From contig NZ_FNWH01000004.1 of the NCBI RefSeq assembly GCF_900106585.1, forward strand, positions 62,001-126,000: a stretch of DNA of 64,000 nucleotides, written 5' to 3'. This document shows, piece after piece, positions 1 through 64,000 of the stretch; the stretch's first letter is position 1, and each line of letters begins with the position of its first letter. A model generated the notes under the pieces. The model ran no database searches, had not been told where the DNA came from, and was given only the letters and a program-made list of their open reading frames with translations. The position numbers and the translations under genes are program-made. This stretch comes from Acidaminococcus timonensis. Its GTDB lineage: Bacteria; Bacillota; Negativicutes; Acidaminococcales; Acidaminococcaceae.

Positions 1-320
1 GCGTACAGGTCCATATTTTCCTGGATGGTCAGATCTTCATACAGGCCGAATTTCTGGGGCATGTAGCTGATCCGGCTCTGGATTTCATTGGCATCCTTCA
101 CCGAATCCAGCCCCAGCACCTGCAGGCTGCCCCCGGTGGGGTCCATGAGCCCGCAGATCAGCCGCATGGTGGTGGTCTTCCCCGCCCCGTCCGGCCCGAT
201 CAGCGCCGTCATCTTGCCCTTTTTGGCCAGGAAGTCGATGCCTTTCAGGGCGTGGGCGGTTCCCTGCTTATCGTTGAACAGCTTGTCCAGCCCTTTAGCC
301 TGGACCACCCATTCAGTCAT
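1..320 (-). CDS. ABC transporter ATP-binding protein (partial, C-terminus outside window)
   Basis: This is the N-terminal part of an ABC ATPase; the gene runs off the left edge. From the ATG at 318-320 the frame shows a Walker A motif (GPDGAGKTTT) near residue 40 and a Q-loop (YMPQKFGLYED) near residue 90. The phrase GLMDPTGGSLQVLG is typical of the DrrA/YbhF-type ATPases of drug or bacteriocin exporters. Its start overlaps the 3' end of the HlyD gene, so the order of transcription is outer-membrane factor, adaptor, ATPase, with permeases expected beyond position 1. The likely role is to power a YbhFSR-like efflux pump (inference from family and neighbours). Walker B and the signature motif cannot be seen here. 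Confidence 0.85.
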   Translation of the reverse strand, partial: MTEWVVQAKGLDKLFNDKQGTAHALKGIDFLAKKGKMTALIGPDGAGKTTTMRLICGLMDPTGGSLQVLGLDSVKDANEIQSRISYMPQKFGLYEDLTIQENMDLY

Positions 321-1353
321 GGCTCTGCTCCGTGTCGATCTTTACGGTGGCGGGCATGCCCATGCGCAGCACATTGTCCGGATCGGTCACGTACACACGG
401 ACTTCATACAGCAGGGAAGTACGCAGTTCTGTGGTCTGAACCGTCTTGGGCGTGAATTCCGCCGTCGAGCTGATGTACCCGATCTGGCCGGTAATGGGGT
501 CTTTCGGATGGCTGTCCGTGAACACCTGGGCCTTCATCCCTTCGTAGATCCGCCCCAGGTCCTTTTCGCTCACGTACACCCGCACCCATTTCTTGTCGTT
601 CAGGGACAGCTTGAACACAGGCTTCTGGGGGGAGGCCATGTCGCCCACTTCCAGCAGCCGGGACCGGATGACCCCGTCGGCCGGTGCCTTCAGTTCCGAC
701 TGGCTCAGCAGATAATCCACATGTTTCATGTCTTCCTGCAGGGCTTTCAGCTGGGCTTCACCGCTCTTCACATCTTCGTCCCGGGGGCCTGCCTGGGCTT
801 TTTCGTATTCCTGCTGGGCCGCTTCTGCCTGGGCCGCCGTGACGTCCACCTTGGTCTGGGCCGCATCCCGGTCCTGCTTGCTCACGGACCGGCCGTTGGA
901 GCTGCTGAATGCATTCTCCACCCGGGCCAGATCCTGCCGGGCCTGGTCTGCCTGGGCCGCCGCTTCATCGGCTTTCGCCCGGGCCGCTTCCAGGTCTTCC
1001 GCCCGGGTACCGTTGTGGAGCTTGTCCACCACGCTCTGCTGGGCGGCAATCTGGGCCTGGAGCTTGCTCTTCTTGATCTTCAGTTCGTCGGTGTCCAGCC
1101 GGGCCAGTACCTGGCCCTTGGTCACCTTATCCCCTTCCTCCACCAGTTCCTCCGCAATCCGGTCGCTCTGGCGGAAAGCCACAGCCACTTCCCGCACGTC
1201 CACATTACCATACAGCGTCAGCTGCCGGGCCGCCTTCTGGGCCTGGTATTTCTGGTAGCCGTAGCCCCCCAGGCCGCAGATCACCACAACGGCACCGATC
1301 AGGGCCGCCAGCTTCTTTTTGTCCTCCAGGAGGCTTTTCCACAAACTTCCCAT
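313..1353 (-). CDS. HlyD/YbhG-family periplasmic adaptor of an ABC efflux pump
   Basis: A 346-residue membrane fusion protein that should bridge the inner-membrane ABC transporter and the outer-membrane channel. One N-terminal membrane anchor (about residues 15-32, LAALIGAVVVICGLGGYG) is followed by a biotinyl-lipoyl-like half (TLYGNVDVREVAVAF). Next comes a long alanine- and glutamine-rich coiled coil (about 80-215) and the second lipoyl half (ELKAPADGVIRSRLLEVGD), then a beta-barrel domain. It starts 1 nt after the TolC-type gene and overlaps the ATPase start, indicating tight translational coupling. YbhG/YhiI proteins have this length and layout. The substrate cannot be read from sequence. 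Confidence 0.9.
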   Translation of the reverse strand: MGSLWKSLLEDKKKLAALIGAVVVICGLGGYGYQKYQAQKAARQLTLYGNVDVREVAVAFRQSDRIAEELVEEGDKVTKGQVLARLDTDELKIKKSKLQAQIAAQQSVVDKLHNGTRAEDLEAARAKADEAAAQADQARQDLARVENAFSSSNGRSVSKQDRDAAQTKVDVTAAQAEAAQQEYEKAQAGPRDEDVKSGEAQLKALQEDMKHVDYLLSQSELKAPADGVIRSRLLEVGDMASPQKPVFKLSLNDKKWVRVYVSEKDLGRIYEGMKAQVFTDSHPKDPITGQIGYISSTAEFTPKTVQTTELRTSLLYEVRVYVTDPDNVLRMGMPATVKIDTEQSHD

Positions 1354-1354
1354 G

Positions 1355-2884
1355 TTATCTCTTCCCTTCTGCTGTCCGATTCAGTTCTTCCTGTTCCTGC
1401 TCACTGAGGGGCTGCCAGCCGCCCCCCAGGGCTTTATACAGATGGATCAGATCCGCCAGTTCCTGGCCCCGGCTGCGGTTCTCCTGCCGCTTCATCGTCA
1501 GCAGGGTCCGTTCGCTATCCAGTACAGGCTGATAATCACTGAGCCCGGCCTGATACCGGTTTTCCGCCAGGTCGAAGGCCTCCTGGGCGTTTTCCCGGCC
1601 CCGGATCAGGTTCTCCTTCCGATCTTTCTCCTGTACGATGCTGGCCATGGCGTCCTGGACCTCGCCAGCCGCCTTCAGCACCGTGTTCTCGTACTGTGCC
1701 TGCAGTTCCTTTGCCCGGGCATCCTGCAGCTTCACATTCTGTTTCAGTGTGCCACCGTGGAACAGGGGATACGTGACGCTGGGCGCCAGGGCAAAGGCAT
1801 GGGCCCCCGCACCAAACAGGTTGCCCCCGCCCAGGGTCAAAAGTCCCAGGAAACCGGCCAGATTGAACCGGGGTTTCAGTTCGGCCCGGGCTTCCTTCGT
1901 CCGGGCGATCTGGGCCTCCAGCTGCTGTTCTGCCGCCATGATGTCCGGCCGCTGCCGCAGCTGGTTGGCCGGGATGGCGTGGTACAGTTCCGCATCCACC
2001 TGGGGCAGGCCCGAAGTGGTCAGCAGGTCATTCAGCTGCCCTGGTTCCGTCCCTGTCAAAATGGACAGCCGGGTCAGGGTCTCCTGGATGCCCTGCTGCA
2101 CCCTGGGGATCTCCGCCCGAGTGCTTTCTTCCTGGGTCTTCATGGCTTCCAGAGGATACGCATCGATCAGCCCTGCCTGGAAATTGTCCTGCAGCAGGTC
2201 CCGTTTTTCCGCTTCCAGCGCAGTATGGCGCTGCAGCAGGGCCAGGTCGCTCTGCAACGTCCGCAAAGAGATATAGTTGAGGGCCGTTTCCGCGCTGAGC
2301 GTCACCCAGGTGCTGTAGAGCGCCGCATGCTGGGCCGCCAGGTTGTGGGCCGCCGTTTGTTTCTTCGCCTTCAGCCGACCGAAGAAGTCCGGTTCCCAGG
2401 AAGCGTCGATGCCCAGCCCGGCCACGGAAGAATTCCGGTCGGGCAGGTTCAGCACCCCGGGCACCCGGGCCATGTCGCCCACTTTGTCGTTGATGCCCTG
2501 GGGCGCTTCGTACCGGGCGTACCCGCCGCCGATGTTCAGCCAGGGCAGGGCTTCCCCCTTGCTGATGCCCAGTTGGGCCCGGGCCTCCTCCACCCGTGCC
2601 TGGGCCGCCTTCAGGTCCCGGTTGTTCTTTAAGGAAAGGTCGATCAGGGTATCCAGCTGGGGATCCTGGAACGTCTTCCACCAGGCTGCCAGCGTTGCTT
2701 CGTCCAGGGAAGCTTCCGGGGTGGGCCGATCATAGGCTGCCGGATGCTTTTGGGCCACGTCCGTCCAGGCCGGCTGTTTCACCGCCTGGGGCTGGGGAGA
2801 TTTTTTCCCGGCCAGCGCAGGCTCCATGAGCCCGGGTACCAGGGTCAGGGACAATCCCCAGAATACAGGTTTCCACCATTTCAT
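1355..2884 (-). CDS. TolC/NodT-family outer-membrane efflux protein
   Basis: Outer-membrane channel of a tripartite efflux pump and first gene of the operon with the HlyD adaptor and ABC ATPase. I chose the ATG at 2882-2884 because GGAG lies 8 nt upstream; the in-frame ATG two codons earlier is too close to it. The product then starts MKWWKPVFWGLSLTLVPGLM and has a signal peptide ending near ALA-GKK. Two OEP repeats follow, with helical motifs such as NRDLKAAQARVEEARAQLG and RYQAGLSDYQPVLDSERTLL. No lipobox cysteine is visible, unlike many NodT proteins. It supports a diderm envelope. A consensus promoter lies at 2945-2973. Confidence 0.9.
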   Translation of the reverse strand: MKWWKPVFWGLSLTLVPGLMEPALAGKKSPQPQAVKQPAWTDVAQKHPAAYDRPTPEASLDEATLAAWWKTFQDPQLDTLIDLSLKNNRDLKAAQARVEEARAQLGISKGEALPWLNIGGGYARYEAPQGINDKVGDMARVPGVLNLPDRNSSVAGLGIDASWEPDFFGRLKAKKQTAAHNLAAQHAALYSTWVTLSAETALNYISLRTLQSDLALLQRHTALEAEKRDLLQDNFQAGLIDAYPLEAMKTQEESTRAEIPRVQQGIQETLTRLSILTGTEPGQLNDLLTTSGLPQVDAELYHAIPANQLRQRPDIMAAEQQLEAQIARTKEARAELKPRFNLAGFLGLLTLGGGNLFGAGAHAFALAPSVTYPLFHGGTLKQNVKLQDARAKELQAQYENTVLKAAGEVQDAMASIVQEKDRKENLIRGRENAQEAFDLAENRYQAGLSDYQPVLDSERTLLTMKRQENRSRGQELADLIHLYKALGGGWQPLSEQEQEELNRTAEGKR

Positions 2885-2944
2885 CTTCATCGCTCCAATC
2901 TGTACCAGAGAGGCGTAATTATTCGTTCGATTAATTATACATCC

Positions 2945-2973
2945 ATTATAGCCCAAGTCGTGTCCCCCTGCAA
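2945..2973 (-). promoter_or_regulatory. Sigma-70 promoter of the efflux operon
   Basis: On the minus strand: TTGCAG (2968-2973), a 17-nt spacer, then TATAAT (2945-2950), about 60 bp upstream of the TolC-type start codon. Divergent from the 2999-3027 promoter. Confidence 0.75.
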
Positions 2974-2998
2974 GGGGAAAAGACAATCCAAAAACCTC

Positions 2999-3027
2999 TT
3001 GCAACTTGTCTCCAAATTTGCTATACT
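2999..3027 (+). promoter_or_regulatory. Sigma-70 promoter of the DUF3793-flavodoxin operon
   Basis: TTGCAA (2999-3004), a 17-nt spacer, then TATACT (3022-3027). The predicted transcription start falls just before the first palindrome at 3037, so a protein bound there would block initiation or early elongation. Confidence 0.7.
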
Positions 3028-3036
3028 TCGTTTGTG

Positions 3037-3052
3037 GTTAGCATTTACTAAC
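3037..3052. promoter_or_regulatory. Palindromic operator, copy 1 (GTTAG-N6-CTAAC)
   Basis: GTTAGCATTTACTAAC, an inverted repeat with 5-bp perfect arms, placed immediately after the -10 box of the rightward promoter. It recurs at 3098-3121 with one base changed in the middle (CATTTA to CGTTTA). The two-fold repetition and the position argue for a repressor site. Confidence 0.7.
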
Positions 3053-3097
3053 TACATTGGCTGCAAGGAATTATCTTTACGCCATTTTTATTTCAGA

Positions 3098-3121
3098 TTA
3101 GGTTAGCGTTTACTAACCTAA
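3098..3121. promoter_or_regulatory. Palindromic operator, copy 2, with 9-bp arms resembling a DtxR/IdeR iron box
   Basis: Arms TTAGGTTAG and CTAACCTAA flank the 6-bp centre CGTTTA. The arms are the same as the half-sites of the actinobacterial DtxR/IdeR iron box (TTAGGTTAG-C-CTAACCTAA), but the centre is longer. The site ends two bases before the ribosome binding site of the DUF3793 gene. Iron control is an inference that fits the flavodoxin downstream. Confidence 0.65.
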
Positions 3122-3138
3122 AAAGGAGGTCACCCCCC

Positions 3139-3702
3139 ATGACAATCACTCTCGAAACCGAGCTGGTCCGGCAATGTGCACCTACGCTGGCAGGGCTGAA
3201 AGCAGCCAATCTGTTCCGTTTCCGGTTTGCCTGCAGCGAGGATCCCTTTGCCCAGGTGGAAACCATCCGGCACTCCCTGGAACCCAAGGGCATCCAGGTG
3301 GAAATCCTGAGCTTTGACTGTCTCCATCGGTGTGCCCTCCTGTATGTGTATCGCCCCCACCGGCTTTCCCATCTCCTGGCGGATCCTGAAAGCAGTTCCT
3401 TCCTGAAACGCCGGGGCTACCGGGAGACCACGGCCCGGGAAATCCTTCATGAGATCTCCCTTCACCTGGCCTGCCGTGACCCGTTCCCCCACGAAATCGG
3501 CATCCTGCTGGATTACCCGCTGGAAGATGTGAAAGCCTATATGGCCGCCCCCCGGGACAAAGGCGTTTGTTCCGGGTGCTGGAAGGCCTATGGAAATCGG
3601 GAACAGGCCGAATGTTATTTTGCCAAATGCCAGAAATGCACCCGGATCTACTGGCGCTGTTACCGCGCCGGTACGCCCCTGAGCAAACTGGCAGTGGCTT
3701 AA
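3139..3702 (+). CDS. DUF3793 family protein
   Basis: A 187-residue soluble protein matching the DUF3793 family, whose biochemical role is not established. The N-terminal half is helical. The C-terminal part (about residues 130-180) is rich in cysteines and aromatics, with CSGCW, YFAKCQKC and YWRCYRAGTPL. Cysteines also occur near residues 13, 30, 54, 59 and 108, so metal or cluster binding is possible but unproven. AGGAGGT lies 9 nt upstream of the ATG. The flavodoxin starts 48 bp downstream, in the same operon; DUF3793 genes are often found beside flavodoxin or iron-transport genes. Regulation through the two palindromes upstream is likely. Confidence 0.85.
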   Translation: MTITLETELVRQCAPTLAGLKAANLFRFRFACSEDPFAQVETIRHSLEPKGIQVEILSFDCLHRCALLYVYRPHRLSHLLADPESSSFLKRRGYRETTAREILHEISLHLACRDPFPHEIGILLDYPLEDVKAYMAAPRDKGVCSGCWKAYGNREQAECYFAKCQKCTRIYWRCYRAGTPLSKLAVA

Positions 3703-3750
3703 AATATATACTTGCATTGCCGCCTGGCGGCAGAAAGGATGGAAACAACA

Positions 3751-4173
3751 ATGAGCAAAATCGCAGTGGTATTCTGGAGTGGTACGGGCAATACGGAAGC
3801 TATGGCCAAAGCCGTGGAAGACGGTGCCAAAGGCAAAGGTGCGGATGTAACGGAATTCACCGCCTCCGACTTTTCTGCCGACAAGGTGGCCGGTTTCGAT
3901 GCCATCGCCTTCGGTTGCCCGGCCATGGGGGCTGAAGTCCTGGAAGAAGGAGAATTCCAGCCCATGTGGGATGATGTGAAAGGCAGCCTGAAAGGCAAAA
4001 AGATTGCCCTGTTTGGTTCCTACGGCTGGGGTACCGGTGAATGGATGGACAACTGGAAAGCGGATGCGGAAGCAGAAGGCGCTGTCCTGGCCGCCGATCC
4101 TGTCATCGCCAACAATGCGCCGGACGATGATGCTCTGACCCAATGCAAAGGACTGGGCGAAGCGCTGGCATAA
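3751..4173 (+). CDS. Flavodoxin (short-chain)
   Basis: FMN-containing electron carrier of 140 residues, the normal length of short-chain flavodoxins. It shows the phosphate-binding loop WSGTGNTEAM near residues 8-17, the second FMN loop AFGCPAMGAEVLEEGEF, and the third FMN-binding region FGSYGWGTGEWMDNW. The start at 3751 is chosen for the AGAAAGGATGG sequence upstream; an earlier in-frame ATG would add a non-family tail. Flavodoxins commonly replace ferredoxins under iron limitation, which suits the iron-box-like operators upstream. It ends directly before repeat element A1. Confidence 0.95.
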   Translation: MSKIAVVFWSGTGNTEAMAKAVEDGAKGKGADVTEFTASDFSADKVAGFDAIAFGCPAMGAEVLEEGEFQPMWDDVKGSLKGKKIALFGSYGWGTGEWMDNWKADAEAEGAVLAADPVIANNAPDDDALTQCKGLGEALA

Positions 4174-4183
4174 AAAGAAAAAA

Positions 4184-4310
4184 GCGCTGTGAAAAAATCG
4201 TCCACAGCGCCTTTATTTCGCTAGCGTCAGCTGGCTTCCATCGGCTAGTGACTAGAGACTAGTGACTAGTGACGGGTTGTGAAAAAGCATTTTTTCACAA
4301 CCCCTTTTTT
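4184..4310. repeat. Repeat family A, copy 1 (double hairpin with GTCACTA tandem repeats)
   Basis: Between convergent genes. Hairpin GCGCTGTG/CACAGCGC (4184-4210), a conserved core (GCCAGCTGACGC type, inverted here), about four 7-bp units of the TAGTGAC type, then hairpin GGGTTGTG/CACAACCC with a T-tract (4274-4310). The same architecture recurs at 22211, 33353 and 54395. The hairpins probably end transcription from both sides. Confidence 0.8.
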
Positions 4311-4764
4311 AATGGAAGAACAGATGCATCAGTTTCATCAGACAGTACAGCAGGCCACTGGCAATCATGGGGCCTACGGGCACCCCCTTGAACAGGAATA
4401 CCCCGATGATGGTCCCGATGAGCATGGCCGCCACCACTTCCGGATCTTCTCCCATCAGATCCACGCCCCAGCGCCCCAGCAGCGCTACCAGGGCGCCGAT
4501 GACCAGGGACGCGATTCCCATGGGGTTCCTGAACACCCCCAGGGTTTCAGAAAGGCCGATCTTGCCCGTGGCAATGGGCACCATCAAAGCCGCCATCAGC
4601 AGGATAATGCCCCAGTTCACGCCGTGGCTGCTGAAATACATCAATTTTTCCTCCGGCAGCACCAGCTTCATGAGAACCAGAAGCCCGGCTGCATAGGATA
4701 CAGTCAGATTGTGGGCCAGATAGCCCAGGACGATCATAAATCCAAGGATCAGATATGGCTGCAT
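4309..4764 (-). CDS. DUF441 family small membrane protein
   Basis: A 151-residue integral membrane protein of the DUF441/YeaL family, function unknown. About five hydrophobic segments are visible, including LILGFMIVLGYLAH, AAGLLVLMKLVL, GIILLMAALMVPIA, ASLVIGALVALLG and AAMLIGTIIGVFLF. The start at 4764 (MQPYLILGF) is preferred because AAAGGAAGC sits just upstream; a longer reading would place that ribosome binding site inside the gene. Convergent with the flavodoxin gene, with repeat A1 between them. Confidence 0.85.
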   Translation of the reverse strand: MQPYLILGFMIVLGYLAHNLTVSYAAGLLVLMKLVLPEEKLMYFSSHGVNWGIILLMAALMVPIATGKIGLSETLGVFRNPMGIASLVIGALVALLGRWGVDLMGEDPEVVAAMLIGTIIGVFLFKGVPVGPMIASGLLYCLMKLMHLFFH

Positions 4765-4867
4765 GGATCCGCTTCCTTTCATTGTAGAAATAAATGGCCA
4801 GAGCCAAAGCTCTGACCATTTATTGTACCGTATTTTTTGTTATGATTCAATGGCAAGCCCGCTGGGC

Positions 4868-4970
4868 GACCTGGGTTCGGACGCCCCTCATGGGTCGTCC
4901 CTACGCAGATAACGCACCGTACGTTGTTTCTCCGTAGGGTCTACCCGTAAGGTGAGACCGTTCCCAGGTC
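4868..4970. repeat. Repeat family B, copy 1
   Basis: A 103-bp element bounded by GACCTGGG and CCCAGGTC, with inner CCCTACG and CCGTAGGG motifs in inverted orientation. Related copies are at 36235-36317 and 38485-38586. No coding capacity. It sits in the decayed interval between the DUF441 gene and the niaR relic. Confidence 0.75.
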
Positions 4971-4992
4971 TGGCAGAGCCTGCAGACCCTCC

Positions 4993-5169
4993 TTAAAACG
5001 ACCAGTTCAGCCGGCGTTTACCTGCCACTTCTTGTTGTAGTCCCCGGCGGGTAGTGTATCCGTTGCTGCCCAGATGTCCGAATACAAACTGGGCCTGGGG
5101 TTCCACGAACCAGCCTTTATTCCCTCTGGGGATGGTCTGCCCGTATTCTACGGACAGGCTCTGTTCGTG
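4993..5169 (-). pseudogene. Autotransporter beta-barrel C-terminus (remnant)
   Basis: The minus strand encodes SLSVEYGQTIPRGN followed by GWFVEPQAQFVFGHLG and YTTRRG, the typical penultimate strands of an autotransporter barrel. A frame change then gives DYNKKWQVNAG, and a second one gives the terminal LNWSF and stop at 4993-4995. The order of motifs fits a family C-terminus, but the stretch between YTTRRG and DYNKKW is much too short, so an internal deletion as well as frameshifts has occurred. No start or passenger domain remains. It abuts the niaR relic at about 5170. Confidence 0.7.
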
Positions 5170-5453
5170 GGCCGGTAATCAGCTGCAGGTAATGGATCAC
5201 CCCGCCATTATCCACCACAGCGTTCAGCTCCAGCTGCAGTTCCTTTTCCTCCTGGGTCCTGCCCTGGCAGGCAAACTGCCGGCTGCATCCCTTCTGTCCT
5301 GCCTGGCCTTCCAAGGATATACCCACGTACCGTGGCCATGATGGGGCGCCCTGCACTGCGCAGCAGTGCCACATCCCCTACGATAATCTGTCGGGTTACC
5401 TTCAGTCGTCTGGACAGCTCTACGCCAGTAACTGGTGCGGTTTCATTTCTCAA
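5170..5453 (-). pseudogene. niaR: NiaR-type transcriptional repressor (frameshifted, truncated)
   Basis: The first frame encodes a winged-helix HTH (TGVELSRRLKVTRQIIVGDV, then LLRSAGRPIMATVRGYIL), a close match to the N-terminus of the niacin-responsive repressor NiaR. At about 5325 the reading shifts frame and continues as part of the 3H ligand-binding domain (KELQLELNAVVDNGGVIHYL). It then breaks off at about 5170, where autotransporter sequence begins. Intact NiaR is about 170-180 residues, so over half of the 3H domain is gone. A promoter still precedes it at 5532-5560. No niacin transporter gene is in this window. Confidence 0.72.
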
Positions 5454-5531
5454 GATTTTTGGTAATAAGCTCTATAATTCAATGATTATTTCTTATTTGT
5501 TTAGAATTAATTTAAATTCCACAACGTATAT

Positions 5532-5560
5532 ATGATATATATCACGTACAACTTTGTCAA
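5532..5560 (-). promoter_or_regulatory. Promoter with AT-rich palindrome upstream of the niaR relic
   Basis: Minus strand: TTGACA (5555-5560), 17 nt, TATCAT (5532-5537). The spacer and -10 lie inside an inverted ACGTGATATATATC / ATATATACGT sequence that could be an operator. The rest of 5454-5620 is AT-rich and holds no gene that I can see. Confidence 0.5.
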
Positions 5561-5620
5561 AAGGTTAAGTTAGCTTTCACTTACTTTTCCCTTTTGCTAC
5601 AGGTTTATCACATACACAAA

Positions 5621-5669
5621 AGACCTGGAAACAGGATCCTCTCCCAAAGAAGATCCTGTCTCCAGGTCT
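5621..5669 (-). terminator. Terminator of the metNIQ-amidohydrolase operon
   Basis: Long inverted repeat: AGACCTGGA-x-ACAGGATC pairs with GATCCTGT-x-TCCAGGTCT around a 13-nt loop, followed on the minus strand by TTTTGTG. It lies 12 bp after the stop codon of the M20 gene. Confidence 0.8.
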
Positions 5670-5681
5670 GCAGTTTTTCTT

Positions 5682-6863
5682 TTACGCCTTTTCCGCTGTT
5701 TCCTTCTCCCATTCCAGTACATACTGGACGAAATATTCCACCCCCAGGCCAAGGACTTTTTCATCGATATCAAAATAGGGGCTGTGCTGGGGATAGCGCC
5801 GGTCTTCCTCCGGGAATCCGCCACCCAGCAGCAGGATGCATTTGGGATTGTAGTACTTGGCGAAATCCTCGCCGCCCATCTGCAGCTCCCAGTCCACCAC
5901 CTTGCCCGGTCCGAACACGCTGGCGCAGGCTTTCCGACCCGTGTCCACACATTCCCTGTCGTTGATCATGGGCGGGGGACCAAAATGGTATACGGTGCGG
6001 ATAGATGCCCGAGTGGTGGTGCTCACGCCCCGGGCCACCCGTTCCAAGATACCCGGATAGGCGTCCCGCAACTCCTTGCTGAAGGTCCGGGCCGTACCGG
6101 ACAGCTTCGCTTCCCCGGGGATCACATTGCTGGTAGTGCCGCTCTGGAACTGGGTGACACTGAGTACCGCCGGTTCCAGGGGATTCACTTCCCGGCTCAC
6201 CACGGTCTGCAGGGCTGTGACAAATTCTGCCCCGGCCACGATGGGATCGATGGTCTGGTGCGGCAGAGCGCCGTGACCTCCCTTGCCTTCCACCACCACA
6301 TCAAAGGTATCAGCGGCGCTCATGACCGGTCCGTACCGAAGGGAAGCCATGCCTGCAGGGATCTTGCTCCAGATGTGCAGGGCAATCAGCCGGTCGCACT
6401 CCTTCACCAGGGGTTCCTCCTTCATGTAGGCGGCACCGCTGTTGGCGATTTCCTCCTCGGCCGGCTGGAAGATCAGCCGCACGGTAACGGTGAGCTGGTC
6501 CTTCAGGGCTGCCAGTATTTTGGCTGTACCCAGCAGGATGGTGATGTGGGTATCGTGGCCACAGGCATGCATGGTGCCTTCATTCCGGCTCCTGTATTCC
6601 TCGGTGCCCAGTTCTTTGATGGGCAGGGCGTCGATGTCCGCCCGGATGCCGATGATGTGATTGCTGGAATGAGGTCCCTTCAGGGTGGCGATCACTCCGG
6701 ATTTACAGGATTCCACATAGGGAATTCCCAGCTGGTCCAGGTATTTTTCGATGCTCTTCTGGGTCTCGAACTCCTGCCAGGACCGTTCCGGATATTCATG
6801 ATAATGACGGCGCAGCTGCACCAGCTCAGGCTGCAGAGCCGCAATGCGTTCTTTCAGATTCAT
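5682..6863 (-). CDS. M20-family amidohydrolase (N-acyl amino acid/hippurate hydrolase type)
   Basis: A 393-residue metal-dependent amidohydrolase that should cleave an N-acyl or peptide bond of an amino-acid conjugate. Metal-binding motifs are MHACGHDTHI, QPAEEE (catalytic and ligand glutamates), LHIW and a late GGEDFAKY. The lid-domain histidine lies in GKGGHGALPHQTIDP. The start at 6863 (MNLKERI) is chosen because GGAGG lies 9 nt upstream, whereas the ATG at 6872 abuts it. It is the last gene after metN-metI-metQ, so it may release methionine or another sulfur amino acid from an acylated form taken up by that importer (inference). Confidence 0.9.
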   Translation of the reverse strand: MNLKERIAALQPELVQLRRHYHEYPERSWQEFETQKSIEKYLDQLGIPYVESCKSGVIATLKGPHSSNHIIGIRADIDALPIKELGTEEYRSRNEGTMHACGHDTHITILLGTAKILAALKDQLTVTVRLIFQPAEEEIANSGAAYMKEEPLVKECDRLIALHIWSKIPAGMASLRYGPVMSAADTFDVVVEGKGGHGALPHQTIDPIVAGAEFVTALQTVVSREVNPLEPAVLSVTQFQSGTTSNVIPGEAKLSGTARTFSKELRDAYPGILERVARGVSTTTRASIRTVYHFGPPPMINDRECVDTGRKACASVFGPGKVVDWELQMGGEDFAKYYNPKCILLLGGGFPEEDRRYPQHSPYFDIDEKVLGLGVEYFVQYVLEWEKETAEKA

Positions 6864-6935
6864 GCTGTACATCCTCCTTGACAAGCGGAAAACCCCAGCA
6901 GCCTTGGCTTCCGGGGTTTCCACCTGGTTGTTCAC

Positions 6936-7787
6936 TTATTTCTTGGGAGCATTGGGGTCGAACCACAGACCCTTGTTGTTCTTCTTCATGTATTCCTGGA
7001 ATTCAGCAGACTTGTAGGCAGCCGCCAGATCCTTGGCCCACTGGGTGTCCTTGTTCTTGTCGGCCACAACCACCTGCAGCAGCAGATGCGGCAGGATGTC
7101 TTCCTTCATCAGTGCCGTAGCCGGATCGATCTTGGCGTTGTACACGATGGAACCGGTAATGACAATGAAGGCAAAGTCGTTACGCACGGCCGGGATGTTC
7201 AGGGATTTCATTTCCACGAACTGCAGGTTGTGCGGGTTCTCTACGATATCCTTCTGGGTAACCGTGGACAGGTCCTTCTTGGGATCCAGTTTGATCCAGC
7301 CGGCCTTCTGCAGCAGGGCGTAGGCACGGGCGGTGTTGGAAGCGTCATTGGGGACGGCGATCTTATCCCCGTCGGCGATCTGGTTCAGAGCCGTCTTGGA
7401 TCCGGCATAGATCCCGGCCGGTACGGTGGGGATGGCGCCGATGGCAGCCAGATGACCATTCTGCTTCTTGTTGAAGTTTTCCATATAGGCCGTATGCTGT
7501 TCCACGTTAAAGTCCACTTCCCCTTCGTTCAGGGCGATATCAGCCTGCAGCAGGTCGGACATATCCTTGCCTACGAACTTATAACCCTTCTTTTCCAGGA
7601 TGGGTTTCACGCCCTTTTCGAACAGATCGGAGTACGGACCCTGGGACTTGCTGTACTTCAGTTCCTTTTTGGTGGAAGCCCCTTTGTCAGCGCTCTTGCT
7701 GTCGCTGCCGCAGCCGGCCACCAGGGCCGTAGTCATAAGAGCAGCCAGACCGACGATCAGTAATTTTTTCCATTTTCCAGTATTCAT
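6936..7787 (-). CDS. metQ: MetQ/NlpA-family substrate-binding lipoprotein
   Basis: A 283-residue solute-binding lipoprotein of the D/L-methionine importer. The signal peptide ends with the lipobox LVAGCG, giving a lipidated cysteine at about residue 26. NlpA-family landmarks are SDLLQADIALNEGEVDFNVEQH (split in my reading at DLLQADIAL and VDFNVEQH), IAVPNDASNTARAYALLQKA and the C-terminal WFDPNAPKK. It is the third gene of metN-metI-metQ and starts 18 bp after metI. Methionine is the usual ligand of this family, although some members bind cystine or dipeptides. Confidence 0.92.
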   Translation of the reverse strand: MNTGKWKKLLIVGLAALMTTALVAGCGSDSKSADKGASTKKELKYSKSQGPYSDLFEKGVKPILEKKGYKFVGKDMSDLLQADIALNEGEVDFNVEQHTAYMENFNKKQNGHLAAIGAIPTVPAGIYAGSKTALNQIADGDKIAVPNDASNTARAYALLQKAGWIKLDPKKDLSTVTQKDIVENPHNLQFVEMKSLNIPAVRNDFAFIVITGSIVYNAKIDPATALMKEDILPHLLLQVVVADKNKDTQWAKDLAAAYKSAEFQEYMKKNNKGLWFDPNAPKK

Positions 7788-7805
7788 GTTTTTTACCCCC
7801 TCAAA

Positions 7806-8468
7806 TCAATGGTTTCTGGTTTTGTATGCAAAGTGGTTGCCCACCGTTTGGATGATTTGTACGAAAATGATCAGCACCACCACCGTAAACAGCATCAGCG
7901 GCGTGTTCATCCGTTCGTAGCCATAGGTCAGTGCCAGGTCGCCCACGCCACCGGCCCCGATGGCACCGGCCATGGCCGTGGCACCGATCAGTCCGATGGT
8001 ACCGGTGGTGATGGACAGGATCAGGGACCCTTTCGCCTCCGGCAGCAGGAAATACCGGACGATTTCATAATAGGAGGCGCCCATGGCCTGGGCCGCTTCC
8101 ACAATGCCCTTGTTCACATCCAGGATGGAATTCTCGAACAGCCGGGTCAGGTAGGGCGTAATGAAGACGATCAGCGGAATCAGGGCGGCTGTGGTCCCGA
8201 TCCGGGTCCCCACCACGGCTTTGGTCAGCGGCATGATGAATACCATCAGGATGATGAACGGGATGCTGCGGATGATGTTGATGATGGTGTTCAATACCAT
8301 GTACACCGGCTTGTTCTTCAGGATGCCGTTGTCGTTGGTGAGCACCAGGATCACCGCCAGCACCATGGCCAGGAAGGATCCCACCACCAGGGAGACGAAC
8401 ACCATATATAAGGTCTGTTCCGCCGCCAGGACCAGTTGTTCAGGCGGTACACCCAGTTTTTCGATCAT
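7806..8468 (-). CDS. metI: MetI-family ABC permease
   Basis: A 220-residue integral membrane permease of the methionine importer, with about five transmembrane segments. The EAA coupling motif reads EAAQAMGASYYEIVRYFLLP. The start at 8468 (MIEKLGVPPEQ) overlaps the metN stop as ATGA and has GGAGGTG 8 nt upstream inside metN, so translation is probably coupled. Length is normal for MetI. Confidence 0.93.
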   Translation of the reverse strand: MIEKLGVPPEQLVLAAEQTLYMVFVSLVVGSFLAMVLAVILVLTNDNGILKNKPVYMVLNTIINIIRSIPFIILMVFIMPLTKAVVGTRIGTTAALIPLIVFITPYLTRLFENSILDVNKGIVEAAQAMGASYYEIVRYFLLPEAKGSLILSITTGTIGLIGATAMAGAIGAGGVGDLALTYGYERMNTPLMLFTVVVLIIFVQIIQTVGNHFAYKTRNH

Positions 8469-9490
8469 GACAGGCTCACCTCCTTCCACAGAATGCCCTG
8501 TTCGGTCAGATAGTTTTCACTCTGGGCGATTTTGTCCCCCTCATCCATACACTGGAGGATGAAGAGCCCCAGGGCTGTGGACTGCAGCTCCGTCACCGTA
8601 GCGAACACGATATTGGTCTTCAGCCCGAATTTTTCGTTCAGGACGGAAATGGACCCGTCGGAAGCCTGCCGTCCCAGGAACCGCAGGCGGATCAGCTTGA
8701 AGGGCCGTTTGTCCTTCTTCAGGTCTTCCTGCACGCTTTCCGGGATGGTATCCGGGATCACGGTACGGACAAATTTTTTCGTAATGGGTTGCTGGGGGTT
8801 GCTGAATACTTCCAGCACGCTGCCCTGTTCCACCACCCTGCCATGCTCCATGACAGCCACCTTGTTGCACAGCTGCTGGATCACCTGGATCTGGTGGGTC
8901 ACGAACAGGATCGTGATTTTCAGTTCCCGGTTGATGCGGCGCAGCAGCTGCAGGATCTGTTCCGTGGTTTCCGGATCCAGGGCACTGGTGGCTTCATCGC
9001 ACAGCAGGATGCTGGGATTGGTGGCCAGGGCCCGGGCGATGCCCACCCGCTGTTTCTGGCCCCCGGAAAGCTGGATGGGATAGGCATTGGCCTTGTCTTC
9101 CAGCCCCACGAACCGGAGCAGGGTCTTCACCGTCTGATCCATCTGGACCTTTTCCGTATGATTCAATTTCAGCGGAATGGCCACGTTCTCATACACTGTG
9201 CTGGATTCCAGCAGATTGAACTGCTGGAAAATCATTCCGATGTTCTTCCGGACCTTCCGAAGCTCGCTGTGAGGCAGCTGATCGATGATCTTCCCCTCAA
9301 TCTCCACATGGCCCTCCGTAGGCGTCTCCAGGGCGTTCACCATGCGCAGCAGGGTACTTTTCCCGGCCCCGCTGAATCCAATGACCCCAAAGATATCCCC
9401 CTTTTCCACTTCCAGGTTCACATGCTGGAGGGCCTGGACGGCACCGCTGCCCACCTGGAAGGTCTTACTGATATCCTCGAACTTGATCAA
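8465..9490 (-). CDS. metN: MetN-family ABC ATPase with C-terminal NIL domain
   Basis: ATPase of the methionine importer, about 341 residues. Walker A is GFSGAGKSTL, the Q-loop is MIFQQFNLLESSTVYENV, the signature is LSGGQKQR and Walker B is ILLCDEATSALD. The C-terminal about 90 residues form a NIL/ACT-like domain (QASDGSISVLNEKFGLKTNI), which in MetN binds methionine and inhibits transport. The start is probably the TTG at 9488-9490, giving LIKFEDISKTF with GAGAGG 8 nt upstream; a GTG at 9499 would add three residues. The T-box leader lies directly upstream. Confidence 0.93.
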   Translation of the reverse strand: MIKFEDISKTFQVGSGAVQALQHVNLEVEKGDIFGVIGFSGAGKSTLLRMVNALETPTEGHVEIEGKIIDQLPHSELRKVRKNIGMIFQQFNLLESSTVYENVAIPLKLNHTEKVQMDQTVKTLLRFVGLEDKANAYPIQLSGGQKQRVGIARALATNPSILLCDEATSALDPETTEQILQLLRRINRELKITILFVTHQIQVIQQLCNKVAVMEHGRVVEQGSVLEVFSNPQQPITKKFVRTVIPDTIPESVQEDLKKDKRPFKLIRLRFLGRQASDGSISVLNEKFGLKTNIVFATVTELQSTALGLFILQCMDEGDKIAQSENYLTEQGILWKEVSLS

Positions 9491-9511
9491 CTTCAACACC
9501 TCTCAAAAGAA

Positions 9512-9770
9512 TAAAAGAAAAGAGCCGTCGTCTCCTTTTTGCAGAGACGATGGCTCGTGGTTCCACTCTGGTTTACCGGCATCCAAAGGCCGGCCTCCTG
9601 TGCAAGGGTAACGGCTGCAACCCCGGGGTCCTCTACTATAGATTCGAAGGCCCGGCTCACGGAGGCATTCGCGCAGGTTGTCGATCTCCCGGCTCTCAGC
9701 AGCTGCCAGGCTCTCTGTAGAAGTTCCCCTGCGGTACTCTTTCCGCTCATCGCTTTTTTCAATATGCCTA
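9512..9770 (-). promoter_or_regulatory. T-box leader controlling metNIQ
   Basis: The minus-strand leader contains the conserved T-box sequence AGAGTGGAACCACG (9556-9569), complementary to tRNA acceptor ends. A strong terminator follows (GAGCCATCGTCTC pairing with GAGACGACGGCTC, 9522-9556, then TTTTCTTTT). Upstream is a long stem region with AG-box-like elements (GCGGAAAGAGTACCGC, GCTGAGAGCCGGG). The probable specifier region reads GCGAATGCC, in which an AUG (Met) and a UGC (Cys) triplet overlap. Uncharged tRNA should stabilise the antiterminator and switch transport on. The distance to the metN start is about 20 bp. Confidence 0.88.
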
Positions 9771-9771
9771 T

Positions 9772-9800
9772 ATCCTACTATGAGGGGGGTATTTTGTCAA
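9772..9800 (-). promoter_or_regulatory. Promoter of the T-box/metNIQ transcript
   Basis: TTGACA (9795-9800), 17-nt spacer, TAGGAT (9772-9777). It lies about 43 bp from the left end of the IS element, so the insertion left it intact. Confidence 0.8.
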
Positions 9801-9842
9801 GAGGAAATGTAGATTTTTTTCAAACAGTTGAAATATAAAAAA

Positions 9843-11245
9843 GGTTCTTTGTCAAATGTTGGGGTAAGATCCAATTCATCTACCACACACGGACGTGAGC
9901 GATTTTTGCTCACGTCTGTTTTTATTTTAATTTCACCATCGAAAGCAGTAAAATCCGAGAACGGAATCGTTCAAAGTTGCGAAAACCAAATGCTACTCTC
10001 TTTAACACCTTAATCTTATTGTTCATTCCTTCCGTAAAACCATTCGAATACGCTTGACTCAATCCTTCCAAAATCTCTGTCTTCCAATCAGTGAACGTCT
10101 TTATAACACTCTTGAATTCTTCAACCCCACTTTCTTCGACTAATGATAACCAACGAGATAAGAATGAAGCAATAGCAGACCGTTCTTTCATAGAAAATAC
10201 CTTAAAGAATGCCTCTTTTAAGGCATAGGCTCTCTGTAATTCTGAAGACTGCTTCAAGATTTCCCGAAGGCTGGCCAGTTCTTCTTCTGTCAGACGATCA
10301 CCCCTCTTGTTCAAGATATGTTTGTTTCTCTTGAAATAAATTCTTTTTTCGTCGAATAACTTTTGTACATTTTTCCTAACCCGTTCAAGCGCCCAAATGA
10401 CCAGTCTCTGTATGTGGAATCGGTCACCAATAATTGTTGCACCAGGAAACATCGCTCTGATGACCTTGCGGAAAAGTGACGAAAGGTCCATTACGACAAA
10501 TTTTACTTTCAATCGCTCTGCTCTTGAAAATTGGCTAAAATAACGAATCAATTCCAGCGCTGTCCTCTTTGGCAAAATATCGAGAGTTTCATGACGCTGA
10601 GGGTCATTCACAGCGACCTGGTATCTTTGCCCATGAGCGTTCCCACGAAATTCGTCTAAAGAAAGAACTTCAGGCAGATGGAGAGGCCGTTTAAAAGTAA
10701 GTCCATCAAAATACCGGATTACGGTGGAAACAGAGACACCATGGCTTCTGGCAATGGCTTTAAAGCTCGCCAGTTCAGAACAGGCTTGGATGATGCTGTT
10801 CTTTACATCGTTAGAACGCCGCTGGTAATGCTCGACGCCAGGAATTTTTTCATAAAATGTCTTATGGCAGCAAGGGCAAAAAAATCTTCTTTTATGAACA
10901 ATAGCAGAAACAGGATGGGTGTTCCAGTGCCCTAAGAGGACTTTTTGGTCCCGATAGTCCTTAATATGAAGAATTTTATGATGACAGTAGGGGCAACGAG
11001 AAGCTGTAGAAGTGAATTCCACGTAAAGGAGGAGGCTGGATCCCAATTTTTCAAATTCTTTTATGGAACCCTCTTCCCAATGGAAGCTTTTTTCGATAAA
11101 ATGAAAGAAAGACATATCTATTCTCCTTTCAGTTCTTCGTGGTGGTTGAGGTGAAATGTAGCTTAGATATGTCTTTATTTTATCGTAAGACAAGGGGTCT
11201 TGTGAACAGGAGTGTCCACAAGACCCCAACATTTATTATAGAACC
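9843..11245 (-). mobile_element. ISL3-family insertion sequence, complete
   Basis: A 1403-bp element. The ends are imperfect inverted repeats: the left end starts GGTTCTTTGTCAAATGTTGG and the right end read inward starts GGTTCTATAATAAATGTTGG. The 8-bp direct duplication ATAAAAAA flanks both sides (9835-9842 and 11246-11253), as expected for ISL3. It holds one transposase gene. The duplication equals the T-tract of the rplL terminator on the minus strand. Its lower GC content than the neighbouring genes is consistent with transfer. Perfect target duplication and an intact frame suggest recent insertion. Confidence 0.93.
9922..11115 (-). CDS. ISL3-family transposase
   Basis: A 397-residue DDE transposase. 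The N-terminal zinc-binding region has CPYCHH and, further on, CPCCHKTF. An HTH follows (ASFKAIARSHGVSVSTVIRY), and the catalytic acidic residues are probably in LSLDEF, VVMDLS and the late SNGFTEGMNNKIKVLKR segment. The start at 11115 (MSFFHFIEKSF) has AGGAG upstream. The frame is intact, so the element is probably active. Confidence 0.93.
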   Translation of the reverse strand: MSFFHFIEKSFHWEEGSIKEFEKLGSSLLLYVEFTSTASRCPYCHHKILHIKDYRDQKVLLGHWNTHPVSAIVHKRRFFCPCCHKTFYEKIPGVEHYQRRSNDVKNSIIQACSELASFKAIARSHGVSVSTVIRYFDGLTFKRPLHLPEVLSLDEFRGNAHGQRYQVAVNDPQRHETLDILPKRTALELIRYFSQFSRAERLKVKFVVMDLSSLFRKVIRAMFPGATIIGDRFHIQRLVIWALERVRKNVQKLFDEKRIYFKRNKHILNKRGDRLTEEELASLREILKQSSELQRAYALKEAFFKVFSMKERSAIASFLSRWLSLVEESGVEEFKSVIKTFTDWKTEILEGLSQAYSNGFTEGMNNKIKVLKRVAFGFRNFERFRSRILLLSMVKLK

Positions 11246-11284
11246 ATAAAAAAGCAGGCTGTTGCAACTTGCAACAGCCTGCTT
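11246..11284 (-). terminator. Terminator of the rplKAJL operon, T-tract duplicated by the IS
   Basis: AAGCAGGCTGTTGCAA pairs with TTGCAACAGCCTGCTT, followed on the minus strand by TTTTTTAT. That last 8-mer is the target duplication of the adjacent ISL3 element, so the hairpin and T-tract survive. rpoB, which often follows rplL, is not here. Confidence 0.88.
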
Positions 11285-11302
11285 CGGAACGTACAGCAGA
11301 AA

Positions 11303-11668
11303 TTATTTCAGTTCTACGGTAGCGCCGGCTTCTTCCAGTTTAGCTTTCATAGCTTCAGCGTCAGCTTTGGCAACATTTTCCTTCAGGGTGTTAGGAGCAG
11401 CGTCAACAGCAGCTTTGGCTTCTTTCAGGCCCAGGCCGGTCAGTTCACGAACAACTTTGATGACGTTGATCTTGCTGGCACCAACTTCTTTCAGGACAAC
11501 GTCGAAGTCGGTCTTTTCAGCAGCGGCAGCGCCGGCAGCAGGAGCAGCAGCTACAGCAACAGGAGCAGCAGCGCTGACACCGAACTTGTCTTCCATGGCT
11601 TTAACCAGGTCGGCCAGTTCCAGAACAGTCATATTTTCAATGGCTTCCATGATTTGATCTTTATCCAT
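11303..11668 (-). CDS. rplL: 50S ribosomal protein L7/L12
   Basis: A 121-residue acidic stalk protein that recruits translation factors. It shows the N-terminal dimerisation region ([17 protein letters not shown]), the alanine-rich hinge, and the C-terminal domain with [20 protein letters not shown] and [14 protein letters not shown]. Ribosome binding site GGAGGAATG. Last gene of the rplK-rplA-rplJ-rplL string. Confidence 0.99.
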
Positions 11669-11735
11669 TTTTCATTCCTCCAAATTTTCTTATGAAATGG
11701 TTTTTGTCAGGCGATGTATTCAGCCTGTTTGACGA

Positions 11736-12269
11736 TTAAGCAGATTCCTGCTCTTTCTTTTGACGTACAGCTTCCAGGGTATACACGAAGTTGCGGATGG
11801 TCCCTTGCAGTACGTTGACCAGCCCGGAAATGGGGGCCTGCATGCTGCCAACCAGTTTGGCCAGCAGTTCTTCTCTGCTCGGCAGTTCTGCCAGAGCCTT
11901 GACTTCCTCAACGGCGATGACTTTGCCATCCAGGACGCCGGCTTTCAGTTCCAGCGCTTTGTGATCCTTGCTGAAATCATTCAGGATTTTAGCAGGAGCA
12001 ACAGGGTCTTCAGCAGAGAAGGCCAGAGCGGTATTGTGTTCCAGGACGGAGTCCAGGCCTTCGATACCAGCTTCTTTGGCAGCGATACGGATGAAGGTGT
12101 TCTTAGCAACCATGTACTTCACACCAGCTTCGCGCATCTTGGCTCTCAGTTCGGTATCTTCAGCTACGGTCAGGCCGCAGTAGTTCACCAGAACGACACC
12201 TTTAGAAGCAGTCAGCAGGTCTTTCAGTTCGGCGACTTTGCTGGCTTTTTCAGGTCTAATATCATGCAT
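11736..12269 (-). CDS. rplJ: 50S ribosomal protein L10
   Basis: A 177-residue stalk base protein that anchors L7/L12 dimers and binds 23S rRNA. Typical segments are KGVVLVNYCGLTVAEDTELR, VKYMVAKNTFIRIA and the helical C-terminus carrying the L7/L12 sites. AAGGAGGTG precedes the ATG. The L10 leader lies directly upstream and should mediate autogenous control with rplL. Confidence 0.99.
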   Translation of the reverse strand: MHDIRPEKASKVAELKDLLTASKGVVLVNYCGLTVAEDTELRAKMREAGVKYMVAKNTFIRIAAKEAGIEGLDSVLEHNTALAFSAEDPVAPAKILNDFSKDHKALELKAGVLDGKVIAVEEVKALAELPSREELLAKLVGSMQAPISGLVNVLQGTIRNFVYTLEAVRQKKEQESA

Positions 12270-12299
12270 CAGTGTTACACCTCCTTGCGTAAGAAATTT

Positions 12300-12425
12300 G
12301 TATTAATCAATGAAAAGACCTCTCGGCGGGTCAGCCGGAGGTCATGTTTATCAACACTCCGACCTAGGCAGGTGATTGCTTCGTTAGGCTTGCGCGCCTG
12401 CTGTCTTGGGTCCGATGGTCATTTT
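12300..12425 (-). promoter_or_regulatory. Ribosomal protein L10 leader with attenuator hairpin
   Basis: The untranslated region between rplA and rplJ has the expected place and fold of the L10 leader. Its 3' part is a terminator-like hairpin (GACCTCCGGCTG pairing with CGCCGAGAGGTC region, 12317-12343) followed by TTTTCATT. Upstream stems are built from GCAGGCGCGCAAGCC and CCTGCCTAGGTCGG segments. In other Firmicutes this RNA binds the L10(L12)4 complex to repress the operon; I infer the same here. Confidence 0.85.
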
Positions 12426-12433
12426 CTATTTGA

Positions 12434-13135
12434 TTATTTGTTGCTGTCAGCCTTCAGTACATCCACAGGTACGCCAGGGCCCATGGTGGTGCTCAGGGTT
12501 ACGCTCTTGATGTATTGGCCTTTAGCGCCGGAGGGTTTCACTTTGATCAGGGTGGTGATCAGAGTCAAATAGTTTTCCAGCAGTTTGTCAGCGTCGAAAG
12601 AAGCTTTACCGATAGAGGTCTGTACGTTACCGGCTTTGTCGGTGCGGTATTCGATCTTACCAGCTTTGATTTCTTTCACGGCACGAGTGACATCCATGGT
12701 CACAGTACCCACTTTGGGGTTAGGCATCAAGCCTTTGGGGCCCAGGATTTTACCCAGACGACCTACCGTACCCATCATGTCAGGGGTAGCTACGCAGACG
12801 TCAAAGTCGGTCCAGCCGCCTTTGATCTTTTCAACATATTCGTCAGTACCCACGAAATCAGCACCAGCTGCTTCCGCTTCCTTGGCCTTGGGGCCTCTGG
12901 CGAATACCAGGACGGTCTTGGATTTACCGGTACCGTTCGGCAGAACCAGAGCACCGCGGACCTGCTGGTCAGCGTACTTGGGATCCACACCCAGACGGAC
13001 GGAAACTTCAACCGTGCTGTCGAATTTGGTCACAGAAGTCTTTTTAACCAGATCAACTGCTTCCTTGGGGGAATATGCCTTGCCAGCTTCGATCAGCTTT
13101 TTGGCGTCGGTATATTTCTTACCAGCTTTTTTCAT
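12434..13135 (-). CDS. rplA: 50S ribosomal protein L1
   Basis: A 233-residue protein of the large-subunit L1 stalk. Recognisable segments are [50 protein letters not shown] and [14 protein letters not shown]. Normal length. It lies between rplK and the L10 leader. Confidence 0.99.
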
Positions 13136-13186
13136 TCTTGTTCCTCCTTGTGGTCAGACGGCTTTTGCCTCCCACAACCTTAGACA

Positions 13187-13612
13187 TCAGTCTTCAACGA
13201 CAATACCCATGGAACGGGCAGTGCCTTCCACCATGCGCATAGCTGCTTCCACAGAGCCAGCGTTTAGGTCTTTCATCTTGCTTTCAGCGATTTCACGGAC
13301 CTTGTCACGTTTGATCGTGGCAACTTTGGTCTTGTTGGGTTCGCCGGATGCTTTTTCGATACCGCAGGCTTTCTTCAGCAGAACTGCTGCAGGAGGAGTC
13401 TTGGTAACGAAAGTGAAAGAACGGTCTTCGAATACAGTGATTTCAACAGGGATGATCAGACCCACCTGTTTGGCAGTCCGTTCGTTGAAGTCTTTCACGA
13501 AGGCCATGATGTTGATACCAGCTTGGCCAAGGGCCGGGCCTACGGGAGGTGCCGGAGTTGCCTTACCAGCAGGAACCTGCAATTTCACCATCTTTACGAC
13601 TTTCTTAGGCAT
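13187..13612 (-). CDS. rplK: 50S ribosomal protein L11
   Basis: A 141-residue GTPase-centre protein. Family segments are [20 protein letters not shown] near residue 10, [15 protein letters not shown], and the C-terminal rRNA-binding domain ending [13 protein letters not shown]. It follows nusG by 17 bp, the standard bacterial order. Confidence 0.99.
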
Positions 13613-13629
13613 AATTTACACCTCCTTAC

Positions 13630-14202
13630 TTATTCAATAGCTTCCACTTGGGTAAATTTAACTTCAATGGGAGTCTCACGTCCGAACATTTCGACCATCA
13701 CTTTGATCTTCTGTTGTTCGTCGTTGATCTCCGCTACTGTCCCCACCATATCAGTAAAGCCAGGGGCTTTGATGCGGACAGCATCATTCAAACCTACAGG
13801 GCATGCCATCCGGACAACCGGCTCTTCTGCTTCCACAGAAGCAGCAGCTTCGCCGCCTTCTTTGACTTGCGCCCCGAGGATGCGTTCTACTTCACGGTCA
13901 GATAAGGGAATGGGTTTCGTGCCAGTGCCAACGAAGCCGGTCACACCAGGGGTGTTACGCACAGCATACCAGGTCCGATCGTTGACGATCATTTCAATGA
14001 GGACATAGCCCGGGAATACTTTCCGTGCCACAACCTTCTGCTGGTCATCCTTTGCGTCCACTTCATTCTGCATGGGAACCAGCACCTGAAAGATCTGTTC
14101 TTCCATCCCCAGGGAATGGATCTTGCTTTCCAGATTCATTTTGACCTTATTCTCATAACCGGAATAAGTATGAATGACATACCAGTGCTTTTGACCTTCC
14201 AT
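13630..14202 (-). CDS. nusG: Transcription termination/antitermination factor NusG
   Basis: A 190-residue elongation factor binding RNA polymerase. The NGN domain starts [17 protein letters not shown] and includes [11 protein letters not shown] and [11 protein letters not shown]. The C-terminal KOW domain contains [18 protein letters not shown]. The linker carries a slightly extended acidic insert ([16 protein letters not shown]). It starts 2 bp after secE. Confidence 0.99.
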
Positions 14203-14204
14203 GC

Positions 14205-14429
14205 TTAATGCACTCCCATCACTAAACGAAACAATACGGATAAAATAGCATCAATGCCCCAGATGAGAAACGCAGCGAACAGAGAGGATACGATCACGGT
14301 GATGGTGTATCCGATCAGTTCCCGTTTCGTCGGCCAGGTCACTTTTTTCATTTCGATTTTCACATCTCGGAGAAAACCGCCTACACCAGAGGAGTTTTTC
14401 ACTTCCGGGGTGAGTTGTGATGCTGTCAT
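14205..14429 (-). CDS. secE: Preprotein translocase subunit SecE
   Basis: A 74-residue single-span SecE. The amphipathic helix and conserved loop read EMKKVTWPTKRELIGYT, followed by one transmembrane segment (ITVIVSSLFAAFLIWGIDAI). It partners SecY in the Sec channel. It lies between rpmG and nusG. Confidence 0.98.
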   Translation of the reverse strand: MTASQLTPEVKNSSGVGGFLRDVKIEMKKVTWPTKRELIGYTITVIVSSLFAAFLIWGIDAILSVLFRLVMGVH

Positions 14430-14441
14430 ACTCGATCCACC

Positions 14442-14603
14442 TTATTTCGTTTCTTTATGCAACGTATGCTTTTTGCAGAACTTGCAATACTTTTTGATCT
14501 CGATACGTTCCGTATCGTTCTTTTTATTCTTCGTAGTCTGGTAGTTACGCTGTTTGCATTCAGTGCAAGCCAGGGTAATACCCACACGGTTTCCAGCTGC
14601 CAT
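14442..14603 (-). CDS. rpmG: 50S ribosomal protein L33
   Basis: A 53-residue ribosomal protein below usual ORF length limits. It begins [20 protein letters not shown] and contains the second cysteine pair in YCKFCKKH, so it is the zinc-ribbon (C+) form. ATG at 14603, TAA at 14442-14444. First gene of the rpmG-secE-nusG operon, which has its own promoter. Confidence 0.98.
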
Positions 14604-14657
14604 TCCTTAACACCTCACTTACATTCAAAACTCTTGATTCCCAAAAGCCGCCTATAA

Positions 14658-14686
14658 AGGTTATCATAGAACCGTCAAGATGTCAA
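14658..14686 (-). promoter_or_regulatory. Promoter of rpmG-secE-nusG-rplKA
   Basis: TTGACA (14681-14686), 17-nt spacer, TAACCT (14658-14663), between the tuf terminator and rpmG. Confidence 0.65.
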
Positions 14687-14693
14687 CAAAAAA

Positions 14694-14728
14694 GTGAGGC
14701 CGAAAATTGTATCGGCCTCATTTTTTCA
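14694..14728 (-). terminator. tuf terminator
   Basis: GAGGCCGAT pairs with TTCGGCCTC across a short AT loop, followed by ACTTTTTT on the minus strand. It separates tuf from rpmG. Confidence 0.85.
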
Positions 14729-14741
14729 TCCTGTGGTTGAA

Positions 14742-15935
14742 TTAGGCTTCGATTTCAGTAACAACACCGGCGCCAACCGTATGGCCGCCTTCGCGGATAG
14801 CGAAACGCAGACCTTGTTCGATGGCGATCGGGGTAATCAGTTCCACGTCCATCACAACGTTATCGCCAGGCATTACCATTTCGGTGCCTTCGGGCAGGTG
14901 AGCTACACCAGTAACGTCGGTGGTACGGAAGTAGAACTGCGGACGATAGCCGTTGAAGAACGGAGTATGACGGCCGCCTTCTTCTTTGGTCAGTACGTAA
15001 ACCTGACCTTTGAATTTCGTATGAGGATGGATGCTGCCCGGTTTGGCCAGTACCTGACCTCTTTCTACTTCAGTACGGTCGATACCACGCAGCAGGCAGC
15101 CGATGTTATCGCCGGCTTCAGCCTGATCCAGGGTCTTGCGGAACATTTCCAGACCGGTGGCAACGGATTGTTTCTTTTCGTCTTTCAGACCTACGATTTC
15201 AACCGTGTCGCCAACTTTGATCACGCCACGTTCCACACGGCCGGTAGCAACGGTACCACGACCGGTGATGGTGAATACGTCTTCGATAGGCATCAGGAAC
15301 GGTTTGGCCAGGTCATGGACAGGAGTCGGGATGTAGTCATCCACAGCTTCCATCAGTTTGCGGATGTTGTCTTCCTGTTCCTTGTCGCCTTCCAGTGCTT
15401 TCAGAGCGGAGCCCACAACGATGGGCACTTCGTCTCCAGGATAACCGTACTGGCTCAGCAGTTCACGGACTTCCATTTCAACCAGTTCGATCAGTTCAGG
15501 ATCGTCGACTTGGTCGGATTTGTTCAGGAACACTACGATGGCAGGTACGCCAACCTGACGAGCCAGCAGGATGTGTTCACGGGTCTGAGGCATAGGACCA
15601 TCAGCAGCGGAAACAACCAGGATGGCACCGTCCATCTGCGCAGCACCAGTGATCATGTTCTTTACATAGTCAGCGTGCCCCGGGCAGTCAACGTGTGCAT
15701 AGTGTCTCTTCTGGGTTTCATATTCAACGTGGGCGGTATTGATGGTAATCCCACGTTCTCTTTCTTCCGGAGCCTTATCGATATCGGCATATGCTTCGAA
15801 AGTGGCTTTGCAGCCCGGAGTCTCGGACAGAACCTTGGTGATGGCTGCCGTCAGGGTCGTCTTACCATGATCGACGTGACCAATGGTACCAATGTTTACA
15901 TGGGGTTTTGTTCTTTCAAATTTCTCTTTAGCCAT
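14742..15935 (-). CDS. tuf: Elongation factor Tu
   Basis: A 397-residue GTPase that delivers aminoacyl-tRNA to the ribosome. GTP-binding motifs are [16 protein letters not shown] and NKSD (in [11 protein letters not shown]). The start at 15935 ([10 protein letters not shown]) has GGGAGGT upstream; an upstream in-frame start would add five residues. It lies downstream of five tRNA genes, with a weak hairpin between them. Confidence 0.99.
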
Positions 15936-15970
15936 TAGAATACCTCCCAACGCGTTTTCAAATTTCTTTA

Positions 15971-15999
15971 GATTTTAAAATAGCCCCGTAACCGGGGCT
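15971..15999 (-). terminator. Weak terminator/attenuator between the tRNA cluster and tuf
   Basis: AGCCCCG pairs with CGGGGCT around a 4-nt loop, followed by ATTTTAAAAT. I see no separate tuf promoter in the 35 bp that follow, so this may attenuate or process rather than fully terminate the tRNA transcript. Confidence 0.55.
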
Positions 16000-16009
16000 G
16001 TGTTGGTAA

Positions 16010-16086
16010 TGGTAGCGGCGCACGGATTTGAACCGCGGACAGGCCGGGTATGAACCGACTGCTCTAGCCAACTGAGCTACGCCGCC
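16010..16086 (-). tRNA. tRNA-Met (CAT), elongator
   Basis: Full cloverleaf of 77 nt with encoded CCA. The acceptor GGCGGCG pairs with CGCCGCT-type 3' end, and the anticodon loop is TTCATAC. Position 1 is a normal G, so this is the elongator form. Confidence 0.95.
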
Positions 16087-16092
16087 ATAAAA

Positions 16093-16168
16093 TGGAGCTG
16101 ATGACCAGAATCGGACTGGTGACCTTATCCTTACCAAGGATACGCTCTACCAACTGAGCTACATCAGC
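16093..16168 (-). tRNA. tRNA-Thr (GGT)
   Basis: Cloverleaf of 76 nt with encoded CCA. The acceptor stem is GCTGATG/CATCAGC and the anticodon loop is TTGGTAA. Confidence 0.95.
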
Positions 16169-16171
16169 ATG

Positions 16172-16247
<76 letters not shown>

Positions 16248-16252
16248 ATATT

Positions 16253-16337
16253 TGGTGGAGAGAGAAGGATTCGAACCTTCGAAGCCAGAGGCGGCAGATT
16301 TACAGTCTGCTCCCTTTAACCACTCGGGAATCTCTCC
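16253..16337 (-). tRNA. tRNA-Tyr (GTA)
   Basis: A class II tRNA of 85 nt with a long variable arm and encoded CCA. The acceptor stem is GGAGAGA/TCTCTCC and the anticodon segment is GACTGTAAATC. Confidence 0.95.
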
Positions 16338-16359
16338 ACATTTGTCTGTCACGAATATT

Positions 16360-16435
<76 letters not shown>

Positions 16436-16458
16436 GCTTTTCGTTCGTAACAAGGATG

Positions 16459-16487
16459 ATTATAAAGGACTTTGGGAAAAATGTCAA
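16459..16487 (-). promoter_or_regulatory. Strong promoter of the tRNA-tuf operon
   Basis: Perfect consensus: TTGACA (16482-16487), 17-nt spacer, TATAAT (16459-16464), ending 23 bp from the first tRNA. Confidence 0.92.
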
Positions 16488-16527
16488 CAGGTTTTTCAAA
16501 AAAAGTGTAAGAAATTTTATAAACCCC

Positions 16528-17331
16528 TTACAGGTAAAAATAGTACACGGTAAAAATGGCCAGAAGGATGCGGTACACCCCGAAAGCAGTCAGGGTGGAA
16601 CGCTGCAGGAACTTCATGAACCATACAATGGACAGGTACCCTACAATGAAGGCCGTGACGAAACCGATGGCCAGGACCGCCAGATCCCCGGCAGTCAGGG
16701 CAGACAGGTTCTTCAGCAGTTCGAACAGGCAGGCAGCCACCATGATGGGCAGTGCCATGATGAAGGTGAAGTCCGCCCCGGCCTTCCGGTTCACGCCTAC
16801 CAGCAGAGCCCCGCCCATGGTGGAACCGCTGCGGGAGAACCCGGGCCACAGGGACAGGAACTGGAAGAAACCGATATACAGAGCCTGGCGGATGCTGATA
16901 TGGTCCACATCCTGCACCAGTTCGGCTTCATGGCCTTTGATCCTGTGCTCGGCATAAATCATCAGGAATGCCCCCAGGACAAGGCCGATGGCCACCGTAG
17001 CCGGAGAGAACAGGTATTTCTTGATGAAGGAGTGCACCAGAAAGGCGAAGGCCATGGTGGGTACGCATCCTGCCGCAATATGCCAGCCAGTGAGCCCCTT
17101 TCCCAGCTGCCAGCCCTCTCGGGTCAGGAACCGGGCAAAACGCTCTTTATAGAGCACCAGGACGGCCAGGATGGCCCCCAGCTGGATGACCACGTCGAAG
17201 ATTTTGGCCAGGCTGCCCTGGAACCCGATCATATGGCCCACGATGATCATGTGGCCCGTGGAGGAAACGGGGATGAATTCTGTCAGTCCTTCTACAACGC
17301 CCAGCAATACGGCGATCAGATTTTCACTCAT
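16528..17331 (-). CDS. uppP: Undecaprenyl-diphosphatase
   Basis: A 267-residue polytopic membrane enzyme (UppP/BacA family) that recycles the lipid carrier of cell-wall synthesis and gives bacitracin tolerance. Catalytic motifs are VVEGLTEFIPVSSTGHMI near residue 12 and WPGFSRSGSTMGG near residue 160. About eight hydrophobic spans are visible. It is followed within 45 bp by the promoter of the tRNA operon and lies downstream of pfk. Confidence 0.96.
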   Translation of the reverse strand: MSENLIAVLLGVVEGLTEFIPVSSTGHMIIVGHMIGFQGSLAKIFDVVIQLGAILAVLVLYKERFARFLTREGWQLGKGLTGWHIAAGCVPTMAFAFLVHSFIKKYLFSPATVAIGLVLGAFLMIYAEHRIKGHEAELVQDVDHISIRQALYIGFFQFLSLWPGFSRSGSTMGGALLVGVNRKAGADFTFIMALPIMVAACLFELLKNLSALTAGDLAVLAIGFVTAFIVGYLSIVWFMKFLQRSTLTAFGVYRILLAIFTVYYFYL

Positions 17332-17404
17332 GACGATACTCCTTCTTGATTCTGCGATAGTATTTTGGCATCAGACTTTGTACATTATAGGGCATCCAGA
17401 GTCA

Positions 17405-17468
17405 AAAAAAAAGAGGAGTCACAGATTTTCCCCCTTTCTTCAGGAAAAATTGAACTCCTCTTTACGAT
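17405..17468 (-). terminator. pfk terminator
   Basis: AAGAGGAGT pairs with ACTCCTCTT across a long AT-rich loop, with TTTTTTT following on the minus strand. Confidence 0.8.
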
Positions 17469-17472
17469 TTGT

Positions 17473-18612
17473 TTACTTCCGGGTATCGCTGGTGTCCCCG
17501 GCCGGTTCCTCATCCCCAAAGGACACACCCACTTCCCGTGCAGTACGGATGATATCCGAATCCACCGGTACCTGATGGGGCTGAGAGGCTGCTTTGGCAA
17601 TGGGTACCCGGACGATTTCGTTGGCCTGGAGGGATACCATCACATTGTATTCCTCATCCAGACAGGCTTCCACTGCCGCCGCCCCGTAACGGGTGGACAG
17701 CACCCGGTCGTAGGCCGTGGGCGAACCGCCCCGCTGGAGATAGCCCAGCACGGTGCAGCGGGATTCGATGCCCGTCCTGTCCTCGATTTCCCGGGCCAGC
17801 TTTTCGCCCACGCCCCCCAGGCGCACCGGTTCGAAGCTGCCCTTCACCAGCCGGGCCACAGTCATCTGTCCGCCGATGGGTTTGGCTCCTTCGGCCACAG
17901 TGATGATGCTGAATTTCTTGCCGTGCTGCTGCCGCTCACGAATCTTGCGGATCACTGCCTCCAGATCGTAGGGGATTTCAGGGATCAGGATCACATCCGC
18001 TCCTCCGGCGATTCCGGAGTGGAGCGCGATCCAGCCCGCATACCGGCCCATCACTTCCAGTACCATGACCCGGTGATGGGATTCCGCCGTGGTATGCAGC
18101 CGGTCCAGGGCCTCGGTGGCCATGGCCATGGCCGTGTCGAAGCCAAAGGTCCGTTCCGTGCAGGGCAGGTCGTTGTCAATGGTCTTGGGCACGCCCACCA
18201 CATTCACATCGCAGTACCGGTGCAGATCATAGGCGATCTTCAGGCTGCCGTCCCCGCCGATGACAATCAGGCAGTCGATCTTCCGGTCCTTCAGGTTCTT
18301 CACCACCACATCCCGTTTGTCTTCGTAGATGGGGTTGCCGGCATCATCCTGGCCCACCATGTACTTGAACGGGTTGTCCCGGTTGGTGGTGCCCAGGATG
18401 GTCCCGCCCCTGGGCAGGATCCCGGACACGTCGGACAGGTCCATGAGTTTCATGTCCCCGTTGATGAGTCCATGGAAGCCGTTGGAAATCCCGTAGATTT
18501 CGAACCCGTGATGGATGGCCGTCTTGACCACCGCCCGGATCACTGCATTCAGTCCGGGGCAGTCGCCGCCGCCGGTAAGGACTGCCAGTGTCCCCTTTTT
18601 TTGTGCCTGCAT
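17473..18612 (-). CDS. pfkA: 6-phosphofructokinase (group III type)
   Basis: A 379-residue phosphofructokinase phosphorylating fructose 6-phosphate in glycolysis. The nucleotide loop is LTGGGDCPGLNAVIR, the donor site GGDGS carries glycine at the position that is aspartate in PPi-dependent enzymes, and the catalytic loop is PKTIDND, with lysine where E. coli PfkA has glycine. This Gly/Lys combination is typical of the longer mixed group III, often ATP-dependent; the donor still needs testing. The start at 18612 (MQAQKKG) has GAAGGTG upstream. It lies 24 bp after the BrxF-like gene, probably in one operon. Confidence 0.93.
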   Translation of the reverse strand: MQAQKKGTLAVLTGGGDCPGLNAVIRAVVKTAIHHGFEIYGISNGFHGLINGDMKLMDLSDVSGILPRGGTILGTTNRDNPFKYMVGQDDAGNPIYEDKRDVVVKNLKDRKIDCLIVIGGDGSLKIAYDLHRYCDVNVVGVPKTIDNDLPCTERTFGFDTAMAMATEALDRLHTTAESHHRVMVLEVMGRYAGWIALHSGIAGGADVILIPEIPYDLEAVIRKIRERQQHGKKFSIITVAEGAKPIGGQMTVARLVKGSFEPVRLGGVGEKLAREIEDRTGIESRCTVLGYLQRGGSPTAYDRVLSTRYGAAAVEACLDEEYNVMVSLQANEIVRVPIAKAASQPHQVPVDSDIIRTAREVGVSFGDEEPAGDTSDTRK

Positions 18613-18636
18613 TGGACTCACCTTCTCTGCTTTCTG

Positions 18637-19098
18637 TTATTCCACTTCAAAAATCGTATAATCCGCTGCGGAGATACGGATGGATTCCGTGCCATCGAAT
18701 TTATCGTAGCACAGCAGCCCGTCGCTCACATAGCCCGGCCAGGCCAGGACCACCGTGTAAGCTTTGCCCAGGGCATCGATCACACTCTTGGGATCGATGT
18801 GGAATACCGGTACGAACAGGGTCTGTACCCGATCCAGCAGGATTACATCCCCCCGGTGGTCGCTCAGTTCCCGGGTCAGCATTTCCGGTGCCTGCGCCTT
18901 CCGTTCGCCAGGCAGCAGCTTCAGGAATTCTTCGGTGATCAGCAGACGGGTATCCACATAATCCCAGCCTTTGCTTTCGGCGGCTTCCCGCAGCAGTTTG
19001 CTCTTGCCGCTGCCGGGTTTTCCGGTTACGATCAGGACTTTCTCGGCTTTGGCCTTCACAGCTTCCACCTGGTTCAGGAATTCTTCCATTTGACTCAT
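18637..19098 (-). CDS. BrxF-like P-loop NTPase, solitary
   Basis: A 153-residue single-domain P-loop protein. From the start at 19098 (MSQMEEFLNQVEAV, GGGAGG 9 nt upstream) it has Walker A TGKPGSGKS near residue 27 and Walker B DVILLDRV near residue 88. Other family-like segments are DTRLLITEEFLKLLPGER and TVVLAWPGYVSDGLL. The order and spacing resemble BrxF of type 3 BREX phage-defence systems. However, no PglZ, BrxC, methylase or other BREX gene is in this window. The gene sits between sigH and pfk and looks like part of a housekeeping operon, so the cellular role is unknown. Confidence 0.72.
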   Translation of the reverse strand: MSQMEEFLNQVEAVKAKAEKVLIVTGKPGSGKSKLLREAAESKGWDYVDTRLLITEEFLKLLPGERKAQAPEMLTRELSDHRGDVILLDRVQTLFVPVFHIDPKSVIDALGKAYTVVLAWPGYVSDGLLCYDKFDGTESIRISAADYTIFEVE

Positions 19099-19225
19099 GT
19101 GTATCGTCCTCCCTTGGTTTTTTCCGCATACGATTGATTCCGCCATCGATAGTGACTTATTCGCCGGATGGAAAGGAATTTCCTGCAAACAAGCTGTTTT
19201 TTCTTTGGCGAAAAGAAATCATATC

Positions 19226-19960
19226 TCAGACTGTTTCAATTCTATCATTCTTTTCCTCAGACTGCAAAAGATGTTCCTTCGCCGCCATGATCAGGAGCCC
19301 CTTATTCAGGGTGGACAGATCCAGTTCATGGTGGCGGCTGGCCAGGAATTTCTCCAGTTTCTTCTTGACCCGCTGAAGGGCGTTGTCAATGGACTTCTGT
19401 CCCCGGCCCAGCTCCCGGGCAATCTGCTGGTAGGATTTATTTTCCAGATATTTGCACAGGGCCTGCCATTCCAGGGTACTGAGCATATCATTCACATTCT
19501 TTTCAATATCATCGAAAGACTCCTGGTCGATGACCAGGTTTTCCGGATCGATACCCCGGGCGGAGCCCAGCATGTCCAGCAGTGTCCGTTCCTTGCCGTC
19601 GTCGTACACCGGTTTGTCCAGGGACACGTAGCTGTTCAGGGGCTTATGCTTCTGCCGGGTGGCACTTTTGATGGCGGAGATGATCTGCCGGTTCACACAC
19701 ACGTCGGCAAAGACCTTGAAGGAAGCCTGCTTACCCGGGCGGTAATCCCGGATGGCCTTGAACAGACCGATCATCCCCTCCTGGATCATATCATCCTTTT
19801 CGGCCCCCACCAGAAAATAGCGGCAGGCCCGGAGTTTCACGAATTCCTTGTATTTGTCCAGCAGATAATCCTGGGCCTGGCGATCGTCCCGGTCCTGGAT
19901 CAGCTGGATCAGTTCCTCGTCGGAACAGGTATCATAAAATTTACGGATTTCCTCCTGCAA
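19226..19960 (-). CDS. sigH: RNA polymerase sigma factor, SigH-like
   Basis: A 244-residue sigma-70 family protein of the Spo0H/SigH group. Region 2 contains EKDDMIQEGMIGLFKAIRDY with the core-binding and -10 recognition helices (FADVCVNRQIISAIKSATR). Region 4 contains an HTH, KSYQQIARELGRGQKSIDNA. The C-terminus carries an extra tail of about 30 residues (DLSTLNKGLLIMAAKEH) beyond usual SigH. The start appears to be TTG at 19960 with GAAGGTG upstream. It follows rlmB, the conserved Firmicutes order. Whether it controls competence, stationary-phase or sporulation remnants cannot be told. Confidence 0.88.
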   Translation of the reverse strand: MQEEIRKFYDTCSDEELIQLIQDRDDRQAQDYLLDKYKEFVKLRACRYFLVGAEKDDMIQEGMIGLFKAIRDYRPGKQASFKVFADVCVNRQIISAIKSATRQKHKPLNSYVSLDKPVYDDGKERTLLDMLGSARGIDPENLVIDQESFDDIEKNVNDMLSTLEWQALCKYLENKSYQQIARELGRGQKSIDNALQRVKKKLEKFLASRHHELDLSTLNKGLLIMAAKEHLLQSEEKNDRIETV

Positions 19961-20019
19961 TGGCAGTCACCTTCTTTTGGGTTCGCTGTGCTGCTTCGCA
20001 TATCATTGGACGCTGACCC

Positions 20020-20772
20020 TTATTTCTTTTTTCTCTCCGCCAGGATCCGCTGGCGGACGATATCATATAGCAGGATTCCGCCGGCCACGGAGGCATTCAG
20101 GCTGGATACCTGGCCCAGCATGGGGATGCGCACGATGAAGTCGCAGTTCTCCTTCACCAGCCGCCCCAGGCCCTTGCCCTCGGCGCCCACCACCAATACC
20201 AGGGGACCGGTCAGATTGGCATCGAAGTACTGGTCCCTGCCGTCCATATCCGCTCCCACGATCCAGAAGCCCTTTTCCTTCAGCTTCTTCATGGTCTGGG
20301 GAATGTTCCCGATCTGGATCACCGGCACGTACTCCACGGCCCCGGCAGAGATCTTGGCCACCACCGCATTCAGAGGGCAGCTGCGCCGCTGGGGCAGAAG
20401 GACGCCATGGACCCCTGCCGCGTTGGCGGTCCGGATCAGGGCCCCCACGTTCTGCGGATCCTGCAGTTCATCCAGCAGCAGCAGGAGCGGCGTCTCATTC
20501 CGGCTCTGCACCTGGGCCAGCACCGTATCCAGATCCTGGAAGGCCACCGGTGCTCCCTGGGCTGCCACGCCCTGGTGGCGCACCCCGTCTGCCAGACGGT
20601 CCAGCACTTCCTTTGTCACCTTTTCCACCGGGATCTTCCGTGCTTCTGCCAGGCTGATGATTTCACCCAGGCTGCCGCCATGGCTGCCTTCCTGGACCAG
20701 TACCTTATTGAAGGACCGGTTGCTGCGCAGGGCCTCCCGCACCGCATTCCGTCCCACGATCACATCTTGCAT
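20020..20772 (-). CDS. rlmB: 23S rRNA (guanosine-2'-O-)-methyltransferase RlmB/TrmH family
   Basis: A 250-residue SPOUT methyltransferase. The N-terminal substrate-binding domain begins MQDVIVGRNAVREAL. The catalytic knot has LLDELQDPQNVGALIRTA, VVGAEGKGLGRLV and a C-terminal VSSLNASVAGGILLYD. These are SpoU/TrmH motifs 1-3. The start at 20772 has GGAGG 5 nt upstream; a longer reading adds unrelated sequence. Immediately upstream of sigH. Confidence 0.92.
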   Translation of the reverse strand: MQDVIVGRNAVREALRSNRSFNKVLVQEGSHGGSLGEIISLAEARKIPVEKVTKEVLDRLADGVRHQGVAAQGAPVAFQDLDTVLAQVQSRNETPLLLLLDELQDPQNVGALIRTANAAGVHGVLLPQRRSCPLNAVVAKISAGAVEYVPVIQIGNIPQTMKKLKEKGFWIVGADMDGRDQYFDANLTGPLVLVVGAEGKGLGRLVKENCDFIVRIPMLGQVSSLNASVAGGILLYDIVRQRILAERKKK

Positions 20773-20862
20773 AATTCCTCCTGATATAAGGGAAGGGTTG
20801 CCGCGGTCTGCAGCAACCCCCTTCCCACTCCTTGCCATCCCCGCAGGAACGGTCTATATCCT

Positions 20863-22044
20863 TCATTCTCCCTTGCTGACCTTTTCCGCAAAGTCATAGC
20901 CGTATTGTTCCGCAGCTTCCAGTTCTTTCGGCAGCGGACGCCACTTCACATTGTAACCCGGCAGCAGTTCCATGCCGGATTCCTTGATCAGAGCTTCCAT
21001 ATCCTTTTCCGCACCGCCGGCCCAGCCGTAGGTTCCGAAGGCTGCAGCTTTCTTGCCAGTGGGTTTCAGCCCTTTCAGGTAGGTCAGGAAAGCGCCGATG
21101 GTGGGCATCATCCCGGAGTTCTGGGTAGGGGAACCGATCAGGATCCCTTTGGCGGTCAGCAGGTCGCTGACGATGGAAGCCTTCAGTTCACTGTGGTACC
21201 GGTACAGTTTTACCCGCATACCCTGTTTTTCGATGCCTTTCACCATGGCCCGGGCCATGGCTTCCGTGCCGCCCCACATGGTGTCGAACACCACCAGGAC
21301 CCGGTCCATGGTCTTGCCGGTGCCCCAGTCTTCATACAGTTGCAGGATATCGTCGATGTGGCTGCGCCAGATATCCCCATGACAGGAACAGATCATCTTC
21401 AGCGGCAGGGTGCGCACCAGTTTCACTGTATTGGGCACCAGTTTGCGGTAGGGCATCAGGATGTTGGCGAAATACCGCTGGGCTTCGAAGAACATATTCT
21501 CCACTTCGGTTTCATCGTCGAACATCTTGCTGCAGCAGTAGTGCTGGCCAAACGCATCACTGGAGAACAGGATCTGTTCTTCCGGACAGTAGGTGACCAT
21601 GGAATCAGGCCAGTGCAGCATGGGGATGGGCTGGAAGGCCAGGGTCCGTTTCCCCAGGCTCACCGTATCGCCCTTCTTTACAACCTTCATATTGAAGATG
21701 TCCCCGTAATGTTCCTTCAGTTCGTTGGCCCCCTGCAGGGTGATCAGGAACGTGGCCTTGGGGCAGGCTTTGGCCAGCGCAGGCAGGCTGCCGGAATGGT
21801 CCGGTTCCACGTGGTTCACCACCACATAGTCGATTTTAGCCGGGTCCACAATGGTGCGGATATTGGCCAGCTGTTCCTCGGCGAACATGGCCTTGACCCC
21901 ATCGATCAGGCAGATCTTGTCATCCATGATCAGGAAAGAGTTGTAGGTCACACCCCGGGGGGTGGCAAAGCCGTGGAAGTCCCGCATGGTCCAGTCACGG
22001 ATCCCTACTTCATATATATCGTTGACAACGGCACGTGCTTTCAT
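20863..22044 (-). CDS. fprA: Flavodiiron protein (FprA family, O2/NO reductase)
   Basis: A 393-residue two-domain protein that reduces oxygen or nitric oxide in anaerobes. The metallo-beta-lactamase domain holds the diiron ligands in VNHVEPDHSG, and later in LHWPDSM, FSSDAFGQH and SCHGDIW. The flavodoxin domain (from about residue 255) has FDTMWGGTEAMA, GSPTQNSGMMP and FGTYGWAGGAEKD for FMN binding. It lacks rubredoxin or reductase extensions, so it is the basic class A form. A consensus-like promoter precedes it at 22090-22118. Confidence 0.95.
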   Translation of the reverse strand: MKARAVVNDIYEVGIRDWTMRDFHGFATPRGVTYNSFLIMDDKICLIDGVKAMFAEEQLANIRTIVDPAKIDYVVVNHVEPDHSGSLPALAKACPKATFLITLQGANELKEHYGDIFNMKVVKKGDTVSLGKRTLAFQPIPMLHWPDSMVTYCPEEQILFSSDAFGQHYCCSKMFDDETEVENMFFEAQRYFANILMPYRKLVPNTVKLVRTLPLKMICSCHGDIWRSHIDDILQLYEDWGTGKTMDRVLVVFDTMWGGTEAMARAMVKGIEKQGMRVKLYRYHSELKASIVSDLLTAKGILIGSPTQNSGMMPTIGAFLTYLKGLKPTGKKAAAFGTYGWAGGAEKDMEALIKESGMELLPGYNVKWRPLPKELEAAEQYGYDFAEKVSKGE

Positions 22045-22089
22045 GATATTACTCCTTTCAACACTCAGTACTGTTACTTTCGCTCATAC

Positions 22090-22118
22090 ATTATACTATT
22101 TTCCCCAATCAATGACAA
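22090..22118 (-). promoter_or_regulatory. Promoter of the flavodiiron protein gene
   Basis: TTGTCA (22113-22118), 17-nt spacer, TATAAT (22090-22095). Confidence 0.75.
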
Positions 22119-22210
22119 TTTGCAGAGAGTAAAACTTTCATGATTTTTCTTGCTGGTTTTTTCACCCCGTTCCAGACCGGAAAGCACTTTGGGGACCTAC
22201 AAGAAAAAAT

Positions 22211-22325
22211 GGGGGTGTGAAAAAATGCTTTTTCACACCCCGTCACTAGTCACTAGTCACTAGCCGATGGAAGCCAGCTGACGCTGGCGAAATAAAGGCG
22301 CTGTAGATGATTCTTTCACACCCCC
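22211..22325. repeat. Repeat family A, copy 2
   Basis: Hairpin GGGGTGTGAAAAA/TTTTTCACACCCC, three GTCACTA units, the core GATGGAAGCCAGCTGACGC, and AAATAAAGGCGCTGT. The distal arm is changed to TTTCACACCCCC, so it can pair with the first hairpin instead of forming its own. It lies downstream of the symporter gene and upstream of the flavodiiron promoter. I see no gene in 22119-22386. Confidence 0.8.
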
Positions 22326-22386
22326 ATATGCCTGTTGCCTTTCTGACTGACCGACCGTGCCGGTTCCCTTCAGCTGGCTGCACCGA

Positions 22387-23748
22387 TCAGTGGCTGCGTT
22401 CTTCCGCTTCTTCCTCCTTCTCATGCTGCAGATATTTCTTCGTTTCGGCCACCACTACACCGGAAAGCCCCAGCAGGGCAATCAGGTTGGGGATGGCCAT
22501 GAGGCCGTTCACGATATCGGCCAGTACCCAGATGGCTTCCAGTTTCAGGAACGCACCGCAGCCCACCAGGATGATGAAGATGATCCGGTAGGGCATGATT
22601 CCTTTCGTACCCACCAGGTATTCCATGCACCGTTCGCCGTAGTAGTTCCAGCCCAGGATGGTGGTGAAAGCGAACAGCACCAGGCCCACCATCAGCATGT
22701 AGCCCCCGAAATGGGGATAGGCCTGCAGGAAGGCAGCGTTGGTCAGGGCAGCCCCGTTCAGGTCTCCCTTCCACAGGCCGCTGATCACCACCACCAGACC
22801 GGTCATGGTGCAGATGATGATGGTATCGATGAACGTCCCGGTCATGGATACCAGCCCCTGTTCTGCCGGCCATTTCGTTTTGGCAGCAGCGGCCACGATG
22901 GGTGCGCTCCCCAGGCCGGATTCGTTGGAGAATACGCCCCGGGCCACGCCGTTCCGCATGGCGAACAGCACACTGGCCCCCAGGAACCCGCCTACGGCAG
23001 CGGTGGGATGGAACGCATCATAGAAGATTTCCATGATGGCGCCGGGCACCTTGTCGGCGAAAATCACCAGAAAGCCCAGGGTACTGGCCATGTAGATGAT
23101 GGCCATGGCCGGTACGACCTTGGAAGCCGTCTTGGCAATGCTCTGCAGTCCTCCCAGGGTAATGGCAGCCACCAGGATGGTCAGGACGATGGCAGTGTAT
23201 TCCACCGGGATGCCGGCGTTCAGCTGGGTGATCTGCACGATGGAGTTCACCTGGGCGAACGTCCCGATGCCGAAGTAGGCCACCAGTACGCCGAAGAAGG
23301 CGAAGGCGATGGCCAGAGGCCGATAGGCTTTACCCAACCCGTTTTCGATGTAGTACATGGGCCCACCGGAAATCTGGCCCTTATCGTCCACCGTACGGAA
23401 TTTCACGGCCAGGCAACCTTCCGCATATTTCGTGGCCATGCCGAAGAAAGCAGCCAGCCACATCCACAGGATGGCCCCCGGACCGCCTGCTTTGATGGCG
23501 GTCGCCACCCCGACGATGTTCCCGGTGCCTACCGTGGCGGCCAGTGCCGTACACAGGGCCTTGAAGGAGTCGATATCCCCTTCCCCCTTGTTCTCTGCCT
23601 TGAAGATCAGCTTCAGAGAGCGGGGCAGGTGCCGCACCTGTAAAAATCCCAGCCGGAAGCTGAGAAAGATCCCGGTCCCCACCAGCAGTACCAGGAGCGG
23701 CGGCCCCCAGACAAAGCTGTCAATGGCATTCAATGTTTCGATGTTCAT
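22387..23748 (-). CDS. Sodium:alanine symporter family amino acid carrier (AgcS)
   Basis: A 453-residue transporter of the AGCS family, which imports alanine or glycine with sodium. It has about 10-11 hydrophobic spans. Family signatures include TVGTGNIVGVATAIKAGGPG near residue 72, FFGMATKYAEGCLAVKFR and NESGLGSAPIVAAAAK. The N-terminus IETLNAIDSFVWGPPLLVLL is typical. The substrate is not determined by sequence. Monocistronic in appearance, with repeat A2 downstream. Confidence 0.93.
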   Translation of the reverse strand: MNIETLNAIDSFVWGPPLLVLLVGTGIFLSFRLGFLQVRHLPRSLKLIFKAENKGEGDIDSFKALCTALAATVGTGNIVGVATAIKAGGPGAILWMWLAAFFGMATKYAEGCLAVKFRTVDDKGQISGGPMYYIENGLGKAYRPLAIAFAFFGVLVAYFGIGTFAQVNSIVQITQLNAGIPVEYTAIVLTILVAAITLGGLQSIAKTASKVVPAMAIIYMASTLGFLVIFADKVPGAIMEIFYDAFHPTAAVGGFLGASVLFAMRNGVARGVFSNESGLGSAPIVAAAAKTKWPAEQGLVSMTGTFIDTIIICTMTGLVVVISGLWKGDLNGAALTNAAFLQAYPHFGGYMLMVGLVLFAFTTILGWNYYGERCMEYLVGTKGIMPYRIIFIILVGCGAFLKLEAIWVLADIVNGLMAIPNLIALLGLSGVVVAETKKYLQHEKEEEAEERSH

Positions 23749-23781
23749 GTTCTTCCCCCTTTTTCTTGAGCCCGCAGGCGC

Positions 23782-25520
23782 TCACAAAAACTCCTCCATC
23801 TTGTGTAAAGAAGCCGTATGTTTCGATTTATCTAAAGCCAGCACCCGTTGATGATAACGGAGCAGCGTACTTCTGTGTCCCACGCTGACCAGGGTGGTGG
23901 ACTGCAGTTGGTCCCCCAGCAGCCGATACAGCGCATCTTCTGTTTCTTCGTCCAGGGCGGAGGTGGCCTCATCCAAAAACAGCCATTGGGGCCGGGTCAG
24001 TACCGCCCGGGCAAAGGCCAGGCGCTGCTGCTCCCCGATGGAGAGCACATGGCCCCAGTCTTCCTCTTCGTCCAGCCGGCCGGCCAGATACCCGATCCGG
24101 CACTGCTGCAGGACGCTCTTCAGTTCGTCGTCCCCCACGTCCCGCTTGCCGGGATACAGTACTGCCTCCCGCAGGGTGCCCAGGGGCAGATAGGGCCGCT
24201 GGGGCACGAACAGCAGCTGGTCGTGGGGCGGCAGGGCCACCCTGCCCCGGGTAAAGGGCCAGATACCCGCCAGGGCCCGGAGCAGCGTACTCTTGCCGCT
24301 GCCGCTGACCCCCTTGATCAGCACATCCTGCCCCGGTTCCAGGGTCACCGTGAACGGCTCCAGGATGGGACTGCCATCTGGAGATCCACTTCCAGGCTCT
24401 CCAGATGCAGAGCCCCATCGGTGCTTTCCTCCCGGTCCACCTGGCTGCGGGCACCGGCCTGCTGCACCCGGTCCATGTCTTCCTCAAATCCCGTGAGCCG
24501 GTCTACCACCGCCTGCCATTCTGCCAGAGAGGCGTACATATCCACAAAGTAGGACAGGGAATCCTGCACCCTGCCAAAAGCCGTGGCCACCTGCATCAGG
24601 CCACCCAGAGTCAGTTCCCGGCGCAGGAACCGGGGAATGGCCACCACGAACGGAAAGATGATGGCAATCTGGGAGTATCCGGAATTCAGCCATACCAGCT
24701 GTTTCTGCTTCAGGACGATTTTCCAGAAGTTCTCCAAAAGGAGCGCAAACCGATTCTTGAACACCCGGCCTTCCTGCTTTTCCCCCTGGTAGAATGCCAC
24801 ACTTTCGGCGTTTTCCCGCAGGCGCACCATGCTGAACCGGAAGTCGGCCTCCCGGCGCTGCTGGAAGAAATTCAAAGCCACCAGTTTGTGTCCCACTTTA
24901 TGGGTCAGCCAGGTGCCCACGGTGGCATAGGCCACGGCCACCCACACCATGTATCCGCCGATGTGCCAGGTATGGCCCAGCAGGCTGAAGCGGAAGGGAC
25001 CTGACAGCTGCCACAGGATCACCACGAAGGAGACCAGGGTGCACAGGGCCTTCAGGATGCCTACAAAGAAACCCAGCGTCTTCGTGACGAACAGGTTCAC
25101 GTCTTCACTGATCCGCTGGTCCGGGTTGTCCATTTCCTTCCCGAACATTTCCAGCCGGTAATAGGTCTGGTGCTTCAGCCACCGGTCGATGTACCGGTTG
25201 GTGAGCCACCGCCGCCAGTTCAGGATCAGCACCTGCTGCAGGTAATAGGCATAGACCGCAAAGATGATATACAGGAACGCCAGGGCAGTGAACCGCCACA
25301 GCTGATGGAAGATTTCGTCCGTCTGGTAATTCTGCAGGGCCGTGTAGAACGCGTTGTTCCACTGGTTCAGCAGGACCAGCATCACCACCACCGCCAGCGT
25401 CAGCGCCAGGATGGCCAGCAGTAAGGCGTAGGCTTTTTTCTTTTCTTCGCTCTTCCAGTAGCTGCGGGTCAGCTGCCACACCTGGGAGAGTAGTTTTTTC
25501 GTACCATTTGTTTGTTTCAC
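23782..25520 (-). pseudogene. YddA/SbmA-type ABC transporter (permease-ATPase fusion) broken by a frameshift
   Basis: One gene of about 578 codons split by a single-base frameshift. The first part (25520 to about 24385) encodes an ABC_membrane_2 domain with about five membrane spans (LILNWRRWLTNRYIDRWL, DNPDQRISEDVNLF). The second part encodes the ATPase: Walker A GVSGSGKSTL, signature LSIGEQQRLAFAR and Walker B WLFLDEATSALDEE. Between LESLEVDL and TVTLEPGQD the other frame supplies PDGSPILEPF, so one lost base at about 24379-24385 explains the break. The upstream frame ends with a short foreign tail (MAVPSWSRSR). It is either a real mutation or a sequencing error. The family exports or imports peptides or cobalamin. 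Confidence 0.85.
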
Positions 25521-25555
25521 GTGTCCTTCACCTTACATAAACAAGAATAAAATCT

Positions 25556-25584
25556 ATTATATCTGTTTCAATGAAAAAAAGCAA
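25556..25584 (-). promoter_or_regulatory. Promoter of the YddA-type ABC gene
   Basis: TTGCTT (25579-25584), 17-nt spacer, TATAAT (25556-25561). Confidence 0.65.
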
Positions 25585-25605
25585 AGTTTTTCTGAACGAA
25601 AAAGA

Positions 25606-25636
25606 AAGGACTGCCGCAAAATATACGGCAGTCCTT
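25606..25636 (-). terminator. Terminator of the RND efflux operon
   Basis: AAGGACTGCCG pairs with CGGCAGTCCTT around a 9-nt loop, followed by TCTTTTTCG on the minus strand. 12 bp after the stop codon of the RND gene. Confidence 0.88.
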
Positions 25637-25647
25637 GGAAGCAAAGG

Positions 25648-28600
25648 TTATTTCTTTTCTTCCGGAATGGGATCGTCCACAGATCCGATGGGGGTCTTGG
25701 GATGAAAGACTTTTTCAATGGTCAGGAACAGGACCGGAACCAGGAACAGGCTCAGGAAAGTGGAAGCCATCATCCCGCCGATAATGGCCGTACCAATGGA
25801 GGTACGGGAACCGGAACCGGCACCGGACGCCCAGGCCAGAGGCACAGCCCCGATAACCGTGGAAAAGGCGGTCATCAGGATGGGCCGCAGACGGACGGTA
25901 ACCGTATCCACCAGAGCGGGCATGACGGCCCAGCCGTCGTCCACTCTCATCTTGGCGTATTCCACGATCAGGATGGCGTTCTTGGCCGACAGACCGATCA
26001 GCACGATCATCCCGATCTGCATGTAGATATCACTGGTAAGTCCCCGCAGGTACTGGAAACCAACGGCCCCCATAACGGCAGAAGGCACGGCGAAGATGAT
26101 GCCCAGCGGCAGGCTCCAGCTTTCATACAGAGCAGACAGGCACAGGTAAACGAACACCAGGGAAATCCCGAACATCATGAAGGAGGAACTGCCGGCCGCT
26201 TTTTCGTCCCGGCTCTGATCCACCCATTCATAGGTGTAACCGGAAGGCAGGTTGCTGTTCAGCACTTCTTCAATGGCAGTGATGGCCTGGCCGGTAGATA
26301 CCCCGGCAGCCGGTGCCCCTGCAATCTTGGCACCCCGGGCCCCGTTGAACCGGGTAATGACCGGTGCGGACTGGATTTCTCTGCTGGTAACCAGCGCACT
26401 CAGAGGTACCATAGCCCCGGTGTTGCTGGCCACATACAGATTGGCAAAACTCTTCACATCTCCTCTGTATTTGGGGTCAGCCTGGATAACCACTTTCCAG
26501 GTCTTGCCCAGCAGGTTGAAGTCGTTGACTTCGCTGCCGCCCAGGTTGGCCTGCAGTGCAGTAAACACACTGGATACGGGAACATTCAGGCTTTCTGCCT
26601 TGGCCCGGTCCACATCGAACTGGAGGGCAGGGGTCTGATCCGTAAAGGTGGTATAGATGGTTGCGATTTCCGGACGCTGGCGAATCTGCCCCAGGACCTT
26701 CTGCACATCGCTGGCCATTACATCGGTGTCATGACCCGTATTATCCATAATGTACAGGCTCAGGCTCCCGGTGTTGGACAGACCGGGCAGTACGGCCTGG
26801 TTAAAGGCCATCATGGTGGCTTCCGGCGTCTTGGCTCCCAGCATGTTCAGTTTCTTGATGACACTGTAAACACTCACATCATCGGTGGTCCGGTTCTGGA
26901 TGTCGTCCAGTTTGACAGGCATGATCCCGGCACTGGATTTCCGGGCACCGGACAGGATATCGATACCGGAGATCTGCAGCACATGTTTCACTCCAGGGAT
27001 CTGTTGGACAATCTTGGTCAAATCATTGCCCACTTTGATGGTCCGGTTGGAGGAAGCGGATTCGGGCAGGGCATAGGTCATCATGGCAAAGCTCTGGTCT
27101 TCTTCCGGCAGATAGGCGGAGGGAATCAGCTTGAAGAACATGCCGATCAGCACGAACACAATGGCAAGCCCCACCAGCCCCAGTTTAAAGTGGCGAAGCA
27201 GGCGCTTCACATTCTTGACGTATTTGCCTGTGGTCCGTTCCAGCCACCGGTTGAAGTAGCCGAACATCTTGCCCAGGAAGCCTTTGTTTCCATTGGGATC
27301 CTTGGGTTTGATCACCATGGCGCACACAGCCGGACTCAGGGACATGGCCACCACAGCAGAAATACTCAGAGACACCACGATACTCAGGGCAAACTGTTTG
27401 TACAGCACACCGGTGATGCCGCTCAGGAAAGCAACGGGCAGGAACACAGCCAGCAGTACGAAGGCTGTGGCCACAATGGCCCCGGATACTTCCCGCATGG
27501 CGGTATAGGTGGCTTCCTTGGGATCCATGCCCAGTTCATCCACATTGTGTTCCACCGCTTCCACCACGACGATGGCGTCGTCCACCACGATACCGATGGC
27601 CAGCACCAGGGCGAACAGGGTCAATGTATTGATGGTGAAATCAAAAATGATGAAGGATGCGAACGTCCCCAGCAAAGAGACCGGAATGGCCAGGGTAGGG
27701 ACCAGGGTGGCCCGCCAGCTTTGCAGGAACACCCAGGTGATCAATACCACCAGGACCAGGGTTTCCACCAGGGTCACCACCACTTCCTTCAGGGACTCAC
27801 GCACATAGTCGGTGTTGTCCTGTACAATGGTCAGCTTCAGATCCGGCGGGAAGTTCTTTTCCGCTTCGGCCAGCACCTTTCTCACGGCCGTCACACTTTC
27901 CAGTGCGTTGGCATCAGTGTTCAGGCTGATGGCGTAGTTCATGGCGTTCATGCCGTCCAGCTTACTGGTCACGTTGTCATCGCGGGGACCGAACTCGATC
28001 CGCGCCACATCCTTGACCCGCAGCAGATTGCCGTTCTGGTTCTTGATGATGATGTTGCCGAATTCATCGGCAGTGGTCAGACGGCCCTTCACACGGGCGG
28101 AATACTGGAATTCCTGATCCGCCTCGTTGGGCCGGGACCCGATGTTACCGGCAGGAGCCTGTACGTTCTGGCTTTGGATGGCATTCTTCACGTCAGCCGC
28201 TGTAACCCCCAAAGAAGCCATTTTCATGGGGTCCAGCCAGATCCGCATGGCCAGTTCCGGACCATATTCGTTGACTTCAGAAACACCCTTGACCCGTTTC
28301 AGGGCATCCACGAACTGGGTGGAACCGTAGGTCTTCATGAACAGGGTATCATAGGTACCGTTGGGAGAAGTCAGGGCGAAATACATGATGGTTTCGGCGG
28401 ACTGCTTCTTGGTGGTCACACCATAGGTACTTACTTCGCTGGGCAGGGAGGCAGAAGCCTGGGCCACACGGTTCTGCACCTTTACGGAGTCCATATCCGG
28501 ATCCGTGCCCAATTCGAATTTTACATTCAGGCTGTAGTTGCCGCTGTTGTCGCTGATGGAGTTCATATCCACCATGTTATCCACGCCGTTGACCTGTTTT

Positions 28601-28797
28601 TCAATGGCCTGGGCTACGGACTGTTCCACGACCTCCGCGTTGGCACCTACATAGTTGGTGCTGACGCTGATCCGCGGGTTGGAAATCTGCGGATACTGGG
28701 CAATGGGCAGGTTGTAGGCCGAAATGATACCGATCAGGGCGATGATAATGGAGAGGACGCAGGCAAATACAGGGTGATCAATAAAATACTTTGCCAC
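25648..28797 (-). CDS. RND multidrug efflux pump, HAE1 (AcrB/MexB) family
   Basis: A 1049-residue proton-driven inner-membrane pump. It begins MAKYFIDHPVFACVLSIII and has 12 membrane spans in two halves with large periplasmic loops. The TM4 proton-relay aspartates are visible in VLAIGIVVDDAIVVVE, and TM10 has the conserved lysine region GLSAKNAILIVEYA. SLSPAVCAMVI is also typical. Length matches AcrB. The adaptor gene lies 13 bp upstream in the same operon; no outer-membrane factor follows, so the TolC-type protein at 1355-2884 or another may serve. Confidence 0.96.
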   Translation of the reverse strand: MAKYFIDHPVFACVLSIIIALIGIISAYNLPIAQYPQISNPRISVSTNYVGANAEVVEQSVAQAIEKQVNGVDNMVDMNSISDNSGNYSLNVKFELGTDPDMDSVKVQNRVAQASASLPSEVSTYGVTTKKQSAETIMYFALTSPNGTYDTLFMKTYGSTQFVDALKRVKGVSEVNEYGPELAMRIWLDPMKMASLGVTAADVKNAIQSQNVQAPAGNIGSRPNEADQEFQYSARVKGRLTTADEFGNIIIKNQNGNLLRVKDVARIEFGPRDDNVTSKLDGMNAMNYAISLNTDANALESVTAVRKVLAEAEKNFPPDLKLTIVQDNTDYVRESLKEVVVTLVETLVLVVLITWVFLQSWRATLVPTLAIPVSLLGTFASFIIFDFTINTLTLFALVLAIGIVVDDAIVVVEAVEHNVDELGMDPKEATYTAMREVSGAIVATAFVLLAVFLPVAFLSGITGVLYKQFALSIVVSLSISAVVAMSLSPAVCAMVIKPKDPNGNKGFLGKMFGYFNRWLERTTGKYVKNVKRLLRHFKLGLVGLAIVFVLIGMFFKLIPSAYLPEEDQSFAMMTYALPESASSNRTIKVGNDLTKIVQQIPGVKHVLQISGIDILSGARKSSAGIMPVKLDDIQNRTTDDVSVYSVIKKLNMLGAKTPEATMMAFNQAVLPGLSNTGSLSLYIMDNTGHDTDVMASDVQKVLGQIRQRPEIATIYTTFTDQTPALQFDVDRAKAESLNVPVSSVFTALQANLGGSEVNDFNLLGKTWKVVIQADPKYRGDVKSFANLYVASNTGAMVPLSALVTSREIQSAPVITRFNGARGAKIAGAPAAGVSTGQAITAIEEVLNSNLPSGYTYEWVDQSRDEKAAGSSSFMMFGISLVFVYLCLSALYESWSLPLGIIFAVPSAVMGAVGFQYLRGLTSDIYMQIGMIVLIGLSAKNAILIVEYAKMRVDDGWAVMPALVDTVTVRLRPILMTAFSTVIGAVPLAWASGAGSGSRTSIGTAIIGGMMASTFLSLFLVPVLFLTIEKVFHPKTPIGSVDDPIPEEKK

Positions 28798-28810
28798 TTA
28801 CTGTACCTCC

Positions 28811-29971
28811 TTAGTTACCACTGGTACCCGTGCTTGTTGTATCCGTGGTATCCAGATCGGCTTCCGTCATGGCCGTGGGACTGACTTTCGCCCCTTCCTT
28901 CAGCTTCTGTACGCCTTCCACCACTACGGTTTCCGTGCCGTCCAGGCCGCTCTTCACCAGCCACAGTTTCCCGATCCGGGCCCCCAGCTGGACTTCCTTC
29001 ATGCTGACGGTATTGTCGTCGTTGATCACATAGACAAAGTGTTTATACATCACGTCGGTGACCGCCCGCTGCGGGACCAGGATGGCATTGGGCACCAGGG
29101 AACCGGTCACGGTCAGGTTGGCGAACATGCCGGGCAGCAGCGTACCGTTGGGGTTGGGGAACTCGGCCTTCAGGGTCAGGGTACCGGTGGAATCGCTGAC
29201 GCTCCGGTCCACCTGGCTGACAGTCCCTTTTTCCGGATAGGTAGTCCCGTCACTGAGCTTCATGGTTACGTTCTGCAGCTGGTTCCCGTTGTTGGTATTG
29301 CCCTTCATGATATCCAGGTAATCACCCTGGGATACGGAGAACCGTACCCGCATGGGATCGCTGCCGGAAATGGAGGTCAGGACCGTGGAGTTGGCCGTTA
29401 CGAAAGCGCCATTGGCCAGCGTGGTGGTACTCACTTTCCCGGAGAAAGGCGCCACGATCTGGGTATCGCTTACATCCACCTGGGAGGACGCCACAATGGC
29501 CTGCTGGGCATCCACAGCAGCCTGGGCCTGGGCCAGCTGGGTGTTGTACTGATCCGCCGTCTGTTTGCTCACGGCTCCCTGTTCATACAGGGTCTGATAC
29601 CGCTGGGCATCTTTCTGGGCATTGGCCAGGGTTGCTTCTGCATTGGCCAGATTGGCCTGCGCATTCAGCACAGAGTTCTGGTAGTTCCTGGGATCGATGA
29701 CGTACAGCACCTGTCCTGCTTCCACATAGTCCCCGCCGTTCACCAGCTTCTGGACAATGGTCCCGGTTACCTTGCTCTTGATTTCCACATCGTTGGCCGC
29801 TTCCACGAACCCGGTGTAGTCGTAGGTAATGGGGGTATCACGCCGGATGACCTTCATGGACTTTACGGCCACATCTCCTGACATGGTAGCGGTTTTCTTG
29901 CCGCAACCGGCAACGCCTACCAGCAGAAGGAGTGCCATCCCGATGGATATCACTTTTTTCTTTCCTAACAT
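28811..29971 (-). CDS. RND efflux adaptor lipoprotein (AcrA family)
   Basis: A 386-residue periplasmic adaptor with a lipoprotein signal: MLGKKKVISIGMALLLLVG then the lipobox VAGC. It has the lipoyl domain halves (GTIVQKLVNGGDYVEAGQVL and IVAPFSGKVSTTTLANGAFV), a helical hairpin with QTADQYNTQLAQAQAAVDAQ, and the beta-barrel (GSDPMRVRFSVSQGDYL). The C-terminus is threonine-rich. The start at 29971 has GGAGG 5 nt upstream. First gene of the pump operon. Confidence 0.95.
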   Translation of the reverse strand: MLGKKKVISIGMALLLLVGVAGCGKKTATMSGDVAVKSMKVIRRDTPITYDYTGFVEAANDVEIKSKVTGTIVQKLVNGGDYVEAGQVLYVIDPRNYQNSVLNAQANLANAEATLANAQKDAQRYQTLYEQGAVSKQTADQYNTQLAQAQAAVDAQQAIVASSQVDVSDTQIVAPFSGKVSTTTLANGAFVTANSTVLTSISGSDPMRVRFSVSQGDYLDIMKGNTNNGNQLQNVTMKLSDGTTYPEKGTVSQVDRSVSDSTGTLTLKAEFPNPNGTLLPGMFANLTVTGSLVPNAILVPQRAVTDVMYKHFVYVINDDNTVSMKEVQLGARIGKLWLVKSGLDGTETVVVEGVQKLKEGAKVSPTAMTEADLDTTDTTSTGTSGN

Positions 29972-30025
29972 GGACAATCCTCCTAAAATCCTGCCCTCCA
30001 GGGCATATACTGCAATCATGAAAAA

Positions 30026-30037
30026 GTTATAAATAAC
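30026..30037. promoter_or_regulatory. Possible operator at the RND promoter
   Basis: GTTATAAATAAC, 5-bp arms with an AA/TT centre, placed at about +1 to +12 of the predicted transcript. Repressors of AcrAB-type operons often bind there, but no regulator gene is adjacent, so this is tentative. Confidence 0.35.
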
Positions 30038-30044
30038 CTTGTAT

Positions 30045-30073
30045 ATTATAGCCTATGGAGTTTTCAGTTTCAA
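30045..30073 (-). promoter_or_regulatory. Promoter of the RND efflux operon
   Basis: TTGAAA (30068-30073), 17-nt spacer, TATAAT (30045-30050). It overlaps the 3' end region of the FG-GAP gene, which ends at 30079. Confidence 0.75.
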
Positions 30074-30078
30074 ACGCT

Positions 30079-31737
30079 TTAATTTGCTGTTTTTGTTTTT
30101 GTTTCACCTGTTTTCGTGTTCTTGCTATTGTTTCCGTCGTTTGACTGGCTAGTCACAAAAACCTCACCGGGAAGGTTTTTCTTCAAATACGGAAGCACCT
30201 GTTCCGCCTCCAGGTCGAACTCCTTCTGGTCCCCATAGAGCAGGCCCAGGGCATCACCATCGAAGTAGTAGCCCGTCACATCCTTCGGGGTAAGTGTCTG
30301 ACCAGCCTCCGCCGTCTCTTTGGCCACCATCTTCCAGAACTTGCCCCAGGGTTTGACCATGGCCTTCAGAGGGACTTCCTCCCCGGTCTTCACATTGAAG
30401 TTGAAGCACCGGGTAATGGCCGTGCTCCTGTCCCGTTCGGTCAAAAGGCCCAGCAGCATGATGCTGGCATAATTCTGGCCGCTGTACTTCACATCATAAT
30501 CCAGATTCAGCCGGCTGCCGATTCCCAGATCCTTCAGATGGTTCCGGACAAAGGCTTCGATGCCATGGTTCAGCTTCCAGGCCAGTTTCCCGTCCAATTT
30601 CTGGAAATGAGGATATTCCACAGCCCCGTCTTCGGTGGCAACTTTCAAAGAAACGATTTCATAGCCGCTCTGGCCGGTGACCTTGTCCGTATTCACATAG
30701 GTGGGCCGGCTGTACAGTTCCGCCTGGAATCCCACCGTCCGGGGCTGCCAGCCGCCAGCCCGGTAATCCCACACCGTACGTACCACGCCCAGGGGATCGG
30801 AGTTGGTCACCCCCACCACCTTCTGCAATGTCACCACTTCGTCCATGCCATCCCCGTTCACGTCCAGGGCGCTGAGCTGGCTCAGGTTCTGGATGGTGGG
30901 ACGCAGGCCCGAATCCTTCAGGCTGCCGTCGCCATTGTACACATTCAGATTCCGGTACGCTTCCTTCTCATTGCTTACATCCAGGGTGATGTCCTGGGTC
31001 AGGTTGGGGAAGGAAAGCTTCACCTGGTAATCAGGCAGATAGGTGCCCACCATGGACACCCCCTTATTCTCCTCCGGCCCGAAGATTTCTTCCATCTTTC
31101 CGTCCTGCACGTCCAGGATCCGGTAGGATACCATGCCCCCGCTGCCGCCGCTGGGGGCCGCAATGATGATGTTGGGCCAGCCGTTCCCTGTAACGTCAGC
31201 CAGGGTCAGGTACGCATTATAGCCTCCCAGGTCCCTGGGGCGGTAGTAATATTTAACCTTGCTGGGATTGGCGGCATTCACTTCTCTGGCCACCAGGTAC
31301 ATGTCTCCCATGAAGCTGGAGCCGTCCACCACCGGGTTTCCCATCAGGTCCACCACTTCATCCACGCCGTCCCCGTCAATGTCGCCGATGGCTTCACTGA
31401 TCAGCTGGCCGTGCTGGATCACGAAATCCACCGGCCGGGTCTTGCGCAGGGAATCCCCCTTGGCCAGTTTCACAGGTCCTTCACCCCGGTCATCGGGGAC
31501 TTCCGGTACTTTGCCGGCCTGGGTACCGGCCGGTTTCTTTGTCTCGTTCTTCGTCCTGCCGCCTTTTCCGGCCGTCTGTGCCGACGGTTTGCCCGCCGCG
31601 GCTTTCTCCCCCTGCAGCTGGGGGAACTGGCGCAGGTCCCTGACGGTGCCTGCCTCGGCCGGTGCCAGAGCCGGCAGGGACAGGACCCCTGCCAGGGCCA
31701 GACTGAGAAGCACCTGTTTGCGTGTATGTTGTTCCAT
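30079..31737 (-). CDS. Secreted FG-GAP/VCBS-repeat protein, function unknown
   Basis: A 552-residue exported protein. A signal peptide (LLSLALAGVLSLPALAPAEA) precedes a lysine-rich linker of about 60 residues. The body has beta-propeller-like FG-GAP units with calcium-binding type motifs: IGDIDGDGVDEVVDLMG near residue 119, LADVTGNGWPNIIIAAP near 185 and ALDVNGDGMDEVVTL near 295. No enzymatic motif is seen. Lack of a lipobox or anchor suggests a periplasmic or surface-released protein. It is transcribed in the same direction as the RND operon but that operon has its own promoter. Confidence 0.8.
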   Translation of the reverse strand: MEQHTRKQVLLSLALAGVLSLPALAPAEAGTVRDLRQFPQLQGEKAAAGKPSAQTAGKGGRTKNETKKPAGTQAGKVPEVPDDRGEGPVKLAKGDSLRKTRPVDFVIQHGQLISEAIGDIDGDGVDEVVDLMGNPVVDGSSFMGDMYLVAREVNAANPSKVKYYYRPRDLGGYNAYLTLADVTGNGWPNIIIAAPSGGSGGMVSYRILDVQDGKMEEIFGPEENKGVSMVGTYLPDYQVKLSFPNLTQDITLDVSNEKEAYRNLNVYNGDGSLKDSGLRPTIQNLSQLSALDVNGDGMDEVVTLQKVVGVTNSDPLGVVRTVWDYRAGGWQPRTVGFQAELYSRPTYVNTDKVTGQSGYEIVSLKVATEDGAVEYPHFQKLDGKLAWKLNHGIEAFVRNHLKDLGIGSRLNLDYDVKYSGQNYASIMLLGLLTERDRSTAITRCFNFNVKTGEEVPLKAMVKPWGKFWKMVAKETAEAGQTLTPKDVTGYYFDGDALGLLYGDQKEFDLEAEQVLPYLKKNLPGEVFVTSQSNDGNNSKNTKTGETKTKTAN

Positions 31738-31858
31738 GGTTTCCCACCTGATCCTTTCCGAAAATCACTGATTCCTTTCATTATACTATACTTTTGGTTT
31801 TGTGTCGCCCGATACGCCCCGTTGAGTTTTCACCATTTTTGAAATTTTAAGAAAGTTC

Positions 31859-31887
31859 TTTACGAACCAGAAGAAATTCGTTATACT
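31859..31887 (+). promoter_or_regulatory. Promoter of the FAD-linked oxidase gene
   Basis: TTTACG (31859-31864), 17-nt spacer, TATACT (31882-31887), about 40 bp before the start codon. Confidence 0.6.
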
Positions 31888-31929
31888 TAATCTACGTTTG
31901 CGCTATAAACGAAAGGGGAATGAATAATT

Positions 31930-33345
31930 ATGGTCGACTATCAACCAATCACTCCGGAGGTCCTGGAGGAACTCCGTGCCATCGCCGGCAGCCGGGTCCT
32001 GACTGGCGAAGATATCAACATGGACTATACCCACGATGAAATGCCCATCTATGGCATTGGCATGCCGGAGGCATCCATCGATGTAACCAGCACGGAAGAA
32101 GTATCTGCCATCATGAAGGTGTGCAATGCCCACCACATCCCTGTAACCGTACGGGGTGCCGGTACCGGCCTGGCCGGCGGCGCAACTCCCGTCCAGCGGG
32201 GACTGGTGCTGTGCACCATGAAAATGAACCAGATCCTGGGCTATGACGAAAAGAACATGAACGTACGGGTACAGCCCGGCGTGCTGCTGGACACCCTGAG
32301 CAAGGATGCTCTGAACCATGGCATGTTCTATCCTCCCGATCCGGGTGAAAAATTCGCCACCCTGGGCGGCAACGTGTCCACCAATGCCGGTGGCATGCGG
32401 GCTGTGAAATATGGTACCACCCGGGATTACGTACAGGCCATGACCGTAGTACTGCCCAGCGGGGAAATCATCCACGTGGGTGCTCCCGTATCCAAGAGTT
32501 CTTCCGGCTACAGCCTGCTGCACCTGCTCATTGGTTCCGAAGGCACCCTGGGCATCATCACCGAGCTGACCCTGAAACTGATCGCACCGCCCAAATGCCA
32601 TGTAACCCTGATCGTGCCCTTCGCCGAACTGGCAGACGGCATTGGTGCCGTGCCCTCCATCAAACATTCCGGCCTGAATCCCCAGACCCTGGAATTCTTC
32701 GAAAAAGAAATCCTGGAATCCTCTGAACAGTACATGGGCAAGAGCGTATTCCCCAAACAGGTGGATGGCCAGGATGTAGGCGCCTACCTGCTGGTGACCC
32801 TGGATTCCAACGACCGGGAGCAGCTGGACAAACAAGTGGAAGAAGCCGCCGAAATGCTGCTGGAAGCCGGGGCCCTGGACGTACTGGTGGCCGATACCCC
32901 CATGTTCCTGGAAAAGACCTGGGCGGCCCGCTCCTCCTTCCTGGAAGGCATCGAAGAACAGTACAAGCTGCTGGATGAATGTGACGTGGTGGTCCCCGTT
33001 TCCTCCATCCCCGATTTCGTGCTGTACATCAAAGAAATCCAGGGAGACTTCCCCTTCGAAGTCAAGATGTTCGGCCACGCCGGCGACGGGAACCTGCACA
33101 TCTATACCTGTGCCAACGATATGGAACTGCCGGTCTTCAAACAGGCTGTGGACCAGTTCATGCACAAGCTGTATGCCAAATGCACGGAACTGGGAGGCCA
33201 GATTTCCGGGGAACACGGGATCGGCTTCGGCAAGGTGCAGTACCTGGCTGAGAACCTGGGCAATACCTCCATGGCGCTGATGCAGGGCATCAAAGAGGTC
33301 TTCGATCCGAACCTGATCTTGAACCCGAACAAGGTTTGCTTCTGA
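31930..33345 (+). CDS. FAD-linked 2-hydroxyacid oxidase/dehydrogenase (GlcD family)
   Basis: A 471-residue flavoprotein of the vanillyl-alcohol-oxidase fold that oxidises a 2-hydroxy acid such as glycolate, lactate or 2-hydroxyglutarate. The FAD-binding domain shows VRGAGTGLAGGATPVQRG near residue 75 and GGNVSTNAGGMRAVKYGTTR near 145. The C-terminal domain has FGHAGDGNLHIY and GEHGIGFGK. No iron-sulfur subunit or EtfAB partner is adjacent, so the electron acceptor is unknown. Ribosome binding site is GAAAGGGGAATG. One of the few plus-strand genes. Confidence 0.92.
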   Translation: MVDYQPITPEVLEELRAIAGSRVLTGEDINMDYTHDEMPIYGIGMPEASIDVTSTEEVSAIMKVCNAHHIPVTVRGAGTGLAGGATPVQRGLVLCTMKMNQILGYDEKNMNVRVQPGVLLDTLSKDALNHGMFYPPDPGEKFATLGGNVSTNAGGMRAVKYGTTRDYVQAMTVVLPSGEIIHVGAPVSKSSSGYSLLHLLIGSEGTLGIITELTLKLIAPPKCHVTLIVPFAELADGIGAVPSIKHSGLNPQTLEFFEKEILESSEQYMGKSVFPKQVDGQDVGAYLLVTLDSNDREQLDKQVEEAAEMLLEAGALDVLVADTPMFLEKTWAARSSFLEGIEEQYKLLDECDVVVPVSSIPDFVLYIKEIQGDFPFEVKMFGHAGDGNLHIYTCANDMELPVFKQAVDQFMHKLYAKCTELGGQISGEHGIGFGKVQYLAENLGNTSMALMQGIKEVFDPNLILNPNKVCF

Positions 33346-33352
33346 TAAGAAA

Positions 33353-33440
33353 AAGGGCTGTGATTTTTCACAGCCCCTTTTCTGTCACTAGTCACTAGTC
33401 ATCAGTCACTAGTCATTGGAAGCCAGCTGACGCTGGCAAA
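33353..33440. repeat. Repeat family A, copy 3
   Basis: Hairpin GGGCTGTG/CACAGCCC (33355-33376) with CCCTTTT after it, about five GTCACTA-type units (one degenerate, TCATCAG), then GGAAGCCAGCTGACGCTGGC. The distal AAATAAAGG hairpin is absent; the following sequence is AAATTTAAGATTTTG. The first hairpin terminates the FAD-oxidase gene. Confidence 0.78.
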
Positions 33441-33460
33441 TTTAAGATTTTGCATCATCA

Positions 33461-33490
33461 AAAGGACCTGCCCGTCAAGGGCAGGTTCTT
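33461..33490 (-). terminator. Terminator of the MetE-like gene
   Basis: AAGAACCTGCCC pairs with GGGCAGGTCCTT around a TTGAC loop, followed by TTGATG on the minus strand. Confidence 0.75.
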
Positions 33491-33529
33491 TCCATAAGCC
33501 AGAGACTCGAAACTAGTGACTGGAGACTT

Positions 33530-34651
33530 TTACAGCGTAGTCCCCCACACTTCTTCCGCCACTTCCTTCACCAGTTCCAGTTTGGCCCACTGTTCCTCCT
33601 CCGTCAGCTTGTTGCCGATTTCACAGGAAGCAAACCCGCATTGGGGACTGACACACAAATTTTCCAGGGGCACGTATTTTGCAGCCTCATGGATCCGGTC
33701 CACAAGGGCAGCCCGGTCTTCCAGGGCGGCCCGTTTTGTGGTCACCAGCCCCAGCACCACTTTTTTGCCCGGTGCCACTTCCTTGAGCGGTTCAAAGCCG
33801 CCGCTGCGTTCATCATCGAATTCCAGATAGAAGCCGTCCACGTGTTCCCGGCCGAACAACAGGGGCGCAACCGGTCCATATCCTCCTTTGGTGGCCCAGG
33901 TGGAGTGGTAATTGCCCCGGCAGACATGGGTGTTGATTGCCAGATCATTGGGATGGCCCTCCAGGGCCAGGTTGTTCAGCCGCAGGTATTCCTCGGCGAT
34001 GGCCTTCAGGGATCTGGCTCCGTCCTGGCGCTTGTTCCAGTATTCCGTATCGCAGAACATGCCCCAGGTGCAGTCATCGAACTGCACATTCCGGCAGCCG
34101 GCATCGTACAGGTCACGGATCACCTGGCGGTAGGCGGCAGCAATATCCTGGATCAGCTGTTCATGGTCCGGATACACCGCATCGGTGATCTTTCCATTGT
34201 CACCCCGGTACAATTCTGCCAGCAGCTGGGCCGGTGCAGGCAGGGTCTGGCGGGCCAGGGTATTTTCATCCTCGAACTGCTTCACATACTTGAAATGTTC
34301 CACGAAGGGATGGTTTTCGCCGCTGATCCTGCCGGTGACGATGGCCGTGCCTTTGGTGGTCTCTTCTCCGTGGAAAAAGTAGCCATGGTCCAGTTCGATG
34401 TGGGTGATGCCCTGGAGCCCCCAGAAAAAGTCCAGGTGCCAGTAGCTGCGGCGGAATTCCCCGTCGGTGAGGGTATGCAGCCCGGCAGCCTTCTGCTTTT
34501 CGATCAGTTTGGCAATTTCCTCGTCTTCCACCTGCTTCAGATCCAGCGCAGCGATTTCCCCTTTGGCGAATTGTTCCCGGGCCTTTTTCAACCGGGCGGG
34601 ACGTAAAAAGCTGCCAACAATATCAAAACGGAACGGTGCACGCAATGTCAT
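33530..34651 (-). CDS. MetE-core (cobalamin-independent methionine synthase) family methyltransferase
   Basis: A 373-residue protein equal to the C-terminal catalytic half of MetE, like YxjG/YxjH or archaeal MetE. All four expected zinc ligands can be placed: histidine and cysteine in INTHVCRGNYH, glutamate in GFYLEFDDERSGG and cysteine in CVSPQCGFAS. The N-terminal half of full MetE, which helps bind polyglutamyl folate, is missing. The methyl donor may thus be a corrinoid protein or methylcobalamin rather than methyl-folate (inference). The start at 34651 (MTLRAPF) has GGAGGAG upstream. Confidence 0.88.
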   Translation of the reverse strand: MTLRAPFRFDIVGSFLRPARLKKAREQFAKGEIAALDLKQVEDEEIAKLIEKQKAAGLHTLTDGEFRRSYWHLDFFWGLQGITHIELDHGYFFHGEETTKGTAIVTGRISGENHPFVEHFKYVKQFEDENTLARQTLPAPAQLLAELYRGDNGKITDAVYPDHEQLIQDIAAAYRQVIRDLYDAGCRNVQFDDCTWGMFCDTEYWNKRQDGARSLKAIAEEYLRLNNLALEGHPNDLAINTHVCRGNYHSTWATKGGYGPVAPLLFGREHVDGFYLEFDDERSGGFEPLKEVAPGKKVVLGLVTTKRAALEDRAALVDRIHEAAKYVPLENLCVSPQCGFASCEIGNKLTEEEQWAKLELVKEVAEEVWGTTL

Positions 34652-34740
34652 TTGTATCTCCTCCAATAAGATTGTTTCGGTTGTTTGTGATGGTTCTTAT
34701 TGTAGGGGATTCCCTGGTGTTTGTATAATATATAAAAAAT

Positions 34741-34775
34741 AGCGGTTGTTATAGTTTTCAGCTATAACAACCGCT
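34741..34775 (-). terminator. Perfect 14-bp hairpin upstream of the MetE-like gene
   Basis: AGCGGTTGTTATAG pairs with CTATAACAACCGCT around a 7-nt loop, then ATTTTTTATA on the minus strand. It could be the hydE terminator. Its inner part, TATAG-N7-CTATA, also resembles the MET-box bound by LysR-type methionine regulators of lactic acid bacteria, which would fit the MetE-like gene 90 bp downstream. The sequence 34790-34900 holds a fragment related to repeat family B and no gene. Confidence 0.6.
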
Positions 34776-34903
34776 TTCATTATAGACCGGGCCTGCAAGC
34801 GGGCGGATCACGGATCCGTCCCTACATGGGTTGAGCAATACTCCCTTTCGCCTTGCACTGCCAGTCTGACATCTGACCTCTCAAAGTGAGCCCAGCGAAC
34901 GCT

Positions 34904-36025
34904 CTATCTTCTTTCTGCGTCCGGATGCTCCTTGAAATAATGAGGGGAATCGCCCCATTCGCCGAAGCCCACCCGGTCTCCCACGCTGGCCACCCGGCCG
35001 GCCAGACAGTTCCGGCACTGGTCAGGACTGTCCTCCACGCAGGGTTTGTTGTCGTACAGCAGGTAATCGGGCCGGAATTTGGGCAGGGTCACAATGGGCA
35101 TCAGGATGTTGGCCCCGGCCTTCAGCCCCAGTTCCCGTCCCAGGGGATTCAGGGCCTGGAGAGCCGTAGTGGCCGCAATGTTCCGGTCGGGCAAAAACAG
35201 CCGGGTCACGGCGATCATGTTCAGCCCCAGGATGAACCGCTCCTGCTGAGCCGCTTCCGTATTGCCGCCGGCAGCCACCACTTTCTTCCCGATAGGAGTA
35301 TTATGGTGGACCACATAGGGCCCCATGCCGATCATGTCGATGTCCATGTCCCGGTAGAACAGGATATCCCCGGCCAGGTCGTCCAGGGTCTGGCCCGGCA
35401 GGCCGATCATCACGCCGGTACCCACCTGATAGCCAATCCGATGCAGGGTTTCCAGGCAGGCCTTCCGCACGGACCATTCATGGTGCCCATCCTGAGGATG
35501 GAGGGTGGCATAAAGCGCCGGATTGCTGGTCTCGATGCGCAGCAGGTACCGATGGGCTCCGGCCTGGAACCAGCGCCGATAGGTTTCCTCGGTCTGCTCT
35601 CCCACACACAGGGTAATGCCCAGCTGGCCGTGGCTCAGGTTCTTGATGTCCCGGAGCAGGCCTTCCACATAGGCGATGAACTCCTCATCCTGCCGTTCCC
35701 CGGATTGGAGGGTCAGGGAACCATACCGGTTCTCCCAGGCCCATTGGGCCATGGCCAGAAGGTCCTTCCGGTCCGTGTCGAACCGTTCCACTTCCTGGTT
35801 GTCCCGGCGGATGCCGCAGTATTTGCAGTTCTTGATGCACCGGTTGGAAAATTCCAGCAGGCCCCGGTAGTAGTCCACCCGGCCCACGGTGCGGGCCTTT
35901 ACTTCATAGGCGGCATCGTACAGCCGTTTCCGGTCCTGGGCATCGGTCAGCCCCAGCAGGGTCCGCAGGTCGTCGCGGGTCATTGCCTGGCCCTTGGCCA
36001 GCAGGGTCGTCAAAGCATCGGTCAT
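34904..36025 (-). CDS. hydE: [FeFe]-hydrogenase maturase HydE (radical SAM)
   Basis: A 373-residue radical SAM enzyme of the HydE/BioB group, involved in building the H-cluster of [FeFe] hydrogenase. The [4Fe-4S] motif is CIKNCKYCG (CX3CX2C) near residue 63, preceded by RGLLEFSN, which is characteristic of HydE. Further motifs are LRIETSNPALYATLHP and VGTGVMIGLPGQT. A C-terminal cysteine group (CVEDSPDQCRNCLAG) may hold the accessory cluster found in some HydE. hydF, hydG and a hydrogenase are not in this window. Ribosome binding site AAAGGA. Confidence 0.9.
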   Translation of the reverse strand: MTDALTTLLAKGQAMTRDDLRTLLGLTDAQDRKRLYDAAYEVKARTVGRVDYYRGLLEFSNRCIKNCKYCGIRRDNQEVERFDTDRKDLLAMAQWAWENRYGSLTLQSGERQDEEFIAYVEGLLRDIKNLSHGQLGITLCVGEQTEETYRRWFQAGAHRYLLRIETSNPALYATLHPQDGHHEWSVRKACLETLHRIGYQVGTGVMIGLPGQTLDDLAGDILFYRDMDIDMIGMGPYVVHHNTPIGKKVVAAGGNTEAAQQERFILGLNMIAVTRLFLPDRNIAATTALQALNPLGRELGLKAGANILMPIVTLPKFRPDYLLYDNKPCVEDSPDQCRNCLAGRVASVGDRVGFGEWGDSPHYFKEHPDAERR

Positions 36026-36072
36026 GATAATCCTTTCTGTAGCAAAACATAGGGGGAGGGGGAGTAGTTAAG

Positions 36073-36127
36073 TGGTTAGGGGTTAGGGGGTAGGGGTTAG
36101 GGGTTAGGGGGTAGGGGTTAGGGGGTA
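36073..36127. repeat. G-rich telomere-like tandem repeat (GGGGTTAG type)
   Basis: Seven runs of four or five G separated by TTA or TA (GGGGTTAGGGGGTAGGGG pattern) on the plus strand, just upstream of hydE. Enough G-runs for G-quadruplex formation. No coding function seen. Confidence 0.85.
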
Positions 36128-36205
36128 GTGATTAGGTGGGTAGTGAAGGAACAAATTTGCCTACGGGTGATTAGGTGGGTAGTGAAGGAACAAATTTGCC
36201 TACGG
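36128..36205. repeat. Two exact 39-bp tandem repeats
   Basis: The 39-bp unit begins GTGATTAGGTGGGTAGTG and ends TTTGCCTACGG; copy 1 is 36128-36166 and copy 2 is 36167-36205. It is contiguous with the G-rich tract on its left and repeat B on its right. No gene is seen in 36049-36397. Confidence 0.92.
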
Positions 36206-36234
36206 CAAATTTTATGGAATGGACAAAACCGCCG

Positions 36235-36317
36235 GACCTGGGAACGGACGTCCCTTATGGGCCGTCCCTACGGATTGAAGCGGAATGCACGATTTATGCG
36301 TAGCCCGGACCCAGGTC
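36235..36317. repeat. Repeat family B, copy 2
   Basis: An 83-bp element bounded by GACCTGGG and CCCAGGTC, in the opposite orientation to copies 1 and 3. It contains GGACGTCCCTTATGGGCCG and CCCTACGG, which it shares with the copy at 38485. A sequence GCCAGCTATGCTGGC follows at about 36340. Confidence 0.78.
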
Positions 36318-36397
36318 GCCCAGCGGGCCCTTTATTCATTGCCAGCTATGCTGGCATCCTCTTGTCACTATTCAGTAACCACTATCCACTAACCACT

Positions 36398-37705
36398 TTA
36401 TGATTCTTCATTTTCCTGAATCAAACCCCGCTTCTTCTTATTGGCATACACGAAGTAATAGGGCAGGATCACCAGGCAGCCGCCCAGGCCCCAGATCAGC
36501 TGCATGGTTTTGGCGTTGGACAGCATCCAGAGGCTGGTGAGGAGGGCGATCACCGGAATGACGATGCCTCCGGGGATCTTGTAGGTCCGAGGACGATCCG
36601 CCCATTTCTTCCGGAACACGATGACCGCCAGACAGGTGGGCAGATACTGGGTGAACCGGGAAACGGCGCTGATGGCGGCCAGGGTGGTGAAACTGCCGCT
36701 CCAGGCCAGCAGGATGCTCAGTACGGCAATGACGATGCTGGCCACGTAGGGCGTTCCCCAGGGGGTCCGTCTGGCCAGTGCCGCAGGCAGCATACCGTCT
36801 TCTGCCAGGGAAGTGCAGGCCCGGGGTGCATAGAAGGATTCAGCCATGTTGATGCCGCCCATGGAAAGCAGCGTTCCCGCCAGGATGATGTACGCCCCAG
36901 CCGGCCCCAGGATCCGGCCCATGGCCGTCTGGATGGGGGCCTTGTCCGCGGCCAGTCCAGGCCCCAGGATGCCGATGGAGATGGCCACCACCAACATGTA
37001 AATCACGGTGACCAGCACCATGGTCAGGATGATGCCCCGGGGCAGATTCTTCTTGGGGTCCTTGAAGTCTTCCGCCCCCACGGCAATGGCTTCGAACCCG
37101 GTGAAAGCGAAGAACATGGTGATAGCCGCATTGGCAAAAGCCCCATCCTCCAGTTTCGCCGGCACGAACGGCGTAAAGTTGCTGCCGTTGATGAAGAAGA
37201 TGCCCACAGTGATGAACAGCACCAGGGGTACCAGTTTGGACACGGTCAGGATATTGTTCAGGTACTTGGAGGCCTTGACCCCGGCGATGTTCAGCGCACT
37301 GAGGCCGCCGATCAGGATCGTGGCAATCACATCCTTGGCAAAGTCCCCGGCCAAGGCCGGGAAGGCGGCTCCCAGAGCCGTGGCGAAGCCCACCGCCATG
37401 GCAGCCCAGGCGATGATGGTCACCACCAGCTTCAGCACGCCCACTTCATACCCCCAGAAATCCCCGAAAGCCGCTTTGGCGTACAGGTACGGTCCCCCGT
37501 TCCGGGTGAAGAACCCGGCGGCTTCGGCGAAACACAGGGCCAGGGCCCCGGCCAGGCAGGCGTCGAACAGCAAAATACCCAGAGAGGCCGGCCCCATGAG
37601 GGCGTAGGCCCGGTTGGGCAGCAGGAAGATACCCGTACCGATGATGGAATTGATGCCCAGCAGGACGATGCTGAACAGGCCGAATTTCTCTTTTTTCTCC
37701 GTCAT
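36398..37705 (-). CDS. APC-superfamily amino acid permease
   Basis: A 435-residue transporter with about 12 membrane spans. The TM1 substrate-binding motif is GINSIIGTGIFLLP near residue 18, and TM6 has FFAFTGFEAIAVGAEDFKDP. Members import amino acids, amines or GABA. The start overlaps nothing but lies only 3 bp after the class I amidotransferase gene, so the two are cotranscribed. The pair suggests uptake and deglutamylation of a gamma-glutamyl or amine compound (inference). Confidence 0.9.
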   Translation of the reverse strand: MTEKKEKFGLFSIVLLGINSIIGTGIFLLPNRAYALMGPASLGILLFDACLAGALALCFAEAAGFFTRNGGPYLYAKAAFGDFWGYEVGVLKLVVTIIAWAAMAVGFATALGAAFPALAGDFAKDVIATILIGGLSALNIAGVKASKYLNNILTVSKLVPLVLFITVGIFFINGSNFTPFVPAKLEDGAFANAAITMFFAFTGFEAIAVGAEDFKDPKKNLPRGIILTMVLVTVIYMLVVAISIGILGPGLAADKAPIQTAMGRILGPAGAYIILAGTLLSMGGINMAESFYAPRACTSLAEDGMLPAALARRTPWGTPYVASIVIAVLSILLAWSGSFTTLAAISAVSRFTQYLPTCLAVIVFRKKWADRPRTYKIPGGIVIPVIALLTSLWMLSNAKTMQLIWGLGGCLVILPYYFVYANKKKRGLIQENEES

Positions 37706-37708
37706 GTG

Positions 37709-38446
37709 CTAGTCCCTTTCTACAGCAGTGGCTGCGATGAAATCTTTAAAAATGGCTTTGGCCAGTTCATTGTTGATGGACATCATCTCCGGATGGAACT
37801 GATATCCCATCAGGTACTTTTTTCCAGTGCCTTCCAGGATCTCCACGGTGCCATCCTTGGCCCGGGCGGTGACCACCAGGTCTTTACCCACCCGGTGCAC
37901 CGTCTGGTGATGGTGGGTATTGGTCACCCATTCTGTCCGGCCCAGGATCCGGGCAGCCCGGCTATCTGCCTGGATTTCGATGGTGTGGGTGGGGGTCGCC
38001 GGATCCTGGTTCTGGGAATGCTTCACATAGGAGTTTTTATCCAGAGACAGATCCTGGTACAACGTGCCGCCGTGGCCCACATTGATGATCTGGCAGCCCC
38101 GGCAGATGCCCATGACCGGGATCCCCCGGCGCTCGGCTTCCTGCAGCAGCAGCAGATCGAACCGGTCCCGGGCAGGCCACACAGGGCCGATCTGGCGGCA
38201 GGGTTCCTCCCCGTAGAGCAGGGGATACACATCATGGCCACCGCTGAGCACCAGGCCATCCACCCGGCTCATGATTTCTTTTGCTGCTTCCTCGTCTTCC
38301 GTAAAGGGCACCAGGATGGCCACCCCGCCGGCTTCGTTCACAGAACGGATATAATCATCATTCACATAGGATCTGTGATACCCGGCAAAAGGCCCATGGT
38401 CGTCCACCATATGGCTGCCGGAAATACCGATCAACGGTCTTTGCAT
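37709..38446 (-). CDS. Class I glutamine amidotransferase-like, peptidase C26 (gamma-glutamyl-GABA hydrolase type)
   Basis: A 245-residue hydrolase of the PuuD group. The nucleophile cysteine is in VMGICRGCQIINV near residue 100, and the catalytic His-Glu pair is in GYQFHPEMM near 220. The N-terminus begins MQRPLIGISGSHM. The start at 38446 is preferred since AAGAAG is 9 nt upstream. PuuD cleaves gamma-glutamyl-GABA in putrescine breakdown; other C26 enzymes cleave other gamma-glutamyl amides. The adjacent permease supports a catabolic role. The polyamine operon further right is a possible but unproven link. Confidence 0.88.
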   Translation of the reverse strand: MQRPLIGISGSHMVDDHGPFAGYHRSYVNDDYIRSVNEAGGVAILVPFTEDEEAAKEIMSRVDGLVLSGGHDVYPLLYGEEPCRQIGPVWPARDRFDLLLLQEAERRGIPVMGICRGCQIINVGHGGTLYQDLSLDKNSYVKHSQNQDPATPTHTIEIQADSRAARILGRTEWVTNTHHHQTVHRVGKDLVVTARAKDGTVEILEGTGKKYLMGYQFHPEMMSINNELAKAIFKDFIAATAVERD

Positions 38447-38484
38447 GGAGTTCATCTTCTTTCAGTAATTGTGGCCCTCTGGGC

Positions 38485-38586
38485 GACCTGGGTCCGGTCT
38501 CCCCTTACGGGCAGACCCTACGCAGGAATCGTACGTCCCGCTGCAATCCGTAGGGACGGCCCATGAGGGACGTCCGTTCCCAGGTC
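38485..38586. repeat. Repeat family B, copy 3
   Basis: A 102-bp element bounded by GACCTGGG and CCCAGGTC with inner CCCTACG (38517) and CCGTAGGG inverted motifs. It lies between the metH stop and the amidotransferase gene and could fold over most of its length. Confidence 0.78.
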
Positions 38587-38594
38587 TGTGGGGT

Positions 38595-41015
38595 TTATTT
38601 ATGGAACAATTCGTTGGCATAATTCACGCTGGCCACCGCATTGGCACCGTAGAAATCGGCTCCAATGGTGCGGGCGTACTCGGCGGTCATGACGGCACCG
38701 CCCACCATGATTTTGCAATCGGGCAGTTCTTTATGCAGCAGCTTGATGGTATCTTCCATAGCCCCCACCGTTGTGGTCATCAGGGCACTGAGCCCCACCA
38801 GCTTCGCATCATGCTCCTTCGCCGCCTCCAGCACCGTCTCCGGCGGCACGTCCTTACCCAGATCGATGACCTGGTAGCCATAGTTCTCCAGCAGCACCTT
38901 CACGATGTTCTTGCCGATGTCGTGGATATCCCCCTTCACCGTGCAGATGACGATGGGTTCGCCTTTTTCGGTGCTGGCCCCGGTGGCGATGGACTGCTTC
39001 AGGATCTCGAACCCGGCTTTCGCCGCATCGGCACTGACAAGCAGCTGGGGCAGGAACAGCTTCTTCTTTTCGAACAGGTCCCCCACCACGTTCAGACCGG
39101 GGATCATGTCCTCATTGATGATGGCCAGAGCCGGTTTCCCATCCGCCAGTGCCTGGCGTACACCCTGTTCCACCTTGGTGGTCAGGCCCTTGATGATGGC
39201 CTGCTGGATGGAGGAACCCTGGTCCGCATTCACCGGTGCTCCGGAGCCATCGGCAGCCGGTGTTTTGGCCACCGCCACCAGCTGGGGTGCGTTGGCGAAG
39301 TATTCCACGTACTTCTTGCAGCCTGCGTCCTTGCCGCTGAGGGCCCCGTAAGCGATGTAGGCCTGCATCATGGGCGCGCTGTTGGGGTTGATGATCCCTG
39401 CCGATAGCCCGGCCTCCATGGCCAGGGCGAAGAAGGCACTGTTCACCGCATCCCGGCTGGGCAGCCCGAAGGAGATGTTGGACACCCCCATGACGGTCTT
39501 GATGTGCCGTTTTTTCAGCTGCCGGATCACCTCCAGGTCGATCTGGGCGTTCTCCCCGCCGGTGCTGATGGTCATGGCCAGCGGGTCCATGACCATATCC
39601 CTGGCCGGGATGCCATACTTTCCGGCTTCGGCGATGACCTTGTCCGCCACTTTCAGACGGCCTTCCGCCGTATCGGCGATACCGCCCTCATCCAGGCACA
39701 GGCCCACCAGCGCCGCCCCGTACTTTTTCGCCAGGGGCAGCACCTCTGCCATATTCTCCGCCTTGCCGTTCACCGAGTTCAGCAGGGGCCGGCCGTTGTA
39801 GATCCGCAGGGCCCGTTCCATGGCCTGGATGTTGGAGGTATCGATCTGCAGGGGTACGGAGGTAATGGACTGGAGGGTCAGGATCACCTTTTCGATCAGG
39901 GCCGGTTCATCCACTCCCGGCACGCCCACATTCACGTCCAGCACCTGGGCGCCCCTGTCCAGCTGCTCCAGGGCCAGCTGGCACACATAGTCCATGTTCT
40001 GGGCCTTCAGGGCTTCCTTCAGCCGTTTCTTCCCTGTAGGGTTGATCCGTTCCCCGATGATCACGGGCATGCCTTCGAAATCCACAGCCGTGCCATAGCC
40101 GCAGATGGCGCAGGGTGCTCCTGTGCGGGGTGCCGGCATGGGCAGGTCCCGGCAGGCTTTGATCAGGTTGGCGATGTGGGCCGGCGTGGTACCACAGCAG
40201 CCTCCCAGTACAGAGACTCCCGCTTCTGCAAAAGGCACCATCAAAGGCGCATAGCCCTCCGCGTCGATGTGGAACACCGTATGACCGTCCTTCTGCACGG
40301 GCAGGCCGGCGTTGGGATTGGCCACCAGAGGGATGTCCACCGCCTGCAGGGCCTGGGGAACCAGTTTCACCAGGGTATCGGGACCCTGGCCGCAGTTGAA
40401 GCCCACGGCCGCCACCCCCAGGGATTCCGCCATGACCAGGGCCGAGGTCACATCGGCTCCGTTCAGCAGCTTTCCGTCTTCATCGAAGGTGAAGGTACAG
40501 ACAACGGGCAGGTCCGAGTTCTCCCTGGCTGCCAGGATGGCGGACTTGGCCTCATAGCTGTCGCTCATGGTCTCGATCAGGATCAGGTCCGCTCCTGCTG
40601 CAGCGCCGGCTTGTACCTGCTCCGCATACAGGGCCACCGCTTCTTCAAAGGGCAGGTCCCCGAAAGGCTGGAGCAGTTTGCCCGTGGGTCCCAGATCCAG
40701 GGCCACGAACCCTTCCCGGCCGGCTTCCGCAAAAGCGGCCCGGGCATTTTCCACACCGGCCTTCACCAGATCCGCCACTTCCGGCTGGTCATGGGCAGCG
40801 CCGAACTTCAGGCCGTTGGCCCCAAAGGTATTGGTCTTCAGGATGTCCACCCCGGCGTCCACATAGGACCGATGGATGGCCCGGACTTTCTCCGGGTGGA
40901 GCAGATTCCAGGTTTCCGGCAGTTCGCCGGGTTTCAGGCCGGCTTCCTGGAGCATGGTGCCCATGGCACCGTCAAAGAACAGACGCCGGCTATGCAACGC
41001 TTCTACAAAATTCAT
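38595..41015 (-). CDS. metH: Cobalamin-dependent methionine synthase (MetH) lacking the activation domain
   Basis: An 806-residue enzyme that methylates homocysteine from methyltetrahydrofolate via cobalamin. The homocysteine domain has FFDGAMGTMLQEAG and zinc cysteines in GFNCGQGP and GGCCGTTP. The pterin domain has IIGERINPTGKKRLKEAL. The cobalamin domain has the histidine ligand motif DIHDIGKNI near residue 692. The C-terminal SAM-binding reactivation domain of E. coli MetH (about 330 residues) is missing; a separate gene directly upstream supplies it. The start at 41015 overlaps that gene as ATGA and has GGAGG upstream. Confidence 0.95.
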   Translation of the reverse strand: MNFVEALHSRRLFFDGAMGTMLQEAGLKPGELPETWNLLHPEKVRAIHRSYVDAGVDILKTNTFGANGLKFGAAHDQPEVADLVKAGVENARAAFAEAGREGFVALDLGPTGKLLQPFGDLPFEEAVALYAEQVQAGAAAGADLILIETMSDSYEAKSAILAARENSDLPVVCTFTFDEDGKLLNGADVTSALVMAESLGVAAVGFNCGQGPDTLVKLVPQALQAVDIPLVANPNAGLPVQKDGHTVFHIDAEGYAPLMVPFAEAGVSVLGGCCGTTPAHIANLIKACRDLPMPAPRTGAPCAICGYGTAVDFEGMPVIIGERINPTGKKRLKEALKAQNMDYVCQLALEQLDRGAQVLDVNVGVPGVDEPALIEKVILTLQSITSVPLQIDTSNIQAMERALRIYNGRPLLNSVNGKAENMAEVLPLAKKYGAALVGLCLDEGGIADTAEGRLKVADKVIAEAGKYGIPARDMVMDPLAMTISTGGENAQIDLEVIRQLKKRHIKTVMGVSNISFGLPSRDAVNSAFFALAMEAGLSAGIINPNSAPMMQAYIAYGALSGKDAGCKKYVEYFANAPQLVAVAKTPAADGSGAPVNADQGSSIQQAIIKGLTTKVEQGVRQALADGKPALAIINEDMIPGLNVVGDLFEKKKLFLPQLLVSADAAKAGFEILKQSIATGASTEKGEPIVICTVKGDIHDIGKNIVKVLLENYGYQVIDLGKDVPPETVLEAAKEHDAKLVGLSALMTTTVGAMEDTIKLLHKELPDCKIMVGGAVMTAEYARTIGADFYGANAVASVNYANELFHK

Positions 41016-41710
41016 GGTTCCTCCTGACGAAAGGGACAGGTTACATTGCCGCAGGCGGCACATTTCGTCTTTTTGCCGCAGCGGCTTTCTTCTGTTTCAA
41101 AGGGGGGCTTCCCGGACCGGTCAATGCCGATCACGGCCGTGACGCTTTTGGTGGGAGCCATGATGCCTCCCGCCGTCAACGTCAGACCGATGGTCTTGGC
41201 ACAATCCAGGAGCCGGAAGATTTTCTGCTGCTCGGCCAGGTCCCAGTCCCCGTAGCCCGGAGAAAACCGGGTGCGGTACTGCCACTCTGCCGGCAGGTCC
41301 TTTTTCCAGACGATTTCCTGCTGATCCAGGTAGCTTTCGATGAGGGACGCTGCCACCGCCTGGGCCGCCGCCCCCTCTGCGATGCTGCGCACACTGATCC
41401 GCCGCAGGGCGATGTCCACCCGGGTCCCCAGGGTGGCCCCGAACAGCAGCAGACGGTCACAGCCCTTGAGATGCCTGGCCAGGCCGCTGCTCACAAATTC
41501 CGTACCGTTTTCCAGGATCACCCGGCCCTTTTCGGGGCCTGCCCCCTGGACCACAGTACAGCTCCACTGCTGCAGGGTACTCCGGGGCTGCACTTCGTTG
41601 CGCAGCTGCAGGAAGGCCCGGTCCACAGTGACCACGGCCCGTTCATCCCCGGGCCGGGCTCCAAAATACCGCAGGGCCTCTTTTTCATCGAAGGGAATCC
41701 GCACTGCCAT
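41012..41710 (-). CDS. Stand-alone methionine synthase activation-domain protein
   Basis: A 232-residue protein matching the SAM-binding reactivation domain of MetH. Its family core reads LENGTEFVSSGLARHLKGCD, ATLGTRVD, and RTRFSPGYGDWDLAEQQ, the last being the RxRxSPGYGD-like loop that binds SAM in MetH. The C-terminal tail carries cysteines (CGKKTKCAACGNVTC) that could bind a metal or cluster and are absent from E. coli MetH. It overlaps metH by 4 bp and follows metF, so the three form one operon. It should restore oxidised cob(II)alamin MetH. Confidence 0.9.
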   Translation of the reverse strand: MAVRIPFDEKEALRYFGARPGDERAVVTVDRAFLQLRNEVQPRSTLQQWSCTVVQGAGPEKGRVILENGTEFVSSGLARHLKGCDRLLLFGATLGTRVDIALRRISVRSIAEGAAAQAVAASLIESYLDQQEIVWKKDLPAEWQYRTRFSPGYGDWDLAEQQKIFRLLDCAKTIGLTLTAGGIMAPTKSVTAVIGIDRSGKPPFETEESRCGKKTKCAACGNVTCPFRQEEP

Positions 41711-41726
41711 GACCGCCTCCCCCGCT

Positions 41727-42590
41727 TCAGCAGCGGATGATTTCGGACAGGCTGTTACGGATGCCGCCGATTACGTCCGGTTTGTTCATGGTATAGATGT
41801 GGATGTTGGAGAACCCGTTGGCGATCAGGTCCACGATCTGGCCGATGGCATAGGCCATACCGGCCTGCTTCAGGGCTGCCGGATGATCCGCGAACCGTTC
41901 TGCCATGGCCCGCAGGGGAGCCGGCACCGGCGTACCGCTCAGGGTAAAGATCTTCTCGATCTGCTTCAGGCTGGTCACCGGCATGATTCCGGCCACCACC
42001 GGCACATGGATGCCCTTGGCCAGCATCCGGTACATGAAGTTATAGAACATATCGTTGTCGAAGAACATCTGGGTCACCAGAAAGTCGCATCCGGCTTCCA
42101 CCTTCATCCTGGTATGTTCCAGGTCCTCATCCAGGCTTTTGGCTTCCGGATGGCCCTGGGGATAGGTGGCCCCGCCCACGCAGAAGTCGCCGTAACTCTT
42201 GATCTTCTTTACCAGGTCACTGGCATGGGCATAGTCTCCCTGGATGCTGTCCATGCCGACAGGAAGATCCCCCCGCAGGGCCAGTACGTTCTGTACATGG
42301 GCATCCTTCAGCTGGTCCAGCACACCCTCGATGCGCTGTTCCGTTGCCCCTACGCAGGTGAGATGAGCCAGAGCCGGCACACCGCACCGCTCGATTTCAG
42401 ACACCAGAGCCACGCTCTTGCCTACGGATGTACCGCCGGCCCCATAAGTGACACTCATGTAGTCCACCCCCTGGATGGCGATGGTCCGGGCGATTTCCTG
42501 GGCGTGTTCCAGTTCGCTGCCTTTCTTGGGCGGGAACAGTTCGCAGGAGACACAGACTTTTGGACTTTTTAACAGATCTATGATTTTCAA
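41727..42590 (-). CDS. metF: 5,10-methylenetetrahydrofolate reductase
   Basis: A 287-residue FAD-dependent reductase making methyltetrahydrofolate for MetH. Family segments are CELFPPKKG, MSVTYGAGGT (FAD/folate region), VLALRGDLP, VGGATYPQGHPEA and TQMFFDNDMFYNF. Length is normal for the bacterial MTHFR. The start codon appears to be TTG at 42588-42590 with GAGGGGG upstream. First gene of the metF-activator-metH operon. Confidence 0.95.
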   Translation of the reverse strand: MKIIDLLKSPKVCVSCELFPPKKGSELEHAQEIARTIAIQGVDYMSVTYGAGGTSVGKSVALVSEIERCGVPALAHLTCVGATEQRIEGVLDQLKDAHVQNVLALRGDLPVGMDSIQGDYAHASDLVKKIKSYGDFCVGGATYPQGHPEAKSLDEDLEHTRMKVEAGCDFLVTQMFFDNDMFYNFMYRMLAKGIHVPVVAGIMPVTSLKQIEKIFTLSGTPVPAPLRAMAERFADHPAALKQAGMAYAIGQIVDLIANGFSNIHIYTMNKPDVIGGIRNSLSEIIRC

Positions 42591-42645
42591 AGAAATACCC
42601 CCTCAGACAAAAAGAAACCGTATCGTTTCATTTTATAACAAAAAA

Positions 42646-42669
42646 GAAGCCGTCGCAAGCGACAGCTTC
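42646..42669 (-). terminator. Terminator after the phosphoribosyltransferase gene
   Basis: GAAGCTGTCGC pairs with GCGACGGCTTC around a short loop, followed by TTTTTTG on the minus strand. Confidence 0.85.
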
Positions 42670-42682
42670 CATTCTCTAACGA

Positions 42683-43234
42683 TCACTCCGCCTTGAACAG
42701 CGGCAGGTTTGCCAGGACGATGATATCCTTCCGGCCGATGGAATCCCCTTCGGCCAAAATGGCCATGTGGCCGTTCACCGTACCGCCGGCTTTGGCCACC
42801 AGTTCCTCCAGGGCTTTCATGGAACCCCCTGTACTGATCACATCGTCCACCAGTGTCACCTTGTGGCCCCGTACCAGATCGATGTCCTCATCCTGCAGGC
42901 ACAGCATCTGCCGCCCCTTGGTGGTGATGGATTCATCTTCCACCACCAGCGGATGTTCCATATAGGCCTTGATGGATTTCCGGGCCACGATGTAGCGGTC
43001 CATCCCCAGGATCCTTGCCATGGCGTGGACCAGCGGGATGCCTTTGGTTTCCGCAGCCATAAGGATTTCCGTATCGGCAGGCACCTTCTTCGCCAGTTCC
43101 GCAGCAGACTTTTCCACCATTTCCGTATCGCCCAGGATCACAAATCCGGCGATGGCCAGGGTATCCGAAATATTCAGCACCGGCAGGGACCGTTTCAGCC
43201 CCGCCACTTCCAGTTCATAAAATCGTTTTGCCAC
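42683..43234 (-). CDS. Adenine/xanthine phosphoribosyltransferase-like protein
   Basis: A 183-residue type I phosphoribosyltransferase. The PRPP loop is VTLVDDVISTGGSM near residue 128, and AETKGIPLVHAMA matches the APRT/XPRT loop region. Substrate could be adenine, xanthine or another base; APRT-like enzymes of this form are often annotated without a known substrate. The N-terminus (MAKRFYELEVAGLKRSLPVL) is atypical. A DnaA-box cluster and a small unknown gene lie just upstream. Confidence 0.8.
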   Translation of the reverse strand: MAKRFYELEVAGLKRSLPVLNISDTLAIAGFVILGDTEMVEKSAAELAKKVPADTEILMAAETKGIPLVHAMARILGMDRYIVARKSIKAYMEHPLVVEDESITTKGRQMLCLQDEDIDLVRGHKVTLVDDVISTGGSMKALEELVAKAGGTVNGHMAILAEGDSIGRKDIIVLANLPLFKAE

Positions 43235-43258
43235 GATCAGTTCCTCCCATTTCCCGAC

Positions 43259-43312
43259 TTATCCACAATATCCACAGGGGGAATGTTCATAAGTGGATAA
43301 CTCTGTGCATAA
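43259..43312. promoter_or_regulatory. Cluster of DnaA-box-like sites
   Basis: Four 9-mers in 54 bp: TTATCCACA (43259-43267, plus strand, perfect), ATATCCACA (43268-43276, plus), TTATCCACT (43292-43300, minus) and TTATGCACA (43304-43312, minus, fits TTATNCACA). Two point each way. The cluster fills the gap between the small protein gene and the phosphoribosyltransferase gene. Confidence 0.65.
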
Positions 43313-43313
43313 C

Positions 43314-43622
43314 TTACAAATCGTTGGTCATCCGGGGCGGCATACTCCATTCCACCAGCACACCGGTATTGACCCACAGCCGGGTCAAGGCCTGCTGGCA
43401 GTCCTGCCAGCTTTTCTGCGGATCCACGGTCACTTCCCCAAAATGGTAGGTACACTGGTCCGTGGGAACTTCCATGGTCTTGGGGCTGGATAAGAAATCC
43501 CGCACCTTCTGGGCCGCCTCCTCCGCATCCGGAATGAAGACGGTCATTTCGTGGGTCTCTTCGTTATAATCCAGATAGCCGTAATGGCCCTGGTAATTTA
43601 AAGTAACACTTTGCACTGCCAT
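43314..43622 (-). CDS. Small conserved-looking protein, function unknown
   Basis: A 102-residue soluble protein that I do not recognise. It has no membrane span or signal peptide. It starts MAVQSVTLNYQGHYGYLDYN and has an acidic N-terminal half and a region DQCTYHFGEVTVDPQKSW. A promoter-like TATAAT (about 43654-43659) with a preceding TGACGA at 17-nt spacing lies upstream, and the ribosome binding site is AGAGGTG. It is probably cotranscribed with the phosphoribosyltransferase 80 bp downstream. The codon bias resembles its neighbours, which supports a real gene. Confidence 0.65.
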   Translation of the reverse strand: MAVQSVTLNYQGHYGYLDYNEETHEMTVFIPDAEEAAQKVRDFLSSPKTMEVPTDQCTYHFGEVTVDPQKSWQDCQQALTRLWVNTGVLVEWSMPPRMTNDL

Positions 43623-43681
43623 GGTTTCTCAACGCACCTCTCTCTATGATACATCATTATATCACAAAACCATAGCTGTCG

Positions 43682-45790
43682 TCATTCTTCCTTGTGTTCC
43701 ATGGGTTTCAGCCGCTGTTCCATGGGCATGCTCTTTTTGGGTGCGTTCTTCATGGCCCGCTGCATCAGGGCGGCCTGCACGCTGATCCGCTGGTGGCCAT
43801 GGGCGTAGCTGCGGCGCCAGGTTCCGTTGGCCAGCATCACATGGGCCCCCACATTGTCCTTCAGGCACAGGTCCAGGAATTCCTTGATCCGGTCGATATG
43901 GGCCTTCCGTTCCACCGGGAACAGCAGTTCTACCCGGTCATTCAGATTCCGGGGCATCATATCTGCACTGGAAAGGTACAGCTCTTCGTTGCCGTTGTTG
44001 GCAAAGTAGTACACCCGGCTGTGTTCCAGGAAACGGCCAATGATGGAACGTACGGTGATGTTTTCGCTGACGCCCTTGATGCCCGGTCTCAGCCCGCAGA
44101 TCCCACGCACGATCAGTTCGATCTTCACCCCGGCCTGGGAGGCTTCATAGAATTTCCGGATCACCGGCTGGTCGATCAGGGAGTTCATCTTGGCAATGAT
44201 ATGGCCCCGGCCGCCGTTCTTCACGTTGGCAATCTCCCGGTCCACCAGTTCATAGATTTTTTCCCGCAGACCGATGGGAGCCATCACCAGCCGGTTGAAT
44301 ACCGGCGGTTCCGAATAGCCGCTGAGTACATTAAAGAACGCGGAGGCATCCTGGCCGTACTGGTCATTGGCGGTCAGGAGGCCCAGGTCGGTGTACAGCC
44401 TGGCTGTCTTGTCGTTGTAGTTGCCGGTACCCAGGTGCACATAGCGCCGGATCCCATCTTCTTCCTTGCGGACGATCAGGATGATCTTGGAGTGGGTTTT
44501 CAGGCCCATGAGGCCGTAGATCACGTGGCATCCGGCCTTTTCCAGACGGCGGGCCCACACGATGTTGTTCTCTTCATCGAACCGGGCCTTCAGTTCCACC
44601 AGGGCTGTGACCTGCTTGCCGTTCTCGGCAGCCCGGGCCAGGGCAGCCACCAGAGGAGAGTTGCCGCTGACCCGGTACAGGGTCTGCTTGATGGCCAGCA
44701 CCTTGGGGTCTTCCGCGGCGGTGGCCAGCAGCTTGACGATGGGGTCGAAGCTTTCGTACGGATGGTGCAGCAAAATGTCGTGTTCCCGGATCTTCCCAAA
44801 CAGATCCTCGGTATCGGGCAGTTCCTCCGGCTGCTGGTTCACATAGGGCGTGAACTTCCACTGGTCCATGCCCGGCTGGTCGATGAACTTGTTCAGGAAG
44901 GTCAGGTCCAGGGGCCCGCCGATTTCATACACATCCCGGGGTTCCAGGTCCAGGCTGCGGACCAGGAAATCTTTCAGGTACCGGTCATCGGTGGTACAGA
45001 TTTCCAGCCGCACTGCGACCCCCCGTTTCCGCTTCCGCAGGGACCGTTCGATTTCCTTCATCAGGTCCTGGGTGGCATCCTCCTCCACTTCCAGATCGGA
45101 GTCACGGGTGATCCGGAAGGGCACCATATCCACAATGGTAAGCCCCTTGAACAGATCCTGGCAGTGTTCCATGATCAGGTCTTCCAGGAAGATGTAGCTG
45201 CGTTTCCCTTCCTGTTCCACCAGAGAAATGAACCGGGGAAGCACGGAGGGGACCTGTACGAATGCCACCCGCTGTTCCCCCTTCTTGTTGCGCAGTTCCA
45301 CGGCGATGTTCAGGGTCTTGTTGGCCAGGAAAGGGAAGGGCCGGGCCGCGTCCACCGCCATGGGGGTCAGTACCGGGAACACCATTTCCTGGTAGTAGGC
45401 TTCCAGCTCCTGCCGCTGCTCCGGGTTCACGTCCTTGACCCGCAGGAATCGGATATCGTTCTTTTCCAGCTCATTCAGCAGGGCAAAGAAATACCGGTAT
45501 TTCAGTTTCATCTGGTTGTGGGCCGACAGGGAGATTTCCCGCAGCTGGTCCGCCACCGTAAGCCCGGCCGCATCCACCCTGTCCACACCGGCAGCTTCCT
45601 GCTCGATGAGCCCGGCCACCCGGACCATGAAGAATTCATCCAGGTTGGAGGCGGAAATCGCCACGAACCGCATCCGTTCCAGCAGCGGAAGGGTCCGCAC
45701 CCCCGCTTCCCGCAGTACCCGCAGGTTGAATTTCAGCCAGCTCAACTCCCGGTTCACATAATATTCCGGTCTGTTCAAATCGATTTTCAT
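43682..45790 (-). CDS. ppk1: Polyphosphate kinase
   Basis: A 702-residue PPK1 enzyme, which makes polyphosphate reversibly from ATP. It begins with the N-domain (YYVNRELSWLKFNLRVL) and has the head domain. The catalytic histidine lies in RRYVHLGTGNYNDKTARLY near residue 430, and the second phospholipase-D-like domain contains ELYLSSADMMPRNLNDRVE. Length is normal. The C-terminus is basic and methionine-rich (MQRAMKNAPKKSMPMEQRL). It follows the ppx-like gene by 2 bp. Confidence 0.97.
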   Translation of the reverse strand: MKIDLNRPEYYVNRELSWLKFNLRVLREAGVRTLPLLERMRFVAISASNLDEFFMVRVAGLIEQEAAGVDRVDAAGLTVADQLREISLSAHNQMKLKYRYFFALLNELEKNDIRFLRVKDVNPEQRQELEAYYQEMVFPVLTPMAVDAARPFPFLANKTLNIAVELRNKKGEQRVAFVQVPSVLPRFISLVEQEGKRSYIFLEDLIMEHCQDLFKGLTIVDMVPFRITRDSDLEVEEDATQDLMKEIERSLRKRKRGVAVRLEICTTDDRYLKDFLVRSLDLEPRDVYEIGGPLDLTFLNKFIDQPGMDQWKFTPYVNQQPEELPDTEDLFGKIREHDILLHHPYESFDPIVKLLATAAEDPKVLAIKQTLYRVSGNSPLVAALARAAENGKQVTALVELKARFDEENNIVWARRLEKAGCHVIYGLMGLKTHSKIILIVRKEEDGIRRYVHLGTGNYNDKTARLYTDLGLLTANDQYGQDASAFFNVLSGYSEPPVFNRLVMAPIGLREKIYELVDREIANVKNGGRGHIIAKMNSLIDQPVIRKFYEASQAGVKIELIVRGICGLRPGIKGVSENITVRSIIGRFLEHSRVYYFANNGNEELYLSSADMMPRNLNDRVELLFPVERKAHIDRIKEFLDLCLKDNVGAHVMLANGTWRRSYAHGHQRISVQAALMQRAMKNAPKKSMPMEQRLKPMEHKEE

Positions 45791-45792
45791 CC

Positions 45793-47349
45793 TTATGCCT
45801 CCACTCTTTCCAGTACGGGCTGTACCCCAAACACTTCTTCAAAGAAACTGCCCCTTTTGGCAAATACCCATTCCTCCAGGGACAGATCATGCCGGCTTTT
45901 GGCTCTGATTTTCAGTTCATTGCCCTTCAGATTCATCTTGCAGCCGGTAATCTTCTGCCGGCCACTGATATCCATGGAATCAGCCAGGCGCAGGATGGCT
46001 GCCAGTTTGGCCACCAGCGGAAGGATATCCGTTCCAAAGTCCCTGGGTTCCGAACCGTTCAGTTCCGGCCGGTCCAGGGTATACAGATAAGAAATCTGGG
46101 CGATGGTGTGGCACTGCTTGACGCTGAAGCCCAGCAGGTCCGCACAATCGATCAGATAGTAGTTATACCGGTCATAGGTCCGCATGGAGGCATACTTGCC
46201 GATATTGTGCAGGTAAGCCGCCGCCCGCAGCAGGATCTTGTCCTCCTGATCCAGTCCCTGGCTGGGAGCCAGGGTATCGAACAGCTGGCAGCACATATGC
46301 TCCACCCAGGCCGCATGGGGGGCATCGTAGTGGAACCGGGCACCGATGCTGCGCACCAGGCTCATCTGCAGTTCCAGCATCTCTTCCAGAAATGCCGGAT
46401 CCAGCTGCCGGGCGATGTACAGGCTCTTCATACCGTCGATGAACCGGTCCTCAGGCATAAAGAGCCGTCTGGCCCGGGTCATCTTCATCAGCAGGTGGCA
46501 CAGGGAAATGGCCGGCTGGGCCACTTCCATTTCTTCCTGGGGCAGATGGAACAGCTTCTGCAGCTGTACATCATTATACCGGTGGACCTTTTCATAGAAG
46601 GCGGCCACTTCCTCCGCCGTAAAGGAAATGCTTTTTTTCTGTTTCTTCCCATCGCCGAACAGATCCAGCAGCACCTGGCTTTCCGTCCCGGTCAGCAGCA
46701 GGGTCTCGATGTCTTCTCCTTCCAGTTCCTCGGCCACCACGCCGATCCGGTCCTGGAGGTATTCGTTCAGGGCCTGTTCGAAATGGACGCTGGAGCGTTC
46801 GTTCCGGGTAAACTGTTCCTTCAGCCGTACCAGTCCCACATGGAGGTTCTGCTGGAACTTCACTTCCCTGCCCCTCAGGTAGGTCAGGCCCAGTCCGCCG
46901 GAGGAAATATCCGCCAGCAGCATGCCGGTGTTACCGTCCAGATGGATATTCTTCACTTCCATGTTCCGCATGAGGGAGGCCATCTTGGTGTAGATTTCCC
47001 GGCTCATGTTGATGACTTCGATCTGGAAACCGGTCTTCACTTTGATCTGGTCCAGGAAATACGTCCGGTTCTCCGCTTCCCGCACCGCGGTTGTGGCCTG
47101 CAGCAGATATTCCTTCACGCCATATTCCTTCATCACCTGGCGGTAGCCCTTCAGGATGGCCACGATTTCCAGCATGGTCTGGAAGGAAATCTTATGGGTC
47201 TGGAAGGTCTCTTCCCCCAGGTGTACCTTGTTCCGCAGTTCCGTTACGATCCGGACATCATCCAGACCCGTATATTCGATCAGCTGCATGGTGATGTTTT
47301 CGGACCCCAGATGGATCACCGCAGCTGAACGCAGTTTTTTCTTTGCCAT
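45793..47349 (-). CDS. Ppx/GppA-like protein with HD-type C-terminus and altered active-site motifs
   Basis: A 518-residue protein with the two-domain layout of exopolyphosphatase: an ASKHA-fold N-half and an HD-like C-half (AAAYLHNIGKYASMRTYDRY near residue 383). Key motifs differ from active enzymes. The first loop reads VIHLGSENITMQ instead of IDVGSNSARLV, and the second reads ADISSGGLGLTYL in place of FDLGGASTEV. The TTAVREAENR loop is kept. It may be a regulator or a changed enzyme rather than an exopolyphosphatase. It lies upstream of and nearly touches ppk, and is divergent from the canonical ppx. Confidence 0.82.
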   Translation of the reverse strand: MAKKKLRSAAVIHLGSENITMQLIEYTGLDDVRIVTELRNKVHLGEETFQTHKISFQTMLEIVAILKGYRQVMKEYGVKEYLLQATTAVREAENRTYFLDQIKVKTGFQIEVINMSREIYTKMASLMRNMEVKNIHLDGNTGMLLADISSGGLGLTYLRGREVKFQQNLHVGLVRLKEQFTRNERSSVHFEQALNEYLQDRIGVVAEELEGEDIETLLLTGTESQVLLDLFGDGKKQKKSISFTAEEVAAFYEKVHRYNDVQLQKLFHLPQEEMEVAQPAISLCHLLMKMTRARRLFMPEDRFIDGMKSLYIARQLDPAFLEEMLELQMSLVRSIGARFHYDAPHAAWVEHMCCQLFDTLAPSQGLDQEDKILLRAAAYLHNIGKYASMRTYDRYNYYLIDCADLLGFSVKQCHTIAQISYLYTLDRPELNGSEPRDFGTDILPLVAKLAAILRLADSMDISGRQKITGCKMNLKGNELKIRAKSRHDLSLEEWVFAKRGSFFEEVFGVQPVLERVEA

Positions 47350-47515
47350 AGCTTCCTCCTCACAGTCGATATAACCCGGTTCTGTCTACCCGCCGGGGGC
47401 CAATCGTGATATACTTAAATCAGTTTATCACTTCTATTTATAGAAAAGAACAGTGTTTACAGTTTCTTTGACATTTTCTGTACTGTACCAGGACGCTGTT
47501 GAATCGGGGGTTTGT

Positions 47516-49048
47516 ATGAAACGTATTGCCATCATCGACGTAGGATCCAACTCCGCACGTCTCGTCATCATGGAGGTCCATTCCTCCACTGCCTGCAACC
47601 TGGTGTACAACCAGAAAGATCCCTTGCGGCTGGCCCTGAAAACGGACAAGAAAGGCTGCCTGACCGAGGAGGCCTTCGCCGCCACCACCCTGTGCATGAA
47701 GAACTTCGCCGCCATGTGCAGGCTGTACCATGTGGATGAGACCATTGCAGTGGCCACTGCCGCCATGCGGAATGCTCCCAACGGGGCCAAGCTGGCCAAA
47801 GCCGTTTCCCAGGCCTCAGGCATCAACCTGGAAATCATCTCCGGCAAAACGGAAGCCTCCCTGTCCTACCTGGGGGTCATCAACACCATCGATGTAAAGG
47901 ACGCCGTGGTGTTCGACCTGGGTGGTGCTTCCACCGAAGTGATCCTGGTCCGGGACCGGAAGCTGGTGGAAAGCGTCAGCCTGCCCATCGGGTGCGTGAA
48001 CCTGACCAAAAATTTCAAGCTGAACAATGTGGTGGACCCCGATGCCCTGAACCAGATGCGCCGGGCCATCAGCCAGCAGGTGCAGAAAGCCCCCTGGATT
48101 GCCGGCTGCGGCCTGCCTCTGGTAGGGGTAGGCGGTACGGCCCGTTCCATCGGCAAGATCGAACAGAAACGGGCCAAGTATTTCACCTCCAAGCTCCACA
48201 ATTACCAGTTTGCCCTGCAGGATTTCAAGGAATGGTACAAAACCCTTCCGGGCACCACCCTGGCCACCCGGCGGCGCATCCCCGGCCTTTCCAATGACCG
48301 GGCCGATGTGATCATCGCCGGTGCCTCCATCATCAAAGCCCTGGCCGACCGGAGCAAGGCACGGAAAATGATCGTCTCCGGCTGTGGGCTGCGGGAAGGC
48401 CTGTTCTCCCAGTACCTGCACCAGCACACCAGCAAACCTCTGATCACCCCCGATATCCTGGACACCGCCCGGGAAAACATGATCCATCTGTATTCCCCCG
48501 ACGAGGAACACTGCCGGCTGGTGGCCAAATACGCCCTGCAGCTGTTCGACGGCTGGCAGTCCCTGCACAAACTGGATCCGAAAAAATGGAAGCCCCTGGT
48601 GGAAACCGCCGGACTGCTCCATGACATCGGGATCACCATTAACTACTACAACCACACCCGCCACAGCGGGTACCTGATTGAAAACGGCAAGCTGTTCGGC
48701 CTGAACCATCTGGATGTGGTGTACACTGCCATCCTGGCCGCCTGGCACCATGGCATGAACCGGGGGTACCTGCGGAACAAGCCCTACCGGAAGCTGATCC
48801 CAGAAGCCGATCTGAAACGGCTGAGCAACGGATCCCTGCTGCTGGCCCTGGCTGAATGTCTGGATTATACCCAGACCGAGACCATCGAAAGCATCGAGCC
48901 GGCACTGGTCAATGGCAATGCCGTGCTGACCCTCACCACCAGCCGTACCCCCTCGGTGGAACTGCAGATGCTCCAGGGCATGACCAAATGGTTCCGCAAG
49001 AACTTCGGCTGCAGCCTGACGGTGGTGGTCAAGGAACAACAAAATTAA
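47516..49048 (+). CDS. ppx: Exopolyphosphatase / pppGpp phosphatase (Ppx/GppA)
   Basis: A 510-residue enzyme degrading polyphosphate or pppGpp. Canonical motifs are present: IIDVGSNSARLVIME at the start, VATAAMRNAPN near residue 83, VVFDLGGASTEVILV near 137, and the HD-like C-terminal domain (ETAGLLHDIGITINYYNHTRHS). The ATG at 47516 is used because GGGGG is upstream and the N-terminus then matches the family. It is divergent from the ppx-like/ppk operon. Its TAA overlaps the stop of the converging LysR gene on the palindrome TTAA. Confidence 0.94.
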   Translation: MKRIAIIDVGSNSARLVIMEVHSSTACNLVYNQKDPLRLALKTDKKGCLTEEAFAATTLCMKNFAAMCRLYHVDETIAVATAAMRNAPNGAKLAKAVSQASGINLEIISGKTEASLSYLGVINTIDVKDAVVFDLGGASTEVILVRDRKLVESVSLPIGCVNLTKNFKLNNVVDPDALNQMRRAISQQVQKAPWIAGCGLPLVGVGGTARSIGKIEQKRAKYFTSKLHNYQFALQDFKEWYKTLPGTTLATRRRIPGLSNDRADVIIAGASIIKALADRSKARKMIVSGCGLREGLFSQYLHQHTSKPLITPDILDTARENMIHLYSPDEEHCRLVAKYALQLFDGWQSLHKLDPKKWKPLVETAGLLHDIGITINYYNHTRHSGYLIENGKLFGLNHLDVVYTAILAAWHHGMNRGYLRNKPYRKLIPEADLKRLSNGSLLLALAECLDYTQTETIESIEPALVNGNAVLTLTTSRTPSVELQMLQGMTKWFRKNFGCSLTVVVKEQQN

Positions 49049-49974
49049 TCGTTTGCAGGACTGCCTTCGTGCAGTCCTTTTATATACCGTTCCAAAGCGG
49101 TCACGTAGGCCTGGCCCAGGCGGCTCAGATGGGTCTGCTTGTGGGTCAGCAGCCCGATGTGCATCTCTCCCTCCTTGCGCAGGGGTACGGCGATGATGCT
49201 GGCACCGTTCAGTTTCTGGTCGATGACGCCGCTGCACACGGTATAGCCGTTCAGCCCGATCAGCAGGTTGAACAGGGTGGCCCGGTCACTGACCCGGATA
49301 TTCCTGGAACGGACCACGGTGCTGAAGATTTCTTCCGAGAAGTAGAAGGCGTTGTGGTCCCCCTGGAGGTAGCTCAGATAGGGATAGGGCGCCAGCTCCT
49401 CCATGGATACGCTTTTCCGGCCCGCCAGCGGATGGTCCGAATTCAGGAACACATGGGGCTTGGCCACAAACAGCTCCCGGAACTCCAGGTCGTTGGCCTT
49501 GAAGATCTTATGGAGCACCGCCCGGTTGAACTCATTGTAATACAGGATCCCGATTTCGCTGCGCATATGGGCCACATCATCGATGATGGTATAGGTCTGG
49601 GTCTCCTGCAGGCTGAAATCATAGGTGTCGCCCCCATATTCCTTGATCAGGTCTACAAAGGCATTCACGGCAAACGAATAGTGCTGGGTGGAAACAGTGA
49701 ATTCCTGTTTTCCCCCGGCTTTTTTCTTGTAGCGGGTTTCCAGCAGATCCGCCTGTTCCAGCACCTGCCGGGCGTACCCCAGGAAGATTTCCCCATCCCT
49801 GGACAGATGGACCCCCTTGTTGGTACGCTCAAAGATCTGGATGTTCATCTCTTTTTCCAGTTCCCGCACCATCTTGGTCAGGCTGGGCTGGGTGATGAAC
49901 AGTTCCCGGGCCGCTGCGCTGAAGGTCCCTGCCTCCGCAATGGCCACGATGTACCGCAATTGCTGTAATGTCAT
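49045..49974 (-). CDS. LysR-family transcriptional regulator
   Basis: A 309-residue LTTR. The N-terminal winged HTH reads LRYIVAIAEAGTFSAAAREL and ITQPSLTKMVRELEKEM, followed by the linker helix and a substrate-binding domain (from about residue 92). The effector is unknown. It lies 60 bp downstream of the ABC permease gene and converges on ppx. Control of either neighbour is possible but not shown. Confidence 0.93.
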   Translation of the reverse strand: MTLQQLRYIVAIAEAGTFSAAARELFITQPSLTKMVRELEKEMNIQIFERTNKGVHLSRDGEIFLGYARQVLEQADLLETRYKKKAGGKQEFTVSTQHYSFAVNAFVDLIKEYGGDTYDFSLQETQTYTIIDDVAHMRSEIGILYYNEFNRAVLHKIFKANDLEFRELFVAKPHVFLNSDHPLAGRKSVSMEELAPYPYLSYLQGDHNAFYFSEEIFSTVVRSRNIRVSDRATLFNLLIGLNGYTVCSGVIDQKLNGASIIAVPLRKEGEMHIGLLTHKQTHLSRLGQAYVTALERYIKGLHEGSPAND

Positions 49975-50034
49975 ACGTATACCGCCTTTTCTTGAATTTC
50001 GCTTTTGTGATTCTTTCAGATTATAGCATACCCC

Positions 50035-51231
50035 TTACAGATAGGGGGCAATATCCTTTCTCCGGAGCAGCCACAGGGGAATCATCCCCCCTGCGGTTCC
50101 CGCTGCGGTCAGGATCACCGGGACCAGAACTCCCTGCCACAGGGGCAGCCGGCTGATTTCCACAGCCGCGTGCTGACCGATTCCGGCCGCTGCCAGGACA
50201 CTGCCGCCCCAGCCCAGGAGCCAGCCCAGTCCACTGCCCATGGCCAGAAGCAGGAACTGTTCCACCAGGAGGATTTCCTGGATCCTGGACAGATCGGCCC
50301 CCAGGGCCCGCAGCAGGGCCCATTCCTCCATACGGGATGTACCATCCCAGTACAGGGCCAGCAGGGTCACCAGGGTGGCAGCCGCCAGCAGGCCGCCGGT
50401 AATCAGCATCCAGAATTGACGGCTCTGTCCCACCATCCCGTACAGGGCGATCAGGCTCTGGGCCGGGAAGATCAGCTGGGAAGGACCGCTTTTTTTCCGC
50501 TGCCAGGCAGCCAGAAGCTGCATGGCCTGCCCGTATCCGGTGGGGCGGACCAGGATGGCTGTCACGTCTCCCTTCTGTCCCGGCTGAAGGGCTTCCCCAT
50601 GGCCCTGATGGGCCTCCCAGATGTCCCTCAGAGGAACCAGGATGGCTTTGTCATAGGGACCATGGACCGGTTCCAGGATGCCCACCACCTTGTAGGGATG
50701 GTTGTGGGCCTTTCCTTTGGCGATGAATCCATGGTTGGACTGGAACGTATCCCCCAGTTTCAGGCCGGTGAGCCGGGCCGTATCAGCGCCCAGTACCGCT
50801 TCCCCCTCGCCGGTGAAGCCTCTGCCCTGGGCCGGTTTCAGCCAGGGATGCGATTCCCCGGGCACCTGATAGGTAAAAATGTCCTTTTCGGCGCCACAGA
50901 GCCGGAATCCCCGGTAACTGTCCCCGAAGGCCAGAGGCAGGACCTGGCTGGTCTTTCCGTTCTGGCGCAGGACTTCCACTTCACTGTAGGGAATGTTCCC
51001 GATGGGCCGATCCTGAAGGAACACCGTATTGAGCACCAGCTGATAGGGCGAACCCTTGGCTCCCGCCAGGATGGGAAAAGGAGCGGCCGCCCGGTTCAGC
51101 CCCTGGTACAGGCCGCCGGCCAGCTGGATCACGAATACCGGAAGGGCACAGGCGATGGCTGTCAAAAGCAGCAGGATGCCATAGCGAAGAGGCCGCCTCC
51201 ACAAAGACAGCCAGGCAAAACGCAGGACCAT
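50035..51231 (-). CDS. ABC transporter permease, FtsX/MacB-like
   Basis: A 398-residue permease with one N-terminal span (GILLLLTAIACALPVFVIQL), a periplasmic domain of about 210 residues and three C-terminal spans, the MacB/LolC topology. The FtsX core is visible in EEWALLRALGADLSRIQEIL. The start at 51231 (MVLRFAWLSLW) overlaps the ATPase stop as TGATG, with GGAGG upstream. Together with the ATPase and the DUF3299-like protein it resembles the zinc-regulated PA4063-PA4066 type cluster of Pseudomonas, so a metal-linked envelope function is possible (inference). Confidence 0.87.
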   Translation of the reverse strand: MVLRFAWLSLWRRPLRYGILLLLTAIACALPVFVIQLAGGLYQGLNRAAAPFPILAGAKGSPYQLVLNTVFLQDRPIGNIPYSEVEVLRQNGKTSQVLPLAFGDSYRGFRLCGAEKDIFTYQVPGESHPWLKPAQGRGFTGEGEAVLGADTARLTGLKLGDTFQSNHGFIAKGKAHNHPYKVVGILEPVHGPYDKAILVPLRDIWEAHQGHGEALQPGQKGDVTAILVRPTGYGQAMQLLAAWQRKKSGPSQLIFPAQSLIALYGMVGQSRQFWMLITGGLLAAATLVTLLALYWDGTSRMEEWALLRALGADLSRIQEILLVEQFLLLAMGSGLGWLLGWGGSVLAAAGIGQHAAVEISRLPLWQGVLVPVILTAAGTAGGMIPLWLLRRKDIAPYL

Positions 51232-51887
51232 CAGTCTTCCTCCTTCCGCAGTTCCAGGCGCCGGGCAAACCGTTTCTGTACCGCCGGATCGTGGCTGGCG
51301 CACAGCAGCATGCAGCCACTGTTTTTTTGATAAGACAGCAGCAGTTCCATCAGACGGTCGCTGTTGCGCCCATCCAGGTTGGCGGTGGGTTCGTCGGCCA
51401 GCAGCAGCCGCGGTTGGCGCACAATGGCCCGGACAAAGGCAGCCCGTTGGCGTTCGCCGCCGCTGAGCTGCCGGGGAAACCGGTCCTCACAGCCGGGCAG
51501 ATCCACCTTCCGGAGCAGACTCTCCAGTTCCTCCAGGGCCACCCTGCGCCCTGCCAGCCGGGCACTGATCCGGATATTTTCCCCAATGGTCAAAAAAGGC
51601 AGCAGCTTGGGTTCCTGGAACACATACCCCAGATTCGCCCCCCGCCACCGGGCCCGTTCCTTTTCTGACAGCGTGTCCACCCTCACCCCGTCGATGCGGA
51701 TTTCTCCCCGGGTGGGGGACAGCAAACCCGAAAGGCAGTGGAACAGGGTGGTCTTACCGCTGCCGGAAGGGCCTGTAACGCCGCAGGCCTCCCCATCGGC
51801 CAGCTGGAAGCTGGGCAGGACCAGGCCCCGTACTTTTTTCCCTTCTGCTTCCGGGTATTCACACAACAGATCGGTTACCTGCAACAT
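51231..51887 (-). CDS. ABC transporter ATP-binding protein, LolD/MacB-like
   Basis: A 218-residue ATPase. Walker A is GPSGSGKTTLF, the Q-loop is YVFQEPKLLPFLTI, the signature is LSGGERQRAAF and Walker B is LLLADEPTANLD. The LolD subfamily typically pairs with FtsX-like permeases, as here. The start at 51887 (MLQVTDLL) has AGGAG at good distance; the ATG two codons earlier is too close. A hairpin with a T-tract precedes the gene. Confidence 0.92.
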   Translation of the reverse strand: MLQVTDLLCEYPEAEGKKVRGLVLPSFQLADGEACGVTGPSGSGKTTLFHCLSGLLSPTRGEIRIDGVRVDTLSEKERARWRGANLGYVFQEPKLLPFLTIGENIRISARLAGRRVALEELESLLRKVDLPGCEDRFPRQLSGGERQRAAFVRAIVRQPRLLLADEPTANLDGRNSDRLMELLLSYQKNSGCMLLCASHDPAVQKRFARRLELRKEED

Positions 51888-51910
51888 GTTCATTCTCCTG
51901 TCTGACAAGC

Positions 51911-51955
51911 AAAAAAGGAGGATGCGCGACTGTTTGCACAGTCTCCATACCTCCT
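51911..51955 (-). terminator. Terminator or attenuator between the DUF3299-like gene and the ABC genes
   Basis: AGGAGG and GACTGT on the 5' side pair with ACAGTC and CCTCCT on the 3' side around GCAA, followed by TTTTTTGC on the minus strand. Since no new promoter is obvious in the 23 bp that follow, it may only partly stop transcription from phoA. Confidence 0.75.
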
Positions 51956-51963
51956 GATTCGCG

Positions 51964-52395
51964 TTATTGGTCTATGGAGTCAGCCGTAATGCGCAGCTGG
52001 CTGACAAATCCGGTATCCGGATCCGTTTCACTGCCCACTTCCAGGGTACCCGTCACCGAAATGGGGGTATCATAGGGCAGGGCCGTTACCGGATCGGACA
52101 GTTTCACCACCACAATATTGTCCGGCCAATCAGCGTCTGTGGAGCAGAACGGACACACGGACATGGGCACCTCCGTCAACACGAAGAAGCGGATGGTAGG
52201 GGTCAAAGGCGGTGCCATATATCCGGTCATGGTCACAGTGCTCCCGGCCAGGTCCTGGACTTTATCTGAAAAGGTCAACCCTTCCGAAGAATAGCCGCTG
52301 TAAAGTTCATCAAAAGACAGACCCTCTGCCGCTGCCGGGAAGGCCACTGCCACACTCAGGGCCAATGCCAGCAGGACACGTTTCAGCCAGGCCAT
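51964..52395 (-). CDS. Exported DUF3299-like protein
   Basis: A 143-residue secreted protein with a clear signal peptide (LLALALSVAVAFPAAA-EG). The mature part has GSTVTMTGYMAPPLTPTIRF, then PMSVCPFCSTDADWPDNIVV, with a CxxC pair that could bind a metal. The shape matches DUF3299/COG3495, an OB-like fold found next to LolD/FtsX-type ABC genes in zinc-regulated clusters of Gammaproteobacteria. It begins 1 bp after the alkaline phosphatase stop, so it is cotranscribed from the Pho promoter. Function unknown. Confidence 0.65.
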   Translation of the reverse strand: MAWLKRVLLALALSVAVAFPAAAEGLSFDELYSGYSSEGLTFSDKVQDLAGSTVTMTGYMAPPLTPTIRFFVLTEVPMSVCPFCSTDADWPDNIVVVKLSDPVTALPYDTPISVTGTLEVGSETDPDTGFVSQLRITADSIDQ

Positions 52396-52396
52396 G

Positions 52397-54262
52397 TTAT
52401 TTCTTGTCCCTGGTCAGTTGATATTTGGTGTGGTTGGCGTCCACCCCCAGGGCCCGCAGCATCCCGAAGAAGACTTCGGTGTTGTCCATGGTGCCCTTGA
52501 AATATTCGGAACCGGGGCCGCCGGCGTTCAGCAGGATATCATCGGCACTGTGGCATTCCTGCGGATCGTCCTTCGGGGTATTGGCCGGCATCAGTTCCGC
52601 CGGATCTCCCGGATGGATACGGGCCGGGTTGGCCTTGGAGCTGGCCTTGGATACCTGATGGAATTCCACTTTGTCACCGATGGTGGACTGTTCCTGTTTG
52701 GTTTCCGTTACGGACAGGGCCGGCGGAGTCGGTTTCTTCATGAAGTGGTAGTTTTCGTAGTATTCCGGATGGTTGGCGTACTGCACGGCCAGGGTTACAT
52801 CGGGATCTGGGTTGTCGGGGAAGCCATCGTGGTCTGCATCCTTGAAGGTGGGGAAGATGGAGTTCTGGTAAACCCGTACGGCTTCCGTGCCCTTCTTGCC
52901 GTCATGTTCATGGTAGGTACCGCTGATGGATACGCCGTGTGCATGGTCCGCCAGGACGATGATCAGGGTATCGTTGCCCCGTTTCTGGTTCCATTTTTCC
53001 GCATATTCGATGGCTTTGTCGAATTCAATGGTATCATACGCAGCCCGCTGCCAATCCATCACGTGCAGCTGCTTGTCGATGGATGCGCCTTCGATCATGG
53101 CGAAGAAACCGTTGGGGTTCTGGGACAGGATGTCCAGGCCCTTCCTGGTCATGTCCATCAGGTTGGGCTGATCGGTGAATCCTTTCAGCACCTGGGGATC
53201 CTTCAGCATTTCCCGGTCGATGTACACGTTCATGGTACCGGTATGGAAAAGGCCCAGCAGGGGTTTGTTGTTGGGAGCGGCCTTCATTTCGGTGGAAGTG
53301 CCGGCAAAGGTGTAGCCCAGATCCTTGAATTCGTTGATGACGTTTTCGTTGTCCTTCCGTTTGGACCCAGGGGTGCTCTTGGGGATGTACCGGGCCGAGC
53401 CGCCGCCCATGATCACATCGGGGCGATGGTAGGCTTCCAGGTAGCTGGAGGCCAGCACGTCCTGGGCAGCACGACGGCGGGTATGGCCGATCATGGCAGC
53501 AGGGGTGGCGTCTGTGGATTCCGCCTGGGTGATCACACCGATGGACATGCCCCGGGTCCGTTTCAGGATTTCAGAGATGTTTTCCACTTTGGGGTCATCC
53601 AGAGGATCCTTGGTGGAGTCTTCGTATACGCCCATGGCGTTCACCACGGATTTGTGGCCGGTGGCATAGGCAGACGCGGAGTTGGCGCTGTCGGTGACCA
53701 GGGAATCATAGCCGCTGGTGGTAATGACCGCGTTGTGGTCCAGTTTTTCCATGGCCAGCAGGTCGTTGTACTTGCCGTTGGTCATGCCCTTGGACAGGAT
53801 CCGGGCGATTTCACGGGCCTGCAGACTCATGCCGTCCCCTACGAACAGGATCACGTTCCTGGCCCGTTTGGGAGCCTTTTCGTTGACCACCGTATATCCG
53901 GCAGCCGAAACGCCCTTTCCGTCAGCATCCTGGGCCGTTACTTTGACGGCGTAGGAGCCGGTCTTGGGGAAGGTCACCCCGTCAGCCCGGTAGGAAACCA
54001 CACCGTTGCCCAGATCTTTGGCTTCCAGTTTCTTGCCAAAGAATTTGTCAGCCGGCTGGCCGTTGACCGTGATGTCAACGTTCTGCAGGTTCCTGGCCCC
54101 TTTCACTTCCACGTCGAAGTCGAATTTGGCCCCTGCCCAGAATTTTGCCTTGTCCACGGGCAGGATGCGGACTTCAGCCGCTTCCACACCGGGCAGCACG
54201 CCCATAAGGGAACCGCCGGCTACAACCGTCAGGATTGCGCGTTTCAGCCACTTGTTATTCAT
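52397..54262 (-). CDS. Alkaline phosphatase, secreted
   Basis: A 621-residue PhoA-superfamily enzyme releasing phosphate from organic esters. A signal peptide (RAILTVVAGGSLMGVLPGVEA) is followed by an Ig-like N-terminal domain of about 100 residues. The catalytic domain has metal ligands in ILFVGDGMS, the nucleophile serine in VTDSANSASAYATGHK, and IEGASIDKQLH and VLADHAHG for zinc and metal binding. It is longer than E. coli PhoA because of the N-terminal domain and a loop (DADHDGFPDNPDPD). A four-repeat Pho box precedes the gene. Confidence 0.93.
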   Translation of the reverse strand: MNNKWLKRAILTVVAGGSLMGVLPGVEAAEVRILPVDKAKFWAGAKFDFDVEVKGARNLQNVDITVNGQPADKFFGKKLEAKDLGNGVVSYRADGVTFPKTGSYAVKVTAQDADGKGVSAAGYTVVNEKAPKRARNVILFVGDGMSLQAREIARILSKGMTNGKYNDLLAMEKLDHNAVITTSGYDSLVTDSANSASAYATGHKSVVNAMGVYEDSTKDPLDDPKVENISEILKRTRGMSIGVITQAESTDATPAAMIGHTRRRAAQDVLASSYLEAYHRPDVIMGGGSARYIPKSTPGSKRKDNENVINEFKDLGYTFAGTSTEMKAAPNNKPLLGLFHTGTMNVYIDREMLKDPQVLKGFTDQPNLMDMTRKGLDILSQNPNGFFAMIEGASIDKQLHVMDWQRAAYDTIEFDKAIEYAEKWNQKRGNDTLIIVLADHAHGVSISGTYHEHDGKKGTEAVRVYQNSIFPTFKDADHDGFPDNPDPDVTLAVQYANHPEYYENYHFMKKPTPPALSVTETKQEQSTIGDKVEFHQVSKASSKANPARIHPGDPAELMPANTPKDDPQECHSADDILLNAGGPGSEYFKGTMDNTEVFFGMLRALGVDANHTKYQLTRDKK

Positions 54263-54333
54263 ACCTTTTGCCTCCTATACTCTTCCCTGTGCTGGTAGAT
54301 GCCCAGGGTTACGATTGAACTTGGTACATGATT

Positions 54334-54387
54334 ACTATAGAAGAGGTGTGTCAGGTTTGAGTCAAGGCTTTGTATAATTTGTGTCAA
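54334..54387 (-). promoter_or_regulatory. Pho box and PhoB-type promoter of the alkaline phosphatase operon
   Basis: Four 7-mers on the minus strand start exactly 11 bp apart: TTGACAC (54381-54387), TATACAA (54370-54376), TTGACTC (54359-54365) and CTGACAC (54348-54354). The last is 8 bp upstream of a -10 TATAGT (54334-54339), so it stands where a -35 box would be. This is the layout of PhoB/PhoP activated promoters, predicting induction by phosphate starvation. Confidence 0.82.
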
Positions 54388-54394
54388 ATTTAAA

Positions 54395-54533
54395 GGGTGT
54401 GAAAAAATACTTTTTCACACCCCGTCACTAGTCACTAGTCACTAGTCACTAGCCACTAGCCACTAGCCGATGGAAGCCAGCTGACGCTGGCGAAATAAAG
54501 GCGCTGTGGATGATTTTTTCACAGCGCCTTCTT
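54395..54533. repeat. Repeat family A, copy 4
   Basis: Hairpin GGGTGTGAAAAA/TTTTTCACACCC, four GTCACTA units and two GCCACTA variants, the core GATGGAAGCCAGCTGACGC, then hairpin GGCGCTGTG/CACAGCGCC (54510-54530). The last hairpin followed by TTTATTT on the minus strand serves as phoU terminator. Confidence 0.85.
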
Positions 54534-55202
54534 TCAATCCATGGTGAACCCGTTGTCGCCTTTCAGCAGGTTCTTTTTCATATACAGCACCCAGTTTCCG
54601 ATGTTGGTCCCGTGGTCAGCCGTGCGTTCCATATATTTCAGCAGCAGCACATAGTCCACATAGGAAGCCACATCTTCCGGGTCTTTCTTGATTTCATCGG
54701 TCAGGGTGGGCAGGATCCGTTCAAAATCCGCATCCACAATATCGTCCTTGTCGCCGATGTAGCGGGCTTTTTCGTCGTCCCCTTCCAGATAGCACCGGAA
54801 GCTTTCTTCCAGCAGGGCCTGCATGTCCTCGTACATTTCCCGGAACCCTGCCGGAGCCTTCACCACCGGTTTCCGTTCCAGGATCCGGGCGATGTACAGC
54901 GCCATATCGGAGCAGTGATCCGCAATCCGTTCCAGTTCACTGAGTACCCGGAACGTACCCATCAGCAGACGCCAGTCGGAGGCCACCGGGGATTGCAGCA
55001 CCTGGATGGTCAGATCCTTCCGCATGATTCCCCGGATCATTTCGTCGAACTTGTCGTCCCCGTCCCGTACCAGCCGGGCCTTGTCCAGATCCCCGGTAAA
55101 CAGGGCATCCTTGGTTTCCTCCAGGGTCTTTTCCAGGGTGCCGATCAGATCCCGCACCTGGTCCTGGATTTCGATCAGATCCTTGATGTAAGCGTCTCTC
55201 AT
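54534..55202 (-). CDS. phoU: Phosphate signalling protein PhoU
   Basis: A 222-residue PhoU with two three-helix bundles. Metal-binding acidic motifs are visible in LSELERIADHCSDMA near residue 75 and LLKYMERTADHGTNIGNWV near 185. It restrains phosphate uptake and PhoR/PhoB signalling. The start at 55202 (MRDAYIKDL) has GAGGAG upstream; the longer frame would overlap pstB. Last gene of pstSCAB-phoU. Confidence 0.96.
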   Translation of the reverse strand: MRDAYIKDLIEIQDQVRDLIGTLEKTLEETKDALFTGDLDKARLVRDGDDKFDEMIRGIMRKDLTIQVLQSPVASDWRLLMGTFRVLSELERIADHCSDMALYIARILERKPVVKAPAGFREMYEDMQALLEESFRCYLEGDDEKARYIGDKDDIVDADFERILPTLTDEIKKDPEDVASYVDYVLLLKYMERTADHGTNIGNWVLYMKKNLLKGDNGFTMD

Positions 55203-55215
55203 AGCGTCTCCTCTC

Positions 55216-56001
55216 TCAACCGAACCGACCCGTGATATACGATTCCGTCCGAGGTTCGGAAGGATTGGTGAACAGGGTTTCGGTATCATTCATTTCCACC
55301 AGCTCGCCCAGGTAGAAGAACGCCGTCTTGTCGGAAATACGGCTGGCCTGCTGCATGTTGTGGGTGACGATGACGATGGTGTACTCCTTTTTCAGTTCCA
55401 GGGCCAGGTCTTCGATCTTCTGGGTGGAAATGGGGTCCAGGGCAGAAGTGGGTTCATCCATGAGGATGACGGAAGGCTGGGCAGCCAGGGTCCGGGCAAT
55501 GCACAGACGCTGCTGCTGCCCGCCGGACAGGCCCAGGGCACTTTTGTCCAGCCGGTCTTTCAGTTCGTCCCAGATGGCAGCCTGCCGCAGGCTTTTTTCC
55601 ACGATTTCCGTCAGCTGGGCCTTGTTGGTGATGCCCTGCACACGGGGTCCGTAAGCCACGTTATCGAAAATGCTCTTGGGGAAAGGAGAAGGCTGCTGGA
55701 ATACCATACCGACACGGTACCGCAGGGCCAGCGGATCCACTTCCTTGAAGATGTCCTTCCCCTCGAACAGGATCGTCCCTTCCACCCGGCAGCCGGACAC
55801 CCAGTCGTTCATCCGGTTCAGGGTCTTCAGCAGCGTGGATTTCCCGCAGCCGGAAGGTCCGATCAGAGCGGTGATCTCGTTGCGTTTCACTTTCATATTG
55901 ATATCTTTCAGCGCCTGGTGTTTGCCATAAAACAAATTCAGGTGCTGGATGTCGAAGACCAGCTCTTCCGGAGAAGCGGTCTTCTGTTCAGTCTCATTCA
56001 T
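55216..56001 (-). CDS. pstB: Phosphate ABC transporter ATPase
   Basis: A 261-residue ATPase. Walker A is [11 protein letters not shown], the Q-loop [20 protein letters not shown] is diagnostic of PstB, the signature is [13 protein letters not shown] and Walker B is [12 protein letters not shown]. It overlaps pstA by 8 bp. Confidence 0.98.
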
Positions 56002-56866
56002 CTGCAGTTCCCTCCATCTTCTTTTCCAGGCGCCAGCTGATATACCGGGCCAGCACGTTGAACAGGACCACCACCAGCATCAGGATGGCGGAGGTCAGGC
56101 CGGCGATTTTCCCGGCATCGGGGCTCAGGGCCTCGGTCCGCATGACCCATACGTGCAGGGCCAGGGTTTCGCCGGGCCGAAACGGGTTCAGCGGGCACGT
56201 GGCCGAACTGAGATCCCAGTTGCTCCAGTCGATGTCCGTACTCATGCCGGCGGTAAACATCAGCGCGGCAGCTTCCCCGAACCCACGGCCGGCAGCCAGG
56301 ATCAGGCCGGTCATGATCCGGGGCAGACAGGCAGGCAGCAGCACGTTCCAGATGGTCTGCCACTTGGAAGCGCCCAGTCCCAAGCTGCCCAGGGTGTATT
56401 CCGGCGGAAGGTCTTTCAGGGCGTTTTCCGTAACGGAAACCATGAGAGGCAGGGTCAGGATGGACACCGATAAGGCACCGGCCATCAGGTTCCACTGGGA
56501 ACCGGTCATCACGATGAAGACCAGGTAACCGAACAGGCCGACTACAATGGAAGGCAGGGAAGACAGGGTCTCCACAGCCATCCGGATCCAGTTGGTCAGT
56601 TTCCCGTCCGTGGCATATTCTGCCAGATAGACCCCGGCAGGAATGCCCCACAGGGCACTGATGATCAGGGCCAGCACCACCAGGTACAGGGTATTGAAGA
56701 ACATATCCCGGATGCCCAGCAGCATGTCACTGCTCAGGCCGGAAATGCCCTGGCCCACCACCAGGGCAATGAATGCGAAGAGCAGGATGGCAGAGCCATA
56801 GGCTCCGGCGGTGAACAGCCCGCTCATGAGCCGATTCATGGCTCTTTTATGTGCTAAACCGTTCAT
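55994..56866 (-). CDS. pstA: Phosphate ABC transporter permease
   Basis: A 290-residue permease with about six membrane spans. Family motifs are [33 protein letters not shown] and [20 protein letters not shown], which is the EAA loop. It starts 3 bp after pstC and has GGAGG upstream. Confidence 0.97.
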
Positions 56867-56869
56867 GGC

Positions 56870-57799
56870 TTACTCCTCCTCTTTCAGTTTCATGGGATCT
56901 TTTCCGAAATGGTGGATGATAAAGATCAGGATAAAGGAAATCACGAACAGCAGCAGGCCCAGGGTCCACAGGGCTGCACTGTATTCGCCGCCTTCCATGG
57001 CACCGCCCATATCGTTGGCGATCACCGTGGTCATGGTGGATGCCGGCAGGAACAGGGAGGTGGGGAACCGTTTCATCTGGCCGATGACCATGGCCACCGC
57101 CAGGGCTTCACCCAGGGCACGGGCCAGGCCCAGCACCACCCCGGTGAAGATCCCCCGCTGGGCAGCAGGCAGGATCACGTTGCGGATGGTTTCCCAGCGG
57201 GTGGCCCCCAGGCCATAGGAAGCATCCCGCCAGCTCCTGGGGACAGCCAGCATGGCGTCGGCGGCCATGGTGGTGATGACCGGGAAGATCATCACGGCCA
57301 GGACCAGTGCCGCGGCCAGCACGGAAAAGCCGAAGGGCATGGGGAAGATCTTGCGCAGGAACGGTACCAGGACCGTCAGACCCACCCAGCCGTAAATTAC
57401 AGAAGGGATACCGGTGAACATTTCTACAATGGGGCGGATGATCCGCTGTACGGCCGGACCGGCCATTTCCGACATGTAGATGGCGGCTGCCAGGCTCACC
57501 GGCAGGGCAATCACCAGGCTCAGGAAGCAGGTAACCAGGGAGCCGCTGATGAACATGGCCGCCCCCACCTGGCCACCGCCTTCCATGGTATCACTGGGTT
57601 TCCAGGCTCCGGAGAACAGGAACTCGGTGATGCTGTGCCCAAAATCCCAAAAGGTGCCGCTCCCCTTCACCAGAAGGAAAGCGGCCATCAGGAAAGGAAG
57701 CAGGGCCGCTGCAATGCCACAGGCCGTGATGACGGACTGTGACAGAGCCTCTTTGCGGTGGACCTGCGTCAATTTTTTCGTTACCGTTTCATCAATCAT
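56870..57799 (-). CDS. pstC: Phosphate ABC transporter permease
   Basis: A 309-residue permease, with about six spans. It includes AAAIYMSEMAGPAVQRIIRP, EMFTGIPSVIYGWVGL and ASYGLGATRWETIRNVILPA (EAA loop). The start at 57799 (MIDETVTKK) lies inside the end of pstS, a 8-bp overlap; an ATG nine bases earlier is also possible. No strong ribosome binding site is seen, so coupling to pstS is likely. Confidence 0.95.
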   Translation of the reverse strand: MIDETVTKKLTQVHRKEALSQSVITACGIAAALLPFLMAAFLLVKGSGTFWDFGHSITEFLFSGAWKPSDTMEGGGQVGAAMFISGSLVTCFLSLVIALPVSLAAAIYMSEMAGPAVQRIIRPIVEMFTGIPSVIYGWVGLTVLVPFLRKIFPMPFGFSVLAAALVLAVMIFPVITTMAADAMLAVPRSWRDASYGLGATRWETIRNVILPAAQRGIFTGVVLGLARALGEALAVAMVIGQMKRFPTSLFLPASTMTTVIANDMGGAMEGGEYSAALWTLGLLLFVISFILIFIIHHFGKDPMKLKEEE

Positions 57800-58694
57800 G
57801 AGCGGCATCTTTGACTTGCATCTTGCTGCTGACACCATACCCCAGCTCCTCGATCCGTTTGCCATAGTCGGCAGACAACAGGTAATCCAGGAAAGCTTTT
57901 ACAGCGGCTTTCGGATTTTTCTTGGTGTAAACATGTTCATAGCCCCACACATTGTATTTGCCGGAGTAGGTGTTTTCCAGAGTGGGAGCCACACCGTCGA
58001 TGGAAATGGTGGCAACCGTGTCATTCCTGGTCAGGTAGGGCAGGGCCACATACCCGATGGCGCCCTTGTTCTGGGCTACGCTCTGTACCAGCAGGCCGGA
58101 GTTATCGGTTTCCAGGGATTTGTTGGAAGCTTCTTCCGCACCGCCCAGGGCATATTTGGCGAACAGGGCACGGGTACCGGAAGTCTTGGGCCGGGTTACC
58201 AGGGTAATGGGTTCATCCGGGCCGCCCACTTCTTTCCAGTTGGTGACTTTGGCCGTGAAGATATCGGTCAGCTGTTGTTTGGTCAGGCTCTTGACTTTTT
58301 CGGCCACGTCCTTGTTCACAATGGTGGCAACCGTCATGACGCAGATCTTATGGTCTTCCAGTTCAGCTGCTTTTTCTTTCGGCAGTTTGGAGGCTGCAGG
58401 CACATCGGAGTTCCCCATGTCTACGGAACCTTCAGAAACCTGTTTCAGGCCCATGCCGGAACCGCCGGCGTTCAGGCTGATGCTCACATCTTTATGCTGT
58501 TTCTTGAAGCTTGCCGCTGCATCCTTGACCAGAGGCAGCAGGGCAGAAGAACCGGAACCGGTAATGTTGCCGCTGACTGCAGCCGGTTTCTTGGTATCTG
58601 CCGCTTTTTGTCCGCCGCACCCTGCAGCGCCCAGGACCATCATCCCGGCCAGTACCGTAACGGCCAATTTTCTCCATTTGCTTTTCAACATCAT
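57792..58694 (-). CDS. pstS: Phosphate-binding lipoprotein PstS
   Basis: A 300-residue phosphate receptor with a lipoprotein signal peptide (VTVLAGMMVLGAAGC). Phosphate-site segments are NITGSGSSALLPLV, LNAGGSGMGLKQVSEGSVDMG (as LNAGGSGMGLKQ and SVDMGNSD) and RPKTSGTRALF. First gene of pstSCAB-phoU, behind a probable Pho box. Ribosome binding site GGGAG 8 nt from the ATG. Confidence 0.97.
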   Translation of the reverse strand: MMLKSKWRKLAVTVLAGMMVLGAAGCGGQKAADTKKPAAVSGNITGSGSSALLPLVKDAAASFKKQHKDVSISLNAGGSGMGLKQVSEGSVDMGNSDVPAASKLPKEKAAELEDHKICVMTVATIVNKDVAEKVKSLTKQQLTDIFTAKVTNWKEVGGPDEPITLVTRPKTSGTRALFAKYALGGAEEASNKSLETDNSGLLVQSVAQNKGAIGYVALPYLTRNDTVATISIDGVAPTLENTYSGKYNVWGYEHVYTKKNPKAAVKAFLDYLLSADYGKRIEELGYGVSSKMQVKDAAHD

Positions 58695-58745
58695 CTCATC
58701 GCTCCCTTGTCATTCTTCAAGATGGTAGGTTTTGTTTTTGCTATA

Positions 58746-58803
58746 GCTATAAGATATCAGCCCAATGTAAAAACTAAAGGCAGGGTATTGTAAAGAATTG
58801 TAA
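58746..58803 (-). promoter_or_regulatory. Probable Pho box upstream of pstS
   Basis: Minus strand: TTACAAT (58797-58803), TTACAAT (58787-58793) and TTACATT (58764-58770), with a weak unit between (about 58775), so spacing is near 10-12 bp. A -10-like TATAGC is at 58746-58751. The spacing is less regular than in the alkaline phosphatase promoter. Confidence 0.55.
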
Positions 58804-58813
58804 AAAATGAAAC

Positions 58814-58904
58814 GGGAGCTGTGAAGGATTTCACAGCTCCCGTTCGTGGTTAGTGATTCGTGATTAGTGACTAGCAAATTCCGTCTACGAATGACCAGTG
58901 ACTA
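58814..58904. repeat. Degenerate repeat family A-like element
   Basis: Hairpin GGGAGCTGTGAA/TTCACAGCTCCC (58814-58840), then diverged 7-bp units (TTAGTGATTCGTGATTAGTGACTAG). The conserved core is missing. It lies between nspC (stop 58908) and the pstS promoter and probably ends the polyamine operon. Confidence 0.6.
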
Positions 58905-58907
58905 TTT

Positions 58908-60122
58908 TTACTTCCCCAGCCTCATCTTGAAATCTTCGTACCCGAAGTGCTTCAGGACTTTCACCGTTCCGTCCTCTTCCAGCACGTCGATGTCCGGCAG
59001 GGGCATTCCGTTAAATGTGTTGTTCTTGCAGGTGGTGTAGATGGCCATATCGCCGAACAGCAGCAGGTCCCCCACTTCCAGGTCTCCGTCGAAACTGTAG
59101 TCCCCCACCACGTCTCCGGACAGGCAGGTGGCACTGCCCAGGCGCCAGGTTTTCTGCTTTTCGCCCTGGTCCCCGGCACCATAAAGCGGCGGCCGATAGG
59201 GCATCTCCAGTACGTCCGGCATATGGCAGGCAGCGCTGGTGTCCAGGATGGCAATGTTCACATCTCCGTTCCGTGTCACGTCCAGTACCCGGGTGGCCAG
59301 GTAGCCGGCGTTCAGGGCACAGGCCTCACCCGGTTCCAGGTACACGGTGACGCCCCATTGTTTCTGAGCCCACCGGATGCATTCCTCCAGCAGGGGGATG
59401 TGGTACCCCGGGCGGGTGATGTGGTGCCCGCCCCCCATGTTCACCCATTCCATCCGGGGCAGCACATCGCCGAACTTCTCTTCTACAGCCCTCAGGGTGG
59501 TCTTCAGATCATCCGCATCCTGTTCACACAGGGTATGGAAGTGGATCCCGTCCAGAAGGTCCACCAGGTCCGGCGTCATCTGGGCCTCCCACTGGGTCCG
59601 TGTGGTGCCCATGCGGCTCCCGGGGGAACAGGGATCATAGATGGCATGGCCCTCCTGGGTGGAGCACTCCGGATTGATCCGCAACCCCAGGCTCTTCCCC
59701 GCTTTTTTGGCCATGGGCCCGAAGGTGGCCAGCTGCCGGGGCGAGTTGAACACGATGTGGTCCGCCACCTGGCAGACCTCTTCCATCTGGTCCGCCCGGT
59801 AGGCGCCGCAGAACACGTGGACTTCCTTGCTGCCCATTGCCTCCCGGCCCAGCCGGGCTTCGTACAGACCACTGGCCTCGGTGCCGGCCACATAGGGTTC
59901 CAGCACCGGATACAGGTCATAGTTGGAAAAGGCCTTCTGGGCCAGCAAAATCCGGCAGCCCGTCCGGTCCTGCACCCCCTTCAGGATTTCTCCGTTGTGG
60001 CGCAGGGCCGCCTTGTCCAGGATGTAACAGGGGGTCGCCAGCTGCCCGAAGGCCTGTTCCGGCGACTTTTCCCCCAAACCGGCAAAAGCGGGACGATTGT
60101 CCCGCACCTTCTGCCAGTCCAT
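58908..60122 (-). CDS. nspC: Carboxynorspermidine/carboxyspermidine decarboxylase
   Basis: A 404-residue PLP enzyme of fold type III that makes spermidine or norspermidine from the carboxy intermediate. The PLP lysine lies in ILLAQKAFSNY near residue 63. Other family motifs are FHTLCEQDADDL, NMGGGHHITRPGY (PLP phosphate region) and EPGEACALNAGYL. Length fits NspC. Start and stop overlap with the upstream dehydrogenase as TAATG, so the pair is coupled. Confidence 0.95.
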   Translation of the reverse strand: MDWQKVRDNRPAFAGLGEKSPEQAFGQLATPCYILDKAALRHNGEILKGVQDRTGCRILLAQKAFSNYDLYPVLEPYVAGTEASGLYEARLGREAMGSKEVHVFCGAYRADQMEEVCQVADHIVFNSPRQLATFGPMAKKAGKSLGLRINPECSTQEGHAIYDPCSPGSRMGTTRTQWEAQMTPDLVDLLDGIHFHTLCEQDADDLKTTLRAVEEKFGDVLPRMEWVNMGGGHHITRPGYHIPLLEECIRWAQKQWGVTVYLEPGEACALNAGYLATRVLDVTRNGDVNIAILDTSAACHMPDVLEMPYRPPLYGAGDQGEKQKTWRLGSATCLSGDVVGDYSFDGDLEVGDLLLFGDMAIYTTCKNNTFNGMPLPDIDVLEEDGTVKVLKHFGYEDFKMRLGK

Positions 60123-61381
60123 TATTTCACCAGTTCCGGATGGCTGGATTCGCTCTTGGGCAGGCCGTATTTATCCAGCGCAGCCAGGAACGGATCCGGA
60201 TCCAGTTCTTCCACAGTGTGTACGCCCGGTTTCGTCCATTTGCCGGTCAGCAGCATCAGGGCACCGCACATGGCCGGTACGCCGGTGGTGTAGCTGATGG
60301 CCTGGCTGCCCACTTCCCGGTAGCAGGCCTGATGGTCGCACACATTATAGATGTAGTAGGTCTTGTCCTTGCCGTCCTTCTTGCCGGTGAAGATGCAGCC
60401 GATGTTGGTCTTGCCCTTCGTCCGGGGCCCCAGGCTGGCCGGATCCGGCAGCAGGGCCTTCAGGAACTTGATGGGAACGATTTCATGCCCTTCGAAGTTG
60501 ATGGGCGTGGTGGACAGCATCCCCACATCCTCCAGGCAGTGCATATGGTCCAGATAGCTCTGGCCGAAGGTCATGAAGAAGCGGATCCGCTTCACCCCGG
60601 GGATGTTCTTGGCCAGGCTTTCGATTTCTTCGTGATGGAGCAGGTACATGTCCTTTTCGCCCACCTGGTCGAAGTTGTATTCCCGTTTGATGCTCATGGC
60701 CGGTACTTCCACCCAGTGGCCGTTTTCCCAGTAGCTGCCGGGAGCGGAGACTTCCCGCAGGTTCACTTCCGGGTTGAAGTTGGTGGCAAAGGCATAGCCA
60801 TGGTCGCCACCGTTGCAGTCCAGGATGTCGATGGTATCAATGGTGTCGAATTCATGCTTCTGGGCATAGGCACAGTAAGCCTGGGTCACGCCCGGGTCGA
60901 AGCCACAGCCCAGCAGGGCGGTCAGACCGGCCTTTTCGAATTTTTCTTTGTAGGCCCATTGCCAGCTGTAATCGAAGTAGGCAGAGAAGCCTTCCTCCTT
61001 ACAGCGCTTTTCGTAAATGGCCCGCCATTTGGGATCGTCGGTGTCTTCCGGTTCGTAGTTGGCCGTATCCATGTAGTTCACGCCGCAGGCCAGGCAGGCA
61101 TCCATGATGGTCAGATCCTGGTAGGGCAGGGCGATGTTCATGACCAGGTCGGGCTTGTAGCTCTTGATCAGGTCGATGACCTGGTCCACATGATCAGCGT
61201 CCACCTGGGCGGTGGTCACTTTCGTTTGGGTTTTGCCGGCCAGTTTGGCGGCCAGGGCATCGCATTTGGATTTGGTGCGGCTGGCAATGCACAATTCCGT
61301 GAACACATCACTGGCCTGGCAGCATTTCTGGATGGCGACGGAAGCCACACCGCCGCAGCCGATAACAAGTACTCTACTCAT
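60122..61381 (-). CDS. Carboxynorspermidine/carboxyspermidine dehydrogenase (saccharopine dehydrogenase family)
   Basis: A 419-residue NADPH-dependent enzyme that condenses putrescine or diaminopropane with aspartate semialdehyde. The nucleotide loop is LVIGCGGVASVAIQKC at the N-terminus. It shows further IASRTKSKCDAL, MDTANYEPEDTDDPKW and LGCGFDPGVTQAYCAYA, all typical of the CANSDH/CASDH branch rather than lysine-forming saccharopine dehydrogenase. Its partner decarboxylase follows immediately. Confidence 0.93.
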   Translation of the reverse strand: MSRVLVIGCGGVASVAIQKCCQASDVFTELCIASRTKSKCDALAAKLAGKTQTKVTTAQVDADHVDQVIDLIKSYKPDLVMNIALPYQDLTIMDACLACGVNYMDTANYEPEDTDDPKWRAIYEKRCKEEGFSAYFDYSWQWAYKEKFEKAGLTALLGCGFDPGVTQAYCAYAQKHEFDTIDTIDILDCNGGDHGYAFATNFNPEVNLREVSAPGSYWENGHWVEVPAMSIKREYNFDQVGEKDMYLLHHEEIESLAKNIPGVKRIRFFMTFGQSYLDHMHCLEDVGMLSTTPINFEGHEIVPIKFLKALLPDPASLGPRTKGKTNIGCIFTGKKDGKDKTYYIYNVCDHQACYREVGSQAISYTTGVPAMCGALMLLTGKWTKPGVHTVEELDPDPFLAALDKYGLPKSESSHPELVK

Positions 61382-61439
61382 GGAAATCCCCTCCTCAGGT
61401 ATACAGTGAATCTATAGGTAGAAAAGCAGTTAAAATACA

Positions 61440-61597
61440 TTGTGTCCCCCTGCGACGGAGACGACGAATAGGAGTCTCCTAGTCCCGTGGAAAAGGGGGA
61501 AAGGACCCGCTTGCGGGTAGGGGGTCCCACACCCGATGTGCAACCCCTCCACCAGCCATTCGGCTGGTCCCCCTCCCCTTTCAGGGGAGGACAAATC
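61440..61597. repeat. Hairpin-rich intergenic block (repeat family C)
   Basis: About 155 bp between speB and the dehydrogenase gene, with several nested inverted repeats: GGAGAC/GTCTCC, GACCCGCTTGCGGGTAGGGGGTC, CCAGCCATTCGGCTGG and CCCCTCCCCTTTCAGGGGAGG. Blocks with this phrase are, to my knowledge, common in gut Firmicutes genomes. It does not encode a convincing protein. It is the only sizeable gap in the polyamine operon. Confidence 0.65.
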
Positions 61598-61598
61598 T

Positions 61599-62456
61599 TT
61601 ATTTGCACAGCGCCAATAACAGCTCGCGCACCACCTTGCAGGCCACGGCCGTGGACGTGCCGCTGGCGTCCAGCATGGGTGCCAGTTCATTCACGTCGGT
61701 GCCCACCACGTTGGTGCGGGCCACCAGCCGCAATGCGTTCAGCAGCTGCATGAACGATACGCCGCCGGCCTCCGGGGTCCCGGTGCCCGGGAACACGGAC
61801 GGATCCAGGCAGTCCAGGTCGATGGTGAAATACACGGGCTTGCCGCTTTTTTCCAGCTTCTCCACCAGCTGCTGCAAGGTGCCGAAGCTGAAGGGATGCA
61901 GGTCCGTATGCTTCTTGGCGAACTGCCATTCCGCCCGTTCCCCGCTGCGGATGCAGAACTGGTGGATCTTCCCGTCCCCCACCAGGTCCCAGCACCGGCG
62001 CAGCACACAGGCATGGCTCAGTTTGGCACCCAGGTAGTCATCCCGCAGATCCGTATGGGCATCGAAATGGATGATTTCCAGATCCGGATATTTCTTGAAG
62101 ACCGCCCGCACGGCCCCCAATGTCACCAGGTGTTCGCCCCCCAGCATGAAGGGAAGCTTTCCGTCCCGCAAAATGGTGGCCGTCCGCTGCTCGATGTCCT
62201 GCAGGGCCATTTCGGAACTGCCGAAGCACAGCTCCAGATCGCCGCTGTCGAAGATGTCGTAGTCTTCCAGATCCTTATCCTGGTAGGGACTGTAGGTCTC
62301 CAGCCCGAAGCTTTCATGGCGGATGGCCGAAGACCCGAACCGGGCCCCGGGCCGGAAGCTGGTAGTGGAGTCAAAGGGCGCCCCGAACAGGACGATTTTC
62401 GCATCCTCGTAGGGTGCTTCACAGGCCAGGAAGGTCTCCACATTATTTTTCAGCAT
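61599..62456 (-). CDS. speB: Agmatinase-family ureohydrolase
   Basis: A 285-residue manganese enzyme that removes urea from agmatine or an aminopropyl derivative of it. All manganese motifs are present: LGGEHLVTLG, IIHFDAHTDLRDDY and FTIDLDCLDPSVFPGTGTPE. Normal length. It overlaps speE by 14 bp and follows arginine decarboxylase in the operon. Confidence 0.94.
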   Translation of the reverse strand: MLKNNVETFLACEAPYEDAKIVLFGAPFDSTTSFRPGARFGSSAIRHESFGLETYSPYQDKDLEDYDIFDSGDLELCFGSSEMALQDIEQRTATILRDGKLPFMLGGEHLVTLGAVRAVFKKYPDLEIIHFDAHTDLRDDYLGAKLSHACVLRRCWDLVGDGKIHQFCIRSGERAEWQFAKKHTDLHPFSFGTLQQLVEKLEKSGKPVYFTIDLDCLDPSVFPGTGTPEAGGVSFMQLLNALRLVARTNVVGTDVNELAPMLDASGTSTAVACKVVRELLLALCK

Positions 62457-63309
62457 TGTCTTCCACCTCTTTCAGCATCTCCTCCAGGAAGGCCGGCAGC
62501 CAGAAGGCGCCCACGTGCAGCCGGGTGGTGTAATACCGGGTATGCATGTTCAGGGCTTCCCAGGCCGGGGCGTCCAGGTCGTTGATGGGGTGGTACTTCT
62601 TGCTGGCGAAGCCGAAGGTCCAGTAGCCCGCCGCGTAGGTGGGGATGTGGGCCTGGTACACCTTGCTGATGGGGAACGTGCTGACGATGCGCTGGTGGCT
62701 CCGCTGCATGGCGATGGCGTCTTCCTTATAGAAGGGACTGCCCTGCTGGTTCACCATGATGCCGTCTTCCCGCAGTGCGTTGTAGCAGCTGCCGTAGAAT
62801 TCCCGGGTGAAGAACCCTTCGGACGGTCCGAAAGGATCCACGGAATCCACGATGATCAGGTCGTAGCTGTTTTCCCGATGGCGGATGAATTTCAGCGCGT
62901 TCTCAAAATAGATATGTACCCGGCGGTCGTCCATCCGGCAGGCATTCCCCGGCAGATAGTTCCGGCAGGCTTCCACCACCATGGGATCCATCTCCACCAG
63001 GTCGATTTTCTCCACCCGGTCGTAGCGGGTCAGTTCCCGTACCACGCCGCCGTCCCCGGCGCCGATCACCAGGATGTCCTTGATGCCCTTGTGCACTGCC
63101 ATGGGCACGTGGGTCATCATCTCATCGTAGATGAACTCATCCCGCTCGGTCAGCATCACATTGCCGTCCAGCGTCAGGACCCGGCCGAACTCCGGTGTCT
63201 CAAAGATATCGATCCGCTGGAAATCACTTTGCTTGGAAAACAGATGACGATCCACCCGCAGGCTGTGTTTCACATCCGGCGTATGGAATTCGCTGAACCA
63301 CATTTCCAT
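62443..63309 (-). CDS. speE: Spermidine synthase family aminopropyltransferase
   Basis: A 288-residue aminopropyltransferase using decarboxylated SAM. The cofactor loop is LVIGAGDGGVVREL near residue 83, EMDPMVVEACRNYLPG follows, and the catalytic region is IIVDSVDPFGPSEGFF near residue 153. No speD (SAM decarboxylase) is in this window. The acceptor may be putrescine or, given the operon, agmatine. Start ATG at 63309 with GGGGGA upstream. Confidence 0.93.
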   Translation of the reverse strand: MEMWFSEFHTPDVKHSLRVDRHLFSKQSDFQRIDIFETPEFGRVLTLDGNVMLTERDEFIYDEMMTHVPMAVHKGIKDILVIGAGDGGVVRELTRYDRVEKIDLVEMDPMVVEACRNYLPGNACRMDDRRVHIYFENALKFIRHRENSYDLIIVDSVDPFGPSEGFFTREFYGSCYNALREDGIMVNQQGSPFYKEDAIAMQRSHQRIVSTFPISKVYQAHIPTYAAGYWTFGFASKKYHPINDLDAPAWEALNMHTRYYTTRLHVGAFWLPAFLEEMLKEVEDNAEK

Positions 63310-63325
63310 TGGTATTTTCCCCCTC

Positions 63326-64000
63326 TTAGGCTAACACATTCAGATGCTTCAGCTCCGGATCTTCCGAACCGGTCATGCTGCAGCCCTTCTCTTTGGCGTA
63401 CCGGATATGTTCCAGCACGGTCTTCGTAATCTTTTCGCCCGGCGCCAAAAGCGGGATCCCAGGCGGATAACACATGACGAACTCGCTGCACACCCGGCCT
63501 TCGCACTGTTCCAGAGGCAGGCTCACCTTATCGGCGTAGAAGGCCTCCTGCGGGCTGGTGACCACCACCGGTTCCACATATTCCTGGGTCAGCATGCCGG
63601 TGGGATCTTTCTGGTAGCGGCGGCGGATTTCTGCCAGGGCACTGACCAGCCGTTCCAGATCCTGGATCCGGTCCCCCATGGACAGATAGGCCAGGATGTT
63701 GCCGATATCGCCGAATTCGATCTGGATGTCGTAATCATCCCGCAGGATATCATACACTTCGATGCCGGCCAGGCCGATGTCCAGGGTGTGGATGCTCAGC
63801 TTGGTATTGTCGAAATCGAACACGGAATCCCCGTTCATCAGTTCCCGGCCAAAGGCATAGTATCCGCCGATGTTGTTGATTTCCTGCCGGGCGTATTCCG
63901 CCATATCCACCACTTTGTGGAAGATTTCCCGGCCGTGGAGCGCCAGACGTCGCCGGCTGATGTCCAGGCTGCTCATGAGCAGGTAGCTGCCGGAGGTGGT
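63326..64000 (-). CDS. speA: Arginine decarboxylase, fold type I (C-terminal part; start outside window)
   Basis: The C-terminal 224 codons of an Orn/Lys/Arg decarboxylase; the frame stays open to the right edge (TTSGSYLLMSSLDISRRRLA). The segment FVMCYPPGIPLLAPGEKIT is a strong signature of the C-terminal domain of these enzymes. It also shows DVYDIL-type and FGDIGNILAYLSMGD segments. Arginine rather than lysine or ornithine is inferred because agmatinase and SpeE genes follow. The PLP lysine lies outside the window. Confidence 0.9.
   Translation of the reverse strand, partial: TTSGSYLLMSSLDISRRRLALHGREIFHKVVDMAEYARQEINNIGGYYAFGRELMNGDSVFDFDNTKLSIHTLDIGLAGIEVYDILRDDYDIQIEFGDIGNILAYLSMGDRIQDLERLVSALAEIRRRYQKDPTGMLTQEYVEPVVVTSPQEAFYADKVSLPLEQCEGRVCSEFVMCYPPGIPLLAPGEKITKTVLEHIRYAKEKGCSMTGSEDPELKHLNVLA

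Follow-up and report, generated by a model that had tools for sequence, protein, structure and literature searches.

A stand-alone BrxF-like protein encoded between sigH and pfk in Acidaminococcus timonensis is probably a vertically inherited, non-BREX member of the BrxF/BrxB family

The closest described relatives of the protein studied here are BrxB, of type 1 BREX, and BrxF, of type 3 BREX. The text available from PMC13326643 describes BrxB as an inactive AAA+ domain whose docking site is the ATP site of BrxC, where it supplies an arginine; it competes with the self-association of BrxC and forms a bridge to PglZ. BrxF is proposed as the type 3 counterpart of BrxB in the available part of PMC10164562. 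The available sections of PMC12839542 give BrxB and BrxF a common topology, in which helices follow strand 2, a three-stranded cap is present and a C-terminal bundle is absent; they also include eroded Walker motifs in the description of the group (iSTAND). A stand-alone BrxF was not the subject of any paper in the open-access titles and abstract openings that were searched; most subscription papers lie outside that search. The BrxF family itself is already known, and the wide, vertically inherited and P-loop-intact stand-alone branch described here is new as far as we have seen.

The DNA that was analyzed (the window) is a stretch of 64,000 nucleotides from A. timonensis, in an assembly of 2.297 Mb that is 99.9% complete. 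The minus strand at 18637-19098 contains an intact open reading frame of 153 codons with its ATG at 19098 and its stop codon at 18637-18639. A preliminary description had placed a small BrxF-like gene here, next to sigH and pfk. The gene is real, and its strand (minus) is newly given. The features of the locus are as follows.

18637..19098, minus strand: stand-alone BrxF-like P-loop protein, 153 amino acids (profile matches; model pLDDT 94)
19108..19115, minus strand: ribosome-binding site AAGGGAGG, directly 5' of the brxF-like ATG
19226..19960, minus strand: sigH, the upstream neighbor (NF006148, 301.1 bits)
17473..18621, minus strand: pfk, the downstream neighbor (PF00365, 384.1 bits)
16528..17331, minus strand: the next conserved neighbor by synteny, which we take from its sequence to be an uppP-like undecaprenyl-diphosphatase
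19239..19268, minus strand: promoter-like TTTGCA-18-TAGAAT with TG, within the 3' end of sigH; a possible brxF-pfk promoter

The sigH gene, the brxF-like gene and pfk share one strand (minus), with 127 bp between sigH and the brxF-like gene and 15 bp between the brxF-like gene and pfk. This short gap makes the co-transcription with pfk proposed in the preliminary description likely, as do the gaps in most of the named loci (mostly -16 to 38 bp, with two at 128 and 159). The promoter-like sequence at 19239-19268 is weak, as 4 such sites were found where 2.7 are expected. No structured RNA was found between sigH and the brxF-like gene, and an Rfam search of 14000-23000 gave five tRNAs only. The five tRNA genes (16013-16435) have a perfect TTGACA-17-TATAAT promoter just 5' of them, at 16459-16487 on the minus strand. 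Elsewhere in the window, the ATPase and permease halves of an ABC transporter occur as two open reading frames on the minus strand (23782-24348 and 24345-25520) with a 4-base overlap. Both halves are close to each other and in one frame in 5 of 6 named relatives, and the contig of the sixth has one half only. The copy in the window therefore looks frameshifted, either by mutation or by an assembly error.

The 153-residue protein scores 87.4 bits against the NCBIfam model of BREX-3 BrxF, NF033453 (cut-off 50, E 7.6e-25), and the PADLOC BrxF model gives 2e-21. Among the 25 Pfam matches listed, none is to a family over its curated cut-off. The BrxF proteins of plasmid BREX loci are found even by pairwise comparison (30.9% identity, E 2e-7). 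All 22 members of a stand-alone set (A3) match NF033453 at E 1e-3 or better, and an hhalign comparison of 22 stand-alone with 21 BREX rows covers 155 columns with an E-value of 3.8e-39. The resemblance to BREX-3 BrxF that was first noticed is thus borne out, and it extends over the full length. The two forms have the same length, and F95, W120, G122 and R66 are common to both.

An AlphaFold2 model built from 47 sequences has a mean pLDDT of 94 and a pTM of 0.89. The predicted order is five core strands, with two short helices after strand 2 and a three-stranded cap after strand 4. A C-terminal helical lid or bundle is absent in the model, in which the chain ends after the strand at residues 148-151. 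This agrees with the BrxB/BrxF topology in the available sections of PMC12839542. The motifs were read from the sequence and the structural elements were taken from DSSP of the model.

19000..19023, minus strand: Walker A, GKPGSGKS, residues 26-33
18832..18846, minus strand: Walker B strand, VILLD, residues 85-89, with no Glu at +1
18922..18951, minus strand: two short helices, residues 50-59, at the helix-extension-helix position of STAND/ORC-like AAA+ proteins
18670..18732, minus strand: three-stranded cap after strand 4, residues 123-143

As for the features that define AAA+ proteins, the model has an alpha/beta core that carries both Walker motifs, and the glutamate at +1 of Walker B is missing. 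The best solved match in both Foldseek (E 1.1e-4, TM-score 0.46) and VIA-align 2 is 9zll, a BrxC-BrxB-PglZ complex, whose matched chains of about 190 residues were taken as BrxB by their length. The VIA-align 2 match has a Z of 10.4 over 145 residues with an rmsd of 3.9, and since other AAA+ chains reach a Z of 10.0, the lead of less than 1 Z amounts to a tie with unrelated AAA+ chains. The helices after strand 2, the cap and the missing C-terminal bundle of the predicted fold resemble those of BrxB, to which the tied top match may also point; the identity is only about 11%. In addition, the Walker motifs are missing in BrxB according to the available parts of PMC12839542 and PMC10164562, and BrxB works with PglZ and BrxC, neither of which has a match in this Acidaminococcus genome. 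The AAA+ core is also shared with regulators of the Hda/ORC/DnaA clade, and the Hda chain 3sc3 is matched with a Z of 9.3. However, the weak P-loop match to the Hda model TIGR03420 includes residues 4-42 only (18.4 bits against a cut-off of 194.8), and the stand-alone protein does not have a lid domain.

When solved chains are searched with the single sequence or with a profile, the P-loops of adenylate and shikimate kinases are also matched, and the spacing to pfk in the Acidaminococcales is operon-like. Both would fit a kinase of nucleotides or small molecules, with pfk as a possible link to glycolysis. This is improbable, because the kinase matches span little past the P-loop region and score far under the BrxF model, AAA+ domains rank first in the fold search, and pfk does not adjoin the gene in many other families. 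Only part of the class has pfk next to the gene, so a role in glycolysis is not likely to be shared by all members.

The Walker A pattern [GA]xxxxGK[ST] is present in 86 of 87 stand-alone rows from the Negativicutes (at least two genes, L100/L159 and L106/L160, are counted twice in these rows), compared to 23 of 50 BREX rows and 7 of 8 other BrxC-less rows. The eroded Walker motifs of the iSTAND description are not seen here, where Walker A is intact, and the 23 BREX rows with an intact P-loop indicate that erosion is not a general feature of BREX BrxF. The P-loop state changes at least 4 times on a tree of 82 rows. Residues G26, R37, A70, D89, F95 and W120 are invariant (100%) in the 87 stand-alone rows. 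The BREX rows keep A132, P134, H136, Y139 and Y142 (74-82%), and the stand-alone rows have other letters at these positions. A C-terminal pattern defined here, A-x-P-x-H-x-x-Y-x-x-Y, occurs in 24 of 50 BREX rows but in none of the 87 stand-alone rows. Judged from conservation, these differences suggest that ATP binding may be essential to the stand-alone protein and that BREX BrxF may use its C-terminal face for contacts within BREX. One stand-alone gene (L130, at 164-652 in genome G060) has lost its P-loop and is followed by two pfk-like open reading frames.

Unlike BREX-3 BrxF, the stand-alone gene does not have BrxC, PglX and PglZ beside it. The preliminary description had reported no BREX partner nearby, and this holds for the neighbors of the gene and of its named-locus relatives, none of which is brxC, pglX or pglZ. 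It also holds for the whole genome with respect to BrxC (NF033441, 0/1) and PglZ (PF08665), which have no match in it. The protein had also been proposed to be an accessory factor of a BREX locus located somewhere else in the genome. This proposal is contradicted by the same two absences and has next to no probability left. A sample of 300 Negativicutes genomes has BrxF over the cut-off in 121, PglZ in 22 and both in 10. While 10 of the 121 BrxF-bearing genomes could be counted in favor of an accessory role, the co-occurrence is at chance level (Fisher p 0.66). Only three BrxF places are within about 12 kb of PglZ (the second copy of G034, contig 3 of G059, and G146), and each of these loci has BrxC, PglX and PglZ. 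Stand-alone and BREX copies coexist in two of these genomes (G034 and G059), which means that BREX comes with a BrxF of its own.

The pattern is the opposite one in a sample of the rest of the phylum. BrxF is over the cut-off there in 47 of 299 genomes; 49 genomes show some BrxF match, and three of them are Negativicutes. BrxC is present in 41 of the 50 BrxF stretches fetched from outside the Negativicutes. Of the nine BrxC-less stretches, six have stand-alone genes, which come from three genome families, one (L214) has a probable BREX-type copy, and two have fragments. The six stand-alone genes (L222, L225, L233, L234, L237 and L238) have intact P-loops, and their neighborhoods vary.

The order sigH-brxF-pfk is conserved. 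The sigH gene is before and pfk is after the brxF-like gene in 50 of 51 named loci, and the other locus is cut by a contig end. Three of the 51 are MAGs titled Acholeplasmataceae, with loci that resemble the others. A neighbor script applied to 89 loci gave sigH (71) or a BamE-like gene (13) as the nearest recognized upstream gene, and pfk (58) or uppP (11) as the nearest recognized downstream gene; these counts include L077, which was miscalled by the gene picker and has the normal order in the named-locus survey. Outside of the Acidaminococcales, brxF is often followed by uppP or some other gene in place of pfk.

The position directly after sigH in those 71 loci could point to a protein linked to SigH or to sporulation, which is very doubtful. 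Four families (f7, f28, f31 and f35) keep the brxF-like gene away from sigH, and a sigH match is located elsewhere in 11 of 11 of their genomes searched (one weak). Of 20 genomes with the gene, 9 have Spo0A over the cut-off, as do 10 of 16 without it (p 0.34); therefore, a sporulation role is unlikely. The Acidaminococcus genome itself has no Spo0A over the cut-off. The highest score for the Spo0A family in this genome is about 75 bits, where the cut-off is 200, so SigH seems to be retained there without sporulation. In the same four families a BamE-domain protein (c19) is encoded directly before brxF (e.g., L132, L141, L147 and L153). This protein was rejected as a class-wide partner since it was found in 4 of 36 genomes, one of which has a weak match and no brxF.

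The stand-alone genes form one clade, separate from BREX BrxF, in two unrooted trees. The quick tree of 82 rows (SH-aLRT 91) leaves out L246, L153, L130 and near-identical rows. For the careful tree of 69 rows (99/98, and 100% of 200 bootstrap trees), a further 13 BREX rows that are long or degenerate were removed, including L129 and L154, which are two of the three Negativicutes BREX copies. An AU test rejects the joining of the stand-alone clade with L137, the BREX BrxF of G146 (p-AU 0.0004). The six stand-alone rows from other Bacillota are a clade of their own (99/96) in the 69-row tree. A single clade of these six and the Negativicutes stand-alone rows is not rejected (p 0.42), so the stand-alone form may have arisen once or several times.

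Compared with six Acidaminococcus loci, the brxF-like gene has a dN/dS of 0.075-0.128, next to 0.077-0.158 for sigH, 0.082-0.127 for pfk and 0.073-0.163 for rlmB, with some dS values saturated. The gene is therefore under purifying selection like its neighbors. The housekeeping role raised in the preliminary description is supported by this selection, by the single clade and by the vertical synteny.

A domesticated BREX piece that still defends the cell, as an ATP-dependent stand-alone sensor of phage or DNA stress, is unlikely on the same grounds, because a vertical single clade with a housekeeping-like dN/dS is not what is seen in fast-turnover defense genes. Every full-length relative with an assigned role is a defense part, and there is a weak P-loop similarity to the NACHT/Avs defense ATPases. 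However, the gene has no conserved effector or defense neighbor, with sigH, pfk, uppP, rlmB and tuf there instead, and there are no matches among 50,697 phage records. A phage origin of the gene was rejected on those records as well; PHROGs gave weak P-loop matches only.

The gene is present in 35 of 37 genomes of its own family and in 46 of 97 sampled genera of the Negativicutes. No BrxF match was found in the sigH stretches fetched from 20 gene-less genomes, and in 5 of these 20 a close pfk (over 440 bits) is 21-328 bp past the sigH match. Absence from relatives with the same neighbors had been named beforehand as a point against the family assignment. Such absence does occur in part, as 2 of the 37 genomes have no match and one of these two (G022) has pfk directly after sigH, but the family assignment stands. 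The absence indicates that the gene is dispensable in some lineages, and not that it was assigned to the wrong family. Since it is missing from about half of the genera and from some genomes with the same neighbors, the gene is not universally needed; the pattern of loss suggests that it is strongly kept where present and yet can be lost.

Taken with moderate confidence, the best explanation is that the protein is a lidless AAA+ (STAND/ORC-like) member of the BrxF/BrxB family, encoded by a vertically inherited core gene outside BREX in much of the Negativicutes, and that it acts as an ATP-dependent regulator or adaptor. From its motifs and relatives we infer ATP binding, low turnover and docking. 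ATP would be bound by Walker A, which is intact, and by the aspartate of Walker B, which is invariant. Hydrolysis by the domain alone would be poor, because both the C-terminal lid and the glutamate that usually follows the Walker B aspartate are missing. The ATP-bound domain may dock on a partner, most likely a further ATPase of the AAA+ or STAND type, as BrxB does on the ATP site of BrxC, and would thereby regulate or bridge this partner in some everyday process of the cell. The docking of BrxB on BrxC, together with the proposal that BrxF is the counterpart of BrxB, suggests a subunit that docks on or regulates another ATPase in an ATP-dependent way. Since the stand-alone protein has a P-loop of its own, unlike BrxB, its ATP state may itself act as the switch for docking.

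It is possible, and put forward tentatively, that the stand-alone form is the ATP-active, non-defense source of BrxB and BrxF, and that the BREX copies later often lost ATP binding and gained a C-terminal interface. The preliminary description had offered both an ancestral and a domesticated form. The unrooted trees are compatible with recruitment into BREX as well as with escape from BREX.

For the stand-alone genes of the Negativicutes, the results suggest that the BREX label is a misnaming of a family with a household role. Because the NCBI and PADLOC models of BrxF fire on these genes, surveys based on single genes would over-credit many Negativicutes with BREX-3 parts. BrxB and BrxF are among the least understood parts of BREX, and an ATP-competent stand-alone core relative makes their function approachable without the other BREX proteins. 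If the recruitment reading is true, the cellular partner of the stand-alone protein would reveal how BrxB and BrxF act on BrxC.
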